From assembly GCF_038811545.1 (NCBI RefSeq), contig NZ_CP133319.1:2695516-2759515 (forward strand): a stretch of 64,000 bases of DNA, written 5' to 3'. This document shows positions 1-64,000 of this stretch, piece by piece. A program made the translations under genes and the position numbers. Source of the DNA: Rhodoligotrophos sp. CJ14 (GTDB taxonomy: Bacteria; Pseudomonadota; Alphaproteobacteria; Rhizobiales; Im1). The notes beneath the pieces are model-generated. The model was not told the origin of the DNA. It searched no databases and was given only the letters and a program-made list of their open reading frames with translations. The first letter of the stretch is position 1. The number at the start of each line of letters is the position of its first letter.

Positions 1-1026
1 CTCCAGACCCGCAACGCCGGACCTCGGAACGAGGAGCTCTATTCCACCACCAATAGGCCTACTGCGGATGGGCTTGCCGGTCTCCCGCGCGACTATACCG
101 GCCCACGGCTTGGACCGCCGCTGCCGGGCGACCTAGGCCGACCTATCCTGAACGCCCAGGATCGCGGACAACCCGTCGTGCCGCCAACCGTCCAGCCGAC
201 CGTGGACCCGGCGGAGCAGCGTCGTCTCGCCGAGCAGGAGGCCGCGCGAACGAGCCGTGTCTTCTTCCAGACCGAGGCGCGGACGCTTGCGGCTTCACCT
301 GCACCCGGCGCCGCTCTCGCCAACGCGAACCTGACCGGCCTTGGGATTCCCGGGCAATTCAACACGCCCACCGCTCAAGAGCGCGCGCAGGATCGGCAAC
401 TCGCCTTCCTCAATGCCGCCGCTGATCGCCGCACTGTCGCCCAGGATCGCGTCATGCCGCCAGCGTCACCCTACGTTCTGCAAGCCGGCGCCGTTATTCC
501 GGCCGCGCTAATCACCGGCATTCGCTCCGATCTACCCGGACAGATCACCGCACAGGTGACCGAGAACATCTACGACAGCCCGACCGGCCGCCTGCTCCTC
601 GTGCCCCAAGGCACCCGCATCATCGGCCAGTATGACAGCGCTGTGCAGTTCGGCCAGCGCCGGGTGCTGCTCGTGTGGAATCGCCTGATCTTCCCCAACG
701 GCCGCTCGATCGTCCTCGAGCGCCAGCCGGGGGCGGACGCGGCAGGATATGCGGGCCTCGAGGATGGCGTCGACTATCACTGGTGGGACCTCGCCAAGGC
801 AGCCGGCCTCTCCACGCTACTCAGCGTAGGCGCCGAACTGGCAATTAACGATGACGATCGCCTGCTCCGCGCCATCCGCAATGGCGGCCAGGACACGATC
901 AATGATGCGGGTCAAGAAATCATCCGCAGGCAGTTGAACGTCGCGCCGACGCTGACCATCCGGCCCGGCTTCCCGGTCCGCGTGATCGTCACCCGCGACC
1001 TCGTGCTCGAACCATATCGAGGATAG
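1..1026 (+). CDS. trbI: TrbI/VirB10-family conjugal transfer protein (5' truncated by window)
   Basis: The reading frame is open from the first base, so the true start lies upstream. About 341 residues are visible. The first 100 are Pro/Gln/Arg-rich and low in complexity, as in the periplasmic linker of TrbI. A VirB10-type beta-barrel domain follows, including LQAGAVIPAALITGI, the PQGTRIIGQYDS segment and a C-terminal PVRVIVTRDLVLEPY. In type IV secretion the family bridges the inner and outer membranes and energises the channel. The missing N-terminus would carry the membrane anchor. The DUF2274 gene two bases downstream matches the common trbI-DUF2274 order in alphaproteobacterial integrative conjugative elements, so this is probably the end of a trb operon. 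Confidence 0.9.
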   Translation, partial: LQTRNAGPRNEELYSTTNRPTADGLAGLPRDYTGPRLGPPLPGDLGRPILNAQDRGQPVVPPTVQPTVDPAEQRRLAEQEAARTSRVFFQTEARTLAASPAPGAALANANLTGLGIPGQFNTPTAQERAQDRQLAFLNAAADRRTVAQDRVMPPASPYVLQAGAVIPAALITGIRSDLPGQITAQVTENIYDSPTGRLLLVPQGTRIIGQYDSAVQFGQRRVLLVWNRLIFPNGRSIVLERQPGADAAGYAGLEDGVDYHWWDLAKAAGLSTLLSVGAELAINDDDRLLRAIRNGGQDTINDAGQEIIRRQLNVAPTLTIRPGFPVRVIVTRDLVLEPYRG

Positions 1027-1028
1027 CG

Positions 1029-1253
1029 ATGACAAAACTTAAGCTGGCCGCTCTCGAAGATGATAAGCCTGTCAGGGTATCCTTCGATCTTCCGGCAGAA
1101 GTGCACCGCGAGCTCATCGCATATGCCGACGTCCTGGGGCGAGAGACCGGCAAGCCGATTTCCGATCCCGTGAAACTTCTTCCTCACATGATCCGGCGTT
1201 TCATCGCAACAGATCGGGGGTTTGCAAAGGCACGCCGGCTAGGCAGGTCTTGA
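1029..1253 (+). CDS. DUF2274 domain-containing protein
   Basis: A 74-residue protein that begins two bases after the trbI stop, so it is almost certainly cotranscribed and translationally coupled. The sequence is charged: the N-terminal MTKLKLAALEDDKPVRVSFD is followed by a helix (LPAEVHRELIAYADVLG) and a basic C-terminus (KARRLGRS). This is the typical DUF2274 pattern. The family has no assigned biochemical role. It is known mainly from its place behind trbI in integrative conjugative elements and plasmids. The short strand-helix layout resembles ribbon-helix-helix-like proteins, but that reading is speculative. Conserved context makes it a reliable marker of the conjugation module rather than a gene of known function. 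Confidence 0.85.
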   Translation: MTKLKLAALEDDKPVRVSFDLPAEVHRELIAYADVLGRETGKPISDPVKLLPHMIRRFIATDRGFAKARRLGRS

Positions 1254-1326
1254 CCGCCAATGGGAATGTCTGCGACTTCACCATGCGGGCAACTACCGAT
1301 CATTCAGCTTCAGTGCGTCCTTGCCT

Positions 1327-1500
1327 TTACATGCGGGCAGGCGTCTGGTCCGCCTTCATTGATTTCGCGAGACTAACAAATCGCCGCAGGACGGGATTGT
1401 CGTTGCCAGGGAGCCATACTCCCGCGGTCGGAAGTATGTCCTCTTCGCCGATAACGGGTTTAAAAAACGGGGCGACGCTGGTACAGCGCGTCGGTGCCTG
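1327..1500 (-). pseudogene. C-terminal remnant of a LysR-family regulator
   Basis: On the minus strand a frame reads VAPFFKPVIGEEDILPTAGV, then a WLPGNDNPVLRRFVSL stretch, and ends in a stop at 1327-1329. It matches the last 45 or so residues of the intact LysR protein at 4881-5792 (LRFTPIGGSEDLLPTVGVWL, then PGNDNPALRRFVSLARAM), with many substitutions. Upstream of the fragment the homology stops abruptly and no helix-turn-helix part is present. It is therefore a decayed end of a paralogous regulator, left at the edge of the conjugation module. Confidence 0.8.
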
Positions 1501-1549
1501 ATCGCGAGACCTGCAAGAGACAGTTCGCTATTGGATTGGCGGCACTCTC

Positions 1550-1587
1550 AATCATTCCCGTCCAGCCTTCGCCGCGAAGGAATGATT
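1550..1587. repeat. Nested inverted repeat (possible transcription terminator)
   Basis: AATCATTCC at 1550-1558 and GGAATGATT at 1579-1587 form a perfect 9-bp inverted repeat. An inner CCTTC-GCCGC-GAAGG hairpin lies at 1566-1580. It sits 55 bp past the stop of the minus-strand LysR gene. No T-run follows on either strand, so a terminator role is only a guess. Confidence 0.35.
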
Positions 1588-1641
1588 CGAGGAAAATTGC
1601 GCCTGGTGAGGATAACGGCAGCGGGTGGTTTTTGCCTGAGT

Positions 1642-2520
1642 CTACGAGTATTCCGAAGCCGCGAAACGCGCCACCAGGAAATCCATGAACGCCTGCACCT
1701 TACGGCTGACGAGCCGGCGCGACGTATGCAAGGCCCAGATCTCCACCTCTCGCTTTGGTACTGCGCCCCAAGACGCCAGCCGTCCAGCTGCCACCTCATC
1801 GGCCGCCAGGGTGTTGGGCAACAGGGCTACGCCGACCCCCGCCAAGACCGCGTCCCTCACCACGAGATACGACGGTAGTCGCATCACCGGGTAAGGTTCG
1901 ACAGTGCCTGTCCATCCGTCCCCTTCCAGATGCCAGATAGCATCCTCCCGTTCGGCGGCCACGACCACAGCGGGGAAACGGGTGAGTTCGCGCGCGGGCG
2001 GGCGCGACAAATCGGGCGTCGCGACCAAGACCATATGGTCGCGCATGATACGCCGGCCGAGCAGGTCACCGTCTACGGCGCGGGGGTTGACGCGGATGGC
2101 CACGTCAAAGGATTCCGCCATCAAATCCACGTAGCGATCCTCGGCGACCGCCTCGATACGCACCTCGGGATAGCGGCGGCAGAAGTCCGCCGCGAGCCGG
2201 CCCAGCTGGCTGTGCGAGAACAATATCGGCGCTGAGACGCGCAACACGCCGCGCGGCCGGTCCAGCCCCTCAGCGATCATCCGCCCCGCCTCTTCAACCT
2301 CGTTCAGCAGATCGGCCGTCCGCTGGTACAAGGCCGCGCCGTCCTCGGTCAGGCGAAACCGCTTTCCGTCGCGCTCGATGAGGCGCACCCCCAGAGCATT
2401 TTCTAGTTCCCGTACCCGCCGCGACAAGGTGGCCTTGGGACGACCGGTGCGACGGCTCGCGCGGCTAAACCCGCCATCGGCAGCCACCCGGTTGAAATCT
2501 GCCAGCGCATCCAGGTTCAC
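1642..2520 (-). CDS. LysR-family transcriptional regulator
   Basis: A 292-residue LysR protein with a GTG start. Residues 1-60 form the winged helix-turn-helix (ADFNRVAADGGFSRASRRTG, then PKATLSRRVRELENALGVRL). The rest is the two-lobed LysR substrate-binding domain, beginning near GVLRVSAPILFSHSQLG. The length is normal. It is divergent from the MDR oxidoreductase at 2640, with 119 bp between the starts, and a dyad lies in that interval. LysR proteins usually control the divergent neighbour and themselves. Its relatives (DNA-binding domain plus GVLRVSAP core) are often regulators of quinone- or aldehyde-responsive oxidoreductases. The inducer cannot be read from the sequence. Confidence 0.9.
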   Translation of the reverse strand: MNLDALADFNRVAADGGFSRASRRTGRPKATLSRRVRELENALGVRLIERDGKRFRLTEDGAALYQRTADLLNEVEEAGRMIAEGLDRPRGVLRVSAPILFSHSQLGRLAADFCRRYPEVRIEAVAEDRYVDLMAESFDVAIRVNPRAVDGDLLGRRIMRDHMVLVATPDLSRPPARELTRFPAVVVAAEREDAIWHLEGDGWTGTVEPYPVMRLPSYLVVRDAVLAGVGVALLPNTLAADEVAAGRLASWGAVPKREVEIWALHTSRRLVSRKVQAFMDFLVARFAASEYS

Positions 2521-2537
2521 GAGGTCGTTCCAAGTTC

Positions 2538-2552
2538 GGGACGAAGTGTCCC
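2538..2552. promoter_or_regulatory. Dyad in the divergent LysR/MDR promoter region
   Basis: GGGAC-GAAGT-GTCCC is a perfect 5-bp inverted repeat in the 119-bp interval between the LysR start (2520) and the oxidoreductase start (2640). Its position fits a LysR operator. Assignment is from position and symmetry only. Confidence 0.45.
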
Positions 2553-2639
2553 AAATCTAGCACTTTTGGCTCCAGTTGGGAACGCTTACCTGACCAAAAT
2601 CGGGCGGCGCGCTCGCCCCTGTGAAAACAGGAGTCCGTT

Positions 2640-3569
2640 GTGCAAACCAATCGCGCATTCCGCTTGCATGCTTATGGTGGTCCAGAAGGAACGCGGGTGG
2701 ATGTCATCCCCAAACCGACGGCAGGAGCGCACCAAGTGCTGACCCAAGTGAAGGCCGCGGGTGTGAACGGAATAGACTTCAAGGTTCGGCAGGGCTTTGT
2801 CCGCGACGCTTTCCCCTTGTCACTGCCCGTAATCCTGGGGAGTGAAATGGCCGGCACCGTCGTGGAGGTCGGTCCGGAAGTCGAAGGTTTTGAGCCCGGT
2901 GATCGCGTAATGGGCTGGCTCGCCGGATTCGGCGCCTTTGCCGACTATGTGGCTGTCGATGCAGTCAAGCTTGCGCGCACGCCTGACGGGCTAAGGGATG
3001 TTCAGGCCGGCGCAATTCCACTGGCAGCGCTGGCGGCGTGGCACCTGATTCACACCGTGGGCGATGTACGTGCGGGCCAGACCGTGCTGATCCACGGAGC
3101 TTCGGGCAATGTGGGAACCTTCGCGGTTCAGTTCGCCAAAGCCGCAGGGGCCAGAGTTCTAGCGGTGACGGCTAACACCGGCATTGCCGCGGTCGCAGCG
3201 CTCGGGGCCGATCGAGTGATCGACCGTCAAAAAGAACGGTTCGAGGAGGTCGCGAGGGGCGTCGACTTGGCCGTCGACGTCGTTGGCGGCGAGGTGCTTC
3301 ATCGCACGTGGGCAGTCATGGCGCCCGGTGGCCTGGTCCTCTCCACAGTCACTCCCGAGGTTGCAAACGCGCCCGACGGCCTACGAGGACAATTCTCCAT
3401 GACCCAGCTCGATACTCCCCATCTCCAGGCTGTGGCCGATCAAGTGGCGGCAGGCACGCTGAAGTTTTCCGTGGGCGAGGTCGTGAGTCTGGCCGAGCTG
3501 GCTCACGCCATAGACCGCAACTGGAACGGCCGCGCGCAGGGCAAGATGGTGGTGGACTTCAACCGTTGA
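2640..3569 (+). CDS. MDR-family NADP-dependent quinone oxidoreductase / zinc-type alcohol dehydrogenase-like protein
   Basis: A 309-residue medium-chain reductase/dehydrogenase. The start is GTG at 2640 with an AGGAG site six bases upstream. Residues 1-120 are the GroES-like domain (QVLTQVKAAGVNGIDFKVRQ, then LGSEMAGTVVEVGPEVEGF). A Rossmann domain follows, with the nucleotide motif HGASGNVGTFAVQFAKAAGA. Catalytic zinc cysteines of true alcohol dehydrogenases are absent, which places it with quinone oxidoreductases that reduce quinones or enones with NADPH. It is transcribed divergently from the LysR gene and probably controlled by it. The likely role is detoxification of electrophiles. The substrate is unknown. 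Confidence 0.87.
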   Translation: MQTNRAFRLHAYGGPEGTRVDVIPKPTAGAHQVLTQVKAAGVNGIDFKVRQGFVRDAFPLSLPVILGSEMAGTVVEVGPEVEGFEPGDRVMGWLAGFGAFADYVAVDAVKLARTPDGLRDVQAGAIPLAALAAWHLIHTVGDVRAGQTVLIHGASGNVGTFAVQFAKAAGARVLAVTANTGIAAVAALGADRVIDRQKERFEEVARGVDLAVDVVGGEVLHRTWAVMAPGGLVLSTVTPEVANAPDGLRGQFSMTQLDTPHLQAVADQVAAGTLKFSVGEVVSLAELAHAIDRNWNGRAQGKMVVDFNR

Positions 3570-3803
3570 CCCGCCGGTTGCAGCGGCTCACGGCGTGCCT
3601 CGTCTCTCTCCGCCTGCGCACCGGCAGCTTCAGCTTTCATTGAATCGGCGGACAGCGTCTGCGCTGCCATCGCATCCGCCTCCCGCTGATCCTATGGGCG
3701 GAGATGTGCGGAGGACTGCCGCATCGCTTTGTCATTCTGCCAATCGCCACCAGCCTTAGGCTTCGATCTGTCACGCGCGAAAAAACAAAAGGGATCTTTT
3801 TCT

Positions 3804-4613
3804 ATGCCCGATCTTCATGCTGGATTTAGTGACCCGCAACGCGTGGATGTCTCTGCGCTCGTGGATTTTCTCAAACGCGTCGACAGCTATTCCCCGGTTC
3901 AGGCCATCCACGAAGCGATGCGAAGGATGCTCGAGCTCCGGCCGGGAATGCGGATATTAGACGCGGGCTGTGGCATCGGCCTGGAGGCGGCGCGGCTCGC
4001 CCGCATCCATCCGGAGGTCGAGTTCGTCGGCCTGGACCAGAACGACGAACTGCTGGCGATCGCGCGGCGCGTGCAGCTTCCGAACCTTTCGTGGGTCCAT
4101 GGGGGCCTCGAGAGCGCCGACCTGCCGGAGGCCGGGTTCGACGTGATCCGCACTGCGCGAGTACTGATGTATCTGCGCGACCCGCTCTTCGGACAGGTGT
4201 TAGACAGGTTTGTTCGGCTACTGCGGCCAGGGGGTCGGCTGGTGACGTTCGAGCTCGATTACGGCGCGATAATCCTCCCCAAGGGTCGGCACGACGACCA
4301 CGTGGTGCACGGGCTGACCGCCAGAATGGAGCGCGCAATGCCGCAGCCTTGGTGCGGGCGCAGGCTTCCCGATGAGCTTGTGACGCGTGGAATGACCGAC
4401 GTCACGGCTGACCCATTCGCGGTTTCCGTGGACGCTCCAGTCTGGATCCGCATTGTCCATGACACATTGCGCGAAGCGCTGCGGCAGGAGGCAAACGAGC
4501 CTCCTGAACTCGTGGCTTGGCTCGACGACTATTTCGCCCGCGTGGACGAGGCGCCTCTGCTGGCGGTGATCACCGGCATACTCACCGCCGCCCGCGTCCC
4601 CCGATCCCGATAG
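3804..4613 (+). CDS. SAM-dependent methyltransferase (class I, Methyltransf_11-like)
   Basis: A 269-residue protein. I chose ATG 3804 because AAAAGGGA lies about ten bases upstream; an in-frame start at 3729 would add an unconserved leader. Motif I is ILDAGCGIGLEAARLA (about residues 52-67), the acidic end of strand 2 is FVGLDQN, and the post-motif LLRPGGRLVTFELD is typical of class I methyltransferases. The C-terminal third is helical and may form the acceptor lid. It stands alone between the MDR gene and an SDR fragment, with no partner that points to a substrate. Small-molecule methylation is likely; nothing suggests a nucleic-acid substrate. Confidence 0.85.
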   Translation: MPDLHAGFSDPQRVDVSALVDFLKRVDSYSPVQAIHEAMRRMLELRPGMRILDAGCGIGLEAARLARIHPEVEFVGLDQNDELLAIARRVQLPNLSWVHGGLESADLPEAGFDVIRTARVLMYLRDPLFGQVLDRFVRLLRPGGRLVTFELDYGAIILPKGRHDDHVVHGLTARMERAMPQPWCGRRLPDELVTRGMTDVTADPFAVSVDAPVWIRIVHDTLREALRQEANEPPELVAWLDDYFARVDEAPLLAVITGILTAARVPRSR

Positions 4614-4651
4614 AGGCGAGGTGATGCATCGGCAGAAAATGGCATCACTTT

Positions 4652-4806
4652 GTCATGGCACGAACGCGGCGTGAGAAGTGGTCGAGACGATCGGCAAAGC
4701 TGCCGGCAGAGCCCACGTGATACAGGCCGACGTGTCGAAGCCGTTGAGATCGCCCGACTGTTCGAAGAAGCCGAGGCCCCTTCGGCGGGTTGGACATTGT
4801 CGTTGC
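4652..4806 (+). pseudogene. Remnant of a short-chain dehydrogenase/reductase
   Basis: Three reading frames in turn spell a typical SDR segment. The first reads CHGTNAA, a stop, then EVVETIGKAAGRAH and VIQADVSKP. The next frame gives VEIARLFEEAEAP. The third gives FGGLDIVVARA. This corresponds to roughly residues 35-90 of an SDR, through the strand before the NAG motif. One in-frame stop and two frameshifts mean it cannot be expressed. The N-terminal Rossmann glycine motif and the catalytic YxxxK part are both missing. Confidence 0.75.
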
Positions 4807-4880
4807 GCGAGCCTACCGGAACCCAACGCCTGACTAGCCAAAAAGAGGTGGGAAGTCGGATCGACGTATATCGTTCGAAC

Positions 4881-5792
4881 TTAGGAAGAATGTGCCCGCG
4901 CACCTCTCATGGCGCGAGCTAGACTTACGAAGCGTCTGAGCGCCGGATTATCGTTCCCTGGCAGCCATACGCCAACCGTGGGGAGGAGATCTTCACTGCC
5001 TCCAATCGGTGTAAATCGGAGGCCAGGAAAAGGCGTCGCGATGGCGGAATCGCTAGTCAGCGTGACACCAAACCCCATTGCCACCAAGTGAAACAAGCTC
5101 TCTCGACAAACTGAAAGTCGTCTCACCTGAGGCTGAGTTCCCAGCGTTGCGAGCCGCCGAATGAGGTAGTCATGGATCTCGGGACCAGGCTCTTCGCGGC
5201 TAACGATGAAGCGCTCCTCCTGAAGATCCGACCAATCGATGCTGTGACGCGACGCAAGCCGATGGCCTTCCGGCAGAGCACAGTAGACGTATTCATGCCA
5301 AAGCAGTTCCACATCACAATCCGATAGCTCTGGGACACCAGTAAAGAACGCTATGTCCAGACTTCGATCGCGTACTTGCCGAATCTGATCGCGCGAGCCT
5401 CCGTATGCGACATCAACGGTGACGCTTGGATGGACGCTTACGAACTCAACTAGCAGATCGCGAAGAAAGCCTGTCGCAAGGGAGCAGAGAAACCCGACCC
5501 GCAGAAATCCGCTTGAGCCGCTCCCCGCGCTTCGTGCAAACTTCACAGCATAGTCAAGGTCGCGTAAGGCAGCTTTGGCTTGTAGAATGAATTGCACGCC
5601 GGCCGCAGTTGGCCGAACCCCGGCGCGATCGCGCTCGAATAAAGAAACTCCAAGTTCGTCCTCAAGCGCACGGATTCTTCGACTAACAACCGACTGATCC
5701 GTACCAATGATGTTCGCAGCACGTCGAAAGCTTCGCTGCTCCAGAGCCACGATCGAATGCAAGATCGCGTGGAGGCTGATCCTCAGGTGCAT
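4881..5792 (-). CDS. LysR-family transcriptional regulator
   Basis: About 303 residues if it starts at 5792 (MHLRISLHAILHSIVALEQR). An in-frame start at 5906 would add 38 residues not expected for the family. The helix-turn-helix covers SFRRAANIIGTDQSVVSRRI, and the linker helix follows. The effector domain begins at GFLRVGFLCSLATGFLRDLL. The C-terminal WLPGNDNPALRRFVSL is unusual and recurs in the fragment at 1327-1500, so two related regulators once lay within 4 kb. It follows the serine hydrolase gene on the same strand after a 190-bp gap and may regulate it. Effector unknown. Confidence 0.86.
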   Translation of the reverse strand: MHLRISLHAILHSIVALEQRSFRRAANIIGTDQSVVSRRIRALEDELGVSLFERDRAGVRPTAAGVQFILQAKAALRDLDYAVKFARSAGSGSSGFLRVGFLCSLATGFLRDLLVEFVSVHPSVTVDVAYGGSRDQIRQVRDRSLDIAFFTGVPELSDCDVELLWHEYVYCALPEGHRLASRHSIDWSDLQEERFIVSREEPGPEIHDYLIRRLATLGTQPQVRRLSVCRESLFHLVAMGFGVTLTSDSAIATPFPGLRFTPIGGSEDLLPTVGVWLPGNDNPALRRFVSLARAMRGARAHSS

Positions 5793-5982
5793 CACCGAGG
5801 CAAGGAAACCCTGGCCGAGTGCGGCAATCGCATCGTCCTTTCCTGCTCGCAGCTTGCCGCCCACATCAAGATCCTTCCGCTCCATCCGGAAGATCTCTGC
5901 CATCACCGATGGTTAAGCACAAAATCCCCAGAATCTGCGGATTGCTACGCAGATCCTGCTGATTGCCCGATAAGAGCTCACG

Positions 5983-7125
5983 TTAGCCGTAGACTGCATC
6001 TCGAATGTCAATCGTGAATTTCCCGGTCATGCCCTCGAACGTGGTGTTGGTGAGTGCGACCACAGAAAGACCATTTGCTCGATCGATGAACCACTTGTGC
6101 CCGTAAGCTCCGCCCCATTGGAGGGTACCCGGGGCTTGCGGAGAGCCAGCCGCGGCTGGGTCCACAAGCACGGCCCAGCCGTAACCGAAGCCCCAGCCAG
6201 GACCCTGCGTTTCAGCTTGGGGGCCTACATGCTCCATAGTCATCGTCTTGATCGTCTCAGCTTTGAGGATCGGTGCACCGCCGGTTCGGATTGCCTCGAG
6301 AAAGCGCAGAACATCGTCCGCGGTCCCAGCCATCCCGGCACCTCCGGAGGGATAGGATTGCGCATCAAGGATGCGCGACGGCGCGAAAGTCGCAGCAAGG
6401 CCGTACAGCGAAACGGCGATGCCGTCAGTCATTCGCACCGGCTCAGGATGGCCATCTGCGTACGGGACGGCCAATCGGGATAGGTCGACGACTGAGAAGC
6501 CCGTGTCTTGCAGCGAAAGCGGGGCGGTGACTTTCTCTCGGACGATCTCCGGTAAACCTCGCCCGTCGATCTTCTCCAGAATGCCCCCAACGATGTCGAT
6601 CCCGAGCGAATAGCGCCAGCTCGAGCCTGGCTTAAAATACAGTGGCGCGACAGCAAGACGGGAAAGGTTCTCATCAAGCGACAAACCCGGCTGATCAAGG
6701 CCGTCAGAGATGTGCAGCTGGTGATAGGGACCGTCCGCCGGCTCAAGGAAGCTGTAGCCAAGACCGGAAGTGTGGGTCAGCAGGTGATGGATTGTAATCG
6801 CGGGCCTCGACCCATCCGGCAGCGCTGGACGGAAGTTCGGAAGCCACTTTGTCACGGGAGCGTCGAGCGTGAGCAGCCCTTCCTCCACAAACCGCATTGC
6901 CGCTGCCGTCACGATCGGTTTTGCAATCGACGCTAGACGGAAGATCATGTCCGGGCGCATCTCTCTCCGCGCTTCGCGATCCGCAAACCCTGCCGCCTTT
7001 CGATAGATGACCTCTCCATGTTGCGCCACAAGGACCACTGCGCCGACTATCCGGTGCTCAGCCAAGGCTTTCTGGAGCGCAGTATCGAGACGGGCCGATG
7101 TGGGGGATACTTGAAGACGAGTCAT
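5983..7125 (-). CDS. Serine hydrolase, beta-lactamase family (EstB/esterase-like)
   Basis: A 380-residue penicillin-binding-protein/beta-lactamase-fold enzyme. The nucleophile motif SxxK is SIAK in FRLASIAKPIV (about residue 67). The second motif appears as YSLG in SWRYSLGIDIVGG, replacing YxN. The third is GGAYGHKWF in place of KTG. This pattern belongs to carboxylesterases such as EstB rather than to true beta-lactamases. HHLLTHTSGLGY is the usual motif of this group. No signal peptide is visible, so the enzyme is probably cytoplasmic. It starts at ATG 7125 with AAAGG upstream. A genuine class C beta-lactamase lies elsewhere in the window (13630-14796), and the two should not be confused. 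Confidence 0.88.
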   Translation of the reverse strand: MTRLQVSPTSARLDTALQKALAEHRIVGAVVLVAQHGEVIYRKAAGFADREARREMRPDMIFRLASIAKPIVTAAAMRFVEEGLLTLDAPVTKWLPNFRPALPDGSRPAITIHHLLTHTSGLGYSFLEPADGPYHQLHISDGLDQPGLSLDENLSRLAVAPLYFKPGSSWRYSLGIDIVGGILEKIDGRGLPEIVREKVTAPLSLQDTGFSVVDLSRLAVPYADGHPEPVRMTDGIAVSLYGLAATFAPSRILDAQSYPSGGAGMAGTADDVLRFLEAIRTGGAPILKAETIKTMTMEHVGPQAETQGPGWGFGYGWAVLVDPAAAGSPQAPGTLQWGGAYGHKWFIDRANGLSVVALTNTTFEGMTGKFTIDIRDAVYG

Positions 7126-7294
7126 GAGCTAAACCTTTTCTATGCGTACTGTAGAAGCCGCCGTGCGGCGGGTTTGGCGTCGTGGACCGCACCGGCACAT
7201 CCGCGGTCTCGGGAAAATGCGCCGACCGGCAATCGTTCTTTGTTGAACGGAACGTGTCAGCAGCAGCTGCTGGCCGGCGCTTTGCAGGGCCGAG

Positions 7295-8155
7295 TTATGA
7301 CTCCGGTATGCGGACCCGCCAGATCGTTCCGTCGCCCCACGTCCCAACTAGCAGCTCATTCGACGGTGTCAGCGCCAGGCCAACAGGCTTGGAGAGACCG
7401 CTGGCAATCACTGTCGAGCGATTGTCACCATGGACCTCGCGAACCACGTCGGCGCCGTAGTCGACCGCAAAGACGCGGCCCGAGGGCGTCGCGACAATTC
7501 CAGCCGCAGGAGTCGCAAAACCATGCCGCGCTGTATGGGTTTCGCCGTTCGGCCTGATTCGTGTGATGCCACCACCGTAGTTCGCGACAACGTAGCTGCC
7601 GTCCGCAGCCTGGGTTACGCCGGCTGGGTTGGGGAGATTGCGTGCCAGCACCGTTCTGCGGCCATCTGCGTCGAGGGCAATGACTTCGCCGTCGCCACGA
7701 TTGGCCACGACCAAGCGGCCCGCCTGATCGAACGTCATCCCGACCGGGGTTGAGAGGCCTGTTGCGAAAACCGCACGGCCTCCTTGTTGATCCAGCCTCA
7801 AGACCTGGTTCTCATTGAAGAGAGCGACATAGACGTGGCCGGCTTGATCCACGGCGACACCGGAGGGGCTCGCCAAGCTGTCGGCGAAGGTGCTGCGTTG
7901 GCCACGCGGATCGATCCTCTCGACGCTGCCGCCCGCCCAATTTGCGATATAGAGGCTTCCGTCAGGCCCATAGGCCATTCCGACTGGCGAGCGGAAGCCG
8001 CGCTGCATTGCCGCTGGTGCCGCATCTCGTGTTGCCGTTCGAGCGTCATCTTGCGCTTCCACAGCTGTCCCGACCCCAGCAAGCACGGCGGACAGAGCAA
8101 GTGCGCAACCGGCGACGCTGCACCTGAAAGACCAATTCCTCTCTCTCTTGCCCAT
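7295..8155 (-). CDS. Secreted NHL/SMP-30-type beta-propeller protein
   Basis: A 286-residue protein starting at ATG 8155 with TAGGAGGAC upstream. The N-terminus is a signal peptide (basic RERNWSF, a hydrophobic CALALSAVLAGVGTA core, cleavage near VEAQ). The mature part consists of six or so repeats of the type SPVGMAYGPDGSLYIANWAG or TPVGMTFDQAGRLVVANRGD, which is the NHL/SMP-30 beta-propeller pattern. Such periplasmic propellers include lactonases and sugar-binding or vir-type proteins; no catalytic metal site can be claimed. It lies 12 bp past the CMD gene stop and is probably cotranscribed with it. Confidence 0.82.
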   Translation of the reverse strand: MGKRERNWSFRCSVAGCALALSAVLAGVGTAVEAQDDARTATRDAAPAAMQRGFRSPVGMAYGPDGSLYIANWAGGSVERIDPRGQRSTFADSLASPSGVAVDQAGHVYVALFNENQVLRLDQQGGRAVFATGLSTPVGMTFDQAGRLVVANRGDGEVIALDADGRRTVLARNLPNPAGVTQAADGSYVVANYGGGITRIRPNGETHTARHGFATPAAGIVATPSGRVFAVDYGADVVREVHGDNRSTVIASGLSKPVGLALTPSNELLVGTWGDGTIWRVRIPES

Positions 8156-8167
8156 CAAAATGTCCTC

Positions 8168-8563
8168 CTACGCGGCCCCTGCCTTCGACGTCGCCTCAGC
8201 AAAGACTTCCTTTGCCGCAAACAATCCGTTCAGAGCCGCGGGGAATCCGGCATAGACAGCCATTTGCATCAGGATCTCGACGATCTCGGAGCGCGTCACG
8301 CCGACATTGAGGCCAGCTTGAATGTGAACCTTAAGTTGAGGCAATGCGTTGCCGAGGGCCGCAAGTGCGGCAATCGTGGCGATCTCTCGGTCGCGCAAAG
8401 AAAGTCCGTTCCGCTCGTAGATGTCGCCGAACGGAAACTCCACGAGATATCGGGCGAAGTCTGGGGCGATATCGGCCAGGCTTTCGACAACGCGCCTTCC
8501 GCCGTCGCCGTCGATGGCAGAAAGATTGCGCATGCCTCGCTCAAATCGAATGTTGTCACTCAT
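8168..8563 (-). CDS. Carboxymuconolactone decarboxylase (CMD)-family protein
   Basis: 131 residues from ATG 8563, preceded by GGAGGTGCTC. The sequence follows the CMD core: FPFGDIYERNGLSLRDREIA, then LAALGNALPQLKVHIQAGLN and RSEIVEILMQMAVYAGFPAA. There is no CxxC, so it is not an AhpD-type peroxidase but resembles gamma-carboxymuconolactone decarboxylase-like proteins, which act on lactones. It is first in a two-gene unit with the beta-propeller gene. It is divergent from the LysR gene that starts at 8670, which probably regulates it. The combination of a CMD protein with a secreted propeller of lactonase type fits a small lactone-handling unit, but this is inference. Confidence 0.87.
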   Translation of the reverse strand: MSDNIRFERGMRNLSAIDGDGGRRVVESLADIAPDFARYLVEFPFGDIYERNGLSLRDREIATIAALAALGNALPQLKVHIQAGLNVGVTRSEIVEILMQMAVYAGFPAALNGLFAAKEVFAEATSKAGAA

Positions 8564-8669
8564 GAGCACCTCCATGTGTAGTTTTCCAGGAGCACGGATG
8601 CTTGCCCCCGCAGATAAGCCATCCCAAGTTCGCTAAGAAGCGGATGAATTGAACGACGATCTTTCAAAA

Positions 8670-9542
8670 ATGACCGATCCTGCCTGGCCTGACCTACAAG
8701 CGTTCCTGGCAGTCGCCCGCACCGGCAGCCTCGCCGCGGCCGCGGCACATTTGGGAACGAGCGCGCCTACCCTCGGACGACGAATTCAGGCGCTCGAGGA
8801 CCAACTTGGGCTTCGCCTCTTCACCAAGGGGACCGCTGGCTATCGGCTTACCGAGCCAGGAGAGCAGCTTCTGAAGTCCGCCGAGGCAGTGGAGCAGACG
8901 GTACTCGCATTCATTCGACATCGAGACGCCCTCACACAAGATGTGGCTGGTACTGTGCGGGTGGCTGCGCCGGAGACGATCATCACGCATTTCTTGGCCC
9001 CAAACCTGCCGGAACTGCACACCCGTTTTCCCCGCCTCTCGCTTGCGTTCACGACCGGCGCTGCATTGGTGAACCTGCCGAGACGAGAGGCCGATATCGG
9101 CATTCGAATTGGGCAGCCAGGCGAGGACCAATTGCTCGCACGCAAGATTGGAGAGATCGCTTTCCGGGCGTACGCTCCGCGAGTTTCGAGCATCGTCGCG
9201 AAGAGCAAATGTGACTTGAGAACGGTCCCGTGGATAGGTTGGGGCGAGGAGTTCGCCACCCTCGCCATTGCGCGTACTGCGTACGAAGTCTTTGATCCAG
9301 CACGACAGATCTCCGGAGCTAGCACGATGCAGCTTCAACTAAGTCTCGCAAAGCAGCTCGGTGCGGCGCTGCTCGCGCCGGACTTTGTGGGCAGAGCGGA
9401 CCCGGATCTATGCGAAGTACTCGACATAACCTTTCTCGTTCAGCCGCTGTGGCTCGTCAGCAGCGCGGAGTCACGAGGATCTGCGCGTGCCGAAGCCGTC
9501 ATCGCTTGGATTGTGAGTTCGGTACGGAGCCTAAATCACTAA
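8670..9542 (+). CDS. LysR-family transcriptional regulator
   Basis: 290 residues from ATG 8670 (MTDPAWPDLQAFLAVARTGS); a TTG at 8649 would add seven residues. The helix-turn-helix is LAAAAAHLGTSAPTLGRRIQ and the wing ends at LGLRLFTKGTAGYRLT. The effector domain starts at GTVRVAAPETIITHFLAPNL. It is divergent from the CMD/propeller pair, with about 100 bp between starts, the classic arrangement of a LysR activator and its target. The inducer is unknown. Confidence 0.89.
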   Translation: MTDPAWPDLQAFLAVARTGSLAAAAAHLGTSAPTLGRRIQALEDQLGLRLFTKGTAGYRLTEPGEQLLKSAEAVEQTVLAFIRHRDALTQDVAGTVRVAAPETIITHFLAPNLPELHTRFPRLSLAFTTGAALVNLPRREADIGIRIGQPGEDQLLARKIGEIAFRAYAPRVSSIVAKSKCDLRTVPWIGWGEEFATLAIARTAYEVFDPARQISGASTMQLQLSLAKQLGAALLAPDFVGRADPDLCEVLDITFLVQPLWLVSSAESRGSARAEAVIAWIVSSVRSLNH

Positions 9543-9672
9543 GACAGCGCAAATTAGCTCGGTGAGGATGCTGCACCTCTGGCTATTGCCAGTGGCTGGA
9601 CCGTCAGCGCAATCCGAAGGCGAGGCCGTTGCAGTGCTGCCCTCGTTCATGCGTGTTTAGTGCGATTGTCAG

Positions 9673-10500
9673 TCAAAGCCGCGTGTCGAGGGCGACCTGC
9701 TCCCAGGTCTTGAGTTCCGCAAGCAACTGTTCGGCATGCGTGCGGATAGAATCCACGGCGTCGCGACCGAGTTGAAGCCGAAGCGGCGTGTGCGGGGAGG
9801 CAAGTGCTCTTGCCACCGCCGCGGCCGCCTTCGCCGGATCGCCTTCTTGCGTCCCGTTCATGCTGTGCGCCATGCTGCGGGTATCCGCCACGATCTCGCG
9901 GTAGGCCTCCAAGATTGGCATGTGCTTCATTCCCGCGCCGGCCAGATTTGTGCGAAACGCACCGGGCTCAACGATAAGCACCTTGATCCCCAACGGCGCC
10001 AGTTCGAGCGCCAGGGCCTCCGACATGCCTTCCAGCGCGAACTTGCTGGCGCAGTAGGCACTGAAGCCCGCCATGGAAAGCTGACCGCCTAGACTTGAGA
10101 TGTTGACGATCGCTCCACTGCGTTGCGAACGCAGGGTGGGCAAGGCAGCGCGAGTAACCGTTACCGCGCCAAAGAAGTTGGTTTCCATCAGCGCTCTCAA
10201 CTCCGCGTCGGACGTTTCCTCAACCGCACCCACGACGGCGTAGCCCGCATTGTTGATCAGCACGTCAATGCGCCCGAACCTTGCAACGGCGGCCTTCACG
10301 GCCTCATCGGCCTCGCTTGGCAGGGTCACGTCCAGCCGCTGTACCAGCACCCGTTCGGGCGCAATCGCTTGGATGGTGGCCAGCTTGCCTGGATCGCGTG
10401 CGGTGGCGACAACCCTGTGCCCGTGATCAAGCGCATAACGCGCGAATGCGTCGCCGAACCCACTGGCAGCGCCAGTGATGAACCAAACTTCATTCGCCAT
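9673..10500 (-). CDS. Short-chain dehydrogenase/reductase (SDR)
   Basis: 275 residues from ATG 10500, with AGAGGAGAGACGGC upstream. The classic SDR signature is complete. The cofactor motif is TGAASGFG (residues 9-16), the strand-4 motif is NNAG, and the active-site Ser in NISSLGG and YCASK give the catalytic Ser-Tyr-Lys set. After the second glycine-rich strand the basic residue in VATARDPGK suggests NADP(H). The gene is divergent from a LysR regulator whose start is 95 bp away, and the intervening DNA holds repeated sequences. The substrate cannot be assigned. Confidence 0.91.
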   Translation of the reverse strand: MANEVWFITGAASGFGDAFARYALDHGHRVVATARDPGKLATIQAIAPERVLVQRLDVTLPSEADEAVKAAVARFGRIDVLINNAGYAVVGAVEETSDAELRALMETNFFGAVTVTRAALPTLRSQRSGAIVNISSLGGQLSMAGFSAYCASKFALEGMSEALALELAPLGIKVLIVEPGAFRTNLAGAGMKHMPILEAYREIVADTRSMAHSMNGTQEGDPAKAAAAVARALASPHTPLRLQLGRDAVDSIRTHAEQLLAELKTWEQVALDTRL

Positions 10501-10548
10501 GCCGTCTCTCCTCTTAATTTGCTGGGAGAGTGGCACCACCAGGGTCAA

Positions 10549-10599
10549 ACGATAATATGGTACATTTCGTAAATTCCATGCGATAGGATCGTATAATGG
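10549..10599. promoter_or_regulatory. Divergent SDR/LysR promoter with direct repeats
   Basis: ACGATAATATGG (10549-10560) and TCGTATAATGG (10589-10599) are imperfect direct repeats that bracket an ATGG...CCAT inverted pair in the 95-bp interval. The second repeat overlaps the LysR start codon (10596), consistent with autoregulation. The LysR ribosome site AGGA is at 10585-10588. Assigned by position and repetition only. Confidence 0.4.
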
Positions 10600-11495
10600 A
10601 CCGAGACCTCCTTTCACATCTGCCAGTCGTTGCCGCCGTGGCGCGACGGCGCAGTTTCGCGGCCGCTGCCGCCGAGTTGAACCTCGGCGCATCAGCCACA
10701 AGCCACGCAGTGCGACTCGTCGAAGAGCGGCTCGGATTGCCTTTGTTTGTGCGGACGACCCGGAGCGTCTCACTCACAGAAGCGGGTGAGGCTTTCCTTC
10801 AGCGTGCCCAGCCCGCGTTGGATGCCCTGCGTGAGGCGGCGGAGGCGGTACAAGCAAAAAAGGGGCAGATCGGCGGTGTGTTGCGCCTGAATGCACCCCG
10901 CACTGCGATGCCGCTCGCGCTCACCCGCATTATCCGCAATCTCGCGGTCAGGCATCCCGAGCTTGTGATCGAAGTGACAACCGACGACGCTGCCGTAGAT
11001 ATCGTAGCCCTCGGGTACGATGCGGGTGTCCGGCTCGGCGAGATGATCGCGGAAGACATGGTAGCCGTCCGTCTGACGCCGCCATTCAAGGCCATCACTG
11101 TCGCTTCGCCGGCCTACCTCAAGGCGTCAGGCGAACCGCGAACAATCGCCGATCTTCAGAAGCACAATTGCATCGGATATCGGCTACTGACCAAGGACGC
11201 CGTCTACGCGTGGGAATTGTCCCACGCTGGAAAGGACGTCGCCGTGCAGGTCCGGGGAACGGCGCGGGTGACAGATTCGTTGTTCGCGTTGGATCTGGCG
11301 CTCGCTGACGTCGGCATAGCGTATGTATTCGAGCCACTGGCGCGAAGACATATCCGAAGCGGCGATCTGCGGTGGATCCTGCCGGCGGCCGCCATCGAGG
11401 AGCCCGGCCTCTTTCTCTACTTTCCTCGAGGCGCGTCCGAAGCGCCGAAGCTGCGCGCCTTTATCGATGCAGCGCGTTTGCGAGCGGGAAAGTGA
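10596..11495 (+). CDS. LysR-family transcriptional regulator
   Basis: A 299-residue LysR protein. The DNA-binding part is VAAVARRRSFAAAAAELNLG, then ASATSHAVRLVEERLGLPLF, and the effector domain opens with GVLRLNAPRTAMPLALTRII. This subgroup (VRTTRSVSLTEAGEAFLQRA) commonly regulates divergent SDR or aldo-keto reductase genes, and an SDR is indeed divergent here. The start codon lies within a repeat of the intergenic region. Downstream, 60 bp away, is a small transporter gene on the same strand that may be in the same transcript. Confidence 0.9.
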   Translation: MDRDLLSHLPVVAAVARRRSFAAAAAELNLGASATSHAVRLVEERLGLPLFVRTTRSVSLTEAGEAFLQRAQPALDALREAAEAVQAKKGQIGGVLRLNAPRTAMPLALTRIIRNLAVRHPELVIEVTTDDAAVDIVALGYDAGVRLGEMIAEDMVAVRLTPPFKAITVASPAYLKASGEPRTIADLQKHNCIGYRLLTKDAVYAWELSHAGKDVAVQVRGTARVTDSLFALDLALADVGIAYVFEPLARRHIRSGDLRWILPAAAIEEPGLFLYFPRGASEAPKLRAFIDAARLRAGK

Positions 11496-11555
11496 GGTGA
11501 ATGGACGGTCTTGATCAGCTGCCGAAGAAAAAGAAGCAATGCAAGGAGATCGAAA

Positions 11556-12080
11556 ATGTCTGCATCTCTGAACTTGACCGTCTTAGGTTTAGCATTTCTG
11601 GCCGGCGCGGCGCTGCCGGTTCAAGCCGGAGCAAACGCCGAACTCGCCAGGATTCTTGGCCATCCGCTTTCAGCTGCTCTCGTATCCGCTTTGGTGGGTC
11701 TCGCTTTCATGCTGCTGGTGATGGTTGCCTTTCGGGCGCCCGTGCCATCACTACCCGGGCTCCGAACGGCGCCGCTGTGGAGTTGGCTCGGGGGCATCAT
11801 GGGCACAGGTTTTCTCGTGCTCGCAATATTGGCTGCGCCTAAGCTCGGCGCAGCGACGTTCGTAGCCTTGGCGGTGGCAGGTCAGATGTGTCTCTCAGTG
11901 CTCATCGACCACTTTGCACTGATTGGATTCGAAAGCCGACCTGCAACGCTGGCCCGACTCGCCGGCATCCTGTTGATCGTGGCGGGCGTTGTTCTTGTCC
12001 AGTTTTCTGGACGTGAGCAGGACCGACATCGTGTTGGCGACAGAAGCTCCGCAGCAGCTCACGTGGACCACTCAAGTTAG
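11556..12080 (+). CDS. DMT-superfamily (DUF606/YdcZ-like) membrane transporter
   Basis: 174 residues from ATG 11556 with CAAGGAGAT upstream. Five hydrophobic segments are visible (for example LTVLGLAFLAGAALPVQAGA, ALVSALVGLAFMLLVMVAF, GIMGTGFLVLAILAAPKLGA, FVALAVAGQMCLSVLIDHFA and LLIVAGVVLVQF). The NAELA motif after the first segment and the PLWSWLGG motif are typical of the DUF606 half-transporters of the drug/metabolite superfamily. Family proteins of this size are thought to pair as dimers. Substrate unknown. The last 20 residues are hydrophilic and not conserved in pattern. Confidence 0.82.
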   Translation: MSASLNLTVLGLAFLAGAALPVQAGANAELARILGHPLSAALVSALVGLAFMLLVMVAFRAPVPSLPGLRTAPLWSWLGGIMGTGFLVLAILAAPKLGAATFVALAVAGQMCLSVLIDHFALIGFESRPATLARLAGILLIVAGVVLVQFSGREQDRHRVGDRSSAAAHVDHSS

Positions 12081-12254
12081 CGGCCCGAAACGGTACAAGG
12101 TGGCGTTGGACGCTTCAAACTCCCGAGCTAAAGGCGCAAGTGTGTGGCCTCATCGCGATCTCGCGCTTGCGGCACCAGCAATCTCTGCGGGAGGCGAGTT
12201 CCAAGCAAGTCAACGGCGGTCCGAGCGGGCCGCCGTTCCGAGCGAGCCAACCCG

Positions 12255-12653
12255 CTAACTGTAAGCCTTCGTTTGTTCTTCAACGCGTTGCTGGTTATCC
12301 GCGAGCAGACGACCCTCGTGCGCTACGAGTTCAAGCGGATACTCGTGCATGAAAATCATGAAGTCCGGCAAACGATAAGCGTCGGATACTGCCGCGTTCA
12401 GCTTGGTCAGCATGCGCCGCTTCGCGTCAACGTTTGCACCCTGAGGACCATGAATAAAGAGCACGGGCCTCGCCGGTTCCGAGCCCAGGGACCCGTTCTG
12501 ACTCGCGTTATTGGCATCCCATTCACGGATGAAGATCCGGTGATCATCGGGGAACGGGTAGGCTTCAGTTAGCGCCTCATAAAGTGCTCGTACGAGTGCT
12601 CCCTTCGCCTTGGCGTCGATCGCGGTTGGCACGTCGAGATAGCCGATGGGCAT
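12255..12653 (-). CDS. Tautomerase-family protein
   Basis: 132 residues beginning Met-Pro-Ile, so that processing exposes Pro at position 1, the catalytic base of 4-oxalocrotonate tautomerase-like enzymes. The core has the fused beta-alpha-beta pattern of longer tautomerases: ALVRALYEALTEAYPFPDDH, RIFIREWD, then RMLTKLNAAVSDAYRLPDFM and MIFMHEYPLE. It is divergent from an HxlR regulator at 12746, with a small dyad between them, and is probably its target. Substrate unknown; chemistry on enols or unsaturated acids is likely from the family. Confidence 0.82.
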   Translation of the reverse strand: MPIGYLDVPTAIDAKAKGALVRALYEALTEAYPFPDDHRIFIREWDANNASQNGSLGSEPARPVLFIHGPQGANVDAKRRMLTKLNAAVSDAYRLPDFMIFMHEYPLELVAHEGRLLADNQQRVEEQTKAYS

Positions 12654-12681
12654 GACAGGCTCCTTGGTTCAATCGTTCCTC

Positions 12682-12693
12682 AAGTTGGAACTT
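12682..12693. promoter_or_regulatory. Dyad AAGTTGGAACTT in the tautomerase/HxlR promoter
   Basis: A perfect inverted repeat (AAGTT-GG-AACTT) in the 92-bp divergent interval, followed by the A/T-rich TTAAATTCATATAG, which could hold the -10 region. HxlR-type winged-helix regulators bind short palindromes, so this is the most likely operator. Confidence 0.5.
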
Positions 12694-12745
12694 TAAATTC
12701 ATATAGCATGTAGACACGGAACGCAAGTGCCAGCTATAAAGTTTT

Positions 12746-13405
12746 ATGGCAAAGCGGAGCTACAATCAGTATTGCGCGATGGCGCGCGCCCTCGACGTGA
12801 TCGGCGATCGCTGGACCCTCATTTTGATTCGCGAGCTGCTACTCGGTCCGAAGCGTTATGGGGATCTTCTGGCGGCGAGCCCCGGCATCGGGACCAACTT
12901 GCTCGCTGACCGCCTCAGACAAATGGAGGGGCAAGGCCTTATCGCCCGGACCACACTTCCTCCCCCCGCCGGCTCAACCGTCTACCGATTGACCGAAGTC
13001 GGGGCCGGGCTGGAGACGGTCGTCCGAGCGATAGGCCGCTGGGGGGCCAATCTGATGGGGCCTCGCCGGCCAGAAGAGTTGCTGTCGCCGGGAGCTTACT
13101 TCATCGCTTTACGGGAGCGGTTTCTACCTGAGCGGGCCGTCGGTTTAGACGAAGCTTATGAATTCCGGGTCGACGGGCGCGTTTTTTGGGTGCGAGTCGA
13201 GGATCAACACTGCACGACCAGTGAAGGCGAAGGCGGACAGGGCTCACCTGTTGCTGCATTCGCGATGAGTGTGGACACGCTCAATGACATTTTTTTGGGG
13301 ACCCTATCGGCATCTGACGCGATCCAAGGCGGGAAAGTCGGCGTTACCGGCGATCCTGAGGCGCTGGCCCGTTTCGAGCACATGTTCTCGCCGCCCGATG
13401 CGTGA
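12746..13405 (+). CDS. HxlR-family winged-helix regulator with C-terminal SCP2-like domain
   Basis: 219 residues, about twice the length of a minimal HxlR protein. Residues 5-95 are the winged helix, with CAMARALDVIGDRWTLILIR, then ELLLGPKRYGDLLAASPGIG and LADRLRQMEGQGLI, a very typical HxlR sequence. The remaining part (YEFRVDGRVFWVRVEDQHCT to the end) resembles the sterol-carrier-like extension found on some HxlR regulators and may sense a hydrophobic ligand. It is divergent from the tautomerase gene. Confidence 0.87.
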   Translation: MAKRSYNQYCAMARALDVIGDRWTLILIRELLLGPKRYGDLLAASPGIGTNLLADRLRQMEGQGLIARTTLPPPAGSTVYRLTEVGAGLETVVRAIGRWGANLMGPRRPEELLSPGAYFIALRERFLPERAVGLDEAYEFRVDGRVFWVRVEDQHCTTSEGEGGQGSPVAAFAMSVDTLNDIFLGTLSASDAIQGGKVGVTGDPEALARFEHMFSPPDA

Positions 13406-13629
13406 TTCCACTGGTTCATCAATATCCGCCCAGCGTGCCTACTGCATTTCGCGACGAGTCTCGTACCACTGGCTGCCAGCGGATGGCTATCGGCCGGACG
13501 TTCAGGGATGGCGAGGGCACACCCGCCGTCATCAGAAATTCTAGCCCGTCTTACCAACCGCTCTCACCGCTTCAGTACGGCTCATAGCTCCTCACACATC
13601 TCCCGACATTAGCAGGATAGCAGTTGATC

Positions 13630-14796
13630 ATGATCGCACGCGTGCTCGGATTGCTGACAATAACCATAGTTGTGTACGGGCTGCTGCCGGCCCCAAGCTA
13701 CTCCGACGAATATTCCGACAAGCTCGCCATCGCAGTGGAAAGTGCGTTCCGCCCGCTTTTGCAGGCGCATGATGTCCCGGGAATTGCCGTCGCCGTCACA
13801 GTGAACGGCCGCCGGCAGTATTTCAGCTACGGCATCGCCTCGAAGGAGAGCAACGCGCCCGTGACGGAGGACACACTGTTCGAGATCGGCTCGGTCAGCA
13901 AGACGTTCACCGCAACGCTCGGGGCTTACGCGCAAGCGCTCGGCTGGATGTCGCTCGAGGATCATCCGTCGAAATACATGCCACAGCTGCACGGCCGCGC
14001 CATCGATCAGGCAAATCTGCTTCATCTTGGCACCTACACGGCGGGTGGGCTGCCACTTCAATTCCCTGCCGCGGTGGCCGATCACGCGAGGATGGTCACC
14101 TTTCTGCAGCAATGGAAGCCATCCGCCCCGCCAGGCGCACAGCGGCGGTATTCAAATCCCAGCATCGGAGTGTTCGGCCATATTGCCGCGCTTGCGATGA
14201 ATGGCGATTTCGCAGACTTGATGCAAAGTCAGCTCCGGCGAAAGCTCGGCCTCAATCACACTCACATCCGCGTGCCCAAGGCAGAGATGGGTAAGTACGC
14301 CTGGGGCTACAAATCGGGCAAGCCGATCCGGGCGGCACCCGCAGTCTTTGATGCTGAAGCCTATGGCGTGAAATCGTCGGCCGCCGACATGATCCGGTAC
14401 GTCGAGATCAATATCGACCCCAGGTCCCTCGAGCCCCGGCTGCGACGCGCGGTCGAAAGTACGCAGGTCGGATACTTCAAGGTCGGCGAGATGGTGCAAG
14501 GGCTTGGCTGGGAGCAGTACGCTTGGCCGCTCGCGCTGGAACAGTTGCTGACCGGTAATTCGGACAGGATGGTGTTCGAAGCCAATGCAGCGACCGCGCT
14601 TTCGCCGCCGCTCGCACCTTCGGTGCCGACGCTGTACAACAAAACCGGGTCCACCAGCGGCTTCGGTGCCTACGTCGCTTTCGTCCCGGCGAAGCGGATC
14701 GGCATCGTCATGCTTGCGAACACGAATTTTCCCATATCGGCGCGCATCACCGCAGCACATGCGGTGCTGGAGGTGCTCGCCGCGGGAGCGCCGTAG
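13630..14796 (+). CDS. ampC: Class C beta-lactamase (AmpC type)
   Basis: 388 residues from ATG 13630 (AGGAT upstream). A signal peptide is present ([20 protein letters not shown], cleavage near SYS), so the enzyme is periplasmic. All class C motifs are in place: SVSK with the nucleophile Ser, YSN in [11 protein letters not shown], and [29 protein letters not shown] and the length match AmpC closely. The reaction is hydrolysis of beta-lactams, mainly cephalosporins. No AmpR-like LysR gene is adjacent; the nearest regulator upstream is the HxlR gene, 224 bp away on the same strand. Carriage within the integrative-element block means it may be transferable. Spectrum and expression cannot be judged from sequence. 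Confidence 0.93.
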
Positions 14797-15129
14797 CAAT
14801 TTGCGAGCACTCGCGCTGGGCTCGGGACAATGGGATACACGACCCCAACCATTGATAGGATCGGCAACGAGGGCATCAAATTCGTGGACCACTATGCCGA
14901 GCCATCCTGCACGGCTAGTGTACCCCGCCTTCGCGAGTGAAGGGAGATGGGCACACCTCCGCAGGCATGTCGAGCGCGGTTCCAGATTGCGCCGTTTCAA
15001 CCGAGCGGATGAGCGCGGCAGCAGCGAGCAGGACGGCTGGGTGCTGGCTAGGTCGGTGGAGCACTCAGCCGCCTGCTCACGGCTTGCCGGCCACCAGCCT
15101 CTTGAAGTGGTAAGCGTCTGAACTACATC
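14797..15129. other. Non-coding stretch between ampC and the heat-shock leader
   Basis: No gene, RNA or insertion-sequence end could be recognised on either strand. The short open frames do not resemble proteins I know. The heat-shock promoter presumably lies near its right end. Confidence 0.5.
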
Positions 15130-15230
15130 GGAAATGCCGGCCGCCAGAAGGGGCCGGCTGGTCGAGCGGGTGCGAACGCCCGGCGACCAAAGATGCCTTG
15201 TATCCATGTTGCTCAATGGAGGATGTGGCT
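15130..15230 (+). promoter_or_regulatory. ROSE-type RNA thermometer in the hsp20 leader
   Basis: The leader ends with TTGCTCAATGGAGGATGT seven bases before the start codon, closely following the ROSE consensus (a UUGCU anti-Shine-Dalgarno before GGAGGA). The terminal hairpin at 15204-15228 pairs CCATGTT with GATGTGG by standard and wobble pairs. It then has the bulged G typical of ROSE and CTC paired with GAG across an AATG loop, masking GGAGGA at 15218-15223. Two more hairpins lie upstream: GCCGGCC/GGCCGGC at 15136-15158 and a GTCG...CGAC stem enclosing CGGG/CCCG at 15161-15187. ROSE elements melt on heating and open the ribosome site of rhizobial small heat-shock genes. Confidence 0.82.
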
Positions 15231-15713
15231 ATGAGAACCGCTTTCGACTTTGCTCCACTGTTCCGATCGAGCGTCGGCTTCGATCGAATGCTGGATTCGC
15301 TGGAATCCGCGAGCCGCGTTGCGCCGATCGACAACTGGCCCCCTTACGACATCGTCAAGCTCGGTGAGGACGACTACCGCATCAGCATGGCGGTGGCCGG
15401 ATTCACGCGGGATGACCTGACCATCACTCAGGAGCAGAACATGCTGATGGTTGCGGGCCAGAGGTCGAGCAATGATGAGGCGAACGGACAATACCTGCAT
15501 CACGGTATTGCCAGCCGCGCCTTTCAGCGCCGCTTCGAGCTTGCCGACCACGTGAAGGTCGTCGGCGCCAGCCTCGTTAACGGTCTACTCACCATCGACC
15601 TGAAGCGCGAGCTTCCCGAAGAGATGAAGCCGCGCCGCATCGCGATCGCCTCGGGCGAAGCGCTACCGAAGGTGGAGACCAAGCAGATCGAGGCCGAGAA
15701 GCTGGCCGCCTAA
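15231..15713 (+). CDS. Small heat-shock protein Hsp20 (IbpA/HspA-like, class A)
   Basis: 160 residues. ATG 15231 is chosen because it follows GGAGGA within the thermometer hairpin. The alpha-crystallin domain runs from about YDIVKLGEDDYRISMAVAGF to ASLVNGLLTIDLKRELPEEM. It contains the conserved FTRDDLTIT strand and the NGLLTIDL (A/V-x-x-x-G-x-L) motif. The N-terminus MRTAFDFAPLFRSSVGFDRM is characteristic of IbpA-like rhizobial class A proteins. The role is an ATP-independent holdase for unfolding proteins in the cytoplasm. It heads a run of stress genes to FtsH, all on the plus strand. Regulation by temperature is expected from the leader. Confidence 0.94.
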   Translation: MRTAFDFAPLFRSSVGFDRMLDSLESASRVAPIDNWPPYDIVKLGEDDYRISMAVAGFTRDDLTITQEQNMLMVAGQRSSNDEANGQYLHHGIASRAFQRRFELADHVKVVGASLVNGLLTIDLKRELPEEMKPRRIAIASGEALPKVETKQIEAEKLAA

Positions 15714-15809
15714 AGGCATTCCCGTCAGCGGGTTCCTCAAGGCGCCCGGCAGCATGCCGACGCCGACGGGAGAGCCTTGCAAACTGTCAGGAACAGAAAG
15801 GAGGTAACC

Positions 15810-16316
15810 ATGAGTGTCCGTGATCTGATCCCGTGGGGCCGCTCCAACAACCAGGTTCCCACCGTGTTTCGAGACGATGATCGCAACCCGTTCCTCTCGC
15901 TGCATCGCGAGGTGAACCGGCTGTTCGACGACGTCTTCCGCGGCTTTGACGGCCGTCTCCCGACGTTTGGCTCGCTGTCGTCGTTCAGCGGAGCTTGGCC
16001 GAGCGTCGAGATCTCCGAGACCGAAAAGGAGATCAAGGTGACGGCCGAGATTCCCGGCCTCGAGGAAAACGACATCGAGGTGCTGCTCGACGACGGCGTG
16101 CTGACGCTGAAGGGCGAGAAGCGCTCCGAAACGGAGGACAAGGACAAGCAGTTCTCTGAGCGCTTCTACGGCCGCTTCGAGCGCCGCATCCCGCTCGGGA
16201 TCGAGGTCGAGGAAGACAAGATCGACGCGCGTTTCAAGAACGGCGTGCTGAACATCGTGCTCCCCAAGAGTGCGAAGGCCCAGTCTCAGGTGAAACGCAT
16301 CGCGATCAAGAGCTGA
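15810..16316 (+). CDS. Small heat-shock protein Hsp20 (class C-like)
   Basis: 168 residues from ATG 15810, with a strong AAAGGAGGTAACC site. The alpha-crystallin domain begins at WPSVEISETEKEIKVTAEIP and continues through GLEENDIEVLLDDGVLTLKG and a flexible charged loop (EKRSETEDKDKQFSERFYGR). It ends at FKNGVLNIVLPKS. The sequence differs clearly from the first Hsp20, in line with the class A/class C pairs of rhizobia, which may form distinct oligomers. It lies 96 bp behind the first Hsp20 gene. No ROSE pattern is visible in its own leader, so its heat control probably comes from the shared transcript. Confidence 0.94.
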   Translation: MSVRDLIPWGRSNNQVPTVFRDDDRNPFLSLHREVNRLFDDVFRGFDGRLPTFGSLSSFSGAWPSVEISETEKEIKVTAEIPGLEENDIEVLLDDGVLTLKGEKRSETEDKDKQFSERFYGRFERRIPLGIEVEEDKIDARFKNGVLNIVLPKSAKAQSQVKRIAIKS

Positions 16317-16395
16317 CGAGTCGAGTCGGGCCCGGCGGCGGCCGCGTCAGGCGTCGCCCGGCCCGCATCCTTCGCCAGTCAGGGAGGGATGAACG

Positions 16396-17136
16396 ATGAT
16401 GCAGGAATATATCAGGCAGGCAGAAAAGAGAGGAATGACCCGGGTAACCGCGGCATGGCCCTCCAACGATAACCGACGCGCCCCGACTGCAATGGGGCGT
16501 TCGTGGTTCCCGGAGGATGCGATCGCCCGGATTTACAAGCCTTCCCGATCGGTCATGACATCCGGCAAGGCACGGACGATGGGCTGGCGGCTGACGTTCG
16601 AGCGGCGCACAGCGCCCTTCATCGAGCCACTTATGGGCTGGACGGGCGGCGACGACACGCTGACCCAGGTCGAGCTCAGCTTCCCGACGCGGGAGGCGGC
16701 CATTCGCTACGCCGAGCGGCAGGGTCTCCGCTACACGGTTCAATCCCATAATGGCGCGGCGGATAGCAAACGGCGCGCGGCGGGCTCAGCGCGTGCCTTC
16801 TCCGATGCGACGCTGAACAAACTCGGCCTGAAAGACCTTCAGAAGAGCTATGGGCGCGCGATCGATGGCGCCGCAGATCGCAACGATCCTTCGGGCCCTG
16901 AAACTTGGGGGTCTCCGCTGGATGTGGTCCGTGATCGCACGCTGTCGCTCGGTGCGAAGCGCTCGATCCTCATCAACTGGGCCTTCACGGAGTACCTGAT
17001 CGATCAGGCGACCAACGAGGGCATGCCGGAAAACAACCGGCCTTCGCGCCTCGACGAGGTCGAACAGGCGCTCCTCGCGCTCGAACGCGAGGTCGCGGAA
17101 GACCAACGTGCGTCAACTGCACGGAAAGCGGCATAG
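16396..17136 (+). CDS. NDUFS4-domain (ETC complex I subunit conserved region) protein
   Basis: 246 residues. Residues 35-115 match the NDUFS4-like domain: ARIYKPSRSVMTSGKARTMG, WRLTFERRTAPFIEPLMGWT, then GGDDTLTQVELSFPTREAAI and YAERQGLRYTV. That domain normally belongs to an accessory subunit of respiratory complex I. Here it is fused to a C-terminal part with SPLDVVRDRTLSLGAKRSIL and a coiled, acidic end (LDEVEQALLALEREVAEDQ), which is not in the respiratory subunit. It sits between Hsp20 and FtsH genes, not in a nuo cluster, so a stress role (for example protecting or repairing complex I) is possible but unproven. Confidence 0.82.
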   Translation: MMQEYIRQAEKRGMTRVTAAWPSNDNRRAPTAMGRSWFPEDAIARIYKPSRSVMTSGKARTMGWRLTFERRTAPFIEPLMGWTGGDDTLTQVELSFPTREAAIRYAERQGLRYTVQSHNGAADSKRRAAGSARAFSDATLNKLGLKDLQKSYGRAIDGAADRNDPSGPETWGSPLDVVRDRTLSLGAKRSILINWAFTEYLIDQATNEGMPENNRPSRLDEVEQALLALEREVAEDQRASTARKAA

Positions 17137-17144
17137 GTGCGGCC

Positions 17145-17468
17145 GTGGACCCGTTCGTCGTCTTCGATTGCGCAAAGGTCCTGCCGAACAGGTTCGCGCT
17201 GACGCTCGCGGCCGCTGCACGCGGCCGCGCGCTTCGCAGGGGAGCAGAGCCGCGTTCGGACCGGCTGGCGGCCGGCGCGGGCGACCTTGCGCTCCACGAG
17301 ATCGCGGAGGGCGCATTCACCCGGGCCGAGCTCGGATTGTTTCTCGAGGAACCGAGCGGACCGCAGCTCCTTCCTCGTCCTTCGGCACAGGATCCAGATC
17401 TTCGCGGTGGCGCTTCCCCAGAGAGCGCCGCCGCGCCCGTCTCCCGTTTCGGAGAGACGGCTCATTGA
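17145..17468 (+). CDS. RNA polymerase omega subunit-like small protein
   Basis: 107 residues from GTG 17145, eight bases after the previous stop. Residues 3-60 follow RpoZ: VFDCAKVLPNRFALTLAAAA, then RGRALRRGAEP and GDLALHEIAEGAFTRAEL. The NRF, the A-R pair before the basic run and the ALHEIAEG helix correspond to the NRFxLVLxAA and ALREIxEG motifs of omega. The C-terminal 40 residues are Pro/Ser-rich and unmatched. It is not the housekeeping rpoZ, which normally lies beside spoT. Inside this stress cluster it may act as an alternative omega-like factor. The family match is by eye; the function is inference. Confidence 0.7.
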   Translation: MDPFVVFDCAKVLPNRFALTLAAAARGRALRRGAEPRSDRLAAGAGDLALHEIAEGAFTRAELGLFLEEPSGPQLLPRPSAQDPDLRGGASPESAAAPVSRFGETAH

Positions 17469-17496
17469 TGACGCACACAACGACAAGGAGAGATGA

Positions 17497-17862
17497 ATGC
17501 TGAAGTTGCTGTCTTCGAATAGCCGGCCGGCGATCGATATCGTCAACATCGTTGCCGGTCTTGGTCTCTTTCTGTCTCCCTGGTACCTCGCGTACACGGG
17601 CGAGGCCTACGCCGCGTGGAATGCCTGGATCATCGGCGCCGTGGTTGCGCTGATCGCGATCGGCGCGCTGCTGGCGTTCCGTGAGTACGAGGAATGGGCG
17701 AACCTCGTCCTCGGTCTGTGGTCGATCATCGCGCCTTGGGCGCTCGGCTTCGCCGCTGTGACGGCTGCGGTGTGGTCCCACGTGCTCGCCGGCATTGTCG
17801 TCGCGGTGCTCGCCGCCAGCAATGTCTGGTTCATCCACAATCGTCCGCTGTCGACGGCCTGA
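17497..17862 (+). CDS. SPW-repeat membrane protein
   Basis: 121 residues with four hydrophobic helices. It carries two copies of the SPW signature, first FLSPWYLAYTGEAYAAWNAW and then SIIAPWALGFAAVTAAVWSH (with IAPW in the second). Each repeat contributes two transmembrane helices, which is the SPW family layout. Function is unknown. The gene begins with AAGGAGAG upstream, and lies 29 bp behind the omega-like gene and 68 bp ahead of ftsH. A role in membrane stress is suggested only by its neighbours. Confidence 0.85.
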   Translation: MLKLLSSNSRPAIDIVNIVAGLGLFLSPWYLAYTGEAYAAWNAWIIGAVVALIAIGALLAFREYEEWANLVLGLWSIIAPWALGFAAVTAAVWSHVLAGIVVAVLAASNVWFIHNRPLSTA

Positions 17863-17874
17863 AACAGGCGTCCT

Positions 17875-17901
17875 GGCGGGTCCGGGATCACCGGGCCCGC
17901 C
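17875..17901 (+). terminator. Strong GC hairpin between the SPW gene and ftsH
   Basis: GGCGGGTCCGG and CCGGGCCCGCC pair over 11 bp with one G-T wobble around a GATCA loop. No T-run follows, so it may attenuate transcription or stabilise the end of the upstream transcript. It is not a clear intrinsic terminator. Confidence 0.45.
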
Positions 17902-17930
17902 TTACGGTCGGAGAGACGGGAGCGGCGATC

Positions 17931-19769
17931 ATGGAGATGAACAAGAAGACCCAATTCAATATCGGCTACTGGATTGTCGCGTTCTTCATTCTGATGGCGT
18001 TCCAGTATTTCTTTGCGACAGCCACGCAGGTCGCCCAAATTCCGTACAGCCAATTTGAAGCGTATCTGAACCAGGGCAAGATCGCCGAGGTGGCTGTTTC
18101 GGACCGATTCATACAGGGCCGCTTCAAGGAGCCGATCAACGGGCGGCCCATGTTCATCACGACCCGTGTCGAGCCCGACCTCGCGCGCCAGTTCCAGAGC
18201 CATGGTGTGGTCGTCACCGGCCAGATCGAAAGCACGTTCTTACGCGATCTCCTGTCATGGGTCGTCCCGGTCCTCGTGTTCGTCGGCGTGTGGATGTTCA
18301 TGCTCAAGCGCACGGGCGGCGACCTTGGCGGCGGGCTGATGCAGATCGGCAAGTCCAAGGCCAGGATCTATGTCGAGAAGGATACCGGGGTGACCTTCGC
18401 CGACGTCGCCGGCGTCGACGAGGCGAAGGATGAACTGAAGGAGATCGTCGACTTCCTCAAGGACCCGAAAGGCTATGGCCGGCTCGGAGGCCGCATGCCG
18501 AAGGGCGTGCTCCTGGTCGGCCCGCCCGGCACCGGCAAGACGCTGCTCGCCAAGGCGGTGGCGGGTGAGGCGGGCGCGCCGTTCTTTTCGATTTCCGGCT
18601 CGGAGTTCGTCGAGATGTTCGTCGGCGTGGGCGCAGCGCGTGTGCGTGACCTGTTCGAGCAGGCGCGCGCCACGGCGCCCGCCATCATCTTCATCGACGA
18701 GCTCGACGCGCTCGGGCGCGCCCGCGGCATCGGGCCGCTCGCCGGCGGTCATGACGAGAAGGAGCAGACGCTGAACCAGTTGCTTGTCGAGCTCGACGGA
18801 TTCGATTCATCGACGGGTCTCGTGCTGCTGGCCGCGACCAACCGGCCGGAAATCCTCGATCCGGCGCTGCTGCGCGCGGGCCGCTTTGATCGCCAAGTGC
18901 TGGTGGACCGGCCGGACAAGGCTGGGCGCATCCAGATCCTGAACGTCCATCTGAAAAAAGCTAAGCTCGCGAATGACGTGGAGGCGGAGAAGATCGCGGC
19001 GCTCACGCCGGGCTTCACCGGCGCGGACCTCGCTAACCTCGTCAACGAGGCGACCTTGCTCGCCACCCGCCGCAAAGCCGATGCGGTGGCGATGGATGAC
19101 TTCAACAACGCCATCGAGCGCATCGTCGCGGGGCTGGAGAAGCGCAACCGTCTGCTCAACCCGAAGGAGCGCGAGATTGTCGCCTATCATGAGACGGGTC
19201 ACGCGCTCGTCGCTATGGCGCTCCCCGGCGTCGATCCGGTGCACAAGGTCTCAATCATTCCGCGTGGCGTTGGTGCGCTCGGCTACACGATCCAGCGCCC
19301 GACCGAAGACCGCTTCCTGATGACGCGCGAGGAGCTGGAGAACAAGATGGCCGTGCTCCTCGGCGGCCGCGCCGCTGAGAAGATCGTCTTCGGCCACCTC
19401 TCCACCGGCGCCGCCGACGATCTCGCCAAGGTCACCGACATCGCCCGAGCGATCGTCACTCGCTACGGCATGTCGGAAAAGCTCGGCCATGTCGCGCTGG
19501 AGAAGGACCGTCGCTCCTACCTGGCCACCGACCAGCCGTATTACGGCCCGCAGGAGCGCTCCTATTCCGAGGAAACCGCGGCCGCGATCGACGAGGAGGT
19601 CAAGCGCATTGTCGACGAGACCTTCGAGAAGACGGTCAACCTCCTTTGCGAACGCAGGGACGCGCTCGAGCGCATCGCCCGCAGGCTTCTTGAGAAAGAG
19701 ACGCTCGACGAAAGGGAAATGGCCGCATTGGCCCGTCGGAAAGCGGTCGTAGCGGCGACCACGGCATGA
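17931..19769 (+). CDS. ftsH: ATP-dependent zinc metalloprotease FtsH
   Basis: 612 residues from ATG 17931. A first transmembrane helix lies at about residues 11-29 ([19 protein letters not shown]), a periplasmic domain follows, and a second helix is near [18 protein letters not shown]. The AAA module has Walker A GPPGTGKT, Walker [12 protein letters not shown] and the second-region [20 protein letters not shown]. The protease zinc site is HETGH in [16 protein letters not shown]. All catalytic parts are intact. FtsH degrades misfolded membrane proteins and selected cytoplasmic regulators. This copy is probably an extra, cargo-encoded FtsH next to Hsp20 genes, as in transmissible protein-stress islands of other proteobacteria. 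Confidence 0.95.
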
Positions 19770-19927
19770 CTTAGCACTCGTGGTAAGCTTGCAAGAACGG
19801 GTGAAGGGATGCCTTGCCGACATCCGTAAGGCACCCGTTGTGCGTAGCGGATGACAGTATGGGAAGGTAGATGCCGACCGGCGTGTCGAAGACGAGGTAT
19901 CGGCGCTATTGATCGCGGAGCCATATT

Positions 19928-21286
19928 CTACGCCGCTAAACGATCTTCAATACTCGGGCGGTGATCCTGTTCGCCGACGGCACTTCGCAGGAACTGATCG
20001 AGCGCTGCCCGTCGCGAAGTCCGGTCCAAGGAATAAGCTGTCTGCTTGAACTGGATCCCGTCCAGAAGTCCTTGGATGTAGCCGGAGATGGTATCGGCAG
20101 CCATGATCAGCGCCGTGTCGAGCGTGTGAATGTATTTGCTCGTGACCGATCCCTTGGCGTGGCCGACGAGCGCCGCGATCGTCATCTCCGTGAAACCGAG
20201 ATCGTTGGCGATGCTGGCGAAGCTGTGCCGCAGAACATGCGGCGTCACGTCGGCGAGTGGCGAGTGCTTGAAGATTTGCTCCCAGTGGTTCGGGAAGCTG
20301 CCGAAGGCGTTGTCCTCTCCCTCGCCGGGAAACACGTAGGTGCCAACATCGTCAGTCCGCCGCTGCTCGAGATACTCCACGACCGGCAGGCCGATAGCGC
20401 GAATGGACTCACCTTCCTTGCTGTCCTCCAAGCGCAAGCAGCTCGAGTGCGTGTCGGCCTCGGTCCACTTCAGCCGGATCATTTCGCTGCGTCGGCAGCC
20501 GGTCATCGCGATCTGGCGAATGATGTCCACCGTCATGGCGTACTTTTCTTGCCTGGCGGCGTCGCGCAGCATCTGCCCGGGAGTGCGGTATTCCGCCTCC
20601 GAGAGCCGGCGCTTGCGCACGTTGTCTTTTGGCTTGCGGAGGCCGTGAGCCGGGTTGACCTCTATGATACCTGCCTCAACCGCGTAGGTGAGGATACCGC
20701 CGAGCAATCCCACCGTACGTGTCGCCGTTCCCACGCCGCCGCGGACGATCGCCTTTCCACGAAGCTTTTTAGTCTTGACCGATACGCGCGTCTTTCCGGC
20801 CATGATGTCCTTGAGAACTTTGTTTATGTCGGCCTTGGTAAGGTCCTTCACCCGCCGCGTGCCCAGGAGGGGAATGATGTGACGCTCGATCCGGCCGGTA
20901 TCGGTGAGCACGGTCGTCGGTTTTTTTGGCCGCCCGCCCTTGCCCAGGATCAGTCCCGCCCGTAGGTCGTCAACATAGCGAGAGCACAGCTCCTTCACGG
21001 TGAGCGCCTTGTGGTCCAGCTGGCGTTCTTCGGCCGGGTTCTCGCCCTGCGCGACCCGGCCGAACTGGATCTTGGCTTCCTGTCGTGCGGTCTCAGGCGT
21101 CCAAACACCGTGAAGTCCTATGGTGTAGCGACGCGACCTGCCTTTGCTGCGGTACTGAATGACGTAGCTGCGCTTTCCTGAGGTGAAGACGCGCAGGCCA
21201 AAGCCTGGCAGCTCGTCATCCCAGATCACGTAATCCTTCTCGGCGGGTTCGGCGGCATCAACAACCCGCTTCGAGAGCTTAGGCAT
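19928..21286 (-). CDS. int: Tyrosine-type site-specific integrase (DUF4102 N-terminus), copy A
   Basis: 452 residues from ATG 21286, with GGGAGGAATGCC upstream. The N-terminal [20 protein letters not shown] begins the arm-binding DUF4102 domain. The catalytic domain contains [14 protein letters not shown] (first Arg), [15 protein letters not shown] (His-x-x-Arg), [16 protein letters not shown] (His and the nucleophile Tyr). All catalytic residues are present. The enzyme integrates or excises its element at a tRNA 3' end. It reads leftwards, away from the tRNA-Arg fragment at 21464-21511, and is a close paralogue of the integrase at 40421-41779. Confidence 0.93.
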
Positions 21287-21317
21287 GGCATTCCTCCCTT
21301 CCAATGCCGATCTCTCG

Positions 21318-21336
21318 CGTAAGCACCACGTAAGCA
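21318..21336. repeat. Tandem CGTAAGCA repeats in front of integrase A
   Basis: CGTAAGCA at 21318-21325 and 21329-21336, spaced 11 bp apart. The same pair with the same spacing lies in front of integrase B (41810-41828). Likely arm-type integrase or regulator sites, by position. Confidence 0.6.
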
Positions 21337-21463
21337 GGTGGGCGGAAATCGGAGCGGGGTTTGGGATAGGAACGTCGCCTCTTGTTTTTGGAATATCCAG
21401 TTGTTTCAGACGGATAGCGTACCATGGCGTGCCCTATCGTATAATTCGGACGGGCAGCTTAAA

Positions 21464-21511
21464 TTGCTCCGAAGGCAAAGGTCGGACGTTCGAATCGTCT
21501 CGGGCGCGCCA
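21464..21511 (+). other. Attachment site A: 3' fragment of a tRNA-Arg gene
   Basis: These 48 bases look like the 3' part of a tRNA-Arg: the end of an anticodon arm (CTCCGAAGGC, compatible with CCG), a T-arm with the TTCGAAT loop closed by GGACG/CGTCT, acceptor strand CGGGCGC, discriminator G and CCA. The 5' half is absent, so it is not a functional tRNA gene but a displaced attachment copy beside the integrase. It differs from the 41957-42004 copy at five positions, with paired changes in the T-stem. Confidence 0.8.
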
Positions 21512-21561
21512 ATAATTTCAGATATTTAGCGGTCTATCTTAGATGCGATCGTTTCGCGTCG

Positions 21562-21595
21562 CGTAAGCAATTGGCGGAGTAATTTAGCGTAGGCA
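21562..21595. repeat. CGTAAGCA repeat and variant to the right of attachment site A
   Basis: CGTAAGCA at 21562-21569 and CGTAGGCA at 21588-21595. They match the repeats in front of both integrases but lie on the other side of the attachment fragment, as expected for the distal arm of an inserted element. Confidence 0.5.
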
Positions 21596-21742
21596 GGCTC
21601 CGTGCGGGCCGCGGCATTGCAAGTACTCACCACGCAAATGACCAAGTGACCGAACATCTCGCCGATATCAATCACATCAGCGAGGATCCACATGAGCTCC
21701 CGAAAAACCGCCTTAGCGACGCTCAGCGATGGGTTCGCGCGG

Positions 21743-23278
21743 TTAAAGCGGCGCCACCTTCACGATGTCCGGATTCCGCTCGGCAAATTCCTTTGCGTAG
21801 GCTAACTCGCCCTTGGTATCGGCATGAATGGAAAGCATCGTCTCGCCTTTAAGAACTGACTGACCGAGCTTCACGTTCATCAACACGCCGGCTGCCTTCG
21901 ATTCAGGAGCTCCGGCGAGCTTGGCAAGCCGGGACAGCCTGCGGTTATCGATCGCAGAAACACGCCCGGCATGGGTCGCCTCCAGTGGGCTCACGAGTGA
22001 AGCGCGCGGCGGTTTGCGCATTCCGCCCTGCGCTTTGCAAATCGCCGTAAACTTCTTCCATGCCCGGCCATCGGCGAGCGTATCCGCTGCCAAGACGATG
22101 CCTTCGCCTTCTTTTGCCTTGCCGCCGATTTCCAATGCCGCCCCGGCAAGTGCAATGGCGCGCTGGCGGAGATCGTCCGGCGCCTCAGGGGAGTTATTAA
22201 GAACGGCTAGAACATCATGGGCCTCGAGCGCCGGCCCTATGCCGCGTCCAACGGGTTGCGTTCCATCGGTTTGGATACATGTCGCCGTTATTTCGAAACG
22301 GATGGCAACGGCGCTCATCCGTGCCGCCAGACGCGCAGCATCCTCCTTGGTTCTGACTTTCGCCGTCGTTCCGACAGGAATATCGATGACGACGTGAGTA
22401 GAGCCCGCGGCAATCTTTTTGGACAGAACCGACGCGACAAGCTGGCCTTCAGTGTCGACGTCGAGTTCTCGCTCAACGCGGACAAAGATGTCATCGGCCG
22501 GGCTCAGATGAACCGCGCCGCCCCAGGCGATGCAGCCGCCTTCGGATTCGACGACCCGCCGGATTGTCGTAATGTCGAGATCGACTGGAGCCAGCGTCTC
22601 CATCGTGTCGGCGGTGCCCGCAGGCGACGTAATCGCTCGCGACGATGTTTTCGGCATGACGAGCCCATGCGCGGCAACGATAGCGACAACGATCGGTGTC
22701 GTACGATTGCCAGGCAGGCCGCCGATGCAGTGCTTGTCGACGACAATCGGCGCATCCCAACGCAGCTTTTCGCCCACGCCAACCATGGCGTCAGTCAGGT
22801 CTACAACTTCGGCTTCATCGAGTGGCAAAGCAGCGCTCGCTGTAAGGAAGGAGGCGAGATGAACGTCGGTGTAGTGCCCAGCCACAACGTCCCTGACGAT
22901 CGAGGTGAAGGCGGGCGCGTCGAGCCTGTTTCCGTAGATGCGCCGGCGCACGCTCGCCAGCGATTCAAGTGCAGGCGCATGCGTGACAGTTACAGCCTCG
23001 CCCGGTGAAACGCCCAGGATGGACCAAGCCGTCTCCGAAAACGCCACCTCATCGATCGCCAGCATATCGCTGCCTTCGACCTGAAACAGGGTCGCTTGAA
23101 CGTGACGATCGCCGCTTTTCACCAGCACCTGAGATCGGGCAGCGAGGCCTTCCGAACGGCAGACATGACAATCGGTTCGCATAATGACGACGGCCTGATG
23201 CTGGGTATGAAGACCGAGGCGCTTGGCGCGAAGCACCGGCTGCACCGTTTTGCCCGACATGTCATGATATCCCGTCAT
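21743..23278 (-). CDS. AMP-phosphorylase-like / thymidine phosphorylase family protein
   Basis: 511 residues, longer than standard thymidine phosphorylase (about 440) and matching archaeal AMP phosphorylase in size. An extra N-terminal domain of about 85 residues comes first. The phosphorylase core has DKHCIGGLPGNRTTPIVVAI and KTSSRAITSPAGTADTMETL, and the C-terminal domain has KAAGVLMNVKLGQSVLKGET. Known AMP phosphorylases split nucleoside 5'-phosphates with phosphate, giving ribose 1,5-bisphosphate and a base. It is the last gene of a six-gene operon and overlaps the preceding stop by ATGA. With PRPP synthetase and a nuclease-like protein in the same operon, a nucleotide-breakdown role is likely but substrate choice is unproven. 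Confidence 0.85.
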   Translation of the reverse strand: MTGYHDMSGKTVQPVLRAKRLGLHTQHQAVVIMRTDCHVCRSEGLAARSQVLVKSGDRHVQATLFQVEGSDMLAIDEVAFSETAWSILGVSPGEAVTVTHAPALESLASVRRRIYGNRLDAPAFTSIVRDVVAGHYTDVHLASFLTASAALPLDEAEVVDLTDAMVGVGEKLRWDAPIVVDKHCIGGLPGNRTTPIVVAIVAAHGLVMPKTSSRAITSPAGTADTMETLAPVDLDITTIRRVVESEGGCIAWGGAVHLSPADDIFVRVERELDVDTEGQLVASVLSKKIAAGSTHVVIDIPVGTTAKVRTKEDAARLAARMSAVAIRFEITATCIQTDGTQPVGRGIGPALEAHDVLAVLNNSPEAPDDLRQRAIALAGAALEIGGKAKEGEGIVLAADTLADGRAWKKFTAICKAQGGMRKPPRASLVSPLEATHAGRVSAIDNRRLSRLAKLAGAPESKAAGVLMNVKLGQSVLKGETMLSIHADTKGELAYAKEFAERNPDIVKVAPL

Positions 23279-24633
23279 AGATCGAACACCTGCTCCTGGC
23301 GGGGGACGATGGCGTTCCAGGAAAGCACCCTGTCGATGCGAACACGCAAGGCCTCTGCCGCATCATCTTCACCATGAACGATGAAGACTTTCGACGGCTT
23401 TCGCCGGAAGCCCGTTAGCCAGCGCATCAACTCGTTCGCGTCCGCATGCGCCGAGAGCGGTCCCAGATCGTCAACCTCCGCTCCGATTGGAATCCACTCT
23501 CCGTGAATATTGACCTCCCTGGCACCCTGCAGCATCGCACGCCCGCGCGTACCGGCCGCCTGGAAACCGGAAAAGAGCACGGTGTTCTTCGGATCGGGCG
23601 CGAAGGCTTTAAGATGGTGCAGCACCCGGCCACCGGTCGCCATGCCGCTGGCGGATATCACGACCTTCGGGTAGCGGCTCGCGGTGATCGCCTTGGATTC
23701 ATCGACCTCCCTCGTATAGGTCGCAATCTTGCAGATCGCATCGCAAACGTCAGGCGACAGGCGGTGGTCCTGCCGATGCGCATGAAGCAAGTCCGTCGCA
23801 TCGATCGCCATCGGACTGTCGAGATAAATCGGAATGCGCGACAGGCGACCTGCCGTCTTCAGTTTCCAGAAATGGTAGAGCAGCGACTGTGCCCTGCCCA
23901 CCGCAAACGCAGGAATGACGACAGTGCCGCCGCGCTGGACCGTGCGCTCGATGACAGTGCCAAGAAGCTCCGTGGGGTCTCCGGGCTGATGAATGCGATT
24001 GCCATAAGTCGATTCGACGACGACGTAATCCGCGTCGAGCACCGGCTCGGGATCTGGCAGCACACTATCGTCGTAACGGCCAAGATCGCCCGAGAAAACC
24101 ACGCGCTTGCCTGACCAGGCGACGTCAGCGGTCGCCGCACCGAGAATATGGCCAGCATATCGGAAAGTAAGGACTGCGCCTCCCGGCACTTCAATCGGCT
24201 TGCCAAAAGGAAGCGGGTTGAACAGCTCAAGCGCGCGCTCCGCATCACGAACACCATAGAGGGGCAGCGCGGGTTTGTGCTTTGAGAACCCTTTCCTGTT
24301 TGCGTATTCGGCGTCCTTCTCTTGCAAATGACCGCTGTCTTTCAGAATAAGCTCCGCAACATCGCGTGTGGCGCTGGTTGAGAAGATCGGGCCACGAAAG
24401 CCGTCGCGCACAAGCTTGGGGAGATAGCCGGAATGGTCGAGGTGCGCGTGCGTAAGTATGACTGCGTCCAGGCTGGAAGGCGGAATAGAAAGCGGAGCCC
24501 AGTTCAGGTCGCGCAGGTTCTTCAACCCTTGAAAGAGACCGCAGTCGATCAGGATACGTTTGCTTCCGTTGGTCAGCAGATGCTTGGAACCGGTAACGGT
24601 GCCAGCACCGCCAAGTGAAGTGAGGGTGAACAT
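23275..24633 (-). CDS. Metallo-beta-lactamase/beta-CASP fold RNase-like hydrolase
   Basis: 452 residues. The metal site HAHLDHSG lies near residue 62, preceded by RILIDCGLFQG. The beta-CASP motif region includes the VFSGDLGRYDD, VVVESTYGNRIHQPGD and FAVGRAQSLLYHFWKLK segments. Later come VVISASGMATGGRVLHHL and GPLSAHADANELMRWL, then a C-terminal VFIVHGEDDAAEALRVRI. This order matches the CPSF73/YSH1-like family of RNA nucleases. In the operon it would supply nucleotides from RNA to the phosphorylase, but DNA or another substrate cannot be excluded. The start lies three bases after the phosphoketolase-like stop, and its stop overlaps the next start. Confidence 0.88.
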   Translation of the reverse strand: MFTLTSLGGAGTVTGSKHLLTNGSKRILIDCGLFQGLKNLRDLNWAPLSIPPSSLDAVILTHAHLDHSGYLPKLVRDGFRGPIFSTSATRDVAELILKDSGHLQEKDAEYANRKGFSKHKPALPLYGVRDAERALELFNPLPFGKPIEVPGGAVLTFRYAGHILGAATADVAWSGKRVVFSGDLGRYDDSVLPDPEPVLDADYVVVESTYGNRIHQPGDPTELLGTVIERTVQRGGTVVIPAFAVGRAQSLLYHFWKLKTAGRLSRIPIYLDSPMAIDATDLLHAHRQDHRLSPDVCDAICKIATYTREVDESKAITASRYPKVVISASGMATGGRVLHHLKAFAPDPKNTVLFSGFQAAGTRGRAMLQGAREVNIHGEWIPIGAEVDDLGPLSAHADANELMRWLTGFRRKPSKVFIVHGEDDAAEALRVRIDRVLSWNAIVPRQEQVFDL

Positions 24634-24636
24634 GGA

Positions 24637-27024
24637 TTAGCCTTGCTTGGAGGACTTGTGCAGGTCGGCCGGATTTCCCGAGCCATCGATCGCCTTGATC
24701 TCGAAATCTCGCAGCAACTCTCCGCGCGGCCAGCCCACGAGCCCTGCCGCAGCATCGACCAGGTGGGCCCACGAACACCGGTTCGCAAAGAGCATGCCGG
24801 CGACATCCAGCGTTCCGCCTCGGCTGATATAGCCGCGGGAGACCGTTCTGAGCGGCCCGCCGTCGAGTCTTCGCAACAAGCCGAGCATCGGTTCGGGCCG
24901 GGTGTGAGTGACGATGACGCGCGGCACGTTTGGCGGGAACAGGGCCGAGAGGTCTGCATCGCTTGCGGTGAAGGCGCTTTCGATGGCGTCCCGCGGCGCG
25001 CGGAAGCGGCCCGGCTCGCATATGGCGGTCACAACGACGTTGTAGCCGCTTGCCTCGATGCGCTCGGCAGCTTTTATGGCTTCTTCGGCTTGATAGGCAC
25101 CTATCGCGACCAGTTGCAGCTCGGCATTATCGGGCTTGCCGAATACGTGGACGGCGCCTGCGGAGACAAATTGTGTAGCCGCATTGTGATCAAGGCGGTG
25201 CGGCATGTCTCGCTTGGACACAATCAAGCAAGCGACCTGACCGCGTCCTTGATAGGCCGAGCGCAGCGCCGCCATTGCGCTGTTGGAGTCGATCGGAAAC
25301 AGAACCCGGGCGGTCTCCGACATCTCGCCGAGCAAGGCCTCACCTATGGTCGGGTCCTGATGGGATTGCTCGTTCTTGGAATTTTCCCAGGTATGCGAGG
25401 TGACGACGAGCGGTACGGAAAGCCATTGCGGCGCTTGGCCGATTTCCCGTTGACGCCGGGCGAATATGATCTCTTGGCGAAGGCCTCCCAGCATTTTCAT
25501 GGCGAAGGCTTCGTAGCTGACGATGAGATTGATTCCGCCTTTGTTGGCGAGCGCCGCGCCCGCAACGGCTTCCTCATTCAACGCGGTGATCACAGCGCCG
25601 TCGACCGCTTCGGCCACCCCAGCCTCCGGCGCGTTCACGCGATGCCGCAGGCGGTCGAGCGCGGCTCCCATGTGATTGGACCGCAATTCGTCCGGATTGC
25701 CGAGGCGCGGCCTGAGATTGGGATTGGCGTCCACGACTTTCACGAACCAGCGGTCAAGGGCGTGCATCGCGCAATCGGCCACGTCGCCGGCATTGGTCCA
25801 TGCAGGCTCCGGAAGGCTGGGCGCCGGGGGATTGCGGGTCGCCAGCGCGTGCTTGCTCTCCAGCACTCTCTTCTGCTGAGAGTGACGTGTGAGCGCAGCC
25901 AGCGCTGCGGTCAGTTCGTTCTCCGGCACATGCAGCGCTGCGGCCGCTTCGTTGAAGACACTTCGCGCTGCGGCGTCGCGCGATGAATTGCCGGCAATTG
26001 GAAGGTTGTGTGCAGCATTGGTGCCAGCGCCCGCAAAGCCAAAGCCTTTGACGGTTTCGGCAATGATATAGGGAATCCGTGCCGGATATTTGCGATCTGC
26101 TCCGTCAACGAATGCCTTGAGGCGCTGCTCGGCGGTCAGGATCCCCCACAAGAAAGCCGCGGGGTCCCGGCCGTCGATCGCGAACGGATCAAATCCGTTG
26201 AGTGCAAGATGCCCCGCAAGCCACTCCGCACCGCCTTGCTGGGCAATCTGCGCGCGTTCCTCGATACGCCTTCCATTGAGGATCATTACAGGAACGACAA
26301 AGCCGGAATCCTCGGCCCGCCACCAGCGCGGCGTCCAATCCGACCCGCGCTGCTCTTCGAATGCGCCGTCACTCAAGAACGCAACGAGGCTTTCGCCAGG
26401 GAGCGGCATATGCACGTACTGAACTTCGGCAAAGCCAAGATAGCCACCCTCCGAGATGGCGCCGGCCGTATTCGGCCCGGCATGGCTTCCAAGCGGGATC
26501 GACGGCCGACCGCTCGCGTCGATCGCATAAGAGTAAAAATCAGCAACCAGCCGCGACAGGCCTTCGGCGCTTCGATCGTAGCGACCCTTTTGAGCCGGCG
26601 AGACATCTCCGGTCAGCGCATTGATCGCTTCGATGGCAGCTACGCAATGGCCCTGCCCCATCAGCCAGGATCGGGTGGTCCCGGTGATCGTGTTGGCGGC
26701 GAGATAGCCGACGAAAGCCGGTACCATGTTGAGCGATCCGCCGGTGTGGCCTTCCGGCGTTTCCTTGAAGGCGTCTGCCGGCAACGGCGCTCCGGAAAGG
26801 TCGATACGGCGAGCGTAGGTCATATGGACAACGGTCCACATGCCCGCGCATGCGAGGCGATCGGCAGCCGCAAGCACGCCGTAAAATGTCGCTTCGTCTG
26901 GCCCGCCGGATTGGGCGAGACTTGCGGCCAGATCCACGATCCGCCGTATTGTCCCTGACGTATGTTGAATCGGGCCGTAACCTGCTACCCAGCGTTCAAA
27001 CGCCTGCGATTTCGTTTCACTCAT
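24637..27024 (-). CDS. Divergent phosphoketolase-like thiamine-diphosphate enzyme
   Basis: 795 residues, the usual phosphoketolase length. The N-terminal part has the GHTGGSLNMVPAFVGYLA region, SEGGYLGF at about 191-198 (canonical EGGELGY) and the thiamine-diphosphate motif LSDGAFEEQRG with N at about 250. The canonical GPGHGGP is replaced by MGQGHCVA (about 122-129). Phosphoketolases cleave xylulose 5-phosphate or fructose 6-phosphate with phosphate to acetyl phosphate. Such proteins also circulate under the misleading name xylulose 5-phosphate 3-epimerase. An acetate kinase gene in the same operon supports acetyl phosphate as product. The altered motifs leave substrate open. Confidence 0.84.
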   Translation of the reverse strand: MSETKSQAFERWVAGYGPIQHTSGTIRRIVDLAASLAQSGGPDEATFYGVLAAADRLACAGMWTVVHMTYARRIDLSGAPLPADAFKETPEGHTGGSLNMVPAFVGYLAANTITGTTRSWLMGQGHCVAAIEAINALTGDVSPAQKGRYDRSAEGLSRLVADFYSYAIDASGRPSIPLGSHAGPNTAGAISEGGYLGFAEVQYVHMPLPGESLVAFLSDGAFEEQRGSDWTPRWWRAEDSGFVVPVMILNGRRIEERAQIAQQGGAEWLAGHLALNGFDPFAIDGRDPAAFLWGILTAEQRLKAFVDGADRKYPARIPYIIAETVKGFGFAGAGTNAAHNLPIAGNSSRDAAARSVFNEAAAALHVPENELTAALAALTRHSQQKRVLESKHALATRNPPAPSLPEPAWTNAGDVADCAMHALDRWFVKVVDANPNLRPRLGNPDELRSNHMGAALDRLRHRVNAPEAGVAEAVDGAVITALNEEAVAGAALANKGGINLIVSYEAFAMKMLGGLRQEIIFARRQREIGQAPQWLSVPLVVTSHTWENSKNEQSHQDPTIGEALLGEMSETARVLFPIDSNSAMAALRSAYQGRGQVACLIVSKRDMPHRLDHNAATQFVSAGAVHVFGKPDNAELQLVAIGAYQAEEAIKAAERIEASGYNVVVTAICEPGRFRAPRDAIESAFTASDADLSALFPPNVPRVIVTHTRPEPMLGLLRRLDGGPLRTVSRGYISRGGTLDVAGMLFANRCSWAHLVDAAAGLVGWPRGELLRDFEIKAIDGSGNPADLHKSSKQG

Positions 27025-28004
27025 TTAAGTAGCCCACTATCAGGAACGCCGGCATAGGCGGTGAGCGGTTCGGGTGGGCGCCGATGTCGCGTCAAGTTTG
27101 TTTGGCTTGCATCGGACTTGCTGAGCGCTGCGGCTACCAACGGTGCCAGCGAGACAGCGTTGCTTGGGTGAACTACTGAATCCGTCGAAACGATGTTTTG
27201 GCTGACCGTCTGGAGGCGACTGAAGGAGTCCTCGGCAAAGATGCCGTGAACGACCGCGCACACAGGCATTGCAAATCCCTGGAGCGGCAGCTTTCGCGCG
27301 GCCTCGATCATCGTGCGACCGGACGAGGCGATATCGTCGACGAGCACCGGTTGGTGCCCGCGCCATCTTGAAAGGTCAGTCACTTCGATATCGACGCTGC
27401 GGTCTCCATGCCGCAGTTTCCGTAACACTGCATAGGGAGCGGAGATTCGCGACGCGATCGCCGATACCCATTGTTCGCTCTCAATGTCCGGGCCAATGAC
27501 CAATGGCCGCTTCACGTTCGCTGCAATCCAGTCGGACAGCAGTGGCGCCGCATGGAGCGTATCGGCGGGGATGGTGTAGAGGGCGGAAAGCGAAGGGTAC
27601 CGGTGCAGATGCGGATCGACCGTGACCATCCGGTCGAATGTCGACGAGATCAATCTCGCGAATGTCGTCGACGTTACCGCTTCGCCGGGCTGGAAGCGCC
27701 GATCCTGGCGCATATAGCTGAGATAAGGCGCAACCAGCGTTACATCTTTCGCACCGAGGGAACGCGCCGCATCCGCTGCAAACACAAGCGGGAGAAAGTT
27801 CTCATCCGGACGCGCAAGCGTGCAGACCAGGTCTACCGACCTACCTTTCACGTCGATTCCGATGCGAACATAGCTTTCTCCGTCCGGAAAGCGCCGGGTT
27901 TCGATCTGCCCCAGTTGCCATCCGCCTGCCTTGGCGAGTGTGGCCGCAAAGCGCTCGTTGCCGGACAGCGGCAAAACCAGCCGGGTCTTGTTCGCCGCGC
28001 TCAC
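27021..28004 (-). CDS. prs: Ribose-phosphate pyrophosphokinase (PRPP synthetase)
   Basis: 327 residues. Motifs of the PRPP synthetase family are present: PDGESYVRI, APYLSYMRQDRRFQPGEAV and VDPHLHRY. The PRPP-binding loop appears as VLVDDIASSGRTMIEAARKL. The C-terminal 40 residues (from NLTRHRRPP) are an extra tail. The enzyme normally joins ribose 5-phosphate and ATP to PRPP and AMP, and the reaction is reversible. It is likely a second copy, separate from the housekeeping prs. Both its ends overlap neighbours by four bases. Between an AMP-phosphorylase-like enzyme and phosphoketolase, it may link ribose bisphosphate or PRPP to pentose phosphate. Confidence 0.92.
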   Translation of the reverse strand: MSAANKTRLVLPLSGNERFAATLAKAGGWQLGQIETRRFPDGESYVRIGIDVKGRSVDLVCTLARPDENFLPLVFAADAARSLGAKDVTLVAPYLSYMRQDRRFQPGEAVTSTTFARLISSTFDRMVTVDPHLHRYPSLSALYTIPADTLHAAPLLSDWIAANVKRPLVIGPDIESEQWVSAIASRISAPYAVLRKLRHGDRSVDIEVTDLSRWRGHQPVLVDDIASSGRTMIEAARKLPLQGFAMPVCAVVHGIFAEDSFSRLQTVSQNIVSTDSVVHPSNAVSLAPLVAAALSKSDASQTNLTRHRRPPEPLTAYAGVPDSGLLK

Positions 28005-30115
28005 AGGCGCCCCCGATAAAAACGCAGCAGTTGCGCGTTGATCGCGACAATGACGGTGCTAGCGGACATGAAGACCGCGGCAACGGCCGGAGTCATGAGA
28101 AAGCCAGTACCGAACGTGATGCCGGCGGCCATCGGAATGGCGACTGTGTTGTAGCCCGTTGCCCAGAGCAGATTTTGTACCATCTTGCGATAGGTCGCGC
28201 GCGACAGGCCAAGGATTGCGGCGACGTCGCGCGGATCGCTTCTCACAAGCACAACATCTGCGGATTCGACCGCGACATCGGTGCCGGCGCCGATGGCGAC
28301 GCCGAGATCGGCCTGCACGAGGGCGGGTGCATCGTTGACGCCGTCGCCCACCATGGCGACAGCCAGTCCCCGCTTCTGCAGCTCCTCAATCTTCTGAGAC
28401 TTCTGATCCGGCAACACTTCGGCGAAGAACTCGCTGATGCCGAGCTCCTTCGATACCGTCTCGGCGACGCCGCGCGCATCCCCCGTCAGCATAACGGAGG
28501 CGATGCCCAATCGCTTCAGTTCAGCGATAGCCTCTCGCGACTCCGGCCGGACGATGTCGGCGAGAGCAAAAAGTGCGCGCGGCTGGTCATCGCGCACGAG
28601 CACGACAACCGTCTTGCCCTGCGCTTCAAGCTCTTTCAGGCTGTTGTGCCCGATCGGCCGGCCGGAACGGGCGAGATGGCCGGGGCTGACGATTTGTATT
28701 TTTGCGGTTCCAACTTTCGCGACGATCCCTTCCCCCGTGATGTTGCTGACATCGGTGGCCTTTGGGATGTCGATTTCTTGATTATTGGCTTCGGTGACGA
28801 TGCCATGCGCTATCGGGTGCTCGGACTGGCTTTCGGCGGCAGCAGCAAACGCAAGCTCTTCTTTCTCATCGCCTTCTGCGAGCAAGACGATGTCGCTCAC
28901 GCCGAACCGACCCTCAGTAAGGGTACCCGTCTTATCAAAGACGACAGCGTTGAGATTTCGCGCGCGCTCAAACGCAGCTCGATCGCGGATCAAAAGACCA
29001 TTGCCCGCGCTGAGCGAGGTGCTGACAGCGACAACGAGGGGAACTGCCAGCCCGAGCGCATGAGGGCAGGCGACGACCATCACCGTGACCATTCTCTCGA
29101 GCGCAAATTGCAAAGGCGCGCCGAGGATGGCCCACCAGATGAATAATGTCCCGAAGCCCACCAGAAGCGCGATGTAGGTCAACCAGGCGGCTGCACGATT
29201 GGCGATGTCTTGCGTTCGCGACCTCGTTGCCTGGGCCTTTTTCACCAGATCGATGACTTGGGCCAGATAGGTCGCGTCGCCAACCGCGGTGACCTCGATC
29301 GTGACCGCGTTGGCGCCGTTGATGGCACCGCCGATGGCCGTGGCGCCGATCGTTTTCGACACCGGACGGGACTCGCCCGTCAACATCGCCTCGTTGAATC
29401 CTGATGAGCCTTCGATAATACGGCCGTCGACGGGCACCTTCGCACCGGGCCGCACCAGCACATGATCGCCCGGTCTCAACGCGGAAATCGGTACCTCCTG
29501 CGCGACGCCGCTGGCATCGAGCTTGAAGGCTTTGTCCGGAAGCAGTCGAACGAGTTCTTCCAGGGCGCGCGAGGCACCCATGATGGAGCGCATCTCGATC
29601 CAGTGACCGAGCAGCATGATCGCGATCAGCGTCACCAGTTCCCAGTAGAATTCCTGTCCGGGAAAACCGAACGTGACGGCCGCGGAGAAGAAATAAGCGG
29701 CCGAGATCGCCAGCGCGATCAAGGTCATCATTCCGGGCTGCCGATTGCGAAGCTCGGACGTGAAGCCAGTCAGGAACGGCCATCCGCCGTAGACATAGGC
29801 AATCGTCGACAGCGCGAAGAGTACGTAACTGCTTCCACGAAACGAGAGCACCCCGGAGATGCCGAGCCAATGCTGTATCATCGGCGAAAGCAGCAAGACC
29901 GGCGGCGTAAGCAATAGCGTCGCCCAGAAGCGACGCCGGAAGTCGGCAACCATCGCCGCGTGGTCGTGCCCACCATGACCTCCATGGGCCGTATGCGTAG
30001 AGCCCGCCGCGGCGACCGCGGTTGCGCCCTCAGCACCGACTTTTGACGACGCACTCGGAGGCGCGCCTGCATCATGCTTATGCGCATGATGCGCGTGATG
30101 GTGATCCGCGGTCAT
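28001..30115 (-). CDS. copB: CopB-type heavy-metal P1B ATPase (CPH motif)
   Basis: 704 residues. The first 55 are His-rich (HHHAHHAHKHD, then HTAHGGHGGHDHAA) instead of a CxxC metal domain. The transmembrane metal site is CPH (VACPHALGLAVPLV), the phosphorylation site is DKTGTLTEG, the actuator loop is TGESRPVS, and GDGVNDAPAL closes the ATP domain. CPH with a His-rich N-terminus is the CopB (P1B-3) pattern, exporting copper or silver from the cytoplasm. It lies inside the metabolic operon between acetate kinase and prs, with ATGA overlaps at both ends, not with the copper cluster 2 kb upstream. Confidence 0.93.
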   Translation of the reverse strand: MTADHHHAHHAHKHDAGAPPSASSKVGAEGATAVAAAGSTHTAHGGHGGHDHAAMVADFRRRFWATLLLTPPVLLLSPMIQHWLGISGVLSFRGSSYVLFALSTIAYVYGGWPFLTGFTSELRNRQPGMMTLIALAISAAYFFSAAVTFGFPGQEFYWELVTLIAIMLLGHWIEMRSIMGASRALEELVRLLPDKAFKLDASGVAQEVPISALRPGDHVLVRPGAKVPVDGRIIEGSSGFNEAMLTGESRPVSKTIGATAIGGAINGANAVTIEVTAVGDATYLAQVIDLVKKAQATRSRTQDIANRAAAWLTYIALLVGFGTLFIWWAILGAPLQFALERMVTVMVVACPHALGLAVPLVVAVSTSLSAGNGLLIRDRAAFERARNLNAVVFDKTGTLTEGRFGVSDIVLLAEGDEKEELAFAAAAESQSEHPIAHGIVTEANNQEIDIPKATDVSNITGEGIVAKVGTAKIQIVSPGHLARSGRPIGHNSLKELEAQGKTVVVLVRDDQPRALFALADIVRPESREAIAELKRLGIASVMLTGDARGVAETVSKELGISEFFAEVLPDQKSQKIEELQKRGLAVAMVGDGVNDAPALVQADLGVAIGAGTDVAVESADVVLVRSDPRDVAAILGLSRATYRKMVQNLLWATGYNTVAIPMAAGITFGTGFLMTPAVAAVFMSASTVIVAINAQLLRFYRGRL

Positions 30116-31362
30116 GTTTCGACTCCGGGTGGAGCTATGTTTTGGTCGGATTCTGCGGAAGCGCGAAGAAAGTCACTCACATGCTTCGCGATGATAGCTT
30201 CCTCGTCGGTCGCGATTGCCTGGACGACAACCGAAGCGCCGGCACTTGAAATCAGCCGGCTTCCCGCATTGTTGCGCCGCTCATCGAGCGCAATGCCGAG
30301 ATATTCGAGTCCGGCGCAGATGTTTGCTCGGACCATTGGCGCATTGGCGCCGATGCCGCCGGTGAAAACCAGCCGATCGATTCCTGCCAGCGAGGCAGTG
30401 AGGCCAGCAATGCGTTGACGAGCGTGATAGCAAAACACATCTACCGCTTCTCGGGCGGCGGGCTCATCAAGCTTGTCCAGCAGCTCTTTCATGCTGCCCG
30501 ACAGTTGCGAAAGGCCCCGCATACCGGACTCGGAGTAGAGCAACCGGGTCAGACCCTCGATCGTCATGTCCTTCTGCGCCGCGAGATGGAGGACCAGGCC
30601 CGGATCCAGATCGCCGCTTCGTGTTCCCATCGGGAGACCTGAAAGCGTGCTGAATCCCATCGTGGTCTCGATGCTTCGACCCTCCTTGATGGCGCACACC
30701 GAGGAGCCGCCGCCAAGATGAGCGACGATGATCCGCTCCTTGGCAACGTCGACACCGTCTCGCCGTAACTCCTCGAGGATGTATTCAAATGAGAGGCCGT
30801 GATAGCCGAACCGACGGATACCTTTTGCAAAATAGGAGCGCGGCAGCGTCGTTAGCTGTGCGAGCCGGGGCATATCCCGGTGAAAGTCGGTATCGAAGCA
30901 TCCGATCTGGGCCAGATGAGGAAGCATTCGCCGCGCTGCCGCTATGCCTGCTAAATTGTGCGGCTGGTGAAGCGGCGCGAGCGCCGTGAACTCATGTAAT
31001 TTTTCTTCGGTGTCCGCGGTGAGGATAACGGGTCCCGCGCTGCAGCGGCCTCCATGAACGATACGATGACCGACCGCCGCGAGACCGGCAGACCACGCGC
31101 TCTCTTTGATGAGTTCCTCGATCAGGCGGAACGCTTCTGTGTGGTCGGCGATCCGCTCCTGCCGACGATGCAGGTCGACGCCTCTTGAATCGCGCACGGA
31201 TATCAAGCCACCATTGCCGATCTGCTCGGCTGCCCCATACAGAAGGCGCCTGCCGGGACTGGAATGAGAGAAAATCGCCCATTTCACACTCGACGAACCC
31301 GCGTTGAAGGCCAGAACCGTGGGTACGTCAGCGTCGAATTGAGCGTCTCTAGAGCGGGTCAT
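30112..31362 (-). CDS. ackA: Acetate kinase
   Basis: 416 residues. Conserved motifs are VLAFNAGSSSVKWAIF near the N-terminus, RRFGYHGLSFEYI, VAHLGGGSSVCAIKEGRS, GFSTLSGLPMGTRSGDLDPG and VFTGGIGANAPMVR. All are typical of acetate kinase, including the Asn, Arg and Asp of the active site region. The enzyme turns acetyl phosphate and ADP into acetate and ATP. As first gene of the operon, it would harvest ATP from the acetyl phosphate made by the phosphoketolase-like enzyme. No phosphotransacetylase gene is near, which also points to phosphoketolase as the acetyl phosphate source. The promoter probably lies in the 80 bp before it. Confidence 0.95.
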   Translation of the reverse strand: MTRSRDAQFDADVPTVLAFNAGSSSVKWAIFSHSSPGRRLLYGAAEQIGNGGLISVRDSRGVDLHRRQERIADHTEAFRLIEELIKESAWSAGLAAVGHRIVHGGRCSAGPVILTADTEEKLHEFTALAPLHQPHNLAGIAAARRMLPHLAQIGCFDTDFHRDMPRLAQLTTLPRSYFAKGIRRFGYHGLSFEYILEELRRDGVDVAKERIIVAHLGGGSSVCAIKEGRSIETTMGFSTLSGLPMGTRSGDLDPGLVLHLAAQKDMTIEGLTRLLYSESGMRGLSQLSGSMKELLDKLDEPAAREAVDVFCYHARQRIAGLTASLAGIDRLVFTGGIGANAPMVRANICAGLEYLGIALDERRNNAGSRLISSAGASVVVQAIATDEEAIIAKHVSDFLRASAESDQNIAPPGVET

Positions 31363-31442
31363 CGGTCGGCCGTTTCATCGCTTGAGACGCGACGTATGCT
31401 GGCATTTTCCACTTCAAGCAGCCGCACATTTCGCATCTGGCC

Positions 31443-31907
31443 TCAAACCAACTTGTCGCCCTTGTAGCAGCCCCAGGAAAGCCGCCCGTGCTCGCCAAAG
31501 AGAGTCACCTCATAAACTTCATGAACTTCGCCGGGCATGCCGGGCGAGCCGGACGGCATTCCAGCTACAGCAATCCCCCTCGCGACCGGCCGTTCCGCGA
31601 GAAGGCGCTTGATGGCGGGAATGGGCACGTGCCCCTCGAGGGCATAGCCCGCGACGGTTGCGGTGTGACAGGCGGCAAGATCGTCAGGAACGCCAAGTTT
31701 GGACTTGAGGGCCTGCACTGCATCTGCGTCGTTGATCACGCTCACGGGAAAGCCAGCGCGCCGGAGATACGCTACCCAGCCGTTGCAGCAGCCGCAATTC
31801 GGATCCTTGGTGACCGCAATTTCCAACGATCCTTGCGCGAGCACGTGGCCCGGCAACGCGACGACTGCTACTGCGCCTATCAAGTGCAACATTTGCCTGC
31901 GATTCAT
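31443..31907 (-). CDS. DUF411 (CopG-like) copper-associated protein
   Basis: 154 residues from ATG 31907 (CGGAGG upstream). A signal peptide is seen (NRRQMLHLIGAVAVVALPGH, ending near LAQ). The DUF411 motif is KDPNCGCCNGWVAYLRRAGF, where the CGCC cluster binds copper in studied CopG proteins. LAACHTATVAGYALEGHVPI follows, and later GSPGMPGEVHEVYEVTLFGE. The protein is periplasmic, and copper-linked redox or trafficking is the known role. It is the last gene of the copper/envelope cluster; the acetate kinase operon begins 80 bp further on. Confidence 0.9.
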   Translation of the reverse strand: MNRRQMLHLIGAVAVVALPGHVLAQGSLEIAVTKDPNCGCCNGWVAYLRRAGFPVSVINDADAVQALKSKLGVPDDLAACHTATVAGYALEGHVPIPAIKRLLAERPVARGIAVAGMPSGSPGMPGEVHEVYEVTLFGEHGRLSWGCYKGDKLV

Positions 31908-31924
31908 GATGGCCTCCGCAATGT

Positions 31925-33133
31925 TCACTGCTCGCGCTCGGCGACACGCACGCCGTCTCTGACACGATCGCTTGGATGAAGAACGACCCTATCTGTCGGC
32001 GAAAGGCCCGAAAGAACCTGCGCGACCTGTCCGTTTCTCTGTCCAATCTTGACAATCGTCGGCCGCGCGCGACCGTCTTTCACAACGAACGCGGACCATT
32101 CATCGCGTGTGCGATAGAGCGCGGAGAGTGGAACCATCAGCGCATCCTCGCTTCTCCATGCGACAATATGCACGAGAACCCGAAAGTCATGTCCAAGTCC
32201 AAGTCGAGCTTCGGGCGTACCGGTAAAATTTATGGTGGTACGCACCCGCTGCTCTTCAATTCCCAGCGCCGAGACTTTTACGAACCCTGCGGGATCTACG
32301 CGCAAAACACTGCCGCGCAGGGGCTCCCCGCCCCAACCGTCGATGACCACCGACGCGCCCGGTCTGATACGAACGGCATCGGTCGATAGAAGGTCCGCCA
32401 CGACTTCGAGATCGAGATGATTTCCGATTTCCAGCAACGGCGCGCCGGCTGCGACCACGCCCTCGCTGTCCTGGATGATCCTGAGAATGCGGCCGGCGAC
32501 TGGCGCCCGAAGTTGGATGCAGCATGATGTATTGGCACCCGCAACCGCGTCAGGGCCTTCCACACGCGCAGCGACGGTTGCCCGCTCATTGCGGCGGACC
32601 TCGAGTTGAGCCTTCGCGCTTGCGAGCGCGGCGTCATTCGCCTCTGCATCAAACTTTGCTTTGTCGAGGGCCTTGCTGGAAATGGCCTGGGTGCGCGCCA
32701 GCGCCTGTGCGCGGTCAAGCTCGGTACGAGTGAATCTCAAGGAGGCCTCGATCCGTCGCACCTCGGCTTCCGCCGAGCCCACGGCTGCATCGGCTGCCGC
32801 CAAGGCGCTTACCAGTTCCTGGTGCGTCCGCGCATCATGAAAGCTCGGCGTTAAAGGCTGCATCACCGCGACGACCTCGTCCGCCGCGACCTCGTCGCCG
32901 ACGTGCCGCGGCGGCGATATTCTTAGAACGCGTCCGGCAATCGGTGCCGAGACTGAATAGATGTGGCCGATGCGGGTTTTTCCCTCCTCGTCCACCGTCA
33001 CCTCCATCGGGCCGCGAACGACCGTGGCGAGATCGACCGGGATTGGCTTTGGCCAGGCAAACCAAGCGACGCCGGCAAGGATCGCTGCAGCCGCTGCCGC
33101 AAAGGCAAGTCTCTTGGTCCACTGGCTCGGCAT
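31925..33133 (-). CDS. HlyD-family periplasmic adaptor of an ABC exporter
   Basis: 402 residues. One N-terminal transmembrane helix (LAFAAAAAAILAGVAWFAWP) is followed by a lipoyl/barrel-sandwich part (IYSVSAPIAGRVLRISPPRH), a long coiled coil (about residues 105-180, with LVSALAAADAAVGSAEAEVR) and the return half CCIQLRAPVAGRILRIIQDS. The last 200 residues form beta-barrel and membrane-proximal domains. Together with the FtsX-type permease and ABC ATPase behind it in the operon order, it builds a MacAB- or Dev-like exporter. Substrate unknown; location with copper genes suggests a metal- or envelope-stress link. Genes are nearly contiguous (3 bp to the permease stop). Confidence 0.88.
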   Translation of the reverse strand: MPSQWTKRLAFAAAAAAILAGVAWFAWPKPIPVDLATVVRGPMEVTVDEEGKTRIGHIYSVSAPIAGRVLRISPPRHVGDEVAADEVVAVMQPLTPSFHDARTHQELVSALAAADAAVGSAEAEVRRIEASLRFTRTELDRAQALARTQAISSKALDKAKFDAEANDAALASAKAQLEVRRNERATVAARVEGPDAVAGANTSCCIQLRAPVAGRILRIIQDSEGVVAAGAPLLEIGNHLDLEVVADLLSTDAVRIRPGASVVIDGWGGEPLRGSVLRVDPAGFVKVSALGIEEQRVRTTINFTGTPEARLGLGHDFRVLVHIVAWRSEDALMVPLSALYRTRDEWSAFVVKDGRARPTIVKIGQRNGQVAQVLSGLSPTDRVVLHPSDRVRDGVRVAEREQ

Positions 33134-33136
33134 ATT

Positions 33137-35497
33137 CTAATCCCTCGTTTTCAATACCGCGACCAGGTCAAGCCGGTTCACGCGCGCACGAATTACCGCG
33201 GCCGATGCTATGGCGGCCGCTAGAACGATGCCGCTTGCCAGGAGATAGGTTTGGTCTGCAACGACGAGGCGCACACGCATGATTTCCCCCGCCAGATTGG
33301 CTTGCATGATAGCGGCAAGTCCAAATCCAAGAACCCAACCAAGCGGCTGTGCTGCGAGTGTTAAAACGGCGAGCTCCAGCAACAAAATTCGGAAGACCTC
33401 CTGTTGGGTAAAACCCAGAACGCGAAGGCTTGCCAACTCTCTGGCGCGTTCAGAAAGTGATACCCGGGCACCGTTGTAGACAACGCCGCAGGCGATGCAT
33501 GCGGCAAGCACCGTATAGATGCCGGCCATCGTCGTGATGAGCAGCGCGATAACCTGGCGAAACGTTTCCAGCGAACGGCGCTGCAGAGCAAGAGCACCAA
33601 TGGCCGGCGTCAACTTGATGGCATCAAAGAACTGCTGCTGCCAGATTGGATCGAGGCTGACATTGACTGCGCTGATGCTCGGCGCTTCGCGCATAATCCG
33701 TGCAAGCGACGCAATCGACGTCATTCCTCTAATTCCGAAATAGTCCTCGACCAAGGCCGTAACCGGCAGAGCAACGGTTCTTCGTTCTCCCTCGAGTATG
33801 TCAATTTCCACACTTTCACCGACGCCGACGCCGAGGATTTTCGCGAGCATGCTCGACAGCGCGATCCCGGTTTCTGGCAAGGCGACCGGCCGCAGGTTCA
33901 CGTCAATGACTCGGCTCAGATCCGGCGATTCAGGATAGGCGTTCACCGTGATCCGGCGCTCGATCGATCCATTCCGTATTCTTGCGGGCACCTCCCTGCG
34001 CGGCTCGGCCGCTAGAACGCCCGGCATTCGCGCGACCTGCATGACGGTCTCCAGGGGCCTTCTCTCGACGAAACTTACCGTCGCGTCCTGCCGATCGGCT
34101 TGGAAGTATATGACCTCGACAAGCTGCTCCATCGTGTCACGCGTAAACAGCGACACAATCAGGATGGCTGTTGAGAGGGAAATGCCCAACATCGTGAAAG
34201 CCGCCCTGATCGGATGGCTGGCGACGTTCCGAATCATGATCCTCGTCGATTGCGGCAGGACCCCGCGTCCCCATCCGGCCGGAAGCAGTTTTCGGAAGCG
34301 CCGAGGTGTTGGAGGCTGCATGGCCACCGCCGGCGGCATCCTGGCCACCTCGATGAGCGATCGAACCGCGCCGAGCGTCGCCGTCAGCAAGCTGAGCGCC
34401 GCCGCCAATACGTAGAGGTCAGCACTCTTGTCGAAAACGAGGAATGGAAAATGAAAGAAATCGCCGAATAATTGCGTGATCGTCGCACCAAGCAAGGTGC
34501 CCGCCACACTTCCGATCACAACGCCAATTGCGACGATCACGGTCACGAATTTCAGATAGTGCGCGATAACCTGACGGCTACGGTATCCAACGGCCTTGAG
34601 CAGCCCGATCTGCTCTCGCTCGAGCGCAACAAGCCGGCCGAGTGTCAGGTTCACGAGATAAGCCGAGACCAGAAGAAAGATCGGCGGCAATGTCCGGCTC
34701 ATATTCCCCAGCATGTCCAGCTCGTGGTCCAGCCACGCATGCGACGTCTGATCCTTTCGCCCGTACGCGGCCCTCCCTCCATAACGCTCGAGCAGAGCGT
34801 CGATCCGCAGCATCACCTCGCGCTCCTGAGCGTTGCGCATGAGTTTCACGGCGACTGACGAGAATGCGCCCTCGAGATCGTAGGCGCCGGACAGCGCCTT
34901 TTCCGGCATCCAGATGATGCCGAAGCGGCTATCGTCAGGCATCAGATCGCCAGGCCCTACTGCGTAAATAAACTCAGGCGACAGTGCGACGCCGACAATC
35001 GTCAACTCACGTTTTCGGCCGTTCAAGACCGCCGAAAAGCGCGAACCCGGAGACAGGCGATGGGCCTTGGCAAAACTTTCGTTGACGAGGACCTGATCTG
35101 TCCTCCCGGACTCCGGCATGTTGCCCAGCCGCATGTACAGCCGATTGAGCGATGCGGTGCCGGACTCGGGCAGCGAGACGAACTGACCAGTCGCGGGCGC
35201 CGAATAGCCCGGGATGTCGAGCAAGGCGAGCTTGGCAATCCGACCCTCGACCGCGGCAACACCCGGGATGAGCGCGATTTGGCTCAAGACCGACTTTGGC
35301 GCGCGGCGCACGGTCGCGAACACGTCCGCAAAAAAGTAGCGCTCGTAATAAGCAGCCCTGGTTTCTTCGAGCGATCGATAGGAGCCAACCGCCATCAGCA
35401 AGGTTGCGACGCCTCCGGCGACGACCAACGATATCGCCAGGACTTGCGTCCACAATCGACGCAAGTCCCTGAACAGTTTGATATCGAGCGCGCGCAT
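33137..35497 (-). CDS. FtsX/MacB-type ABC transporter permease
   Basis: 786 residues, start ATG 35497. It has two FtsX cores: hydrophobic segments near residues 20-40 (LAISLVVAGGVATLLMAVGS), three around 260-370 (PPIFLLVSAYLVNLTLGRLV and others), one near 425 and three at the C-terminus (VIALLITTMAGIYTVLAACI to YLLASGIVLAAAIASAAVIR), with large periplasmic domains between. This double-core form fits lipoprotein- or lipid-type exporters of the ABC3/MacB class. It works with the ATPase (35501-36208) and the HlyD adaptor. Substrate unknown. Confidence 0.88.
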   Translation of the reverse strand: MRALDIKLFRDLRRLWTQVLAISLVVAGGVATLLMAVGSYRSLEETRAAYYERYFFADVFATVRRAPKSVLSQIALIPGVAAVEGRIAKLALLDIPGYSAPATGQFVSLPESGTASLNRLYMRLGNMPESGRTDQVLVNESFAKAHRLSPGSRFSAVLNGRKRELTIVGVALSPEFIYAVGPGDLMPDDSRFGIIWMPEKALSGAYDLEGAFSSVAVKLMRNAQEREVMLRIDALLERYGGRAAYGRKDQTSHAWLDHELDMLGNMSRTLPPIFLLVSAYLVNLTLGRLVALEREQIGLLKAVGYRSRQVIAHYLKFVTVIVAIGVVIGSVAGTLLGATITQLFGDFFHFPFLVFDKSADLYVLAAALSLLTATLGAVRSLIEVARMPPAVAMQPPTPRRFRKLLPAGWGRGVLPQSTRIMIRNVASHPIRAAFTMLGISLSTAILIVSLFTRDTMEQLVEVIYFQADRQDATVSFVERRPLETVMQVARMPGVLAAEPRREVPARIRNGSIERRITVNAYPESPDLSRVIDVNLRPVALPETGIALSSMLAKILGVGVGESVEIDILEGERRTVALPVTALVEDYFGIRGMTSIASLARIMREAPSISAVNVSLDPIWQQQFFDAIKLTPAIGALALQRRSLETFRQVIALLITTMAGIYTVLAACIACGVVYNGARVSLSERARELASLRVLGFTQQEVFRILLLELAVLTLAAQPLGWVLGFGLAAIMQANLAGEIMRVRLVVADQTYLLASGIVLAAAIASAAVIRARVNRLDLVAVLKTRD

Positions 35498-35500
35498 GGC

Positions 35501-36208
35501 TTACCAATGCAGTTCGGCCGCCGGGAGGCGCGCTTCATTGATGTTGATGCGAGAGATCCGACCGTCTGCAAAGTGAAGCACCCGGTCGGCTACGCCCTGG
35601 ATGCTGGCGTTGTGAGAAATAATGAGCGTGGTGGTTCCAAGTTCTGAATTCACTTTCAACAGTGCCTCAATGACACGAATGCCTGTTTTCGAATCGAGCG
35701 CACCCGTCGGCTCGTCACACAGGAGAACTTCGGGCCGCTTGGCGATCGCGCGTGCAATGGCAACGCGCTGCTGCTCACCACCGGATAGCTGCGCGGGAAA
35801 ATGATCCATCCGCGCCTCCAAGCCGACCAGCGCGAGAGCTTCCTCGGGCCGCATCGGGTCTTTGGACACTTCCGTGACCAAGGCGACGTTCTCGTAGGCC
35901 GTGAGGCTCGGAATCAAGTTGTAGAACTGAAAGACAAATCCGACGTGATCGCGGCGGTACAGGGTCAGAGAGTTCTCATCGAGTTCGGTCAACTCAAGCT
36001 TCTTGAAGAAGAGACGCCCGCTGGTCGGGCGGTCCAATCCGCCGATGATGTTCAACAGTGTCGATTTTCCACTGCCCGAAGGCCCCAGAAGAACGATCAT
36101 CTCGCCGGCCAGAATCTCGAGATCAACGCCTCTAAGGGCGAGAACCTGAGTTTCGCCAGACGCGTAACTTTTCGTTAAGGCGCTGGCCGAGAAGATTTTC
36201 TCTCTCAT
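35501..36208 (-). CDS. ABC transporter ATP-binding protein (LolD/MacB type)
   Basis: 235 residues. Walker A is GPSGSGKS, the signature is [15 protein letters not shown], Walker B is [15 protein letters not shown], and the H-loop is [24 protein letters not shown] is the usual Q-loop region of the LolD/MacB class. It is the first gene of the exporter trio, three bases before the permease, which fits one ABC complex energised by this protein. The 50 bp in front of its start hold no recognisable promoter. Confidence 0.93.
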
Positions 36209-36258
36209 TCAAATCGCCTGAACAAATAAGCCGCTATGGAGCCTTGCATGTCGCTTCA

Positions 36259-36930
36259 TCAACCTTGGCGAACCTGCGCTGTCGATTTCCCGAAGAGGCG
36301 ATTCAGCTTCGGCACAAATCCAGGCACTTCGGCCGCATAGCTTTTGTAGACATCGCCGAACTCGGCGACGACGTCATGTTCTTCGCTAAAGGCGAGCCGC
36401 ACATACATGAACGTCAACACCGGAAACATCGCGAGCGTCAGCAGCGTCGGCCACTGAAGCAGGAATCCGGCCATCACCAAAATGAACCCGACATATTGCG
36501 GGTGGCGCACGTAGCTGTATGGGCCAGTTGTAGCAAGCGTTCGTTTTTTTTGCGCGGCAAACAGCACGCTCCACGACGAAGCGATCAGAGCGAAACCGCC
36601 GCCGATCAAGATAAAGCTCAGGATGTGAAACGGACCGAAATGCGGATTGGTCTTCCAGCCGAATGCCATTTCAAGAAAATGGCCGGCGTCGTGCGAGAAC
36701 CAGTCGATTCCTGGGTAACGCGATTGGAGCCAGCCGGAGAGAAAGAAGATGCTCAGTGGAAAGCCATACATCTCCACGAACAGCGCTATCACGAATGCGC
36801 TAAAGGCGCCGAAGGATCGCCAGTCCCGCGGGGTGTCCGGTTTGAAGAAGCTGTACGCGAACATGATGAAGACAACGGAGTTGATCAGCACCAAGCTCCA
36901 GAGCCCGTAAGAAGCTGTTTCTCCGCTCAT
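36259..36930 (-). CDS. Isoprenylcysteine carboxyl methyltransferase-like membrane protein
   Basis: 223 residues with about five membrane helices. The C-terminal catalytic motif is GPYSYVRHPQYVGFILVMAG, followed by TFMYVRLAFSEEHDVVAEFG, the pattern of ICMT/PEMT-type methyltransferases that bind S-adenosylmethionine within the membrane (the MddA methanethiol methyltransferase group is related). The substrate is not known. The start overlaps the end of the DUF2933 gene by four bases, so the two are translationally coupled; the pair is common in metal-resistance clusters. Confidence 0.82.
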   Translation of the reverse strand: MSGETASYGLWSLVLINSVVFIMFAYSFFKPDTPRDWRSFGAFSAFVIALFVEMYGFPLSIFFLSGWLQSRYPGIDWFSHDAGHFLEMAFGWKTNPHFGPFHILSFILIGGGFALIASSWSVLFAAQKKRTLATTGPYSYVRHPQYVGFILVMAGFLLQWPTLLTLAMFPVLTFMYVRLAFSEEHDVVAEFGDVYKSYAAEVPGFVPKLNRLFGKSTAQVRQG

Positions 36931-37187
36931 TGGGCTTTCCCTTCCGAATTGGATTGAGTGCGTCTACGATGGCCGGCGTGGCCACCATGCCCTCCGTGCA
37001 TAAACATGTGCAGCAGCGGGCATGCGATCAAAGGCACCCACAGCCACAGCCCAAGCACATGCGCACGGTGCTCTGTGAACATAAGCGCTCCAGAAATGAG
37101 TAGAAAGGCGATGAAGACCCAACCCATCGGAGAGGACCAAAAGCCTCTTGCCGGCGGTTCGTCATGTGCGTGATCATGCGATGACAT
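36927..37187 (-). CDS. DUF2933 domain small membrane protein
   Basis: 86 residues from ATG 37187, chosen because AGGAGAACAACAG precedes it. The N-terminus is His-rich (SSHDHAHDEPPARG). Two hydrophobic helices follow (MGWVFIAFLLISGALMFTEH and LGLWLWVPLIACPLLHMFM), and the C-terminus is HGGHGGHAGHRRR. The PLxHMFMHGGHGGH ending is the DUF2933 signature. The histidines suggest metal binding. Function is unknown; it accompanies copper and heavy-metal genes. Confidence 0.83.
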   Translation of the reverse strand: MSSHDHAHDEPPARGFWSSPMGWVFIAFLLISGALMFTEHRAHVLGLWLWVPLIACPLLHMFMHGGHGGHAGHRRRTQSNSEGKAQ

Positions 37188-37279
37188 CTGTTGTTCTCCT
37201 GTCTGCATTTGCCGGCGTTCAAGCCATTAGACGGCGTTGAAGTCCTGTCGCCTGCCTCATCCCCAGCCGATGCTTAAAC

Positions 37280-37846
37280 TCACCGGGGCGGCATGGGACT
37301 GGTCTGACCAGGCATCGTCTGTCCGGGCGTCATCTGCCCCTGCATCATCTGCATCATCTGCATCATGCCCTGCATCATCTGGGTCATGCCCTGCATCATG
37401 GTCTGCATCTGCCCTTGCATCATGGGGCAGTTCATCATCCCGCCAGGCATCTGGCCCGGCTGCATCGGCATCTGAGGCGGTATCTGCGGCTGCGCAGACG
37501 GGCCGGCTGACGGCGGCGTCGCCTGCGCAACCGTCGGCGATTGCGCGGGTAATGCGCTCACCGACACGCCGAGCTTGCCGAGCGTCGCCTGGTCCGGCTC
37601 GCCGGTGACGGGAAGGTGATGCTGCGACTGATATTTTCGTACAGCGGCGCGCGTCTCGTCATTGAGGACGCCATTCGCCGCGACCGGAATACCTTGCTTG
37701 CTCAAAGCCTCCTGCAAGGCCTTGACCACAGTTTCGGACAGCGCGGCTTGCGCATATGCGGGCATAGTCGCGGACGCGCCGGCCAGCACTATGGCGAGCG
37801 CAACAGCGGTTGCGCTGAGACGGATGACTTTGAGCCGGGATCGCAT
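37280..37846 (-). CDS. Secreted peptidoglycan-binding-domain protein with Met-rich tail
   Basis: 188 residues from ATG 37846 (GAAAGGAAC upstream). Residues 1-33 are a signal peptide ending at PAYAQA. A PG_binding_1 domain follows (VVKALQEALSKQGIPVAANG, then LNDETRAAVRKYQSQHHLPV). The last 70 residues are very rich in Met, Gln and Pro, with repeats such as MMQGMTQMMQGMMQMMQMMQ and one NCPMM cysteine. Such Met arrays bind Cu(I) in periplasmic copper proteins. It directly follows the multicopper oxidase gene (34 bp) and probably keeps copper in the envelope. Confidence 0.85.
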   Translation of the reverse strand: MRSRLKVIRLSATAVALAIVLAGASATMPAYAQAALSETVVKALQEALSKQGIPVAANGVLNDETRAAVRKYQSQHHLPVTGEPDQATLGKLGVSVSALPAQSPTVAQATPPSAGPSAQPQIPPQMPMQPGQMPGGMMNCPMMQGQMQTMMQGMTQMMQGMMQMMQMMQGQMTPGQTMPGQTSPMPPR

Positions 37847-37880
37847 GGTTTTGTTCCTTTCAGGTTTTTGAACTTGCACG

Positions 37881-39335
37881 TCAGGTTTCGTAGCTGACCG
37901 TCGCCATCATGCCGGTCGCCATGTGGTAGAGGTGGTGGCAATGAAACGCCCACTGGCCGGGATTGCCGGCATCGAAGGCGATGGTGACGGACCGCATCGG
38001 CGGGATGTGAACGGTGTCGCGCACCGCGCCGGCAAACCGCTTGCCGTCAATGGCGACAACCTGGAAGTGGTGGCCATGCAGGTGCATCGGATGCGCCATC
38101 ATGCTGGCATTGGTCATCGTCACCTCGACACGGTCGCCCTTGCGCACCACGAGCTTCGGTGTCGTCTCGAGGCCCCAGACATAGCGCTGCATGTCGCCGC
38201 TCAGCGTCATGTCGAAGCGTTTGCTGGCAGCGCGCGCGGCAAGCGGAACACTCGCCCGCAGGTTCTGTTCGAGCTTCAAATCGACGACCGGCCCGGCAGC
38301 CTCTGCGTTCGAGGCGATCTTTCTGACCGTGGCGTTGGCCGGCGCGAGCAGGATGCCGGTCTGCTCCCGCGCCCCTTCGCGCAGGGCGAGAACGGGGAAG
38401 GCTTCAACGTTGCGCGGCAATTCGAGGCGGATATCGAGCCGCTGACCCATCGCGATCGGGAAGCGGCGCCCCTTCACCGGCGCGATGTCCTGGCCGTCGA
38501 CCGCAATCAGCGATCCTTCGATCCGGCCGATATCGATGGTAAATGCGGTCGCTGTCGCGCCGTTGATGATGCGCAGACGGACCCGTCCACCGGCTTCGAC
38601 CTTGACGACTTCGGGATCTTCCAGCGTTCGGTCGTTGGCAAGATACGCGTCATAGTCGATGTCGTTGAGGTCCATGCTCACCGGCGTCGCGCCCTTTGAC
38701 ATCGTCATTCCGGGCATCGACATGCCGGACATCCCCGGCATTGCATGTCCCATGCCGGAATGATTCATCGCGGCGGGCCCACCTGGGCTGGCGCCGCCCT
38801 TGAGGCGGCCGAGCAATTCCTCGGGCGTCGAGAACGAGAAATCATGGAGCAGGATCACGACCTCTTGCTCATCGCGGCTGCGCGCGTCGGCATCGCGTAC
38901 TATTAGGGGAGCTGCCAGCAGGTTCTGCTCCTGAAGCGTGTGGGCGTGCATCCAGTGGGTGCCGGCGCGGCCAACCGGGAACTGAAATTGCCGATCGGCT
39001 TTTGAAGCCAGGAGGGGAGTCGGCGCATCCGCAACGCCATCCTGGTCCCAAGGAGGCGTAAGACCGTGCCAATGAATAATAGTTCCTTCGGGCGTTTCGT
39101 TGCGCAGCGCCACATTGAAAATGTCGCCTGCAGCAAACGTCAGTCCGGTCGATCCGTTCTGCTGGACAAGACCGAACACCTTGGCAGCCCGTCCCTTGAC
39201 GTCGATGGTCCGCTGCACGATGCGCAGCAACTTGCTTCCTTCCGGAGCGGCGGCGAAAGCGTGCCGGTTTTCGACAGGCAGCACGGCGGCCGCGGCGCCA
39301 TACAAGGCGGCATTGATGAATTCACGACGATTCAT
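37881..39335 (-). CDS. Multicopper oxidase (CopA/CueO-like), Tat-exported
   Basis: 484 residues from ATG 39335 (CGAGGA upstream). The N-terminal MNRREFINAALYGAAAAVLP holds a twin-arginine signal. Copper ligands are visible: HWHGL in the first domain, THWMHAHTLQEQ, then HPMHLHGHHFQV and finally HCHHLYHMATGM with the type-1 Cys-His-Met set. A Met/His-rich insert (GMGHAMPGMSGMSMPGMTMS) lies near residue 210, as in CueO/CopA-type enzymes, and probably binds Cu(I). The reaction is oxidation of Cu(I) to Cu(II) with oxygen in the periplasm. It heads the copper part of block B. Confidence 0.93.
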   Translation of the reverse strand: MNRREFINAALYGAAAAVLPVENRHAFAAAPEGSKLLRIVQRTIDVKGRAAKVFGLVQQNGSTGLTFAAGDIFNVALRNETPEGTIIHWHGLTPPWDQDGVADAPTPLLASKADRQFQFPVGRAGTHWMHAHTLQEQNLLAAPLIVRDADARSRDEQEVVILLHDFSFSTPEELLGRLKGGASPGGPAAMNHSGMGHAMPGMSGMSMPGMTMSKGATPVSMDLNDIDYDAYLANDRTLEDPEVVKVEAGGRVRLRIINGATATAFTIDIGRIEGSLIAVDGQDIAPVKGRRFPIAMGQRLDIRLELPRNVEAFPVLALREGAREQTGILLAPANATVRKIASNAEAAGPVVDLKLEQNLRASVPLAARAASKRFDMTLSGDMQRYVWGLETTPKLVVRKGDRVEVTMTNASMMAHPMHLHGHHFQVVAIDGKRFAGAVRDTVHIPPMRSVTIAFDAGNPGQWAFHCHHLYHMATGMMATVSYET

Positions 39336-39493
39336 GACATCCTCGATCCCTGGTGAAGGCGGAACTTCAGCGCCTTCGATGGAAGCGTTGAACAAAGGCC
39401 GGCTTTTTTCCTGCCGACGGAAGCTGAGATGTGACTGAGAAACTGCCCCAGCTCAGGGGCTCGCGAGCAAAGCGACGCTCGCCTTCGCCGCCC

Positions 39494-39973
39494 TCAGGCA
39501 GCGGATCGAGGCGGATGGAAGATCACGCCTGGCGCGCTCAGCGTCGGATCGGACGATGAAGCCGGCAAGAGGCGTGACGGTCGCGCCGTTGTTACCGCTG
39601 GAGCCCAAGCGGCCGCTATCGTCGCCGAAAGCGAGCCGCAGCTCATACCAAAACATCCGGCGCCGCGATGCTGATTGCCACCGCAGCAACCGGAAGATCC
39701 TGCTGCCTTGAAATTCGGCGTGAGTGCGATGACGAATGTGCCGCGCTCGGGAGCGCTCAAAGCCGTTTCGCTTTGACCGAGTTCGACGTCTACGACGCTT
39801 ATTTCCTGATGCAATTCATCGCGCACCACTTTATCGGAACAGGCGGAGGCCGGCGCGTAACCGAACCCCGCAACAAGAATTAACACGATGGAAGCGAGCA
39901 GAACGCGGATGAGTCCGCGATTGATCGCAACACCGGTCGCATTCCTTTGACATTCCGAAAGCATCGGTCGCAT
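39494..39973 (-). CDS. Putative secreted Cys-rich protein of a copper cluster
   Basis: 159 residues with a leader (RGLIRVLLASIVLILVAGFG, cleavage near ASA). The mature part has a Cys-rich loop (SSGCCGGNQHRGAGCFGMSC) and a C-terminal SDPTLSAPGVIFHPPRSA. I recognise no family domain, but this Cys-loop plus FHPP end recurs in small proteins seen beside copper oxidases. It precedes the multicopper oxidase on the same strand by about 160 bp. Cu or another soft-metal binding is suggested by the cysteines only. Confidence 0.6.
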   Translation of the reverse strand: MRPMLSECQRNATGVAINRGLIRVLLASIVLILVAGFGYAPASACSDKVVRDELHQEISVVDVELGQSETALSAPERGTFVIALTPNFKAAGSSGCCGGNQHRGAGCFGMSCGSLSATIAAAWAPAVTTARPSRLLPASSSDPTLSAPGVIFHPPRSAA

Positions 39974-40045
39974 CCATCCGAATGCTAACAGGGTAGTCGC
40001 TCGCCGCTAGAAGGCGATTGACTTAAATCAACACGGCGAAGATTT

Positions 40046-40255
40046 CTAATCGCGCCGGTCGATCTTTGCCGTCGATCTCGAGCCGCCGCATCCGCATGAG
40101 GACTGGGCGGCCTTGACGGGCGCCTGCTCCTGGCAGCACTCGTGATCCGCCTTCACCGTCGCATGTCCCTCCTCGGCTTCCACCGTTTTCGCTCCGCAAC
40201 ATTCGTGTTCATGACGAACGTGGACGTCGCCTGTCTTGTGCGTGGTCTCGGCCAT
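40046..40255 (-). CDS. Small Cys/His-rich cytoplasmic metal-binding protein
   Basis: 69 residues with no signal peptide. Cysteines occur in pairs (HECCGAKT, DHECCQEQ) and a CGCGG motif (QSSCGCGGSRS), along with several His and Glu residues. The composition resembles metallothionein-like or metal-storage proteins. It starts at ATG 40255 with GAGAGGAGCAC upstream and stands alone, 70 bp before the Cys-rich secreted protein gene. No family is recognised; metal binding is an inference from composition. Confidence 0.6.
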   Translation of the reverse strand: MAETTHKTGDVHVRHEHECCGAKTVEAEEGHATVKADHECCQEQAPVKAAQSSCGCGGSRSTAKIDRRD

Positions 40256-40420
40256 GGTGTGCTCCTCTCGTTAACTATTGAATGGGAGCACGACGTCCGT
40301 GGACGGACCTTAATCCAGATCAATTCGACGGCCAGAGCGATACATATCTGCCGAGCTTGCAAAGACACACGGACCTACGACGGCACGTTTCGTGATGGAG
40401 ACTATGGGCAAGCCACAGAA

Positions 40421-41779
40421 CTACGCCGCGAGGCGCGACTCTTCCTTCAAATCTTGAGGCCTCCCGCCAACGGCCTTGCGAAGGAAGCGGGCAAGAGCCG
40501 CCTTCCGGGAATCGCGATCGAGTGCATAGTCGGTTTGCTTGAACTCCACGCCATCGAGTAGTCCCCCGATGTAGCCAGAGATCGTGTCCGCCGCCATGAT
40601 CAGCGCGGTGTCGAGCGTATGAATATATTTGCTCGTGACAGAGCCTTTGGCATGTCCGACCAAGGCCGCAATCGTAACCTCGGTAAAGCCGAGGTCGTTT
40701 GCGATACTTGCGAAGCTGTGCCGCAGGACGTGCGGGGTAATGTCAGAAAGTAATGTATCTTCGAAGATCTTCTTCCAGTGATTGGGGAAGCTGCCGAAAG
40801 GATTGTCATCGCCTTGGCCGGGGAAAACGTAGGTCCCCGCATTTTCGGTCCTGCGGCTCTCCAGATAGTCGACAACCGGAAGACCGATCGGCCTGACCGA
40901 GGCGCCTTCCTTGCTGTCGATCAACCGCAGGCAGCTCGCTTCTGTGTCAGCCTCCTCCCACCGCAATGAGAGCATCTCCGAGCGGCGGCACCCAGTGAGA
41001 GCGATCTGGCGGATGATCTCTACTGTCATCTCATATCTCTCGTCCTTCGCGGCCTCCTGAAGGATCGCGCCGAGCGTTCGATACTCAGCCTCGGTCAATC
41101 GGCGTTTGCGAACGTTGTCCTTCGGCTTCCGGACCCCGTGCGCCGGATTCGCCTCGATGATTCCCGCCTCCACGGCATAAGTGAGGATGCCGCCGAGCAG
41201 ACCGACGGTCCGCGTGGCCGTGCCGGCGCCGCCACGTACGATGGCCTTCCCGCGAAGCTTTTTGGTCTTGACCGACACACGGGTCTTCCCCGCCATGATG
41301 TCCTTCAGGACCTTGTTGATGTCGGCTTTCGCAAGGTCTTTGACTCGCCGCGTACCGATGAGCGGAATGATGTGACGATGGATGCGTCCGGTATCCGTGA
41401 CGATCGTGCTGGGCTTCTTCGGGCGATCTCCCTTGCCGAGAATAAGACCGGCCTCCAAATCTCGGAGGTACAGGTCACACAACTCCTTGACGGTGATTGC
41501 CTTGTGATCGAGTTGCCGTTCCTCTGCAGGATTGTCGCCTCGCGCAACGCGGCCCAACTGCGCTTTCGCTTCCTGTCGCGCTCCTTCCGCCGTCCACACA
41601 CCATGCAGGCCAATGGTGTAACGTCGCGAGCGACCTGCGGATCGGTATTGAATGATGTAGCTGCGCTTGCCCGACGCGAACACGCGCAGACCGAAGCCGG
41701 GCAATTCGTCGTCCCAGATGACGTAATCCTTGCCGCGGACTTCAGCGGCATCGACGACTCTCTTCGTAAGCTTAGTCAT
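40421..41779 (-). CDS. int: Tyrosine-type site-specific integrase (DUF4102 N-terminus), copy B
   Basis: 452 residues from ATG 41779 with GGAGAAGGCCC upstream. It aligns end to end with the copy at 19928-21286 and most residues are identical. All catalytic features are kept ([45 protein letters not shown] with the Tyr nucleophile). It reads leftwards from the tRNA-Arg fragment at 41957-42004 and shares with copy A the same two CGTAAGCA repeats and a matching 28-bp segment of leader. The two integrases probably recognise related sites, which would explain tandem insertion. Confidence 0.93.
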   Translation of the reverse strand: MTKLTKRVVDAAEVRGKDYVIWDDELPGFGLRVFASGKRSYIIQYRSAGRSRRYTIGLHGVWTAEGARQEAKAQLGRVARGDNPAEERQLDHKAITVKELCDLYLRDLEAGLILGKGDRPKKPSTIVTDTGRIHRHIIPLIGTRRVKDLAKADINKVLKDIMAGKTRVSVKTKKLRGKAIVRGGAGTATRTVGLLGGILTYAVEAGIIEANPAHGVRKPKDNVRKRRLTEAEYRTLGAILQEAAKDERYEMTVEIIRQIALTGCRRSEMLSLRWEEADTEASCLRLIDSKEGASVRPIGLPVVDYLESRRTENAGTYVFPGQGDDNPFGSFPNHWKKIFEDTLLSDITPHVLRHSFASIANDLGFTEVTIAALVGHAKGSVTSKYIHTLDTALIMAADTISGYIGGLLDGVEFKQTDYALDRDSRKAALARFLRKAVGGRPQDLKEESRLAA

Positions 41780-41809
41780 GGGCCTTCTCCAATTCAGGCC
41801 CATTGTTCG

Positions 41810-41828
41810 CGTAAGCACAGCGTAAGCA
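41810..41828. repeat. Tandem CGTAAGCA repeats in front of integrase B
   Basis: CGTAAGCA at 41810-41817 and 41821-41828, 11 bp apart, the same arrangement as in front of integrase A. Likely arm-type integrase sites. Confidence 0.6.
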
Positions 41829-41956
41829 GCCGGAGCGAAGTCGGGGCGTACGCCAGGATAAGCCCGACAAAACGCTCATTGCAAATTCTTCAATCGTTTT
41901 AGTGGGATAGCGTAGCATGGCGTGCCCTATCGCGTTTTCGCGTAGGACTCTCTAGC

Positions 41957-42004
41957 TTGCTCCGAAGGCAGAGGTCACACGTTCGAATCGTGTCGGGTGC
42001 GCCA
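41957..42004 (+). other. Attachment site B: 3' fragment of a tRNA-Arg gene
   Basis: The 48 bases comprise the anticodon-arm end (CTCCGAAGGCAG), a T-arm whose ACACG/CGTGT stem closes the TTCGAAT loop, acceptor strand CGGGTGC, discriminator G and CCA. The 5' half of the tRNA is missing. It is the attachment copy at the right end of block B, with 43 of 48 positions equal to the copy at 21464-21511. The T-stem differences are compensated, so the two copies derive from different functional tRNA-Arg versions. Confidence 0.82.
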
Positions 42005-42252
42005 ACTCTCCGAGGGTTGGCTGAACGGGCCAGCGCGTTGGCTCCCCCGATCTCATTGACGAGTGAACCAGGATCGATCGCGATTCACTCCCTCCTGATC
42101 ATGCGACGAGCCGCCGAAGTGCTTGATGAGGCGATCTGCTGCGAGGCCAATTTCCTGATGGTTCGAGCTCTGGTGCAGACAGCCCCGCAATTCCCATCTC
42201 CACGATTCCTCCGTCAGCGGCTCGCGGCGTCGCGCCTCGAGCCGCAGATTTG

Positions 42253-42765
42253 CTAGGCGGCAGCGCCGCCTCTGTGCGGCAACACCCAGTTCGGACGTGG
42301 AAAATGACAGGTATATCCGTGCGGAATACGCTGGAGATAGTCCTGGTGCTCGGGCTCCGCCTCCCAAAAATCACCGGCTGGTTCGACTTCGGTGACGACC
42401 TTTCCAGGCCATAATCCCGACGCATCAACGTCTGCGATCGTATCGAGCGCAATGGCCTTCTGCTGATCGCTGGTGAAATAGATCGCCGAGCGGTAGCTCG
42501 TGCCACGGTCGTTTCCCTGACGGTTGAGCGTCGTCGGATCATGGATCTGGAAAAAGAATTCGAGCAATCGGCGATAGGTGATCTGCGAGGGATCGAAGAT
42601 GATCTCGATCGCCTCGGCATGCGTGCCGTGGTTGCGATAGGTCGCATTCGGCACGTCACCACCTGTATACCCGACCCGGGTCGAGATCACGCCCGGCAGC
42701 TTGCGGATGAGGTCCTGCATGCCCCAAAAGCAGCCACCGGCCAGAACTGCGCGTTCGGTCGTCAT
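42253..42765 (-). CDS. msrA: Peptide methionine-(S)-S-oxide reductase MsrA
   Basis: 170 residues. The catalytic motif GCFWG is at residues 11-15 ([14 protein letters not shown]). [20 protein letters not shown] and the later [11 protein letters not shown] and HQDYLQR are typical MsrA elements. It repairs methionine-S-sulfoxide in proteins and free methionine sulfoxide with thioredoxin. It starts inside the end of msrB (ATGA overlap), so both are made from one message. No signal peptide, so the enzyme is cytoplasmic. Confidence 0.95.
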
Positions 42766-43211
42766 GAGATGTCCTCCACCTGGTTGAGATATTCACCATA
42801 GCCCTGCTCCACCATCTCGTCGCGCGGCACGAAGCGCAGCGAAGCGGAATTGATGCAGTAACGCAGGCCTCCGCGATCGCTTGGTCCGTCAGGGAAAACG
42901 TGGCCGAGATGGCTATCGCCATGCCTCGAACGCACTTCCGTACGGACCATACCGTGGCTGGTGTCGCGCAACTCCTTGATGTTTGCGGGTTCGATCGGCT
43001 TGGTAAAGCTCGGCCATCCACAGCCCGACTCATATTTGTCCGACGATGCAAACAGCGGTTCACCTGAGACGATATCGACGTAAATGCCTGGTTCTTTGTT
43101 GTGGAGAAGGGCACCGGTTCCTGGACGCTCGGTTCCACTCTGCTGGGTCACCCGATATTCCTCAGGCGACAGCCTCGCGATCGCAGCTTCTGTTTTGGTG
43201 TACGCTGCCAT
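42762..43211 (-). CDS. msrB: Peptide methionine-(R)-S-oxide reductase MsrB (zinc-free type)
   Basis: 149 residues from ATG 43211; the longer frame to 43325 adds no conserved sequence. Motifs are [25 protein letters not shown] and the catalytic Cys in [11 protein letters not shown]. The four zinc cysteines of many MsrB proteins are replaced ([12 protein letters not shown] and [11 protein letters not shown] lack both CxxC pairs), so this is a zinc-free form. It repairs methionine-R-sulfoxide. A copy of the recurrent dyad motif lies 50 bp upstream. Confidence 0.93.
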
Positions 43212-43262
43212 AGTTTTCTCCTTTGAAATCCTGCCATACAAGATGGATACGCGAGCCAAAGT

Positions 43263-43295
43263 GTCCAATGCGTCGCGACTATCGTTTCGATGACC
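43263..43295 (-). promoter_or_regulatory. Recurrent LysR-type dyad, site 1 (msrB promoter)
   Basis: Read on the minus strand: CATCGAAACGATAGTCGCG then ACGCATTGGAC. CGAT and ATTG stand 11 bases apart, giving the T-N11-A form of LysR sites. The TTGGAC at its end resembles a -35 box, with CATCTT 17 bases on. msrB starts about 50 bp downstream. Confidence 0.6.
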
Positions 43296-43408
43296 AACGG
43301 CCTGCGCGCTGGCGCTGCCCTTCATCGAGAGTAACTCCTCCTAGCCAAAGTGGCTGCCGCGCTCTACCCCTGGCTAAACATGCGATTCCCGCGGGCGAAC
43401 CGTAGCCG

Positions 43409-44230
43409 TCATTGCTTGGGTTTGCTGATCGTCGGCGCCGCGGCGCGCGGAGTTGACGCGACCGCCGGTGCATGACCAGGGTTCTTGTGCGAGCGGCGTA
43501 ACCACTCTTCGAGATTGAGGCGGCCGAGACGCGCCTCGCTTAAAGGTACGAGCGACTTTTCTTGGAGTCGTCCGCCGAAATATCGAGCTTCGGGATCTTT
43601 CACGACGTTCCGCGGGTCGCCGACAGCCTTCAAATAGCGAGCGATGATCTCGTTGAACTCCGCCCGTTCCGGGCCCGCGATCTCGACGATCCCATTTCGC
43701 GGATTATCCAAGGCCACTTCGGTGACGATGGCTGCTACGTCGTCGGCCGCGATGGGCTGAAGCAGGCTCGGGGCTATCCTGACCATGGTTCCATCCGTAC
43801 TCGCATCGGCGATCGCGCCGAGGAATTCCAGGAACTGGGTCGAGCGGATGATCGTGTAGGGGATACCGGACGCCTCGACCAGTTTCTCTTGCGCGACCTT
43901 AGCGCGGTAATAGCTTTGGTCGGGGACGCTGTCGGTTCCCACGATGGATAGCGTGACATGGTGGCGAACGCCCGCCGCGGTCTCCGCCGCGACGAGGTTT
44001 CGGCCGGAGGTCTCGAAGAAATACAACACTATGCTTCGGTCGAATAACGGCGGGTCGGAAACGTCGATTACAACCTGCGCGCCGGCCATGGCTCCTGCGA
44101 GCCCTTCGCCAGTGACGGTGTTGACGCCAGATTTGGGCGACGCGGCGACGACCTCGTGGCCGCTCTCGCGCAGAAGGGCGACGGTCTTCGAGCCAATCAA
44201 GCCAGTTCCGCCGATGACAACGACTTTCAT
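43409..44230 (-). CDS. NmrA/SDR-type NAD(P)H-binding protein
   Basis: 273 residues. The cofactor motif GGTGLIG begins at residue 7, and a basic or polar end of strand 2 (VVAASPKSG) fits NADP(H). The atypical-SDR middle has HHVTLSIVGTDSVPDQSYYR AK-type Tyr-Lys segment, then ASGIPYTIIRSTQFLEFLGA. The last 30 residues (from KNPGHAPAV) are Ala/Pro-rich and unmatched. Family members act as NADPH sensors or quinone reductases (QorB-like). It is 12 bp behind the azoreductase gene and probably in one transcript with it. Confidence 0.82.
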   Translation of the reverse strand: MKVVVIGGTGLIGSKTVALLRESGHEVVAASPKSGVNTVTGEGLAGAMAGAQVVIDVSDPPLFDRSIVLYFFETSGRNLVAAETAAGVRHHVTLSIVGTDSVPDQSYYRAKVAQEKLVEASGIPYTIIRSTQFLEFLGAIADASTDGTMVRIAPSLLQPIAADDVAAIVTEVALDNPRNGIVEIAGPERAEFNEIIARYLKAVGDPRNVVKDPEARYFGGRLQEKSLVPLSEARLGRLNLEEWLRRSHKNPGHAPAVASTPRAAAPTISKPKQ

Positions 44231-44242
44231 GGGCAGCGCTCC

Positions 44243-44872
44243 TTATGTCGCCGGACATGGGGCCTTCGCCAGGACCGTCAGGTCGATTGCCGCGAGCGCT
44301 TTCGCCCTCGCGAATGTGGCCTGGTCCTCAGCGAGAAATGCCGTGGCCTGCAACGGGAAGAATTGCAGAGTTTTCAGGCCAATGGAGCCCAGCACCACCG
44401 ATAGATACGGCGTGAGGAAATCCGGCTGGTTAGCTCGATCGCCGCTAAAGGTGCCACCGGAAGCCACGCCGATAAACACCGGACGGTCGCGCAGCATGCC
44501 CACCTTCCCAGCCGGCGTGGACATGAAGGTGCGATCGGCGCGTAGGATTTGGTCGATCCACGCCTTGAATACCGACGGAACCGTGAGGTTGTGCATGGGC
44601 GTGCCGATGACAATCCCATCGGCTGACTCGACTTCCCGGATAAGCATCTCCGAAAGATCGAGCGCACCCTCCAGTGGCGCCGCCAACGTGGCCGGCGACG
44701 ACAGCGTGGTCGCATAATCAGGCGCGGCATGCGGCAGAGGATCGGAACCAAGGTCTCGCCGTCTTACGCTCGCGCCAGGCATGTGCTCAAGAAGCATCGC
44801 GACGATCGCGGCTGAGAGCTGGCGGCTGTGCGATTCTGGGCGCGGGCTGCAATCAATATGGAGAATGTTCAT
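44243..44872 (-). CDS. azoR: FMN-dependent NADH-azoreductase / quinone reductase
   Basis: 209 residues from ATG 44872. The N-terminal MNILHIDCSPRPESHSRQLS is the flavodoxin-like phosphate-binding start of AzoR. ADGIVIGTPMHNLTVPSVFK then AWIDQILRADRTFM and FIGVASGGTFSG complete the FMN site. The enzyme transfers electrons from NADH to azo compounds and, physiologically, quinones. It heads a two-gene unit with the NmrA-like gene. The region upstream contains CATTGGGAC, resembling the end of the recurrent dyad, but the full motif is not present. Confidence 0.9.
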   Translation of the reverse strand: MNILHIDCSPRPESHSRQLSAAIVAMLLEHMPGASVRRRDLGSDPLPHAAPDYATTLSSPATLAAPLEGALDLSEMLIREVESADGIVIGTPMHNLTVPSVFKAWIDQILRADRTFMSTPAGKVGMLRDRPVFIGVASGGTFSGDRANQPDFLTPYLSVVLGSIGLKTLQFFPLQATAFLAEDQATFARAKALAAIDLTVLAKAPCPAT

Positions 44873-44958
44873 GCGATCGGTCCCAATGACTGTACAAACG
44901 CTCGCATCACCCGCCTCCAAGGCGGCTCGAGGGTCGGTCGATGCGGGCGGGACAGGGC

Positions 44959-45504
44959 TCAGACCGAGCCAGCCGGCGCAACGGCGGGAAAATCCTGCTC
45001 GGGATCGAACACGTTGTTGAAAAAATTTGTCAGAGAATACATGGCCACCAGCGCGACGATCTCCATGACGTTCGCATCCGTGTAGCCGGCATCGCGGACC
45101 GCCTTCACATCGGCATCACTGACCTTGCCGCGGGTCTCGATGACCTTGCGTGCGAACTGGACCGCGGCATCGCGCTTGGGATCGCTCGCATGCCCCTTCC
45201 GAGCAAGCATGATTTCATTGGCCGGCAGCTTGGCCATATGCTCGGCCGTGAAACTGTGAACCGTCAGGCAGTAGTTGCAGCCATTCACTTCGGAAACAGC
45301 AAGGCCGATGCTGTCACGCGTCTTCACGTCGAGCGCCTTGCTCAAAGAGCCGAGCAAGGTGGCCCAGGCGTTGAACGCGATCGGGCTCTGCGCGAATGTC
45401 GCCATCATATTCGGGGTGAACCCGATGCTCTTGGTGAACGCATCGAGAGTCGGTTTGGAATGCGCCGGCACCTGGTCGGGTTTCAGAGCTGTAGCTCTTG
45501 GCAT
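44959..45504 (-). CDS. AhpD-like peroxidase-related protein (CMD family)
   Basis: 181 residues. The redox centre CxxC appears in SEVNGCNYCLTVHSFTAEHM, with the His that normally follows. TPNMMATFAQSPIAFNAWAT and the helices NEIMLARKGHASDPKRDAAV and VMEIVALVAMYSLTNFFNNV complete the AhpD/CMD fold. AhpD-like proteins reduce peroxides or serve as partners of peroxiredoxins. Site 2 of the recurrent dyad is 167 bp upstream. The azoreductase start lies 87 bp past its stop. Confidence 0.9.
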   Translation of the reverse strand: MPRATALKPDQVPAHSKPTLDAFTKSIGFTPNMMATFAQSPIAFNAWATLLGSLSKALDVKTRDSIGLAVSEVNGCNYCLTVHSFTAEHMAKLPANEIMLARKGHASDPKRDAAVQFARKVIETRGKVSDADVKAVRDAGYTDANVMEIVALVAMYSLTNFFNNVFDPEQDFPAVAPAGSV

Positions 45505-45863
45505 TCTAGTCTCCGCAATACTGATTTACTGACAGTCACACGAGATCCAGCGGACTGCCTCGTCGCGCTGGCGTTGCCGCTCGGTCCCATGGGTGAAGGG
45601 ACAGGTTGGCGTACAAGAGTGTTTCGCTTTATGCCGATGAGGCCAAAATAGGATCGCCGAAACGCGATCGTCTAATGACCTTCGGCTATGGAATCGATGC
45701 CGTCGACCGGACTCCAACGCTGCGAGAAGGCCTGACGCGGAGGGTTGGCAAGGGCCGAGTTCACGACCTGCGCCCATTGCAGGGCGTTATCGTAACGATA
45801 CGCCTCAGGCATGGCCTTCAAGCGTATTATCGCTTCACCCACGGTCTGTCGTGCGAGGTCGCC
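45505..45863. other. Intergenic region between the AhpD-like and DUF1993 genes
   Basis: It holds dyad site 2 (45671-45701). A minus-strand open frame reads MPEAYRYDNALQWAQVVNSA and runs to a TAG inside the dyad; I do not recognise it and give it low weight. Otherwise nothing is visible. Confidence 0.5.
45671..45701 (-). promoter_or_regulatory. Recurrent LysR-type dyad, site 2 (AhpD-like gene)
   Basis: Minus strand: GGCATCGATTCCATAGCCGA then AGGTCATTAGA. It keeps the AGCCG core, and TTAGAC replaces TTGGAC, followed 17 bases later by CCTATT. The first half-site is CCAT instead of CGAT. It closely matches site 3 over 26 bp (ATAGCCGRAGGTCATTAGAC and beyond). Confidence 0.6.
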
Positions 45864-46394
45864 ATGTCCTTTTCAGTCTACGAGATCACCGTTCCGGCCA
45901 TGCTGCATGGCCTCAGAGTTCACGACGACTACCTCGACCACGCCCAGAGGCTCGAGCGCTCAAGAGGCCTCGCGCCGGGCGAGGTGCTGCAAGCTGCGCT
46001 CGCACCGGACATGTTGTCCTTCGGCAAGCAGTCCAGCATATCTTGCAACAAGGTGGAGGCGCATATGTCCAAGCTCATGCAGCGCGATCTGCCGGCCCCG
46101 GTCGAGCCCGCGATGACGTATCCGGCACTGAAGGGTCGTCTGCTGGAGACGCGTGGTTTCCTACAGGCGATTGAGCCAAACATGCTCAACAGCGCCCAGA
46201 CCCATACTTATGATATAAAGCCGACGATTGCGCATGGCTGGTATGGCGGCGACGATTACATCCGGCACCTCGTGATCCCAGACTTCTTCTTTCACGTCGC
46301 GATCGCGCACGCGATCCTTCGACACCTGGGCGCCCAGGTCGGCAAGCGTGACTACCTCGGCAACCTCAGCCAGCAGAGTGGCGGCTATTCGTGA
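45864..46394 (+). CDS. DUF1993 family protein
   Basis: 176 residues from ATG 45864. The sequence follows DUF1993: MSFSVYEITVPAMLHGLRVH, then AALAPDMLSFGKQSSISCNK and RLLETRGFLQAIEPNMLNSA, with PDFFFHVAIAHAILRHLGAQ and a final GKRDYLG. These proteins have a DinB-like four-helix fold; activity is unknown. The residues that would bind metal in DinB relatives cannot be assigned. It is the only plus-strand gene among the surrounding minus-strand genes and stands alone. Confidence 0.85.
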   Translation: MSFSVYEITVPAMLHGLRVHDDYLDHAQRLERSRGLAPGEVLQAALAPDMLSFGKQSSISCNKVEAHMSKLMQRDLPAPVEPAMTYPALKGRLLETRGFLQAIEPNMLNSAQTHTYDIKPTIAHGWYGGDDYIRHLVIPDFFFHVAIAHAILRHLGAQVGKRDYLGNLSQQSGGYS

Positions 46395-46433
46395 CGACGA
46401 GGAGGACGGGAACCACCGGCCCTCATCGAGTCC

Positions 46434-46506
46434 TCACCGGTTGAAGGCGGAGGCGGCATCCTCGAGGGTCGAGATATGGGCGATGTTCGTCCGAAGTCGG
46501 CCATAC
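46434..46506 (-). pseudogene. C-terminal remnant of an MDR oxidoreductase
   Basis: The minus strand reads YGRLRTNIAHISTLEDAASA then FNR and a stop at 46434-46436. It matches the C-terminus of the intact MDR protein at 54459-55376 (AGRLRTNIGKIATLDDAVAA then FNP). No other part of the gene is nearby. A second related oxidoreductase was therefore once present near the AhpD-like gene and has been lost. Confidence 0.75.
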
Positions 46507-46515
46507 GTGATGGCA

Positions 46516-47262
46516 TCATGCCCGTTTGCTCTGCCCCGTGCGGCGCATCAGCCGACCTTCGAGCGCCGACAGCGCGTCGTAGATCAGCACTGCCATAATT
46601 CCCACCACAAGCCCGCCCTGCGCGATGAAGGCAAGGTTATTGGAGAGCAGACCCGCGATGATCACCTCGCCCAGTGTCGACGCGGCGACAGTCGAGCCGA
46701 TGGTGGCGGTGGCGATCGAGATCACCACCGAGAGGCGGATACCGGCAAGGATCACCGGCGTGGCGAGCGGCAGCTCGATGCCGAATAGGCGCTGCCCTTC
46801 GGTCATGCCCACGCCGCGCGCCGCCTCGGTGATGGTAGGAGGCAGGCTGGTGAGCCCGGTCAGCGCGTTCTCGAAAATCGGTAAAAGGCCGTAGAGAAAC
46901 AGCGCGACCAGCGTCGGCGCTGCGCCGAAGCCAAGGACCGGCACGGCCAATGCCAATACCGCGACCGGCGGAAAGGTCTGGCCGATATTGGCGATCGAGC
47001 GGCTGAGCGGCAGGAATTCGGCGCCGAAGGGTCGCGTCACCAGCACGGCGAGCCCGATGGCGATAACGGTCGCAATTACGGTGGCGATGGCGACGATGGT
47101 GAGGTGGCTGAGTGTGAGGTTGAGCAGCGAGTTCTGCGTGTAGATGGCCGGCTGGGTGTGCTGGGTCAGCGGCTGGAACACCCACGCAAAGCTCTGTGGC
47201 GTCACCACGAAGGCGACGAGCAGCGCGAGGACGACCAGCCTTATGATCAGCCCGGGCCTCAT
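46516..47262 (-). CDS. Betaine-type ABC transporter permease (OpuCB/YehW-like)
   Basis: 248 residues from ATG 47262, overlapping the ATPase gene by four bases. Five or six hydrophobic helices are visible (IIRLVVLALLVAFVVTPQSF and IVAIATVIATVIAIGLAVLV among them). The permease loop is TITEAARGVGMTEGQRLFGI with ELPLATPVILAGIR, the EAA-type contact to the ATPase. It is the second of two permeases in the cluster, and the two probably form a heterodimer. The substrate (glycine betaine, choline or a similar osmolyte) is inferred from the family. Confidence 0.88.
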   Translation of the reverse strand: MRPGLIIRLVVLALLVAFVVTPQSFAWVFQPLTQHTQPAIYTQNSLLNLTLSHLTIVAIATVIATVIAIGLAVLVTRPFGAEFLPLSRSIANIGQTFPPVAVLALAVPVLGFGAAPTLVALFLYGLLPIFENALTGLTSLPPTITEAARGVGMTEGQRLFGIELPLATPVILAGIRLSVVISIATATIGSTVAASTLGEVIIAGLLSNNLAFIAQGGLVVGIMAVLIYDALSALEGRLMRRTGQSKRA

Positions 47263-48194
47263 CGCGGTTGTTCGGCCCGCAGGGCGATGTCGTCGCGCCG
47301 GATACGGCCGATCACGGTGCCGGTCTCGTCGGCTACGGGCAGCATGTCGCGGCGGGTCCATAAGAGCTGGGCATAGGCGTCGCGCAGGCTCGCATCAACG
47401 CCAATCGGCTCGCCGTCAGCCGGGCCGGCTTCAACCAGCTCCCCGACCTTTAGCAAGGAGAGCAGCCGGAACGGACGGTCGCCGCCGATCAGCTCTGCCA
47501 CGAAGGGCGTTGCCGGCTTGGCGATGATTTCCGCAGGCGGCGCGTATTGCAGGAGCCTGCCCTTGTCCATCACGGCGATGCGCGAGCCGAGGTGGATCGC
47601 CTCCTCCATATCGTGCGTGACGATCACGATGGTGGTGCCGAACCGCTTCTGGATTGCGAGCAGGTCCGACTGCGCCTTACCGCGGATGATCGGATCGAGC
47701 GCTCCGAAGGGCTCGTCCATCAGCAGCACGCTGGGCTCGGCGGCGAGGGCACGGGCAACGCCGACGCGCTGCTGCTCGCCGCCGGAGAGGGCGTTCGGCA
47801 AGCGGTCGCGGAACTGCGCCGGCGGCAGCTGGAACAGCTCCAGCAGCTCGTCGACGCGAGCATCGATCCTGGCCTTGTCCCAGCCTATGAGCTTGGGCAC
47901 GGTGGCGATATTCTCCGCGACCGTGCGGTGAGGGAAAAGTCCATGCCCCTGGATAGCATAGCCGATGCTGCGCCTCAGAATATGAGCCGGCACCGCGCGA
48001 GTGTCCTTGCCGTTGATTCGCACGGTGCCGGAGGTCGGTTCGATCAGCCGGTTGATCATGCGCAGCAGCGTCGTCTTTCCCGACCCGGAGGTGCCGACCA
48101 CAGCCGCGATCTCGCCGCCATTGACCGTGAAGGATACCTGATCGACGATGAGCAGCCCGTTATAATTCTTGGTCAGCCCCTGAATCTCAATCAC
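47259..48194 (-). CDS. Betaine-type ABC transporter ATP-binding protein (OpuCA/YehX-like)
   Basis: 311 residues from GTG 48194 (VIEIQGLTKNY); the frame extends further upstream without conserved sequence. Walker A is GTSGSGKT, the signature is [15 protein letters not shown], Walker B is LLMDEPFGALDP, and the H-loop is IVTHD. The C-terminal part (from LLQYAPPAEIIAKPATPF) includes a single CBS-like module (ASLRDAYAQLLWTRRDMLPV, then GTVIGRIRRDDI), typical of the osmoprotectant ATPases, where it senses ionic strength. It is flanked by two permeases. Confidence 0.92.
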   Translation of the reverse strand: MIEIQGLTKNYNGLLIVDQVSFTVNGGEIAAVVGTSGSGKTTLLRMINRLIEPTSGTVRINGKDTRAVPAHILRRSIGYAIQGHGLFPHRTVAENIATVPKLIGWDKARIDARVDELLELFQLPPAQFRDRLPNALSGGEQQRVGVARALAAEPSVLLMDEPFGALDPIIRGKAQSDLLAIQKRFGTTIVIVTHDMEEAIHLGSRIAVMDKGRLLQYAPPAEIIAKPATPFVAELIGGDRPFRLLSLLKVGELVEAGPADGEPIGVDASLRDAYAQLLWTRRDMLPVADETGTVIGRIRRDDIALRAEQPR

Positions 48195-49371
48195 GACGTT
48201 CTTCCCTGGTTGAGACCATCTCAACGATAGCGTCGAGCACGATGGCGGCGGCGAAAGCTAGCGCCACGGTGGGCAAGGCGCCAAGCAGTACCAAGTCCAT
48301 CGCGGTCTGGCCGATGCCCTGGAACACGAAGACCCCAAAACCGCCGCCTCCGATCAGTGCGGCAATGGTGGCAATGCCGATATTCTGAACGAGAACGATG
48401 CGGATGCCGGTGAGGATCACAGGAAAGGATAGCGGCAGCTGCACGCCGATCAGCCGCTGCCAATCGGTCATGCCCATGCCCTTGGCAGCATCGTCAGCGG
48501 CGGATGGCACGTTCTCGAGACCGACTACCGTGTTGGCGACGACCGGCAGCAACGAATAGGCGAAGAGCGCCACCAGGGCCGGCGCGGCACCGATGCCGGA
48601 AATGCCGATCGCAGCGGCAAGCGGCACATTTGCGGCGACCCATGCGAGCGGCGCGATCAGAAGGCCAAACAATGCGATTGAGGGGATAGTCTGGACGACA
48701 TTGAGCACGTTAAGCACCGGGTCACGCCAAGCCGGTCTGCCGTGCAGCAGGATGCCAAGCGGCACACCGACCACTGTCGCCACGGCGAGCGAGCCGAGCG
48801 CGAGGGCGAGGTGGGTCTGGGCCTCACGCCAGAAGGTAGCCCCGCGATTGGCATATTCGCGCAGGATCGAGAGATCGTTGAGCGTGCCGGAGGCGAGGAG
48901 CCCGGCAAAGAAGATCGCGACCGCCGCGAGGACGCCTATACGCATGAGAGGGGAAAGCTCCAGCCGCACGATGGCGTCGGCGGCGAGCAGCGCGAAGGCG
49001 AAGATCAAAAGCCAAAAGCCGGAGCCCGGCGAGACGCGGGCGATGCGGTCGCCTTCCGGGGTGAGGAAGGTGCCGGCGTGCCCGATGGCGATGAACAGCA
49101 CCGCGAGGAGCGCGAGGCTGGCTGCGAGGCGCCACAGCACCGGGGTCTTGAAAAGCCCGACGAGGATGCAGGCGGCGATGGCGAGGCTGAGGAGCGCGGC
49201 CTCCCAGTCAGGGAGCGCGGCGAACAGCCCTTTGTTCTCGCCGATCACGATGCGATTGGCGCGGAAGGCGGAGAACGGAAGGAAAGTGGCGATACCGGCG
49301 ATGGCGGCGATGAGCACGCCGAGCTTGTCGACTCGGACGCGGCGGAGAGCGGTCGCGGACATGTCGGTCAC
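48187..49371 (-). CDS. Betaine-type ABC transporter permease with N-terminal membrane extension (YehY-like)
   Basis: 394 residues. The last 220 form a normal permease with VVGVPLGILLHGRPAWRDPV and the loop ADDAAKGMGMTDWQRLIGVQ for ATPase contact. The first 170 add about four extra helices (LGVLIAAIAGIATFLPFSAF, LLSLAIAACILVGLFKTPV, LAASLALLAVLFIAIGHAGT, FWLLIFAFALLAADAIVR). This two-part shape is that of YehY-like permeases. It lies between the binding protein and the ATPase, with an eight-base overlap to the latter. Confidence 0.9.
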   Translation of the reverse strand: MTDMSATALRRVRVDKLGVLIAAIAGIATFLPFSAFRANRIVIGENKGLFAALPDWEAALLSLAIAACILVGLFKTPVLWRLAASLALLAVLFIAIGHAGTFLTPEGDRIARVSPGSGFWLLIFAFALLAADAIVRLELSPLMRIGVLAAVAIFFAGLLASGTLNDLSILREYANRGATFWREAQTHLALALGSLAVATVVGVPLGILLHGRPAWRDPVLNVLNVVQTIPSIALFGLLIAPLAWVAANVPLAAAIGISGIGAAPALVALFAYSLLPVVANTVVGLENVPSAADDAAKGMGMTDWQRLIGVQLPLSFPVILTGIRIVLVQNIGIATIAALIGGGGFGVFVFQGIGQTAMDLVLLGALPTVALAFAAAIVLDAIVEMVSTREERRD

Positions 49372-49459
49372 GTCAAGATAAGCAGATCAAGTCGCATGGC
49401 CAGACATTAGGGGTGGACCGTCGTCCTGCCCACCCCAAAATGCAATTGATAAGAGCGGC

Positions 49460-50368
49460 TTACTTCAGGAAGCCGCTCTGGGTCAGCCAGTCGATCGCGA
49501 CATCCTTGGCGGCTTCACCACCGACCTGGATGCGGCCGTTGAGCTCCTGGAGCGTGGCGAGGTCGAGCTTCTCGAACACAGGTTTCAGCAGCTCCTCGAT
49601 CTGCGGGTTCGCCTGCAGCACGGATTCACGGATGATCGGGGCGGGCTCGTAGACCGGCTGCACGCCTTTGTCGTCGGCCATCACCACGAGTCCCGAAGGA
49701 GCGATGCCGCCATCAGTGCCGTAGACCATGGCGGCGTTGACGCCGTTAGTCTTCCGGGCGGCTGCGGCGATGGTCGCGGCGGTGTCGCCGCCCGACAGCG
49801 TCACCAGCTGCTCCGGCTTAAGGGTGAAGCCGTAGACTTCCTGGAATTTCGGCAGCGCGGCCGGGGAGGAGACGAATTCTGCCGAGGCGGCCAGCTTGAA
49901 CTCGCCGCCGCCGGCGATATAGGCGCCGAGCTCGGAGAAGGTTGTGAGATTGTTGGCTTCGGCGACATCTTTGCGAACGGCGATGGCCCAGGTGTTGTTG
50001 GCCGGTGCGCGGGTCAGCCAGACGATCTTGTTGGCCTCGTAATCAAGCTTCTTGGCCTCACCATAGGCCTTGGCGGCGTCGGTCCAGAGCGGATCGTCGG
50101 CCTTTTCGAAGAAAAACGCGGCGTTGCCGGTATATTCTGGGTAGATGTCGATCTCGCCGGCAATGATCGCCTGGCGCACCACCGGAGTGCCGCCGAGCTG
50201 GATTTTTTCAGTCACTGCAACGCCGTTGGCCTGCAGCACTTGGCTGATGACGTTGCCGAGTAGCCCACCCTCTGTGTCGATTTTGGACGAAACGACGACC
50301 TGCGCGTTGGCCACAGACACCGTGATCGCCAGCGCCGCGACAATTCCGAGCAATCTGGTGGGAAGCAT
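49460..50368 (-). CDS. Osmoprotectant-type ABC transporter substrate-binding protein (YehZ/OsmF-like)
   Basis: 302 residues from ATG 50368, with AAGGAGACCGTC upstream. A signal peptide is seen (LPTRLLGIVAALAITVSVAN, ending AQ). The binding domain begins VVVSSKIDTEGGLLGNVISQ, then EIDIYPEYTGNAAFFFEKAD, AINPT-like loops and DDKGVQPVYEPAPIIRESVL, the OpuAC pattern. It delivers the ligand to the two permeases and the ATPase that follow in the same direction. Site 3 of the recurrent dyad is about 220 bp upstream, so regulation of this operon by the same factor is possible. Confidence 0.92.
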   Translation of the reverse strand: MLPTRLLGIVAALAITVSVANAQVVVSSKIDTEGGLLGNVISQVLQANGVAVTEKIQLGGTPVVRQAIIAGEIDIYPEYTGNAAFFFEKADDPLWTDAAKAYGEAKKLDYEANKIVWLTRAPANNTWAIAVRKDVAEANNLTTFSELGAYIAGGGEFKLAASAEFVSSPAALPKFQEVYGFTLKPEQLVTLSGGDTAATIAAAARKTNGVNAAMVYGTDGGIAPSGLVVMADDKGVQPVYEPAPIIRESVLQANPQIEELLKPVFEKLDLATLQELNGRIQVGGEAAKDVAIDWLTQSGFLK

Positions 50369-50662
50369 GACGGTCTCCTTGTTGCTCCGGCCCACCAATG
50401 TCCTTGCGGCCGGAATTGGTGCCCAACCGATATGGCCAGACGGCGATACTAAACCACGCCCCGCCACTCCGGTTCTCGGCATACAGCTCGACGGCCCCGA
50501 CATCCTCAAATGCAGGAGTGGTTCGGGGGACGCCCTCCGTACCGATCATGCTTATTCTGCCTTGAAGATAGAGTATGGGCTAGGCGAGCGTCTAATGACC
50601 TCCGGCTATCAAAACGATGCCATGAGGATCGAAGCTGAAAGTGTTTCAATCTGTCGCGACCA
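50369..50662. other. Non-coding stretch upstream of the betaine transporter operon
   Basis: It holds dyad site 3 (50591-50621) and presumably the operon promoter. No gene is visible in the remainder. Confidence 0.5.
50591..50621 (-). promoter_or_regulatory. Recurrent LysR-type dyad, site 3 (betaine operon)
   Basis: Minus strand: GGCATCGTTTTGATAGCCGG then AGGTCATTAGA. The T-N11-A form is TGAT-N11-ATTA. TTAGAC follows, with TCTATC 17 bases on. The binding-protein start is about 220 bp downstream, so the leader would be long. Confidence 0.6.
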
Positions 50663-50965
50663 ATGCACTGGCCCATCGAAAGGTCTGAATCTTTGGAATA
50701 GGACTTCGAATCGGCGCTCGCCGCGATTCAGAGCGGCTACAGCGAAGGCGTATATAAGGGTCTGCGATACGGTGTCACGGTGCGGACGTCTCGTGATGGA
50801 AAGCGGACCAGTCTGTTCGCGCGAGCGCTCGCAGGTGGCGATCTGATCAGCTTCAACCTTTACCGGCTGAACTCGGGAGAGACGTCTCTGCGGCCCTGCG
50901 AAATGTCGGTTGAGAAAGTCGTGGCGTTTGTTCGCGGGTTTGTTCCCGACCTTCCAAAGTCTTGA
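50663..50965 (+). pseudogene. Small hypothetical gene interrupted by an amber codon
   Basis: From ATG 50663 the frame reads MHWPIERSESLE, hits TAG at 50699-50701, then continues in frame as DFESALAAIQSGYSEGVYKG and on through FARALAGGDLISFNLYRLNS and EKVVAFVRGFVP to a stop at 50965. The remaining open frame (about 87 residues) has a protein-like composition, and the initial segment fits an N-terminus. I do not recognise the family. Either it is a pseudogene or a non-ATG start inside the second part is used. Confidence 0.55.
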
Positions 50966-50993
50966 GCAGCGGTGCACCGTCTCGCCATTTCGG

Positions 50994-51725
50994 CTAGGAC
51001 TTGGAAGCGACTTGGCGCAGCGATTCCAAGATTTGCGCCGGCTCCTCCCGTATCGTGAAATCCGGTTCGACGAACGCGCTACGGATCCGACCCTCCGTAT
51101 CGATGACGTAAGTTGCGGGAATGGGCAGCATCCAGACCGGCGAGCCGTGCCGCGCACCAAAGTCGAAACCGAGTGCGGAATAGTGCGCCTTCGTCTCGTC
51201 GGGCACTCGAAACAATACGCCATAGGATACGGCAACGCCGTAATCCACGTCGGAGAGCACCTTCAGGTCCAGGCCCAGGCTCTGCTTGAGCTGGCGCGGG
51301 AAGTCCCTTGTCTCGGGCGTTACCACGGCGAGGGTTGCCCCGACGCTCTCGAACTCATCTTTCGCGGCCTGCAGCGCGCACAACTCGGCGGTACAGAATG
51401 GACACCAGCCGCCTCTGAAGAAACTCAGGACGAGGGGCCCGTCATGGCGCAATTCTTCGGAGGAGTGGAGACGGCCATCAGCGTCCGGAAGGAGGAAATC
51501 CGGGGCGATGTCTCCGACCTTCAATGCATACGATGCTACGCCTGTTTCGCGAAGCCAACCTACGAGGTGGTTGTATGACTCCCAGTCCGCGGCGTTGAAC
51601 GTCGTCAACAGCTCCGAGCGAATTTGGGCCAGTGTCTTGTCGGTCTGGTTTTTCATCGGTCGGACGTCACGCTGCGGCTCGGTTGGATGATGCCGGTTGG
51701 CCGGCGGCATGAGTGTTGCGGTCAT
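50994..51725 (-). CDS. Peroxiredoxin-like protein (AhpC/TSA family)
   Basis: 243 residues if it starts at 51725, where its ATG overlaps the LysR stop (ATGA); an internal start at 51656 would give 220. The thioredoxin-fold core includes GDIAPDFLLPDADGRLHSSE and the active-site motif FRGGWCPFCTAELCAL, with two cysteines of a CPFC type. SDVDYGVAVSYGVLFRVPDE and IPATYVIDTEGRIRSAFVEP close the domain. It reduces peroxides with thiol partners. The gene is translationally coupled to the upstream LysR gene on the same strand. Confidence 0.9.
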   Translation of the reverse strand: MTATLMPPANRHHPTEPQRDVRPMKNQTDKTLAQIRSELLTTFNAADWESYNHLVGWLRETGVASYALKVGDIAPDFLLPDADGRLHSSEELRHDGPLVLSFFRGGWCPFCTAELCALQAAKDEFESVGATLAVVTPETRDFPRQLKQSLGLDLKVLSDVDYGVAVSYGVLFRVPDETKAHYSALGFDFGARHGSPVWMLPIPATYVIDTEGRIRSAFVEPDFTIREEPAQILESLRQVASKS

Positions 51726-52657
51726 CCGGCGCGCCCCGCGCCTTGCGCTAGCTTCGCGTGTGGCACGCCGCGGTGGGGAAGATCAGTTGACCAGTCGCGA
51801 AGTCGCGCGACCTTGACGAAAGCGTCCAGCGCCGGCGAGTAGCGGCGGCCCTGCACGGCCAGCAATCGGACTTCCCGCGAGACCTGATCTCCTTCAAGCG
51901 GGATGGTCTTGAGCGCTGGTAGGCGCGGCATGTGCTCGGGTGCGAGCATCACGCCAAAGCCAGCCGCCGCCATATGCTGCAGGTGAATTTCATGAGCGCT
52001 GCAGTGCCCCAAATGGGGCGGCTCCTTTGGGAAATAGGTCTGTTTGATCTTTGGAGCAACGTCGCATCCGGCGCGATCCAGCAAGATGGTGTCTCGGAGG
52101 TCGTCGATGCCGATCGAGGGACGATTTGCGAGCTGGTGCGTTGGCGCGAGAACCGCGACATAACGCTCTTCGAACAGCGTCCAGCCGTCGATGCGAGCGG
52201 GCATGTCCTGCACATCCCCGACCATGGCGGCGTTAATCTCTCCCTCCAGCAAGAGATCGACGAGCTTCTCCGCTACACCTTCGCGCAGCTCGACATGGAG
52301 CCCGGGCACGAACTTCGCGATCTCCACTATCGGATCGAGGACAAGCGACGCCGAGATGGAGGGGGCGAGGCCGATCCTCAATGGGGCGACCTCCTTGCGT
52401 TTGAACTCTTGGGCTCGGCGACGCACTGCCTCCGCCGAAGCCAATGTGCGTTCCAACATCGGAAGGACTTCCTTTCCAAGGTCGGTAAGCTGTGTGAGCT
52501 GGCGCTCGCGGTAAATCAACTGGCCGCCGAGCTCCTGCTCAAGCTTCTGTACCCCCTTGGTCAAGGCGGGCTGGGTGACATTGCACTGCTCGGCCGCGCG
52601 CGTGAAATTGAGCGTGGACGCGACGGCGAGAAAATAGCGAACTTGATGAAGTTCCAT
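51722..52657 (-). CDS. LysR-family transcriptional regulator
   Basis: 311 residues. The N-terminal MELHQVRYFLAVASTLNFTR then AAEQCNVTQPALTKGVQKLE is a textbook LysR helix-turn-helix. The effector domain has RIGLAPSISASLVLDPIVEI. One Cys-rich stretch (LDRAGCDVAP, then HLGHCSAHEIH) might allow redox sensing, as in OxyR, but the positions are not those of OxyR. It forms an operon with the peroxiredoxin gene and is a candidate for the regulator that binds the recurrent dyads, since it is the only LysR gene in the middle of that region. Confidence 0.9.
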   Translation of the reverse strand: MELHQVRYFLAVASTLNFTRAAEQCNVTQPALTKGVQKLEQELGGQLIYRERQLTQLTDLGKEVLPMLERTLASAEAVRRRAQEFKRKEVAPLRIGLAPSISASLVLDPIVEIAKFVPGLHVELREGVAEKLVDLLLEGEINAAMVGDVQDMPARIDGWTLFEERYVAVLAPTHQLANRPSIGIDDLRDTILLDRAGCDVAPKIKQTYFPKEPPHLGHCSAHEIHLQHMAAAGFGVMLAPEHMPRLPALKTIPLEGDQVSREVRLLAVQGRRYSPALDAFVKVARLRDWSTDLPHRGVPHAKLAQGAGRAG

Positions 52658-52856
52658 GTGTTTTCTCCGTCAAGTTGCTGCCGACTTATACTGGCGAGGC
52701 AATGCGCTCGACGGCGTATCGGGCCCGCTGCAACAACGGGAGAGATGCCACTTGCACGTATGCGTTGGAAGGCCGGGTCTACTGGTTTGGACGCTCGGAC
52801 ACGCTTTCTGGAACCTCTGAAAGCGATCTAGAGCAGCAAGCGACAGTCATGGTCTT

Positions 52857-53603
52857 TCAAGCGCCGTAGCGTTCGGTCTTGATCAACCTGGAATCCAGTC
52901 CCAATGCGAGTGCGGCATCCGCCGCTATGTTGACGAAGGCATTCGATCCACACACAAAGACGCCGCCGGGAGAGACAGGCAGCCGCGCCGCGACGTCGGC
53001 GACCATCGCCGCGTCGATCCGCCTGCTGAAGTCGCTGCCGCGCACCGCCGGCTCGCGCGTCAGCGTCAGGGCGAGTGCGAAGTCGGGCAACGACGTCTCA
53101 AGCCCGAGAAGCTCGTCCCTGAACAGCACGTCGGCCCACGTCCTGGAGGAGAGCAACAGCGCAACGGGTACGGGTTCGGCGCTGGCTTTCCTGTACCGGA
53201 TCATAGCCATGAGCGGCACGAGGCCGGAACCCCCGCCGATCAAGAGCACAGGCTTCTCGGTCGGCTCAGGCCAGAGGAAGTGTCCGCCAAGCGGCCCGCG
53301 AAGGTCGATCGTGTCTCCGACCTCGGCGATGTCGTGGAAAAACGGCGAGACCTCACCGTTCACGAGGCGCTCGATCGCAAGCTCGATCACGTCCGAACCG
53401 CTCGGGGCCGATGCAATCGAGTAGCTGCGTATGGCCGTGTAGCCGTCAGGCGCAGTAAGGCGGATATCGACGTGTTGGCCGGCTCTGTAATCGAACGGTT
53501 CCGTCAGGCGGAAAAAGAAGCTTTTGATGGTCGGCGTTCTCGCCGCGATCTCGACAATCGTGCAGCTCTGCCAGCGCGCCGTCGCGGCAAACACATCAGT
53601 CAT
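52857..53603 (-). CDS. FAD/NAD-binding oxidoreductase (ferredoxin reductase-type) paired with the molybdoenzyme
   Basis: 248 residues from ATG 53603 (MTDVFAATARWQSCTIVEIA). The FAD motif is IRSYSIASAPSGSD, the NAD motif is LLIGGGSGLVPLMAMIRYRK, and GGVFVCGSNAFVNIAADAA is the C-terminal nucleotide segment. No 2Fe-2S domain follows, so it belongs to the short FNR-like group. It overlaps the sulfite-oxidase-like gene by eight bases; the pair is a known arrangement, with this protein feeding electrons to or from the molybdenum partner. Confidence 0.88.
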   Translation of the reverse strand: MTDVFAATARWQSCTIVEIAARTPTIKSFFFRLTEPFDYRAGQHVDIRLTAPDGYTAIRSYSIASAPSGSDVIELAIERLVNGEVSPFFHDIAEVGDTIDLRGPLGGHFLWPEPTEKPVLLIGGGSGLVPLMAMIRYRKASAEPVPVALLLSSRTWADVLFRDELLGLETSLPDFALALTLTREPAVRGSDFSRRIDAAMVADVAARLPVSPGGVFVCGSNAFVNIAADAALALGLDSRLIKTERYGA

Positions 53604-54201
53604 TCGTATAGCGCTGCTCACGCCACGGGTCGCCATACACGTGGTATCCGCGCAGCTCCCAGAAACCGGGTTCATCACGATTGGTGAACTGAAGCCCGTT
53701 CACCCACTTTGCCGATTTCCAGAAATAGAGATGCGGCACCACCAGGCGCGCCGGCCCTCCGTGATCACGCGGCAGCGGCTGACCTTCGTAGTTGAGAGCG
53801 ACCATCGCCTTTCCCGTCACAAGATCCGCAAGCGGCACGTTTGTGGAGTATCCGTCGTAGCAATGCGCGAGCACGAACGGAGTGGGCGCGCTAAGGCCGG
53901 CATCCGCGAGAATGTCGTCAATGGTCACGCCCTCCCAGGCAGTATTGAGCTTTGACCACGAGGTTACGCAGTGAATGTCTCGTGTCATCTTGCTTCGAGG
54001 AAGGGCGTTGAACTCCGACCAGCTCCAGATTTTGACCGGACGAGGGCCGATCTTGAGCGTGAAAGTCCAGTCCGTGGGTTCGATCCTTGGCGTGGGGCCG
54101 GCGGTAAGCACCGGGAAATTGTCGACGAGATGCTGTCCCGGGGGAATTCGGTCCGATAGGTCCGAGCCGGATGGGCGGCCTGTGAAACCACGAGTGACCA
54201 T
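53596..54201 (-). CDS. Sulfite oxidase-like molybdopterin-binding protein
   Basis: 201 residues, with GGAGGAAGTTCGCC before the start. The molybdenum ligand Cys is in IHCVTSWSKLNTAWEG, and the neighbouring motifs FVLAHCYDGYSTNVPLADLV, RDHGGPARLVVPHLYFWKSA and KWVNGLQFTNRDEPGFWELR are the oxidoreductase molybdopterin-binding signature. There is no signal peptide or dimerisation domain, so it is a cytoplasmic single-domain relative of YedY rather than a sulfite oxidase. The substrate is unknown. The ferredoxin reductase-type gene follows with an overlap. Confidence 0.9.
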   Translation of the reverse strand: MVTRGFTGRPSGSDLSDRIPPGQHLVDNFPVLTAGPTPRIEPTDWTFTLKIGPRPVKIWSWSEFNALPRSKMTRDIHCVTSWSKLNTAWEGVTIDDILADAGLSAPTPFVLAHCYDGYSTNVPLADLVTGKAMVALNYEGQPLPRDHGGPARLVVPHLYFWKSAKWVNGLQFTNRDEPGFWELRGYHVYGDPWREQRYTND

Positions 54202-54331
54202 GGCGAACTTCCTCCGTCAGTGGTAAGAGAAACGTCGCTCCGCACAAAACGCTAAACTGTCATGTGCCGAATGAGCAAGGTGTATTGGCCAAGCATGAAA
54301 TTCGTTGCGGCGAATGGGAAATGACGTCGCG

Positions 54332-54360
54332 CCATGGAAACGATAGCCGGGCGTTATGAT
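54332..54360 (+). promoter_or_regulatory. Recurrent LysR-type dyad, site 4 (molybdoenzyme leader region)
   Basis: Plus strand: CCATGGAAACGATAGCCGGG then CGTTATGAT. CGAT-N11-ATGA keeps the core. It lies 131 bp before the molybdoenzyme start, in the reverse orientation to sites 1-3. Confidence 0.5.
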
Positions 54361-54458
54361 GGCCGTCCGGCATCTGCACCGACCTCACAGGATCCGGCGC
54401 GCGGGTTTCGTGCTTCCATCGCCACAGACTCTGCAAGAGTGCCGTCGCGATGCCAGTC

Positions 54459-55376
54459 TCATTGACGAACGCGGATGATCGTCTTCCCGCTGATCCGCTG
54501 GGTCGGATTGAAGGCAGCGACGGCATCGTCGAGGGTCGCGATCTTGCCGATGTTCGTCCGCAGCCGTCCTGCACGAACTCGCTCGATGATCTCACTCAGT
54601 TGGGTGCGATTGGGCAGGACAACGAAATCGATCGTCAAGCCGTCAGCGGGCCGCGCCTCAGTCGGCCCGGCGATGGTCACCAGCTTTCCTCCGGCTCTAA
54701 TCAAGCGTGCGGAGCGCATCCCGATATCGCCGCCGATGACGTCGAAAACCAGATCAACTGAGCCAATGTCTTCAAGGACATCGTTCTCGAGGTCGACGAA
54801 CTCCTGTGCGCCGAACTCCAGCGCCTTATGACGGTCAGCAGCGCGTCCGGAGCCGATGACGTAGGCGCCGAGCTCACGTGCGAGCTGTGTCACCATCGAA
54901 CCGACCGCGCCGGCCGCGCCGTGCACGAGCACGCTCTGCCCGGACTGAAGCTGACCATGCTCGATCAGCCCCTGCCAGGCGGTCAGCCCAGGCATCGCCA
55001 CGCCTGCGGCCACCGTGAAGTCGACGTCGCCCGGCAGCGGCGCGAGGTTGCGCGTCTCGATGGCGATATATTCCGCGAGGCTGCCCCCGCGGTATGAGTC
55101 TGTTAGACCGAATACGCGCTGTCCGACCGACAGCCCTCGGGTGCCATAGCCGAGCGCTGTGACCACTCCGGCCAGCTCCTGCCCGGGAATAACCGGAATG
55201 CGCTCGCGGCCGAGACGATCAGTCCAGGTCGAGGGCCAGGTCAGCTCACCCGAGGTGAAGCTGGAGGCATAGACCTGAACGACGACATCGTTAATCGCTG
55301 CTTCCGGCTCGGGCCGGTCCACGAGCTTCATCCCGGCTGTTCCCGCCGCCTGATCCGTCACCACGATCGCTTTCAT
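54459..55376 (-). CDS. MDR-family NADP-dependent oxidoreductase (quinone oxidoreductase-like)
   Basis: 305 residues from ATG 55376 (MKAIVVTDQAAGTAGMKLVD). The GroES-like domain has ASSFTSGELTWPSTWTDRLG, and the cofactor motif is VLVHGAAGAVGSMVTQLARE. Zinc ligands are absent, so it is a zinc-free quinone/enone reductase. It has a paralogous C-terminal remnant at 46434-46506. Site 5 of the recurrent dyad lies about 50 bp upstream and probably drives it. Confidence 0.9.
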   Translation of the reverse strand: MKAIVVTDQAAGTAGMKLVDRPEPEAAINDVVVQVYASSFTSGELTWPSTWTDRLGRERIPVIPGQELAGVVTALGYGTRGLSVGQRVFGLTDSYRGGSLAEYIAIETRNLAPLPGDVDFTVAAGVAMPGLTAWQGLIEHGQLQSGQSVLVHGAAGAVGSMVTQLARELGAYVIGSGRAADRHKALEFGAQEFVDLENDVLEDIGSVDLVFDVIGGDIGMRSARLIRAGGKLVTIAGPTEARPADGLTIDFVVLPNRTQLSEIIERVRAGRLRTNIGKIATLDDAVAAFNPTQRISGKTIIRVRQ

Positions 55377-55423
55377 CCGTCGCCTCCTCGCAGGCAAACG
55401 AAAGTAGGCCGGCGAAAGTCGAC

Positions 55424-55456
55424 GGTCCAATCACCCCCGGCTATCGAAACGATGCC
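55424..55456 (-). promoter_or_regulatory. Recurrent LysR-type dyad, site 5 (MDR promoter)
   Basis: Minus strand: GGCATCGTTTCGATAGCCGG then GGGTGATTGGACC. CGAT-N11-ATTG is followed by TTGGAC and, 17 bases on, CTACTT. The start codon of the MDR gene is about 50 bp downstream, which makes this the clearest case of a regulator site at a promoter. Confidence 0.65.
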
Positions 55457-55501
55457 ATTCGGAAAAGGACACCCGGTCGCTCGAGCACGTCAGGATGTGC
55501 G

Positions 55502-55906
55502 TCAGGCATTCGCGATCAATGAGGCAATATCCTCAAGCGACCGCCGGCTGAAGTCCTTCGCCAGCTCGCCAATGATCTTGCCTTTCAGGTCGCGGTCGAG
55601 AAGCTTGCGCATCTCTCCCAGCGTCCTCGGATCGGTGACAAGGACCAAATGCTCTATGGTCCCGTCCAAGCTCAGCGTGTTGAGGAACGCAGCCGTCGCC
55701 GCGACGAAATCCTCCTTTATTACCCGCTTGTCGTCGGGATTGGCGGAGCCGGTGTGGTGGCGCGCCCCCGATCCCGCGTTTACAGGCGCAAGCGCACCCG
55801 GCGTTATCTCGACCAAATGCACCCCGGGTTTCACGCCTGTATTGTGGAAAAGGCGTAGCGTCTCACCGTCGGCGACTGCCACTGTCGTACCAGTAGGTAG
55901 AATCAA
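55502..55906 (-). CDS. Host-attachment-type (baeRF family) protein
   Basis: 134 residues starting at TTG 55906, with AGGAGACCTTCGG upstream. The sequence ILPTGTTVAVADGETLRLFH is the common start of the family once called protein required for attachment to host cells. The middle has PDDKRVIKEDFVAATAAFLN, LVLVTDPRTLGEMRKLLDRD and IIGELAKDFSRRSLEDIASL. This is a truncated eRF1-like fold of unproven biochemistry. Its first 16 codons and ribosome site are duplicated in front of the next gene upstream (55996-56502). Confidence 0.85.
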   Translation of the reverse strand: MILPTGTTVAVADGETLRLFHNTGVKPGVHLVEITPGALAPVNAGSGARHHTGSANPDDKRVIKEDFVAATAAFLNTLSLDGTIEHLVLVTDPRTLGEMRKLLDRDLKGKIIGELAKDFSRRSLEDIASLIANA

Positions 55907-55995
55907 CCGAAGGTCTCCTGTCGACGCTCCCGCATAAACGCGGCCGCTCCAGATACTTGCGTGCCGTCGCTCTGCGGCGCCTGTTGGATAGCATT

Positions 55996-56502
55996 CTACG
56001 CGACATCCGACCGCGTGACCGTGGAGGGCCGCTTGATAGTCAGAAGCTCCGTCACATCATGCAGGTCGTCTGCGGAAGAGATCGCAACTGTCAGCCATTT
56101 CCCGTCAATGTATGTTTTGGTTTCATCGTAGAGCTTGACCAGCTGCGGCCGCCAGGCATAGCGACGCGACTCGAACTTCTCTCGCTCTGCCCTCCCCATG
56201 ACGACGACAACCGAAAACTGTCTGTATTCCGGCAGGAAAGTGCAGAACGCCTTGGTCTTCTTGTAGCGCAGGGACCAACCGCGTTTCTTGCCCCCATACA
56301 GCCAATCCGGCGCGAAGACGCCGGGGTAGAACGCCTCGATCCAGTCCCGCAGCTCGGTCCAATACTCGAAAGTCTTCGGCCCAATCCAGTCGCGGACAGC
56401 GCTGTCACTGGGCGGTGCTGATTTGTCGGTGATCCTGTCGCCGACCCGGGAGAGCGTCTCGCCGTAAGCGACTGCTACTGTCGTATCGGTAGGTAGAACC
56501 AA
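55996..56502 (-). CDS. DUF3788 family protein with a captured 5' end
   Basis: 168 residues from TTG 56502. The first 16 or so (MVLPTDTTVAVAYGETL) copy the start of the host-attachment protein, including the same TTG codon and AGGAGACCTTCG site. From RITDKSAPPSDSAVRDWIGP onward it is DUF3788, with FEYWTELRDWIEAFYPGVFA, KKRGWSLRYKKTKAFCTFLP and VKLYDETKTYIDGKWLTVAI. The DUF3788 family has no known activity. The start probably arose when a 5' end recombined in front of the body, giving the gene its present expression signals. Confidence 0.85.
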   Translation of the reverse strand: MVLPTDTTVAVAYGETLSRVGDRITDKSAPPSDSAVRDWIGPKTFEYWTELRDWIEAFYPGVFAPDWLYGGKKRGWSLRYKKTKAFCTFLPEYRQFSVVVVMGRAEREKFESRRYAWRPQLVKLYDETKTYIDGKWLTVAISSADDLHDVTELLTIKRPSTVTRSDVA

Positions 56503-56631
56503 GCGAAGGTCTCCTATTGACTGGCGCGGCTAAGGAACAACGCGGCGAATGACTGGTACCGCCTGTACATCAGCCTGCGGCATCTCCCTCAAGCTTGGGA
56601 CTTCGACTGAATGAAAGAAAATCACCTTTCA

Positions 56632-56663
56632 CCATGGAGTCGATAGCCGACCGTTATCGGAAT
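56632..56663 (+). promoter_or_regulatory. Recurrent LysR-type dyad, site 6 (RND leader region)
   Basis: Plus strand: CCATGGAGTCGATAGCCGAC then CGTTATCGGAA. CGAT-N11-ATCG is a perfect dyad and the most symmetric of the seven sites. Confidence 0.6.
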
Positions 56664-56780
56664 GGCTGAAAGCCGCTTGGCACACTGTGGTGGGAAATCT
56701 GGCGCTTCCTTCCGCGAGGACGCGCTCGAGCGGACCTAATTACCGCGAAGAGGTCAGGCATGCCGCGGCGCGACGAGCGG

Positions 56781-56808
56781 CAATAACGATCGTCTATCGA
56801 CTCCATGG
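56781..56808 (-). promoter_or_regulatory. Recurrent LysR-type dyad, site 7 (RND leader region)
   Basis: Minus strand: CCATGGAGTCGATAGACGAT then CGTTATTG. It faces site 6 and shares the CCATGGAGTCGATAG block exactly. The RND adaptor start is about 140 bp away. Confidence 0.6.
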
Positions 56809-56950
56809 CGAGAGGTAATTTCCCTCGCCAGTGGCGCAAAGTACTCTCCAAACGGCGTCGTATCGAGACTTTGGGTGGCGCGACCGACGCGGACCATGAT
56901 CTCGACCCATCCAAATCAACTGCAACATACTAGGTTCTAGGGAAGACAAA

Positions 56951-58189
56951 TTGAGCGCGATTGACAGAACGGAGCATCCGGCTCCGGCAATCCGGCGCGA
57001 TCGCGGTTCGTTTCGCCGTCTTGCACCATGCGGCGGCGCACCGATCGCTATGCTGTTGGCGCTGGCGCTCGCGGGCTGCAACGAGGAGGCGCAATCGCAG
57101 GCGGTCCCGCCTCCCCCGCCGGTGACGGTGGCGCAACCGGTCAAACGGACCATCACCGATTGGGACGAATTTACAGGTCGCTTCGAGGCGATCGAGGAGG
57201 TTCAAGTCCGTGCCCGGGTCGGCGGCTTTATCGACCGGGTAGAGTTCAAGGACGGTGCGATCGTCCAAGCTGGTGATCTGCTTTACGTCATCGATCCGCG
57301 CCCGTTCGAAGCGGTCGCACTAGAAGCTGAGGGGCAGCTTGCCGACGCGCGTGCCAAGGGTGAGCTTGCCAAGCGGGATCTGGACCGCGCACTGAACCTC
57401 GTGCAGACCAGTGTGGTCTCCGAGCAAGCCGTCGATCAGCGCCGTCAGGCGCTTCAGGCGGCGCGTGCAGCCGAGATTCAGGCCAAAGCCGCGCTGACGG
57501 CCGCGCAGCTCAATGTCGAATTCGCCCATGTGGTGGCGCCGATCACCGGTCGCGTCAGTCGTCATCTGGTGACCCCGGGCAATCTCGTCCAGGGCAGCGA
57601 GGGCGGCGCAACGCTCTTGACCTCGATCGTATCACTCGATCCGATCTACATCTATTTCGACGTGGACGAGGTGACCTATCGGCATAGCAGCCGGCTGTGG
57701 TGGTCCGAAGGGCTGCGGCCGAGCTCGCGCGAGAGGCCGAGCGCGGTGCAGGTGGCGCTGGCCGGCGAGCCAAAACCCTCGCACGAGGGGACGATGGACT
57801 TCATCGACAATCGTCTGGACGGCTCGACTGCGACGCTGAGTATCCGCGCGATCATCCCGAACAAGGACCTTTCGATCCTGCCCGGTCAGTTCGGCCGGGT
57901 CCGGATCATCGCCTCCTCGCCCTACGAGGCGCTGCTGATCCCGGACACCGCCATCGCCACCGATCAGTCGCGCAAGATCGTGTTCGTGGTCAAGGAAGAC
58001 AACACGGTGGAGGCAAGGCCAGTTGTGCTCGGGCCGCTCGATGAAGGGTTGCGTGTGATTCGCGAAGGTCTCAAGCTGGAAGATCGCATCATCGTGGACG
58101 GGCTGCAGCGCGCCCGAGTGGGCGCCAAGGTGGCACCCGAATTGGCGCAAGCTCCGGCAGGCGACAAGCCGGCAGGTGCCAAACCATGA
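56951..58189 (+). CDS. RND efflux periplasmic adaptor lipoprotein (MexE/AcrA-like)
   Basis: 412 residues from TTG 56951. A lipobox (ALALAGC) follows a basic N-terminus, so the protein is a lipid-anchored periplasmic adaptor. The family halves are visible: RVGGFIDRVEFKDGAIVQAG with LLYVIDPRPFEAVALEAEGQ, a helical hairpin (about residues 115-180), then VVAPITGRVSRHLVTPGNLV. The C-terminal barrel ends with IVDGLQRARVGAKVAPELAQ. It overlaps the transporter gene by four bases. No outer-membrane factor gene follows, so the pair must borrow one. Confidence 0.92.
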   Translation: MSAIDRTEHPAPAIRRDRGSFRRLAPCGGAPIAMLLALALAGCNEEAQSQAVPPPPPVTVAQPVKRTITDWDEFTGRFEAIEEVQVRARVGGFIDRVEFKDGAIVQAGDLLYVIDPRPFEAVALEAEGQLADARAKGELAKRDLDRALNLVQTSVVSEQAVDQRRQALQAARAAEIQAKAALTAAQLNVEFAHVVAPITGRVSRHLVTPGNLVQGSEGGATLLTSIVSLDPIYIYFDVDEVTYRHSSRLWWSEGLRPSSRERPSAVQVALAGEPKPSHEGTMDFIDNRLDGSTATLSIRAIIPNKDLSILPGQFGRVRIIASSPYEALLIPDTAIATDQSRKIVFVVKEDNTVEARPVVLGPLDEGLRVIREGLKLEDRIIVDGLQRARVGAKVAPELAQAPAGDKPAGAKP

Positions 58190-61100
58190 ATCTCGGCAGG
58201 CTTTCGATCAACCAGCCCATTCTCGCGATGGTGTTGTCGATCGTGCTCGTGATCGTCGGCGCGATTGCCTATCCGACGCTACCGGTCTCGGAATATCCGC
58301 AGGTGGTGCCGCCAACCGTCACGGTCACCACCCAATATCCCGGCGCCTCGGCGCAAACCGTATCTGACACCGTCGCCGCCCCGATAGAGCAGGAGATCAA
58401 CGGCGTTGAGGACATGCTGTATCTCTACAGTCAGGCGAGCTCCAACGGCCAACTCAGAATCACCGTAACCTTCAAGCTCGGCACCGACCTCGACAAGGCC
58501 CAGGTGCTGGTGCAGAACCGCGTCGCGATCGCCGAGCCGCGGTTGCCCGAGGAAGTGCAGCGCAACGGTGTCATCACGCGCAAGAACTCGCCCGACAACC
58601 TGATGGCCGTGTTCATGCTGTCGCCCGACGACACATTCGATCAGCTATACATCTCCAACTACACATTGCTGCAGGTCCGCGATCAGCTTTTGCGGATCGA
58701 TGGTATTGGCGAAATTCAGATGGCCGGCGCGCGCGAGTACTCGATGCGGCTGTGGCTCGATCCTGACCGGATTGCCAATATCGGTCTGACATCGAGCGAG
58801 GTGCTGGCTGCGATCCGTGCGCAGAACCTGCAGATTGCAGGCGGCCAGATCGCGGAGCCGCCGATCGCCGATCGTGCGTTCCAGCCGAACCTCGTCTTCA
58901 CTGGTCGTCTCAAAAATATCGGGGAGTTCGAGGACATCGTGGTGAAAGCCGGCTCCGATGGTCGTATCGTGCGGCTTCGTGACGTCGCCCGCATCGAGCT
59001 CGGTGCGCTGTCCTACGGCACCGGCAGCCGCATATTGCGCAAATCGGCGGTCGCAATGTTGGTGTTTCAGCGACCCGGATCGAACGCGCTCGAGATCGCC
59101 AAAAACATCAAAAACACCATGGAAAGGCTGAAGGCGAGCTTTCCGAAGGGGCTCGACTACAATATCGGCTACAATCCGACCGAATTCATCGCTCAATCAA
59201 TTCATGAGCTGATCAAAACGGTCTACGAGGCGATGGCGCTCGTTGTCATCGTGGTGCTGATGTTTTTGCAGGGGTGGCGTCCCGCGATCATCCCCATCAT
59301 CGCGATCCCAGTGTCGCTGGTCGGTACCTTCGCGGTGATGGCCGCCCTCGGATTCTCGATCAATAATTTGACCCTGTTCGGCCTGGTTCTCGCGGTCGGC
59401 ATTGTGGTCGACGACGCCATTGTGGTCGTCGAGAATGTCGAGCGACATCTCCGACATGGCATGAGCCGACGCGAGGCGGCACTCAAGACCATGGAGGAAG
59501 TCGGCGGCGCGCTGGTCTCCATCGCGCTGGTGCTTTGCGCGGTGTTCGTGCCGACGGCCTTTCTGGGCGGCATTTCCGGAGAGTTCTTCCGGCAATTCGC
59601 CGTCACCATTGCGGTCGCCACGGCAATCTCATGCTTCTGCTCGCTAACGCTGTCGCCTGCACTTGCCTCGTTGATCCTTGCTCCGCATGAGGAGAAGCGC
59701 CCGCCGACGCGCTGGAACATCATCGCGCGAGGCTGGGACGGCTTCACCGCCGCATTCGACCGGGTTTTCGATCGCCTTGCGCGCGGCTACGCCGCTGCCG
59801 CGGACCTTGTGATCCGCCATACGGCGGTGATGGTCGTTATTTATCTCGCGCTGATCGGTAGCACCGGCTGGCTTTTGGCCACCACCCCGCAAGGTTTCAT
59901 TCCTGCGCAGGACCGCGGCTATCTCATCATCTCAGCGCAATTGCCAGGTGCCGCATCGCTGGCGCGGACCACCGCAGTGGTTCGCGAGATCGAGCGAATC
60001 GTGCTGGATACGCCAGGTATCGTCCGCATGGGTGCCTTCATCGGCTTCAACGGTGCAACATATACGCAGGCGGCCAACTCCGCGGCATTGTTTCCGGTGT
60101 TCGATGACCAGGAGACACGGCTGAGAAAGGGATTATCGGCGAATGCGATCACGGCCGAATTGCGTAAGCGACTCTCGGTGATTCAGGGCGCGTCCGTCAT
60201 CGTCATTCCGCCGCCAGCAGTGCCGGGTATTGGCACCGGCGGCGGCTTCGCGATCCGCGTCCAGGATCGACGAGGGCGCGGTCCCGAGTCGCTGGCAGCG
60301 GCGACCGACGAACTGGTGGTCGCCGCACGTAAATCGCCAGATCTCACCTCGGTATTCTCACCGTTCTCTGCCAACACGCCACAGCTGTTCGTCGATATCG
60401 ATCGCGTTAAGGCACAAAAGCTCGGCGTCCCGATCGCAAACGTCAATGACACGATCCAGACTTACTTCGGCTCCACCTATGTCAACGACTTCAACCTGTT
60501 CGGACGCACCTATCACGTCACGGCACAGGCCGACCTGCCGTACCGCAAGGAGACTGCCGATCTCGCTCGGCTGCGTACCCGTAATACCGCCGGCAATATG
60601 GTGATGCTCGGAAGCGTCGTGAGCTTCAGGGACATCTCAGGACCGGACCGCGTCGCGCGCTATAATCTTTACCCGGCGTCTGAAATACAGGGTGAACCGG
60701 CAGCGGGCGTGAGCTCGACGACGGCGCTCGAGACCATCAAGAAGCTCGGCGACGAAACACTGCCGAGCGGCTTTTCCTTCGAATGGACCGATTTGTCCTA
60801 TCAACAGGTGACCGGCGGTAATGCCGGCCTGTACGTATTCCCGATCTGCGTGCTGTTCGTCTACCTAGTGCTGGCGGCGCAATATGCGAGCTGGACACTG
60901 CCATTCGCGGTCATTTTGATCGTGCCGATGTGTGTGTTCGCCGCCACTATCGGCGTGCGCATCATGGGCCAGGACGTCAACATCCTCACCCAGATCGGCT
61001 TCGTGGTTCTGGTCGGACTTGCGGCCAAGAACGCAATCCTGATCGTTGAGTTCGCGCGCGACATCGAGCTCGAGGGCAAGTCACGGCGGGCGGCCGTTAT

Positions 61101-61359
61101 CGAGGCTTGCCGGCTTCGCCTTCGACCGATCCTGATGACCTCGTTTGCCTTTATCCTCGGCGTGCTGCCGTTGGTTGTCTCGACCAGTTCCGGCTCGGAG
61201 ATGCGCCAGGCAGTCGGCGTCGCCGTGTTCTTTGGCATGCTCGGCGTCACGCTGTTTGGCCTGATCTTCACGCCGATCTTCTACATGGTGGTGCGCAACC
61301 TCGCGGAAGGTAAGAACGAGGGCAAGCTGGCCCAGATGACAGCGGTGGCCGCGGAGTGA
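58186..61359 (+). CDS. RND multidrug efflux permease (HAE1 family, MexF-like)
   Basis: 1057 residues, the standard length. INQPILAMVLSIVLVIVGAI is the first membrane helix. The proton-relay Asp pair is in LAVGIVVDDAIVVVENVERH (about residue 400). The porter domain includes GIGEIQMAGAREYSMRLWLD and FGRTYHVTAQADLPYRKETA. NFNGATYTQ-like loops and the C-terminal FGMLGVTLFGLIFTPIFYMV complete it. It exports drugs, quinones or other amphiphiles by proton exchange, together with the adaptor. The control region in front has two LysR-type dyads, so export may be induced with the redox genes. The exact substrates cannot be deduced. Confidence 0.95.
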   Translation: MNLGRLSINQPILAMVLSIVLVIVGAIAYPTLPVSEYPQVVPPTVTVTTQYPGASAQTVSDTVAAPIEQEINGVEDMLYLYSQASSNGQLRITVTFKLGTDLDKAQVLVQNRVAIAEPRLPEEVQRNGVITRKNSPDNLMAVFMLSPDDTFDQLYISNYTLLQVRDQLLRIDGIGEIQMAGAREYSMRLWLDPDRIANIGLTSSEVLAAIRAQNLQIAGGQIAEPPIADRAFQPNLVFTGRLKNIGEFEDIVVKAGSDGRIVRLRDVARIELGALSYGTGSRILRKSAVAMLVFQRPGSNALEIAKNIKNTMERLKASFPKGLDYNIGYNPTEFIAQSIHELIKTVYEAMALVVIVVLMFLQGWRPAIIPIIAIPVSLVGTFAVMAALGFSINNLTLFGLVLAVGIVVDDAIVVVENVERHLRHGMSRREAALKTMEEVGGALVSIALVLCAVFVPTAFLGGISGEFFRQFAVTIAVATAISCFCSLTLSPALASLILAPHEEKRPPTRWNIIARGWDGFTAAFDRVFDRLARGYAAAADLVIRHTAVMVVIYLALIGSTGWLLATTPQGFIPAQDRGYLIISAQLPGAASLARTTAVVREIERIVLDTPGIVRMGAFIGFNGATYTQAANSAALFPVFDDQETRLRKGLSANAITAELRKRLSVIQGASVIVIPPPAVPGIGTGGGFAIRVQDRRGRGPESLAAATDELVVAARKSPDLTSVFSPFSANTPQLFVDIDRVKAQKLGVPIANVNDTIQTYFGSTYVNDFNLFGRTYHVTAQADLPYRKETADLARLRTRNTAGNMVMLGSVVSFRDISGPDRVARYNLYPASEIQGEPAAGVSSTTALETIKKLGDETLPSGFSFEWTDLSYQQVTGGNAGLYVFPICVLFVYLVLAAQYASWTLPFAVILIVPMCVFAATIGVRIMGQDVNILTQIGFVVLVGLAAKNAILIVEFARDIELEGKSRRAAVIEACRLRLRPILMTSFAFILGVLPLVVSTSSGSEMRQAVGVAVFFGMLGVTLFGLIFTPIFYMVVRNLAEGKNEGKLAQMTAVAAE

Positions 61360-61564
61360 GTTGCGGTACACAGATGCGCGATGAAGCGGAACACGATTTC
61401 CATCACCTTCGAGACGCGTTCCGTTGGCCCGTCGGGATTCCGAGTCCGAAGCTGCGGGCCCGGAACGGCAATCCTAGTGCCTTGACCGAAATAGATGGAC
61501 GAGGGTCGGGAAGTAGGATGATGGCGCATCGATCTTTCCTGAGAAAGACTAGCGGGAGGCCATA

Positions 61565-62758
61565 ATGGTGAAATCGGGATTTTTCGCCGCGGTTGCGGCG
61601 TGCACCCTGTCGTTAGCGGCCCCGGCGTCGGCGCAAGGCATCAAGATCGGCATCCTGAACGACCAGTCCGGCGTCTATGCCGACTACGGCGGCAAATATT
61701 CGGTCGAAGCCGCGCGGATGGCCATCGAGGATTTCGGTGGCCAGGTGCTCGGCCATAAGGTCGAGCTGGTCACCGCCGATCACCAGAACAGGTCCGATCT
61801 CGCTGTCTCGATCGCGCGGCGCTGGTATGATGCCGAGGGCGTCGACATGATCACCGAGCTGACGACGTCAACGGTCGCGCTGGCGGTGCAGGAGCTCTCC
61901 AAGCAAAAGAAGAAGATTGATATTGTAGTCGGCTCAGGAACTTCGCGCATCACTGGTGATGCCTGTACGCCGTACAGCTTTCACTGGGCTTACGACAACC
62001 ACGCGATTGCGGTCAGTACCGGCGGCGCGCTGGTGAAGGCGGGCGGCCATAGCTGGTTCTTTCTCACCGCCGACTACGCGTTCGGCCATGCGCTGGAACA
62101 GGACACCAGCGAGATCGTCACCCATGCCGGCGGCAAGGTGGTCGGCTCGGTTCGTGTGCCGCTGAATTCATCGGATTTCTCCTCCTTCCTGCTGCAGGCT
62201 CAGAGCTCGAAGGCGAAAATCATCGGCCTCGCCAATGCCGGCCAGGACACCACGAATTCGATCAAGCAGGCGGCCGAGTTCGGCATCTTTCGGCAGGGCC
62301 AGAAGCTCGCTGCCCTCCTGATGACGCTCTCCGAGGTTCACGGCCTCGGCCTCGAAGCAGCGCAAGGTCTGGTGCTGACCGAAGGTTTTTATTGGGACCG
62401 CGACGACCGCAGCCGTGCTTTCTCTGAACGATTTTTCAAGCGCACCGGACGGATGCCGAACATGAACCAAGCCGGCACCTATTCGGCAACGCTGAGCTAT
62501 TTGAAGGCGGTGAAGGCTGCTGGCACCAGCGACTCCGAGGCAGTCACCAAGAAGCTGAAAGAGCTGCCGGTCGACGACGCCTTTGCCAAAGGCAGGGTGC
62601 TGGCCAATGGCCGCATGGTGCACGATATGTACCTGTTCGAGGTGAAGAGGCCTTCAGAGTCGAAGAAGCCTTGGGACTACTACAAGCTGATCGCGGTGGT
62701 GCCGGGCGCTCAGGCGTTCTTGACCGCCAAGGAAAGCGGTTGCCCGCTGACGAAGTGA
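61565..62758 (+). CDS. Branched-chain amino acid-type ABC transporter substrate-binding protein
   Basis: 397 residues, with GGGAGG upstream of ATG 61565. A signal peptide (SGFFAAVAACTLSLAAPASA, cleavage AQG) is followed by the periplasmic binding fold: IKIGILNDQSGVYADYGGKY, ARMAIEDFGGQVLGHKVELV and SWFFLTADYAFGHALEQDTS. These belong to the LivK-like family (Peripla_BP_6), whose members bind amino acids, but also aromatics and amides. No permease or ATPase gene is in the window. The gene is 205 bp behind the RND permease on the same strand, and is transcribed alone or with partners beyond reach. Ligand unknown. Confidence 0.9.
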   Translation: MVKSGFFAAVAACTLSLAAPASAQGIKIGILNDQSGVYADYGGKYSVEAARMAIEDFGGQVLGHKVELVTADHQNRSDLAVSIARRWYDAEGVDMITELTTSTVALAVQELSKQKKKIDIVVGSGTSRITGDACTPYSFHWAYDNHAIAVSTGGALVKAGGHSWFFLTADYAFGHALEQDTSEIVTHAGGKVVGSVRVPLNSSDFSSFLLQAQSSKAKIIGLANAGQDTTNSIKQAAEFGIFRQGQKLAALLMTLSEVHGLGLEAAQGLVLTEGFYWDRDDRSRAFSERFFKRTGRMPNMNQAGTYSATLSYLKAVKAAGTSDSEAVTKKLKELPVDDAFAKGRVLANGRMVHDMYLFEVKRPSESKKPWDYYKLIAVVPGAQAFLTAKESGCPLTK

Positions 62759-62914
62759 CCAAGCGAGCGGAGATTGCGGGCCAGCATTCCATTGCCGCGA
62801 CGTCGCCATTCTCGACCGCCTCAATGAACTCGGCGCGATTGGCGAAAGAAAGTCGTCGCCTCCCCCATATGCCGAACCGCTGAGCATAGACAAGATTGTG
62901 GACCTTCTTCGCCT

Positions 62915-63814
62915 TCACAAAGGCTGTGTTTCCTTCACGTAAAGCTCGAAAAAGTCCGAGAATGTCGCCACCCGCAGCGGCAGCTGCTCATAGGGCGGAT
63001 AATAGAGCGTCAGCCAGATTTCAGGCGTGTTCCAATCGGGCAGGATCTCAACCAGCCGCCCGGCGCGGACGTCATCCTCGATGATGAAGCGCGGCAACAG
63101 CGTAATGCCTTCGCCATTGATGGCAAGGCGCGCCAGGAGATCGCCGTTGTTCGCACTGAACCCGCCGACCGCCTTGTGGCTGCGATGGCTGGCACCCCGG
63201 GAAAGCTGCCAAACCTCGTACTGCCCCTCCTGGCTGTAGCTCAGACACGCAAAGGCCGCCAGATCCTCCGGGGCCTGCGGCGTGCCTTTGCTGGCAATGT
63301 AGTTTGGTGAGGCGACGAGCACGCGCGGCACCGGGCAGATCTTCCGCCAGATGGTGGATTTGTCCGTAGGCGGCCCCGAGATGCGAATGGCCAGATCGTA
63401 ATCTTCCTCGACAATGTCGATAAAGCTGTCCGCCAGGCTCAGTGCAATATGGGTCTCCGGGTGCAGGGTCGCGAACTGGGACAGCACGGCGGGCAGCACT
63501 TTCAGCCCCAGCGACATAGGTGCGCTGATCCGGATGAGACCGGAGGTGATGCCCTGCGCCTCCCGCGTCTCCTCGGCAGCCTCCGCAAGACCCTTCACCA
63601 GCGGCGCAATCCGGGCGGCATAGACCGCGCCCGCCGAGGTCAAGGACACTTGGCGGGTTGTACGCACCAGCAACTGGACGTCTAGCCTTGCCTCCAGCCC
63701 TGCGATCGTACGCGTGACGGAGGCGGGCGTCATCCCGAGCTGCTGCGCGGCCCTTGTAAAGCTCCGCTGTTCAGCAACCGCCAGGAACACACGCAGGGAT
63801 TCGAGTTCACCCAT
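62915..63814 (-). CDS. LysR-family transcriptional regulator
   Basis: 299 residues from ATG 63814. The helix-turn-helix is LAVAEQRSFTRAAQQLGMTP then ASVTRTIAGLEARLDVQLLV, and the effector domain begins GLIRISAPMSLGLKVLPAVL. It belongs to the large CrgA/AaeR-like subgroup. It is divergent from a gene that begins at 63930 and starts like a ring-cleaving dioxygenase, and a T-N11-A dyad lies between them. Control of that gene is likely. Confidence 0.9.
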   Translation of the reverse strand: MGELESLRVFLAVAEQRSFTRAAQQLGMTPASVTRTIAGLEARLDVQLLVRTTRQVSLTSAGAVYAARIAPLVKGLAEAAEETREAQGITSGLIRISAPMSLGLKVLPAVLSQFATLHPETHIALSLADSFIDIVEEDYDLAIRISGPPTDKSTIWRKICPVPRVLVASPNYIASKGTPQAPEDLAAFACLSYSQEGQYEVWQLSRGASHRSHKAVGGFSANNGDLLARLAINGEGITLLPRFIIEDDVRAGRLVEILPDWNTPEIWLTLYYPPYEQLPLRVATFSDFFELYVKETQPL

Positions 63815-63826
63815 CACCGGACCATT

Positions 63827-63843
63827 ATTGCTCCATATGCAAT
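63827..63843. promoter_or_regulatory. LysR-type dyad in the regulator/dioxygenase interval
   Basis: ATTGC-TCCATAT-GCAAT is a perfect inverted repeat with a T-N11-A spacing, 13 bp from the LysR start and about 90 bp from the divergent gene. It differs from the recurrent dyad. Confidence 0.6.
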
Positions 63844-63929
63844 AAACAATGCCACATTATGAATATTCTCTCGCAGCGTCTACGCGCTTAGGTGTTGGCC
63901 AACCGATTACCGAGAGACAGGAGCGCGCT

Positions 63930-64000
63930 ATGCTCACCCAGATTCAAGGTCTGCACCACGTCACCTCGCTGGCCGCAGATGCTCAACAGAACAATGACTT
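63930..64000 (+). CDS. Start of a glyoxalase-type ring-cleaving dioxygenase (3' truncated by window)
   Basis: Only 23 residues are visible: MLTQIQGLHHVTSLAADAQQ then NND. The GLHHVTSLAADAQQN sequence, with the first metal-binding His of the vicinal-oxygen-chelate fold, is the usual start of MhqA/MhqO- or LinE-like ring-cleaving dioxygenases acting on hydroquinones. AGGAG precedes the start. It is divergent from the LysR gene. The assignment rests on this short part. Confidence 0.7.
   Translation, partial: MLTQIQGLHHVTSLAADAQQNND

Follow-up and report, generated by a model that had tools for sequence, protein, structure and literature searches.

The window, a stretch of 64,000 nucleotides from Rhodoligotrophos sp. 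CJ14, contains a heat-shock gene cluster that is headed by a promoter-like sequence, CTTGAA-N16-CTACAT (15101..15128, +), a candidate site for sigma70 or RpoH. This lies upstream of a ROSE RNA thermometer (15137..15237, +), which scores 66.7 bits against Rfam RF00435 (gathering score 45) and covers the start codon of the first of two hsp20 genes. Hsp20 gene A (15231..15713, +; PF00011, E 1.7e-19), whose start codon was read from the sequence, encodes an IbpA-like small heat shock protein, and Hsp20 gene B (15810..16316, +; PF00011, E 4.5e-22) has GGAGG a few bases 5' of its ATG. The third gene (16396..17136, +) encodes an NDUFS4-domain protein in which PF04800 matches residues 44-120 (E 2.3e-26), flanked by an N-terminal extension and a C-terminal extension of about 125 amino acids, neither with a Pfam match; on many plasmids of alphaproteobacteria the full-length form of this protein is found together with the two Hsp20 proteins. 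An ORF with a GTG start (17145..17468, +) then encodes a protein of 107 amino acids, here named omega2, and is followed 28 nt downstream by a gene for an SPW-repeat membrane protein (17497..17862, +; PF03779, E 1.2e-25) and by one for an FtsH-family ATP-dependent zinc metalloprotease (17931..19769, +; TIGR01241, 795.5 bits, cut-off 600). The earlier note had placed an omega-like RNA polymerase protein at this ORF, between an NDUFS4-domain gene and an SPW gene in a heat-shock/FtsH cluster, and both the domain matches and the gene order bear this out; the ROSE element and the loss of ppGpp-site residues described below had escaped it.

The order ROSE, hsp20, hsp20, NDUFS4-domain gene, omega2 is found in all 21 loci examined in full (the window and 20 others), which are partly non-independent, some pairs being near-identical. 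At each of the 21 a ROSE element above the Rfam gathering score occupies the same place at the first hsp20. Downstream of omega2 the SPW gene is present in 20/21 loci, and FtsH and a DegQ protease in most. The gene order, the short gaps and the lack of convincing terminators, terminator-like sites in the operon region being close in number to the expectation from shuffled sequence, suggest that the genes from hsp20 through the NDUFS4-domain gene and omega2 to SPW are co-transcribed. With regard to the promoter, nearly all orthologous loci have, in the corresponding position, CTTGA followed about 16 nt on by an A/T-rich block (for example CTTGAA-N16-TTATAT); a sigma70 scan of the operon region found no site, and a strict heat-shock-sigma pattern matched at one locus only among the orthologous loci. 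In a Shinella plasmid the second hsp20 is interrupted by an IS66-type insertion (positions 804-5163 of that locus), which leaves omega2 and SPW intact but separates them from ROSE.

The omega2 protein contains the motifs NRF, AAAARGRALRRGAEP and ALHEIAEG, from which the earlier note had recognized it. A profile search against Rpb6/omega, proposed there as a check, gave a match to Pfam PF01192 (RNA_pol_Rpb6) of 29.9 bits (E 5.6e-7), above the cut-off of 26, and omega2 proteins from 11 further genomes or plasmids reach 28.7-37 bits. The protein falls below the NCBIfam rpoZ equivalog cut-offs (TIGR00690, 16.7 versus 23.6 bits; NF001579, 20.2 versus 58 bits) and is thus divergent. When the omega2 profile was searched against the PDB, 23 of the 24 matches were omega chains (top match 7ye1_E, E 1.6e-9) and no other chain matched convincingly, and the same profile recovered the canonical omega in 4/4 genomes of the window's family. 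Alignment of the omega2 profile with that of 33 canonical alphaproteobacterial omegas by hhalign extended without gaps over 66 columns (residues 4-69), with a probability of 98.1% and an E value of 1.1e-13. On these profile comparisons omega2, which consists of a core (residues 1-67) and a variable tail (residues 68-107), is a homologue of the RNA polymerase omega subunit. A structure model built from a five-sequence alignment was of low confidence (mean pLDDT 58.5, about 69-79 across residues 11-60) and placed helices at residues 9-31, 45-57 and 60-67. Searches with this poor model by Foldseek and VIA returned no significant structural match; omega chains made up seven of the eight Foldseek rows, but with E >1.

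A canonical rpoZ, encoding a protein that begins MARVTVEDC, is present in the same genome at contig position 4693811, some 2 Mb from omega2, and a canonical omega is likewise encoded by each of the eight further whole genomes in which omega2 was found; the two subunits therefore coexist in the same genomes. An omega was found in 348 of 367 sampled alphaproteobacterial genomes and more than one omega in only three, one of which is the window's genome while the remaining two comprise a genome with two equal-scoring copies and an incomplete assembly. In a tree of 54 core sequences the 21 omega2 proteins, which have long branches, are separated from the rest by a branch supported at 100/100. This clade indicates a single origin of omega2 followed by much divergence, the alignment being too short to place the parent omega. 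The rpoZ copy, the tree, the synteny and the profile-profile alignment together uphold the earlier proposal that a mobile stress cluster supplies a second omega in addition to the canonical subunit.

At least 25 orthologues of omega2 were identified, nearly all in Hyphomicrobiales, with one in Paracoccus, and many of them on conjugative plasmids. A direct search yielded 16 rhizobial plasmid records with the gene, 11 of them predicted to be conjugative, and further copies were reached through the NDUFS4-domain gene in Rhizobium Q54, R. etli 8C-3, Mesorhizobium ciceri and Paracoccus pantotrophus (Rhodobacterales). The R. etli 8C-3 copy lacks an ATG where the gene usually starts, and its first residue was taken as M. 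Among sampled genomes omega2 occurs in 5/397 in the order and in 3/397 in one other family of that order, and none was found outside the alphaproteobacteria. Additional weak matches to the omega2 profile in the class and phylum searches (50-58 bits) proved to be canonical omegas with the MAR start and were rejected. Omega2 is absent from the three relatives within the window's family, none of which has colinear flanks of the island. A tyrosine recombinase (integrase) gene (19928..21304, -; PF00589, E 4.3e-16; PF13356, E 2.4e-15) adjoins the operon; a search for a tRNA that might serve as attachment site found none within the 64-kb window. Absence from the relatives, the lack of colinear flanks and the adjacent integrase support horizontal acquisition.

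The frame of the omega2 ORF is conserved in more than 20 loci and the median dN/dS of the core is about 0.21, against about 0.67 for the tail (Nei-Gojobori, 21 loci), values that are rough as dS is near saturation. The ORF is thus coding, and its core, judged by these ratios, is under purifying selection. The fast-evolving tail (window 17390-17465 and its orthologues) often terminates in AAAPVSxxxE[AT]VH. It could be argued that omega2 is a functionless relic hitchhiking on mobile DNA, as the copies on four plasmids (NGR234, Mesorhizobium B1-1-8, Pelagibacterium H642 and Agrobacterium 12D13) are frameshifted, internally deleted or truncated. Such decay shows that the gene is dispensable; the core, however, is under purifying selection across distant replicons, 25 orthologues are readable through it and the position of the gene is fixed, and we consider the relic explanation very improbable. 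In at least some of the four plasmids with a disrupted omega2 the hsp20 genes remain intact, and in a related cluster of Phenylobacterium zucineum no omega2 is annotated.

Comparison of 25 omega2 proteins with 33 canonical alphaproteobacterial omegas revealed which parts of the subunit have been kept. Each member of the omega core set (NRF, L19, R26, R28, G33, A49-L50 and E52-I53) is retained in 22-25 of the 25 omega2 proteins; R26, R28, G33, A49, L50, E52 and I53 are kept in 25/25, and D8, F17, L19 and A54 in 24/25. Thus the two findings that the earlier note had said would count against an omega, no match to the omega profile or loss of the residues that contact beta', are not what was observed, as the profile matches and the core residues common to all alphaproteobacterial omegas are retained. 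Compared with RpoZ (PF01192/Rpb6), omega2 shares the core NRF-L-R-R-G...AL-EIA in a gapless alignment, but is a second copy in a heat operon, has neither the MAR-V-T N-terminus nor the D-x-D-K-N loop and carries its own variable tail. Three further positions that do not vary in canonical omega (R51, V47 and A27) are mostly changed, and some beta' contacts may have been lost together with Site 1, which is described below. These substitutions raise the possibility that the omega fold has been repurposed outside RNA polymerase, for example as a partner of the upstream NDUFS4-domain protein, to which omega2 is probably translationally coupled. The omega2 start lies 8 nt past the NDUFS4 stop, which is overlapped by a Shine-Dalgarno-like AGGTG; the spacing is similarly close in annotated plasmid copies and the two genes are adjacent in 21/21 loci. 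Adjacency by itself, however, is no proof of interaction, and the residues retained are those of the omega core, which makes such a role quite unlikely and less likely than one in the polymerase.

At the N-terminus A2, R3, V4, T5 and E7, and in the D-x-D-K-N loop region D41, D43, K44, N45 and V47, are kept in 0/25 omega2 proteins whereas they are nearly or fully invariant in the 33 canonical omegas; A2, R3 and T5 of the M-A-R-[VI]-T N-terminus are present in 33/33 of the latter. Where canonical omega has M-A-R-V-T, omega2 has M-[D/N]-P-x-[V/I]. In the E. coli enzyme, omega residues 2-5 together with beta' R417 and K615 coordinate the phosphates of ppGpp at Site 1, while beta' I619, D622 and R362 contact its base, and deletion of omega residues 2-5 reduces ppGpp binding to background, with a Kd above 100 uM (PMC7676912). 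The host beta' retains R417, K615, I619 and D622, and has lysine at the R362 position. With residues 2-5 of Site 1 absent in 25/25 omega2 proteins and the beta' side mostly kept, the suggestion in the earlier note that a second omega could alter the response of the polymerase to ppGpp gains specific support. It should be emphasized, however, that an E. coli polymerase combining the omega 2-5 deletion with three beta' substitutions bound ppGpp only about 2-fold less than wild type, although its transcription responded very poorly (PMC7676912), and loss of these residues thus need not abolish binding in every context. The host genome also encodes a DksA-family protein, and an effect of ppGpp through Site 2 may therefore remain.

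The explanation that we regard as moderately probable is that omega2 is a heat-induced alternative omega that replaces the canonical subunit and yields an RNA polymerase without ppGpp Site 1. According to this proposal an omega paralogue that has spread horizontally would be made when heat opens the ROSE thermometer and the hsp20 operon is expressed. The protein would then bind beta' in the place of canonical omega, forming an alternative core enzyme in which beta' is still folded and chaperoned but in which the Site 1 response to ppGpp is missing. Such blindness would be expected, as the N-terminus and loop of omega2 no longer fit the omega half of Site 1. Incorporation into the polymerase through beta', exchange of one omega for the other and a benefit in heat are each predictions; as a precedent for the importance of omega in heat, Synechocystis without the subunit is heat-sensitive (PMC4227741).

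The main rival to an alternative, ppGpp-blind omega is that omega2 is a heat-stable backup, which, as the canonical subunit does, mainly aids the folding and assembly of beta' at high temperature, the loss of Site 1 residues then reflecting relaxed constraint rather than selection for ppGpp blindness. In favour of this explanation are the chaperones and proteases that neighbour omega2 in the operon, the contrast between its conserved core and drifting tail (dN/dS noted above) and the chaperone function in beta' folding that has been described for omega (PMC5811629). The new N-terminus, however, is far from random, with D or N at position 2 in 25/25 omega2 proteins, P at position 3 in 22/25 and F at position 7 in 22/25, and looks like a new constraint. 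We consider a purely supporting role possible but doubtful, although the two explanations overlap and both could be true.

Residues conserved in omega2 itself (F7, S27, R37, E/D47, F58 and E62), together with the recurrent tail ending such as AAAPVSxxxEAVH, may instead point to a docking platform, by which omega2 would direct a regulator or a sigma factor to promoters used in stress. The analogy is with Rhodobacter capsulatus, in which direct contact between GafA and omega activates gene transfer agent genes (PMC9638019). In both cases an alphaproteobacterial omega would be a control point of RNA polymerase; there, however, a regulator touches the one canonical omega, while here a second omega is supplied. 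As the conserved operon contains no dedicated regulator gene and the tail evolves fast, being absent or different in several orthologues, docking is unlikely, and less likely than exchange of the subunit.

As a rule, bacteria retune their RNA polymerase by exchange of sigma factors or by small ligands, and the core subunits are regarded as fixed. If omega2 does act as an alternative subunit, a conserved omega that lacks the ppGpp-binding part and resides in a heat operon would constitute a natural Site 1 mutant, and deletion of this single gene would allow a direct test of what Site 1 contributes in alphaproteobacteria. In cells with omega2, heat may bring into use a polymerase whose alarm response is altered. 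More tentatively, we propose that a mobile, ROSE-controlled omega swapped into RNA polymerase in heat removes Site 1 and so uncouples transcription from the alarmone, a stress switch in a core subunit that is spread by plasmids. The family assignment as such is not new, as many copies already carry the name 'DNA-directed RNA polymerase subunit omega' from PGAP and other annotators, and the statement in the earlier note that no description was known holds in a narrower sense: in the open-licence literature no published account of a second, mobile, plasmid-borne or thermometer-controlled omega was found.

Known heat-shock systems resemble the omega2 operon in part. As in rhizobial ROSE-controlled hsp20 genes (RF00435), the thermometer is directly 5' of the first hsp20, but the omega2 operon is longer by the NDUFS4-domain, omega2 and SPW genes and often by those for DegQ and FtsH. 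With the tLST it has in common a mobile cluster, two small heat shock proteins, FtsH, often a DegP/Q protease and duplicates of core genes. In contrast with the tLST, it lacks the ClpG/ClpK disaggregase, YfdX and thioredoxin, and contains an RNA polymerase subunit and ROSE. Neither the stretch from ROSE to FtsH in the window nor the annotated plasmid operons contain a disaggregase gene, and the sHsp20-ClpG/ClpK core by which a tLST is recognized is thus missing. A review of the tLST describes similar mobile heat clusters and mentions neither RNA polymerase nor omega. If the proposed role is correct, a core transcription subunit joins the kinds of gene carried by mobile stress-tolerance clusters.

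A second tyrosine integrase gene, similar in build to the one beside the operon, lies at 40424-41818, and the pair flanks a gene block that encodes a pyrimidine/AMP-type phosphorylase, a beta-CASP metallo-hydrolase, a phosphoketolase, a PRPP synthetase, a P-type ATPase and an acetate kinase. Beyond the acetate kinase is an exporter of the HlyD/FtsX type.
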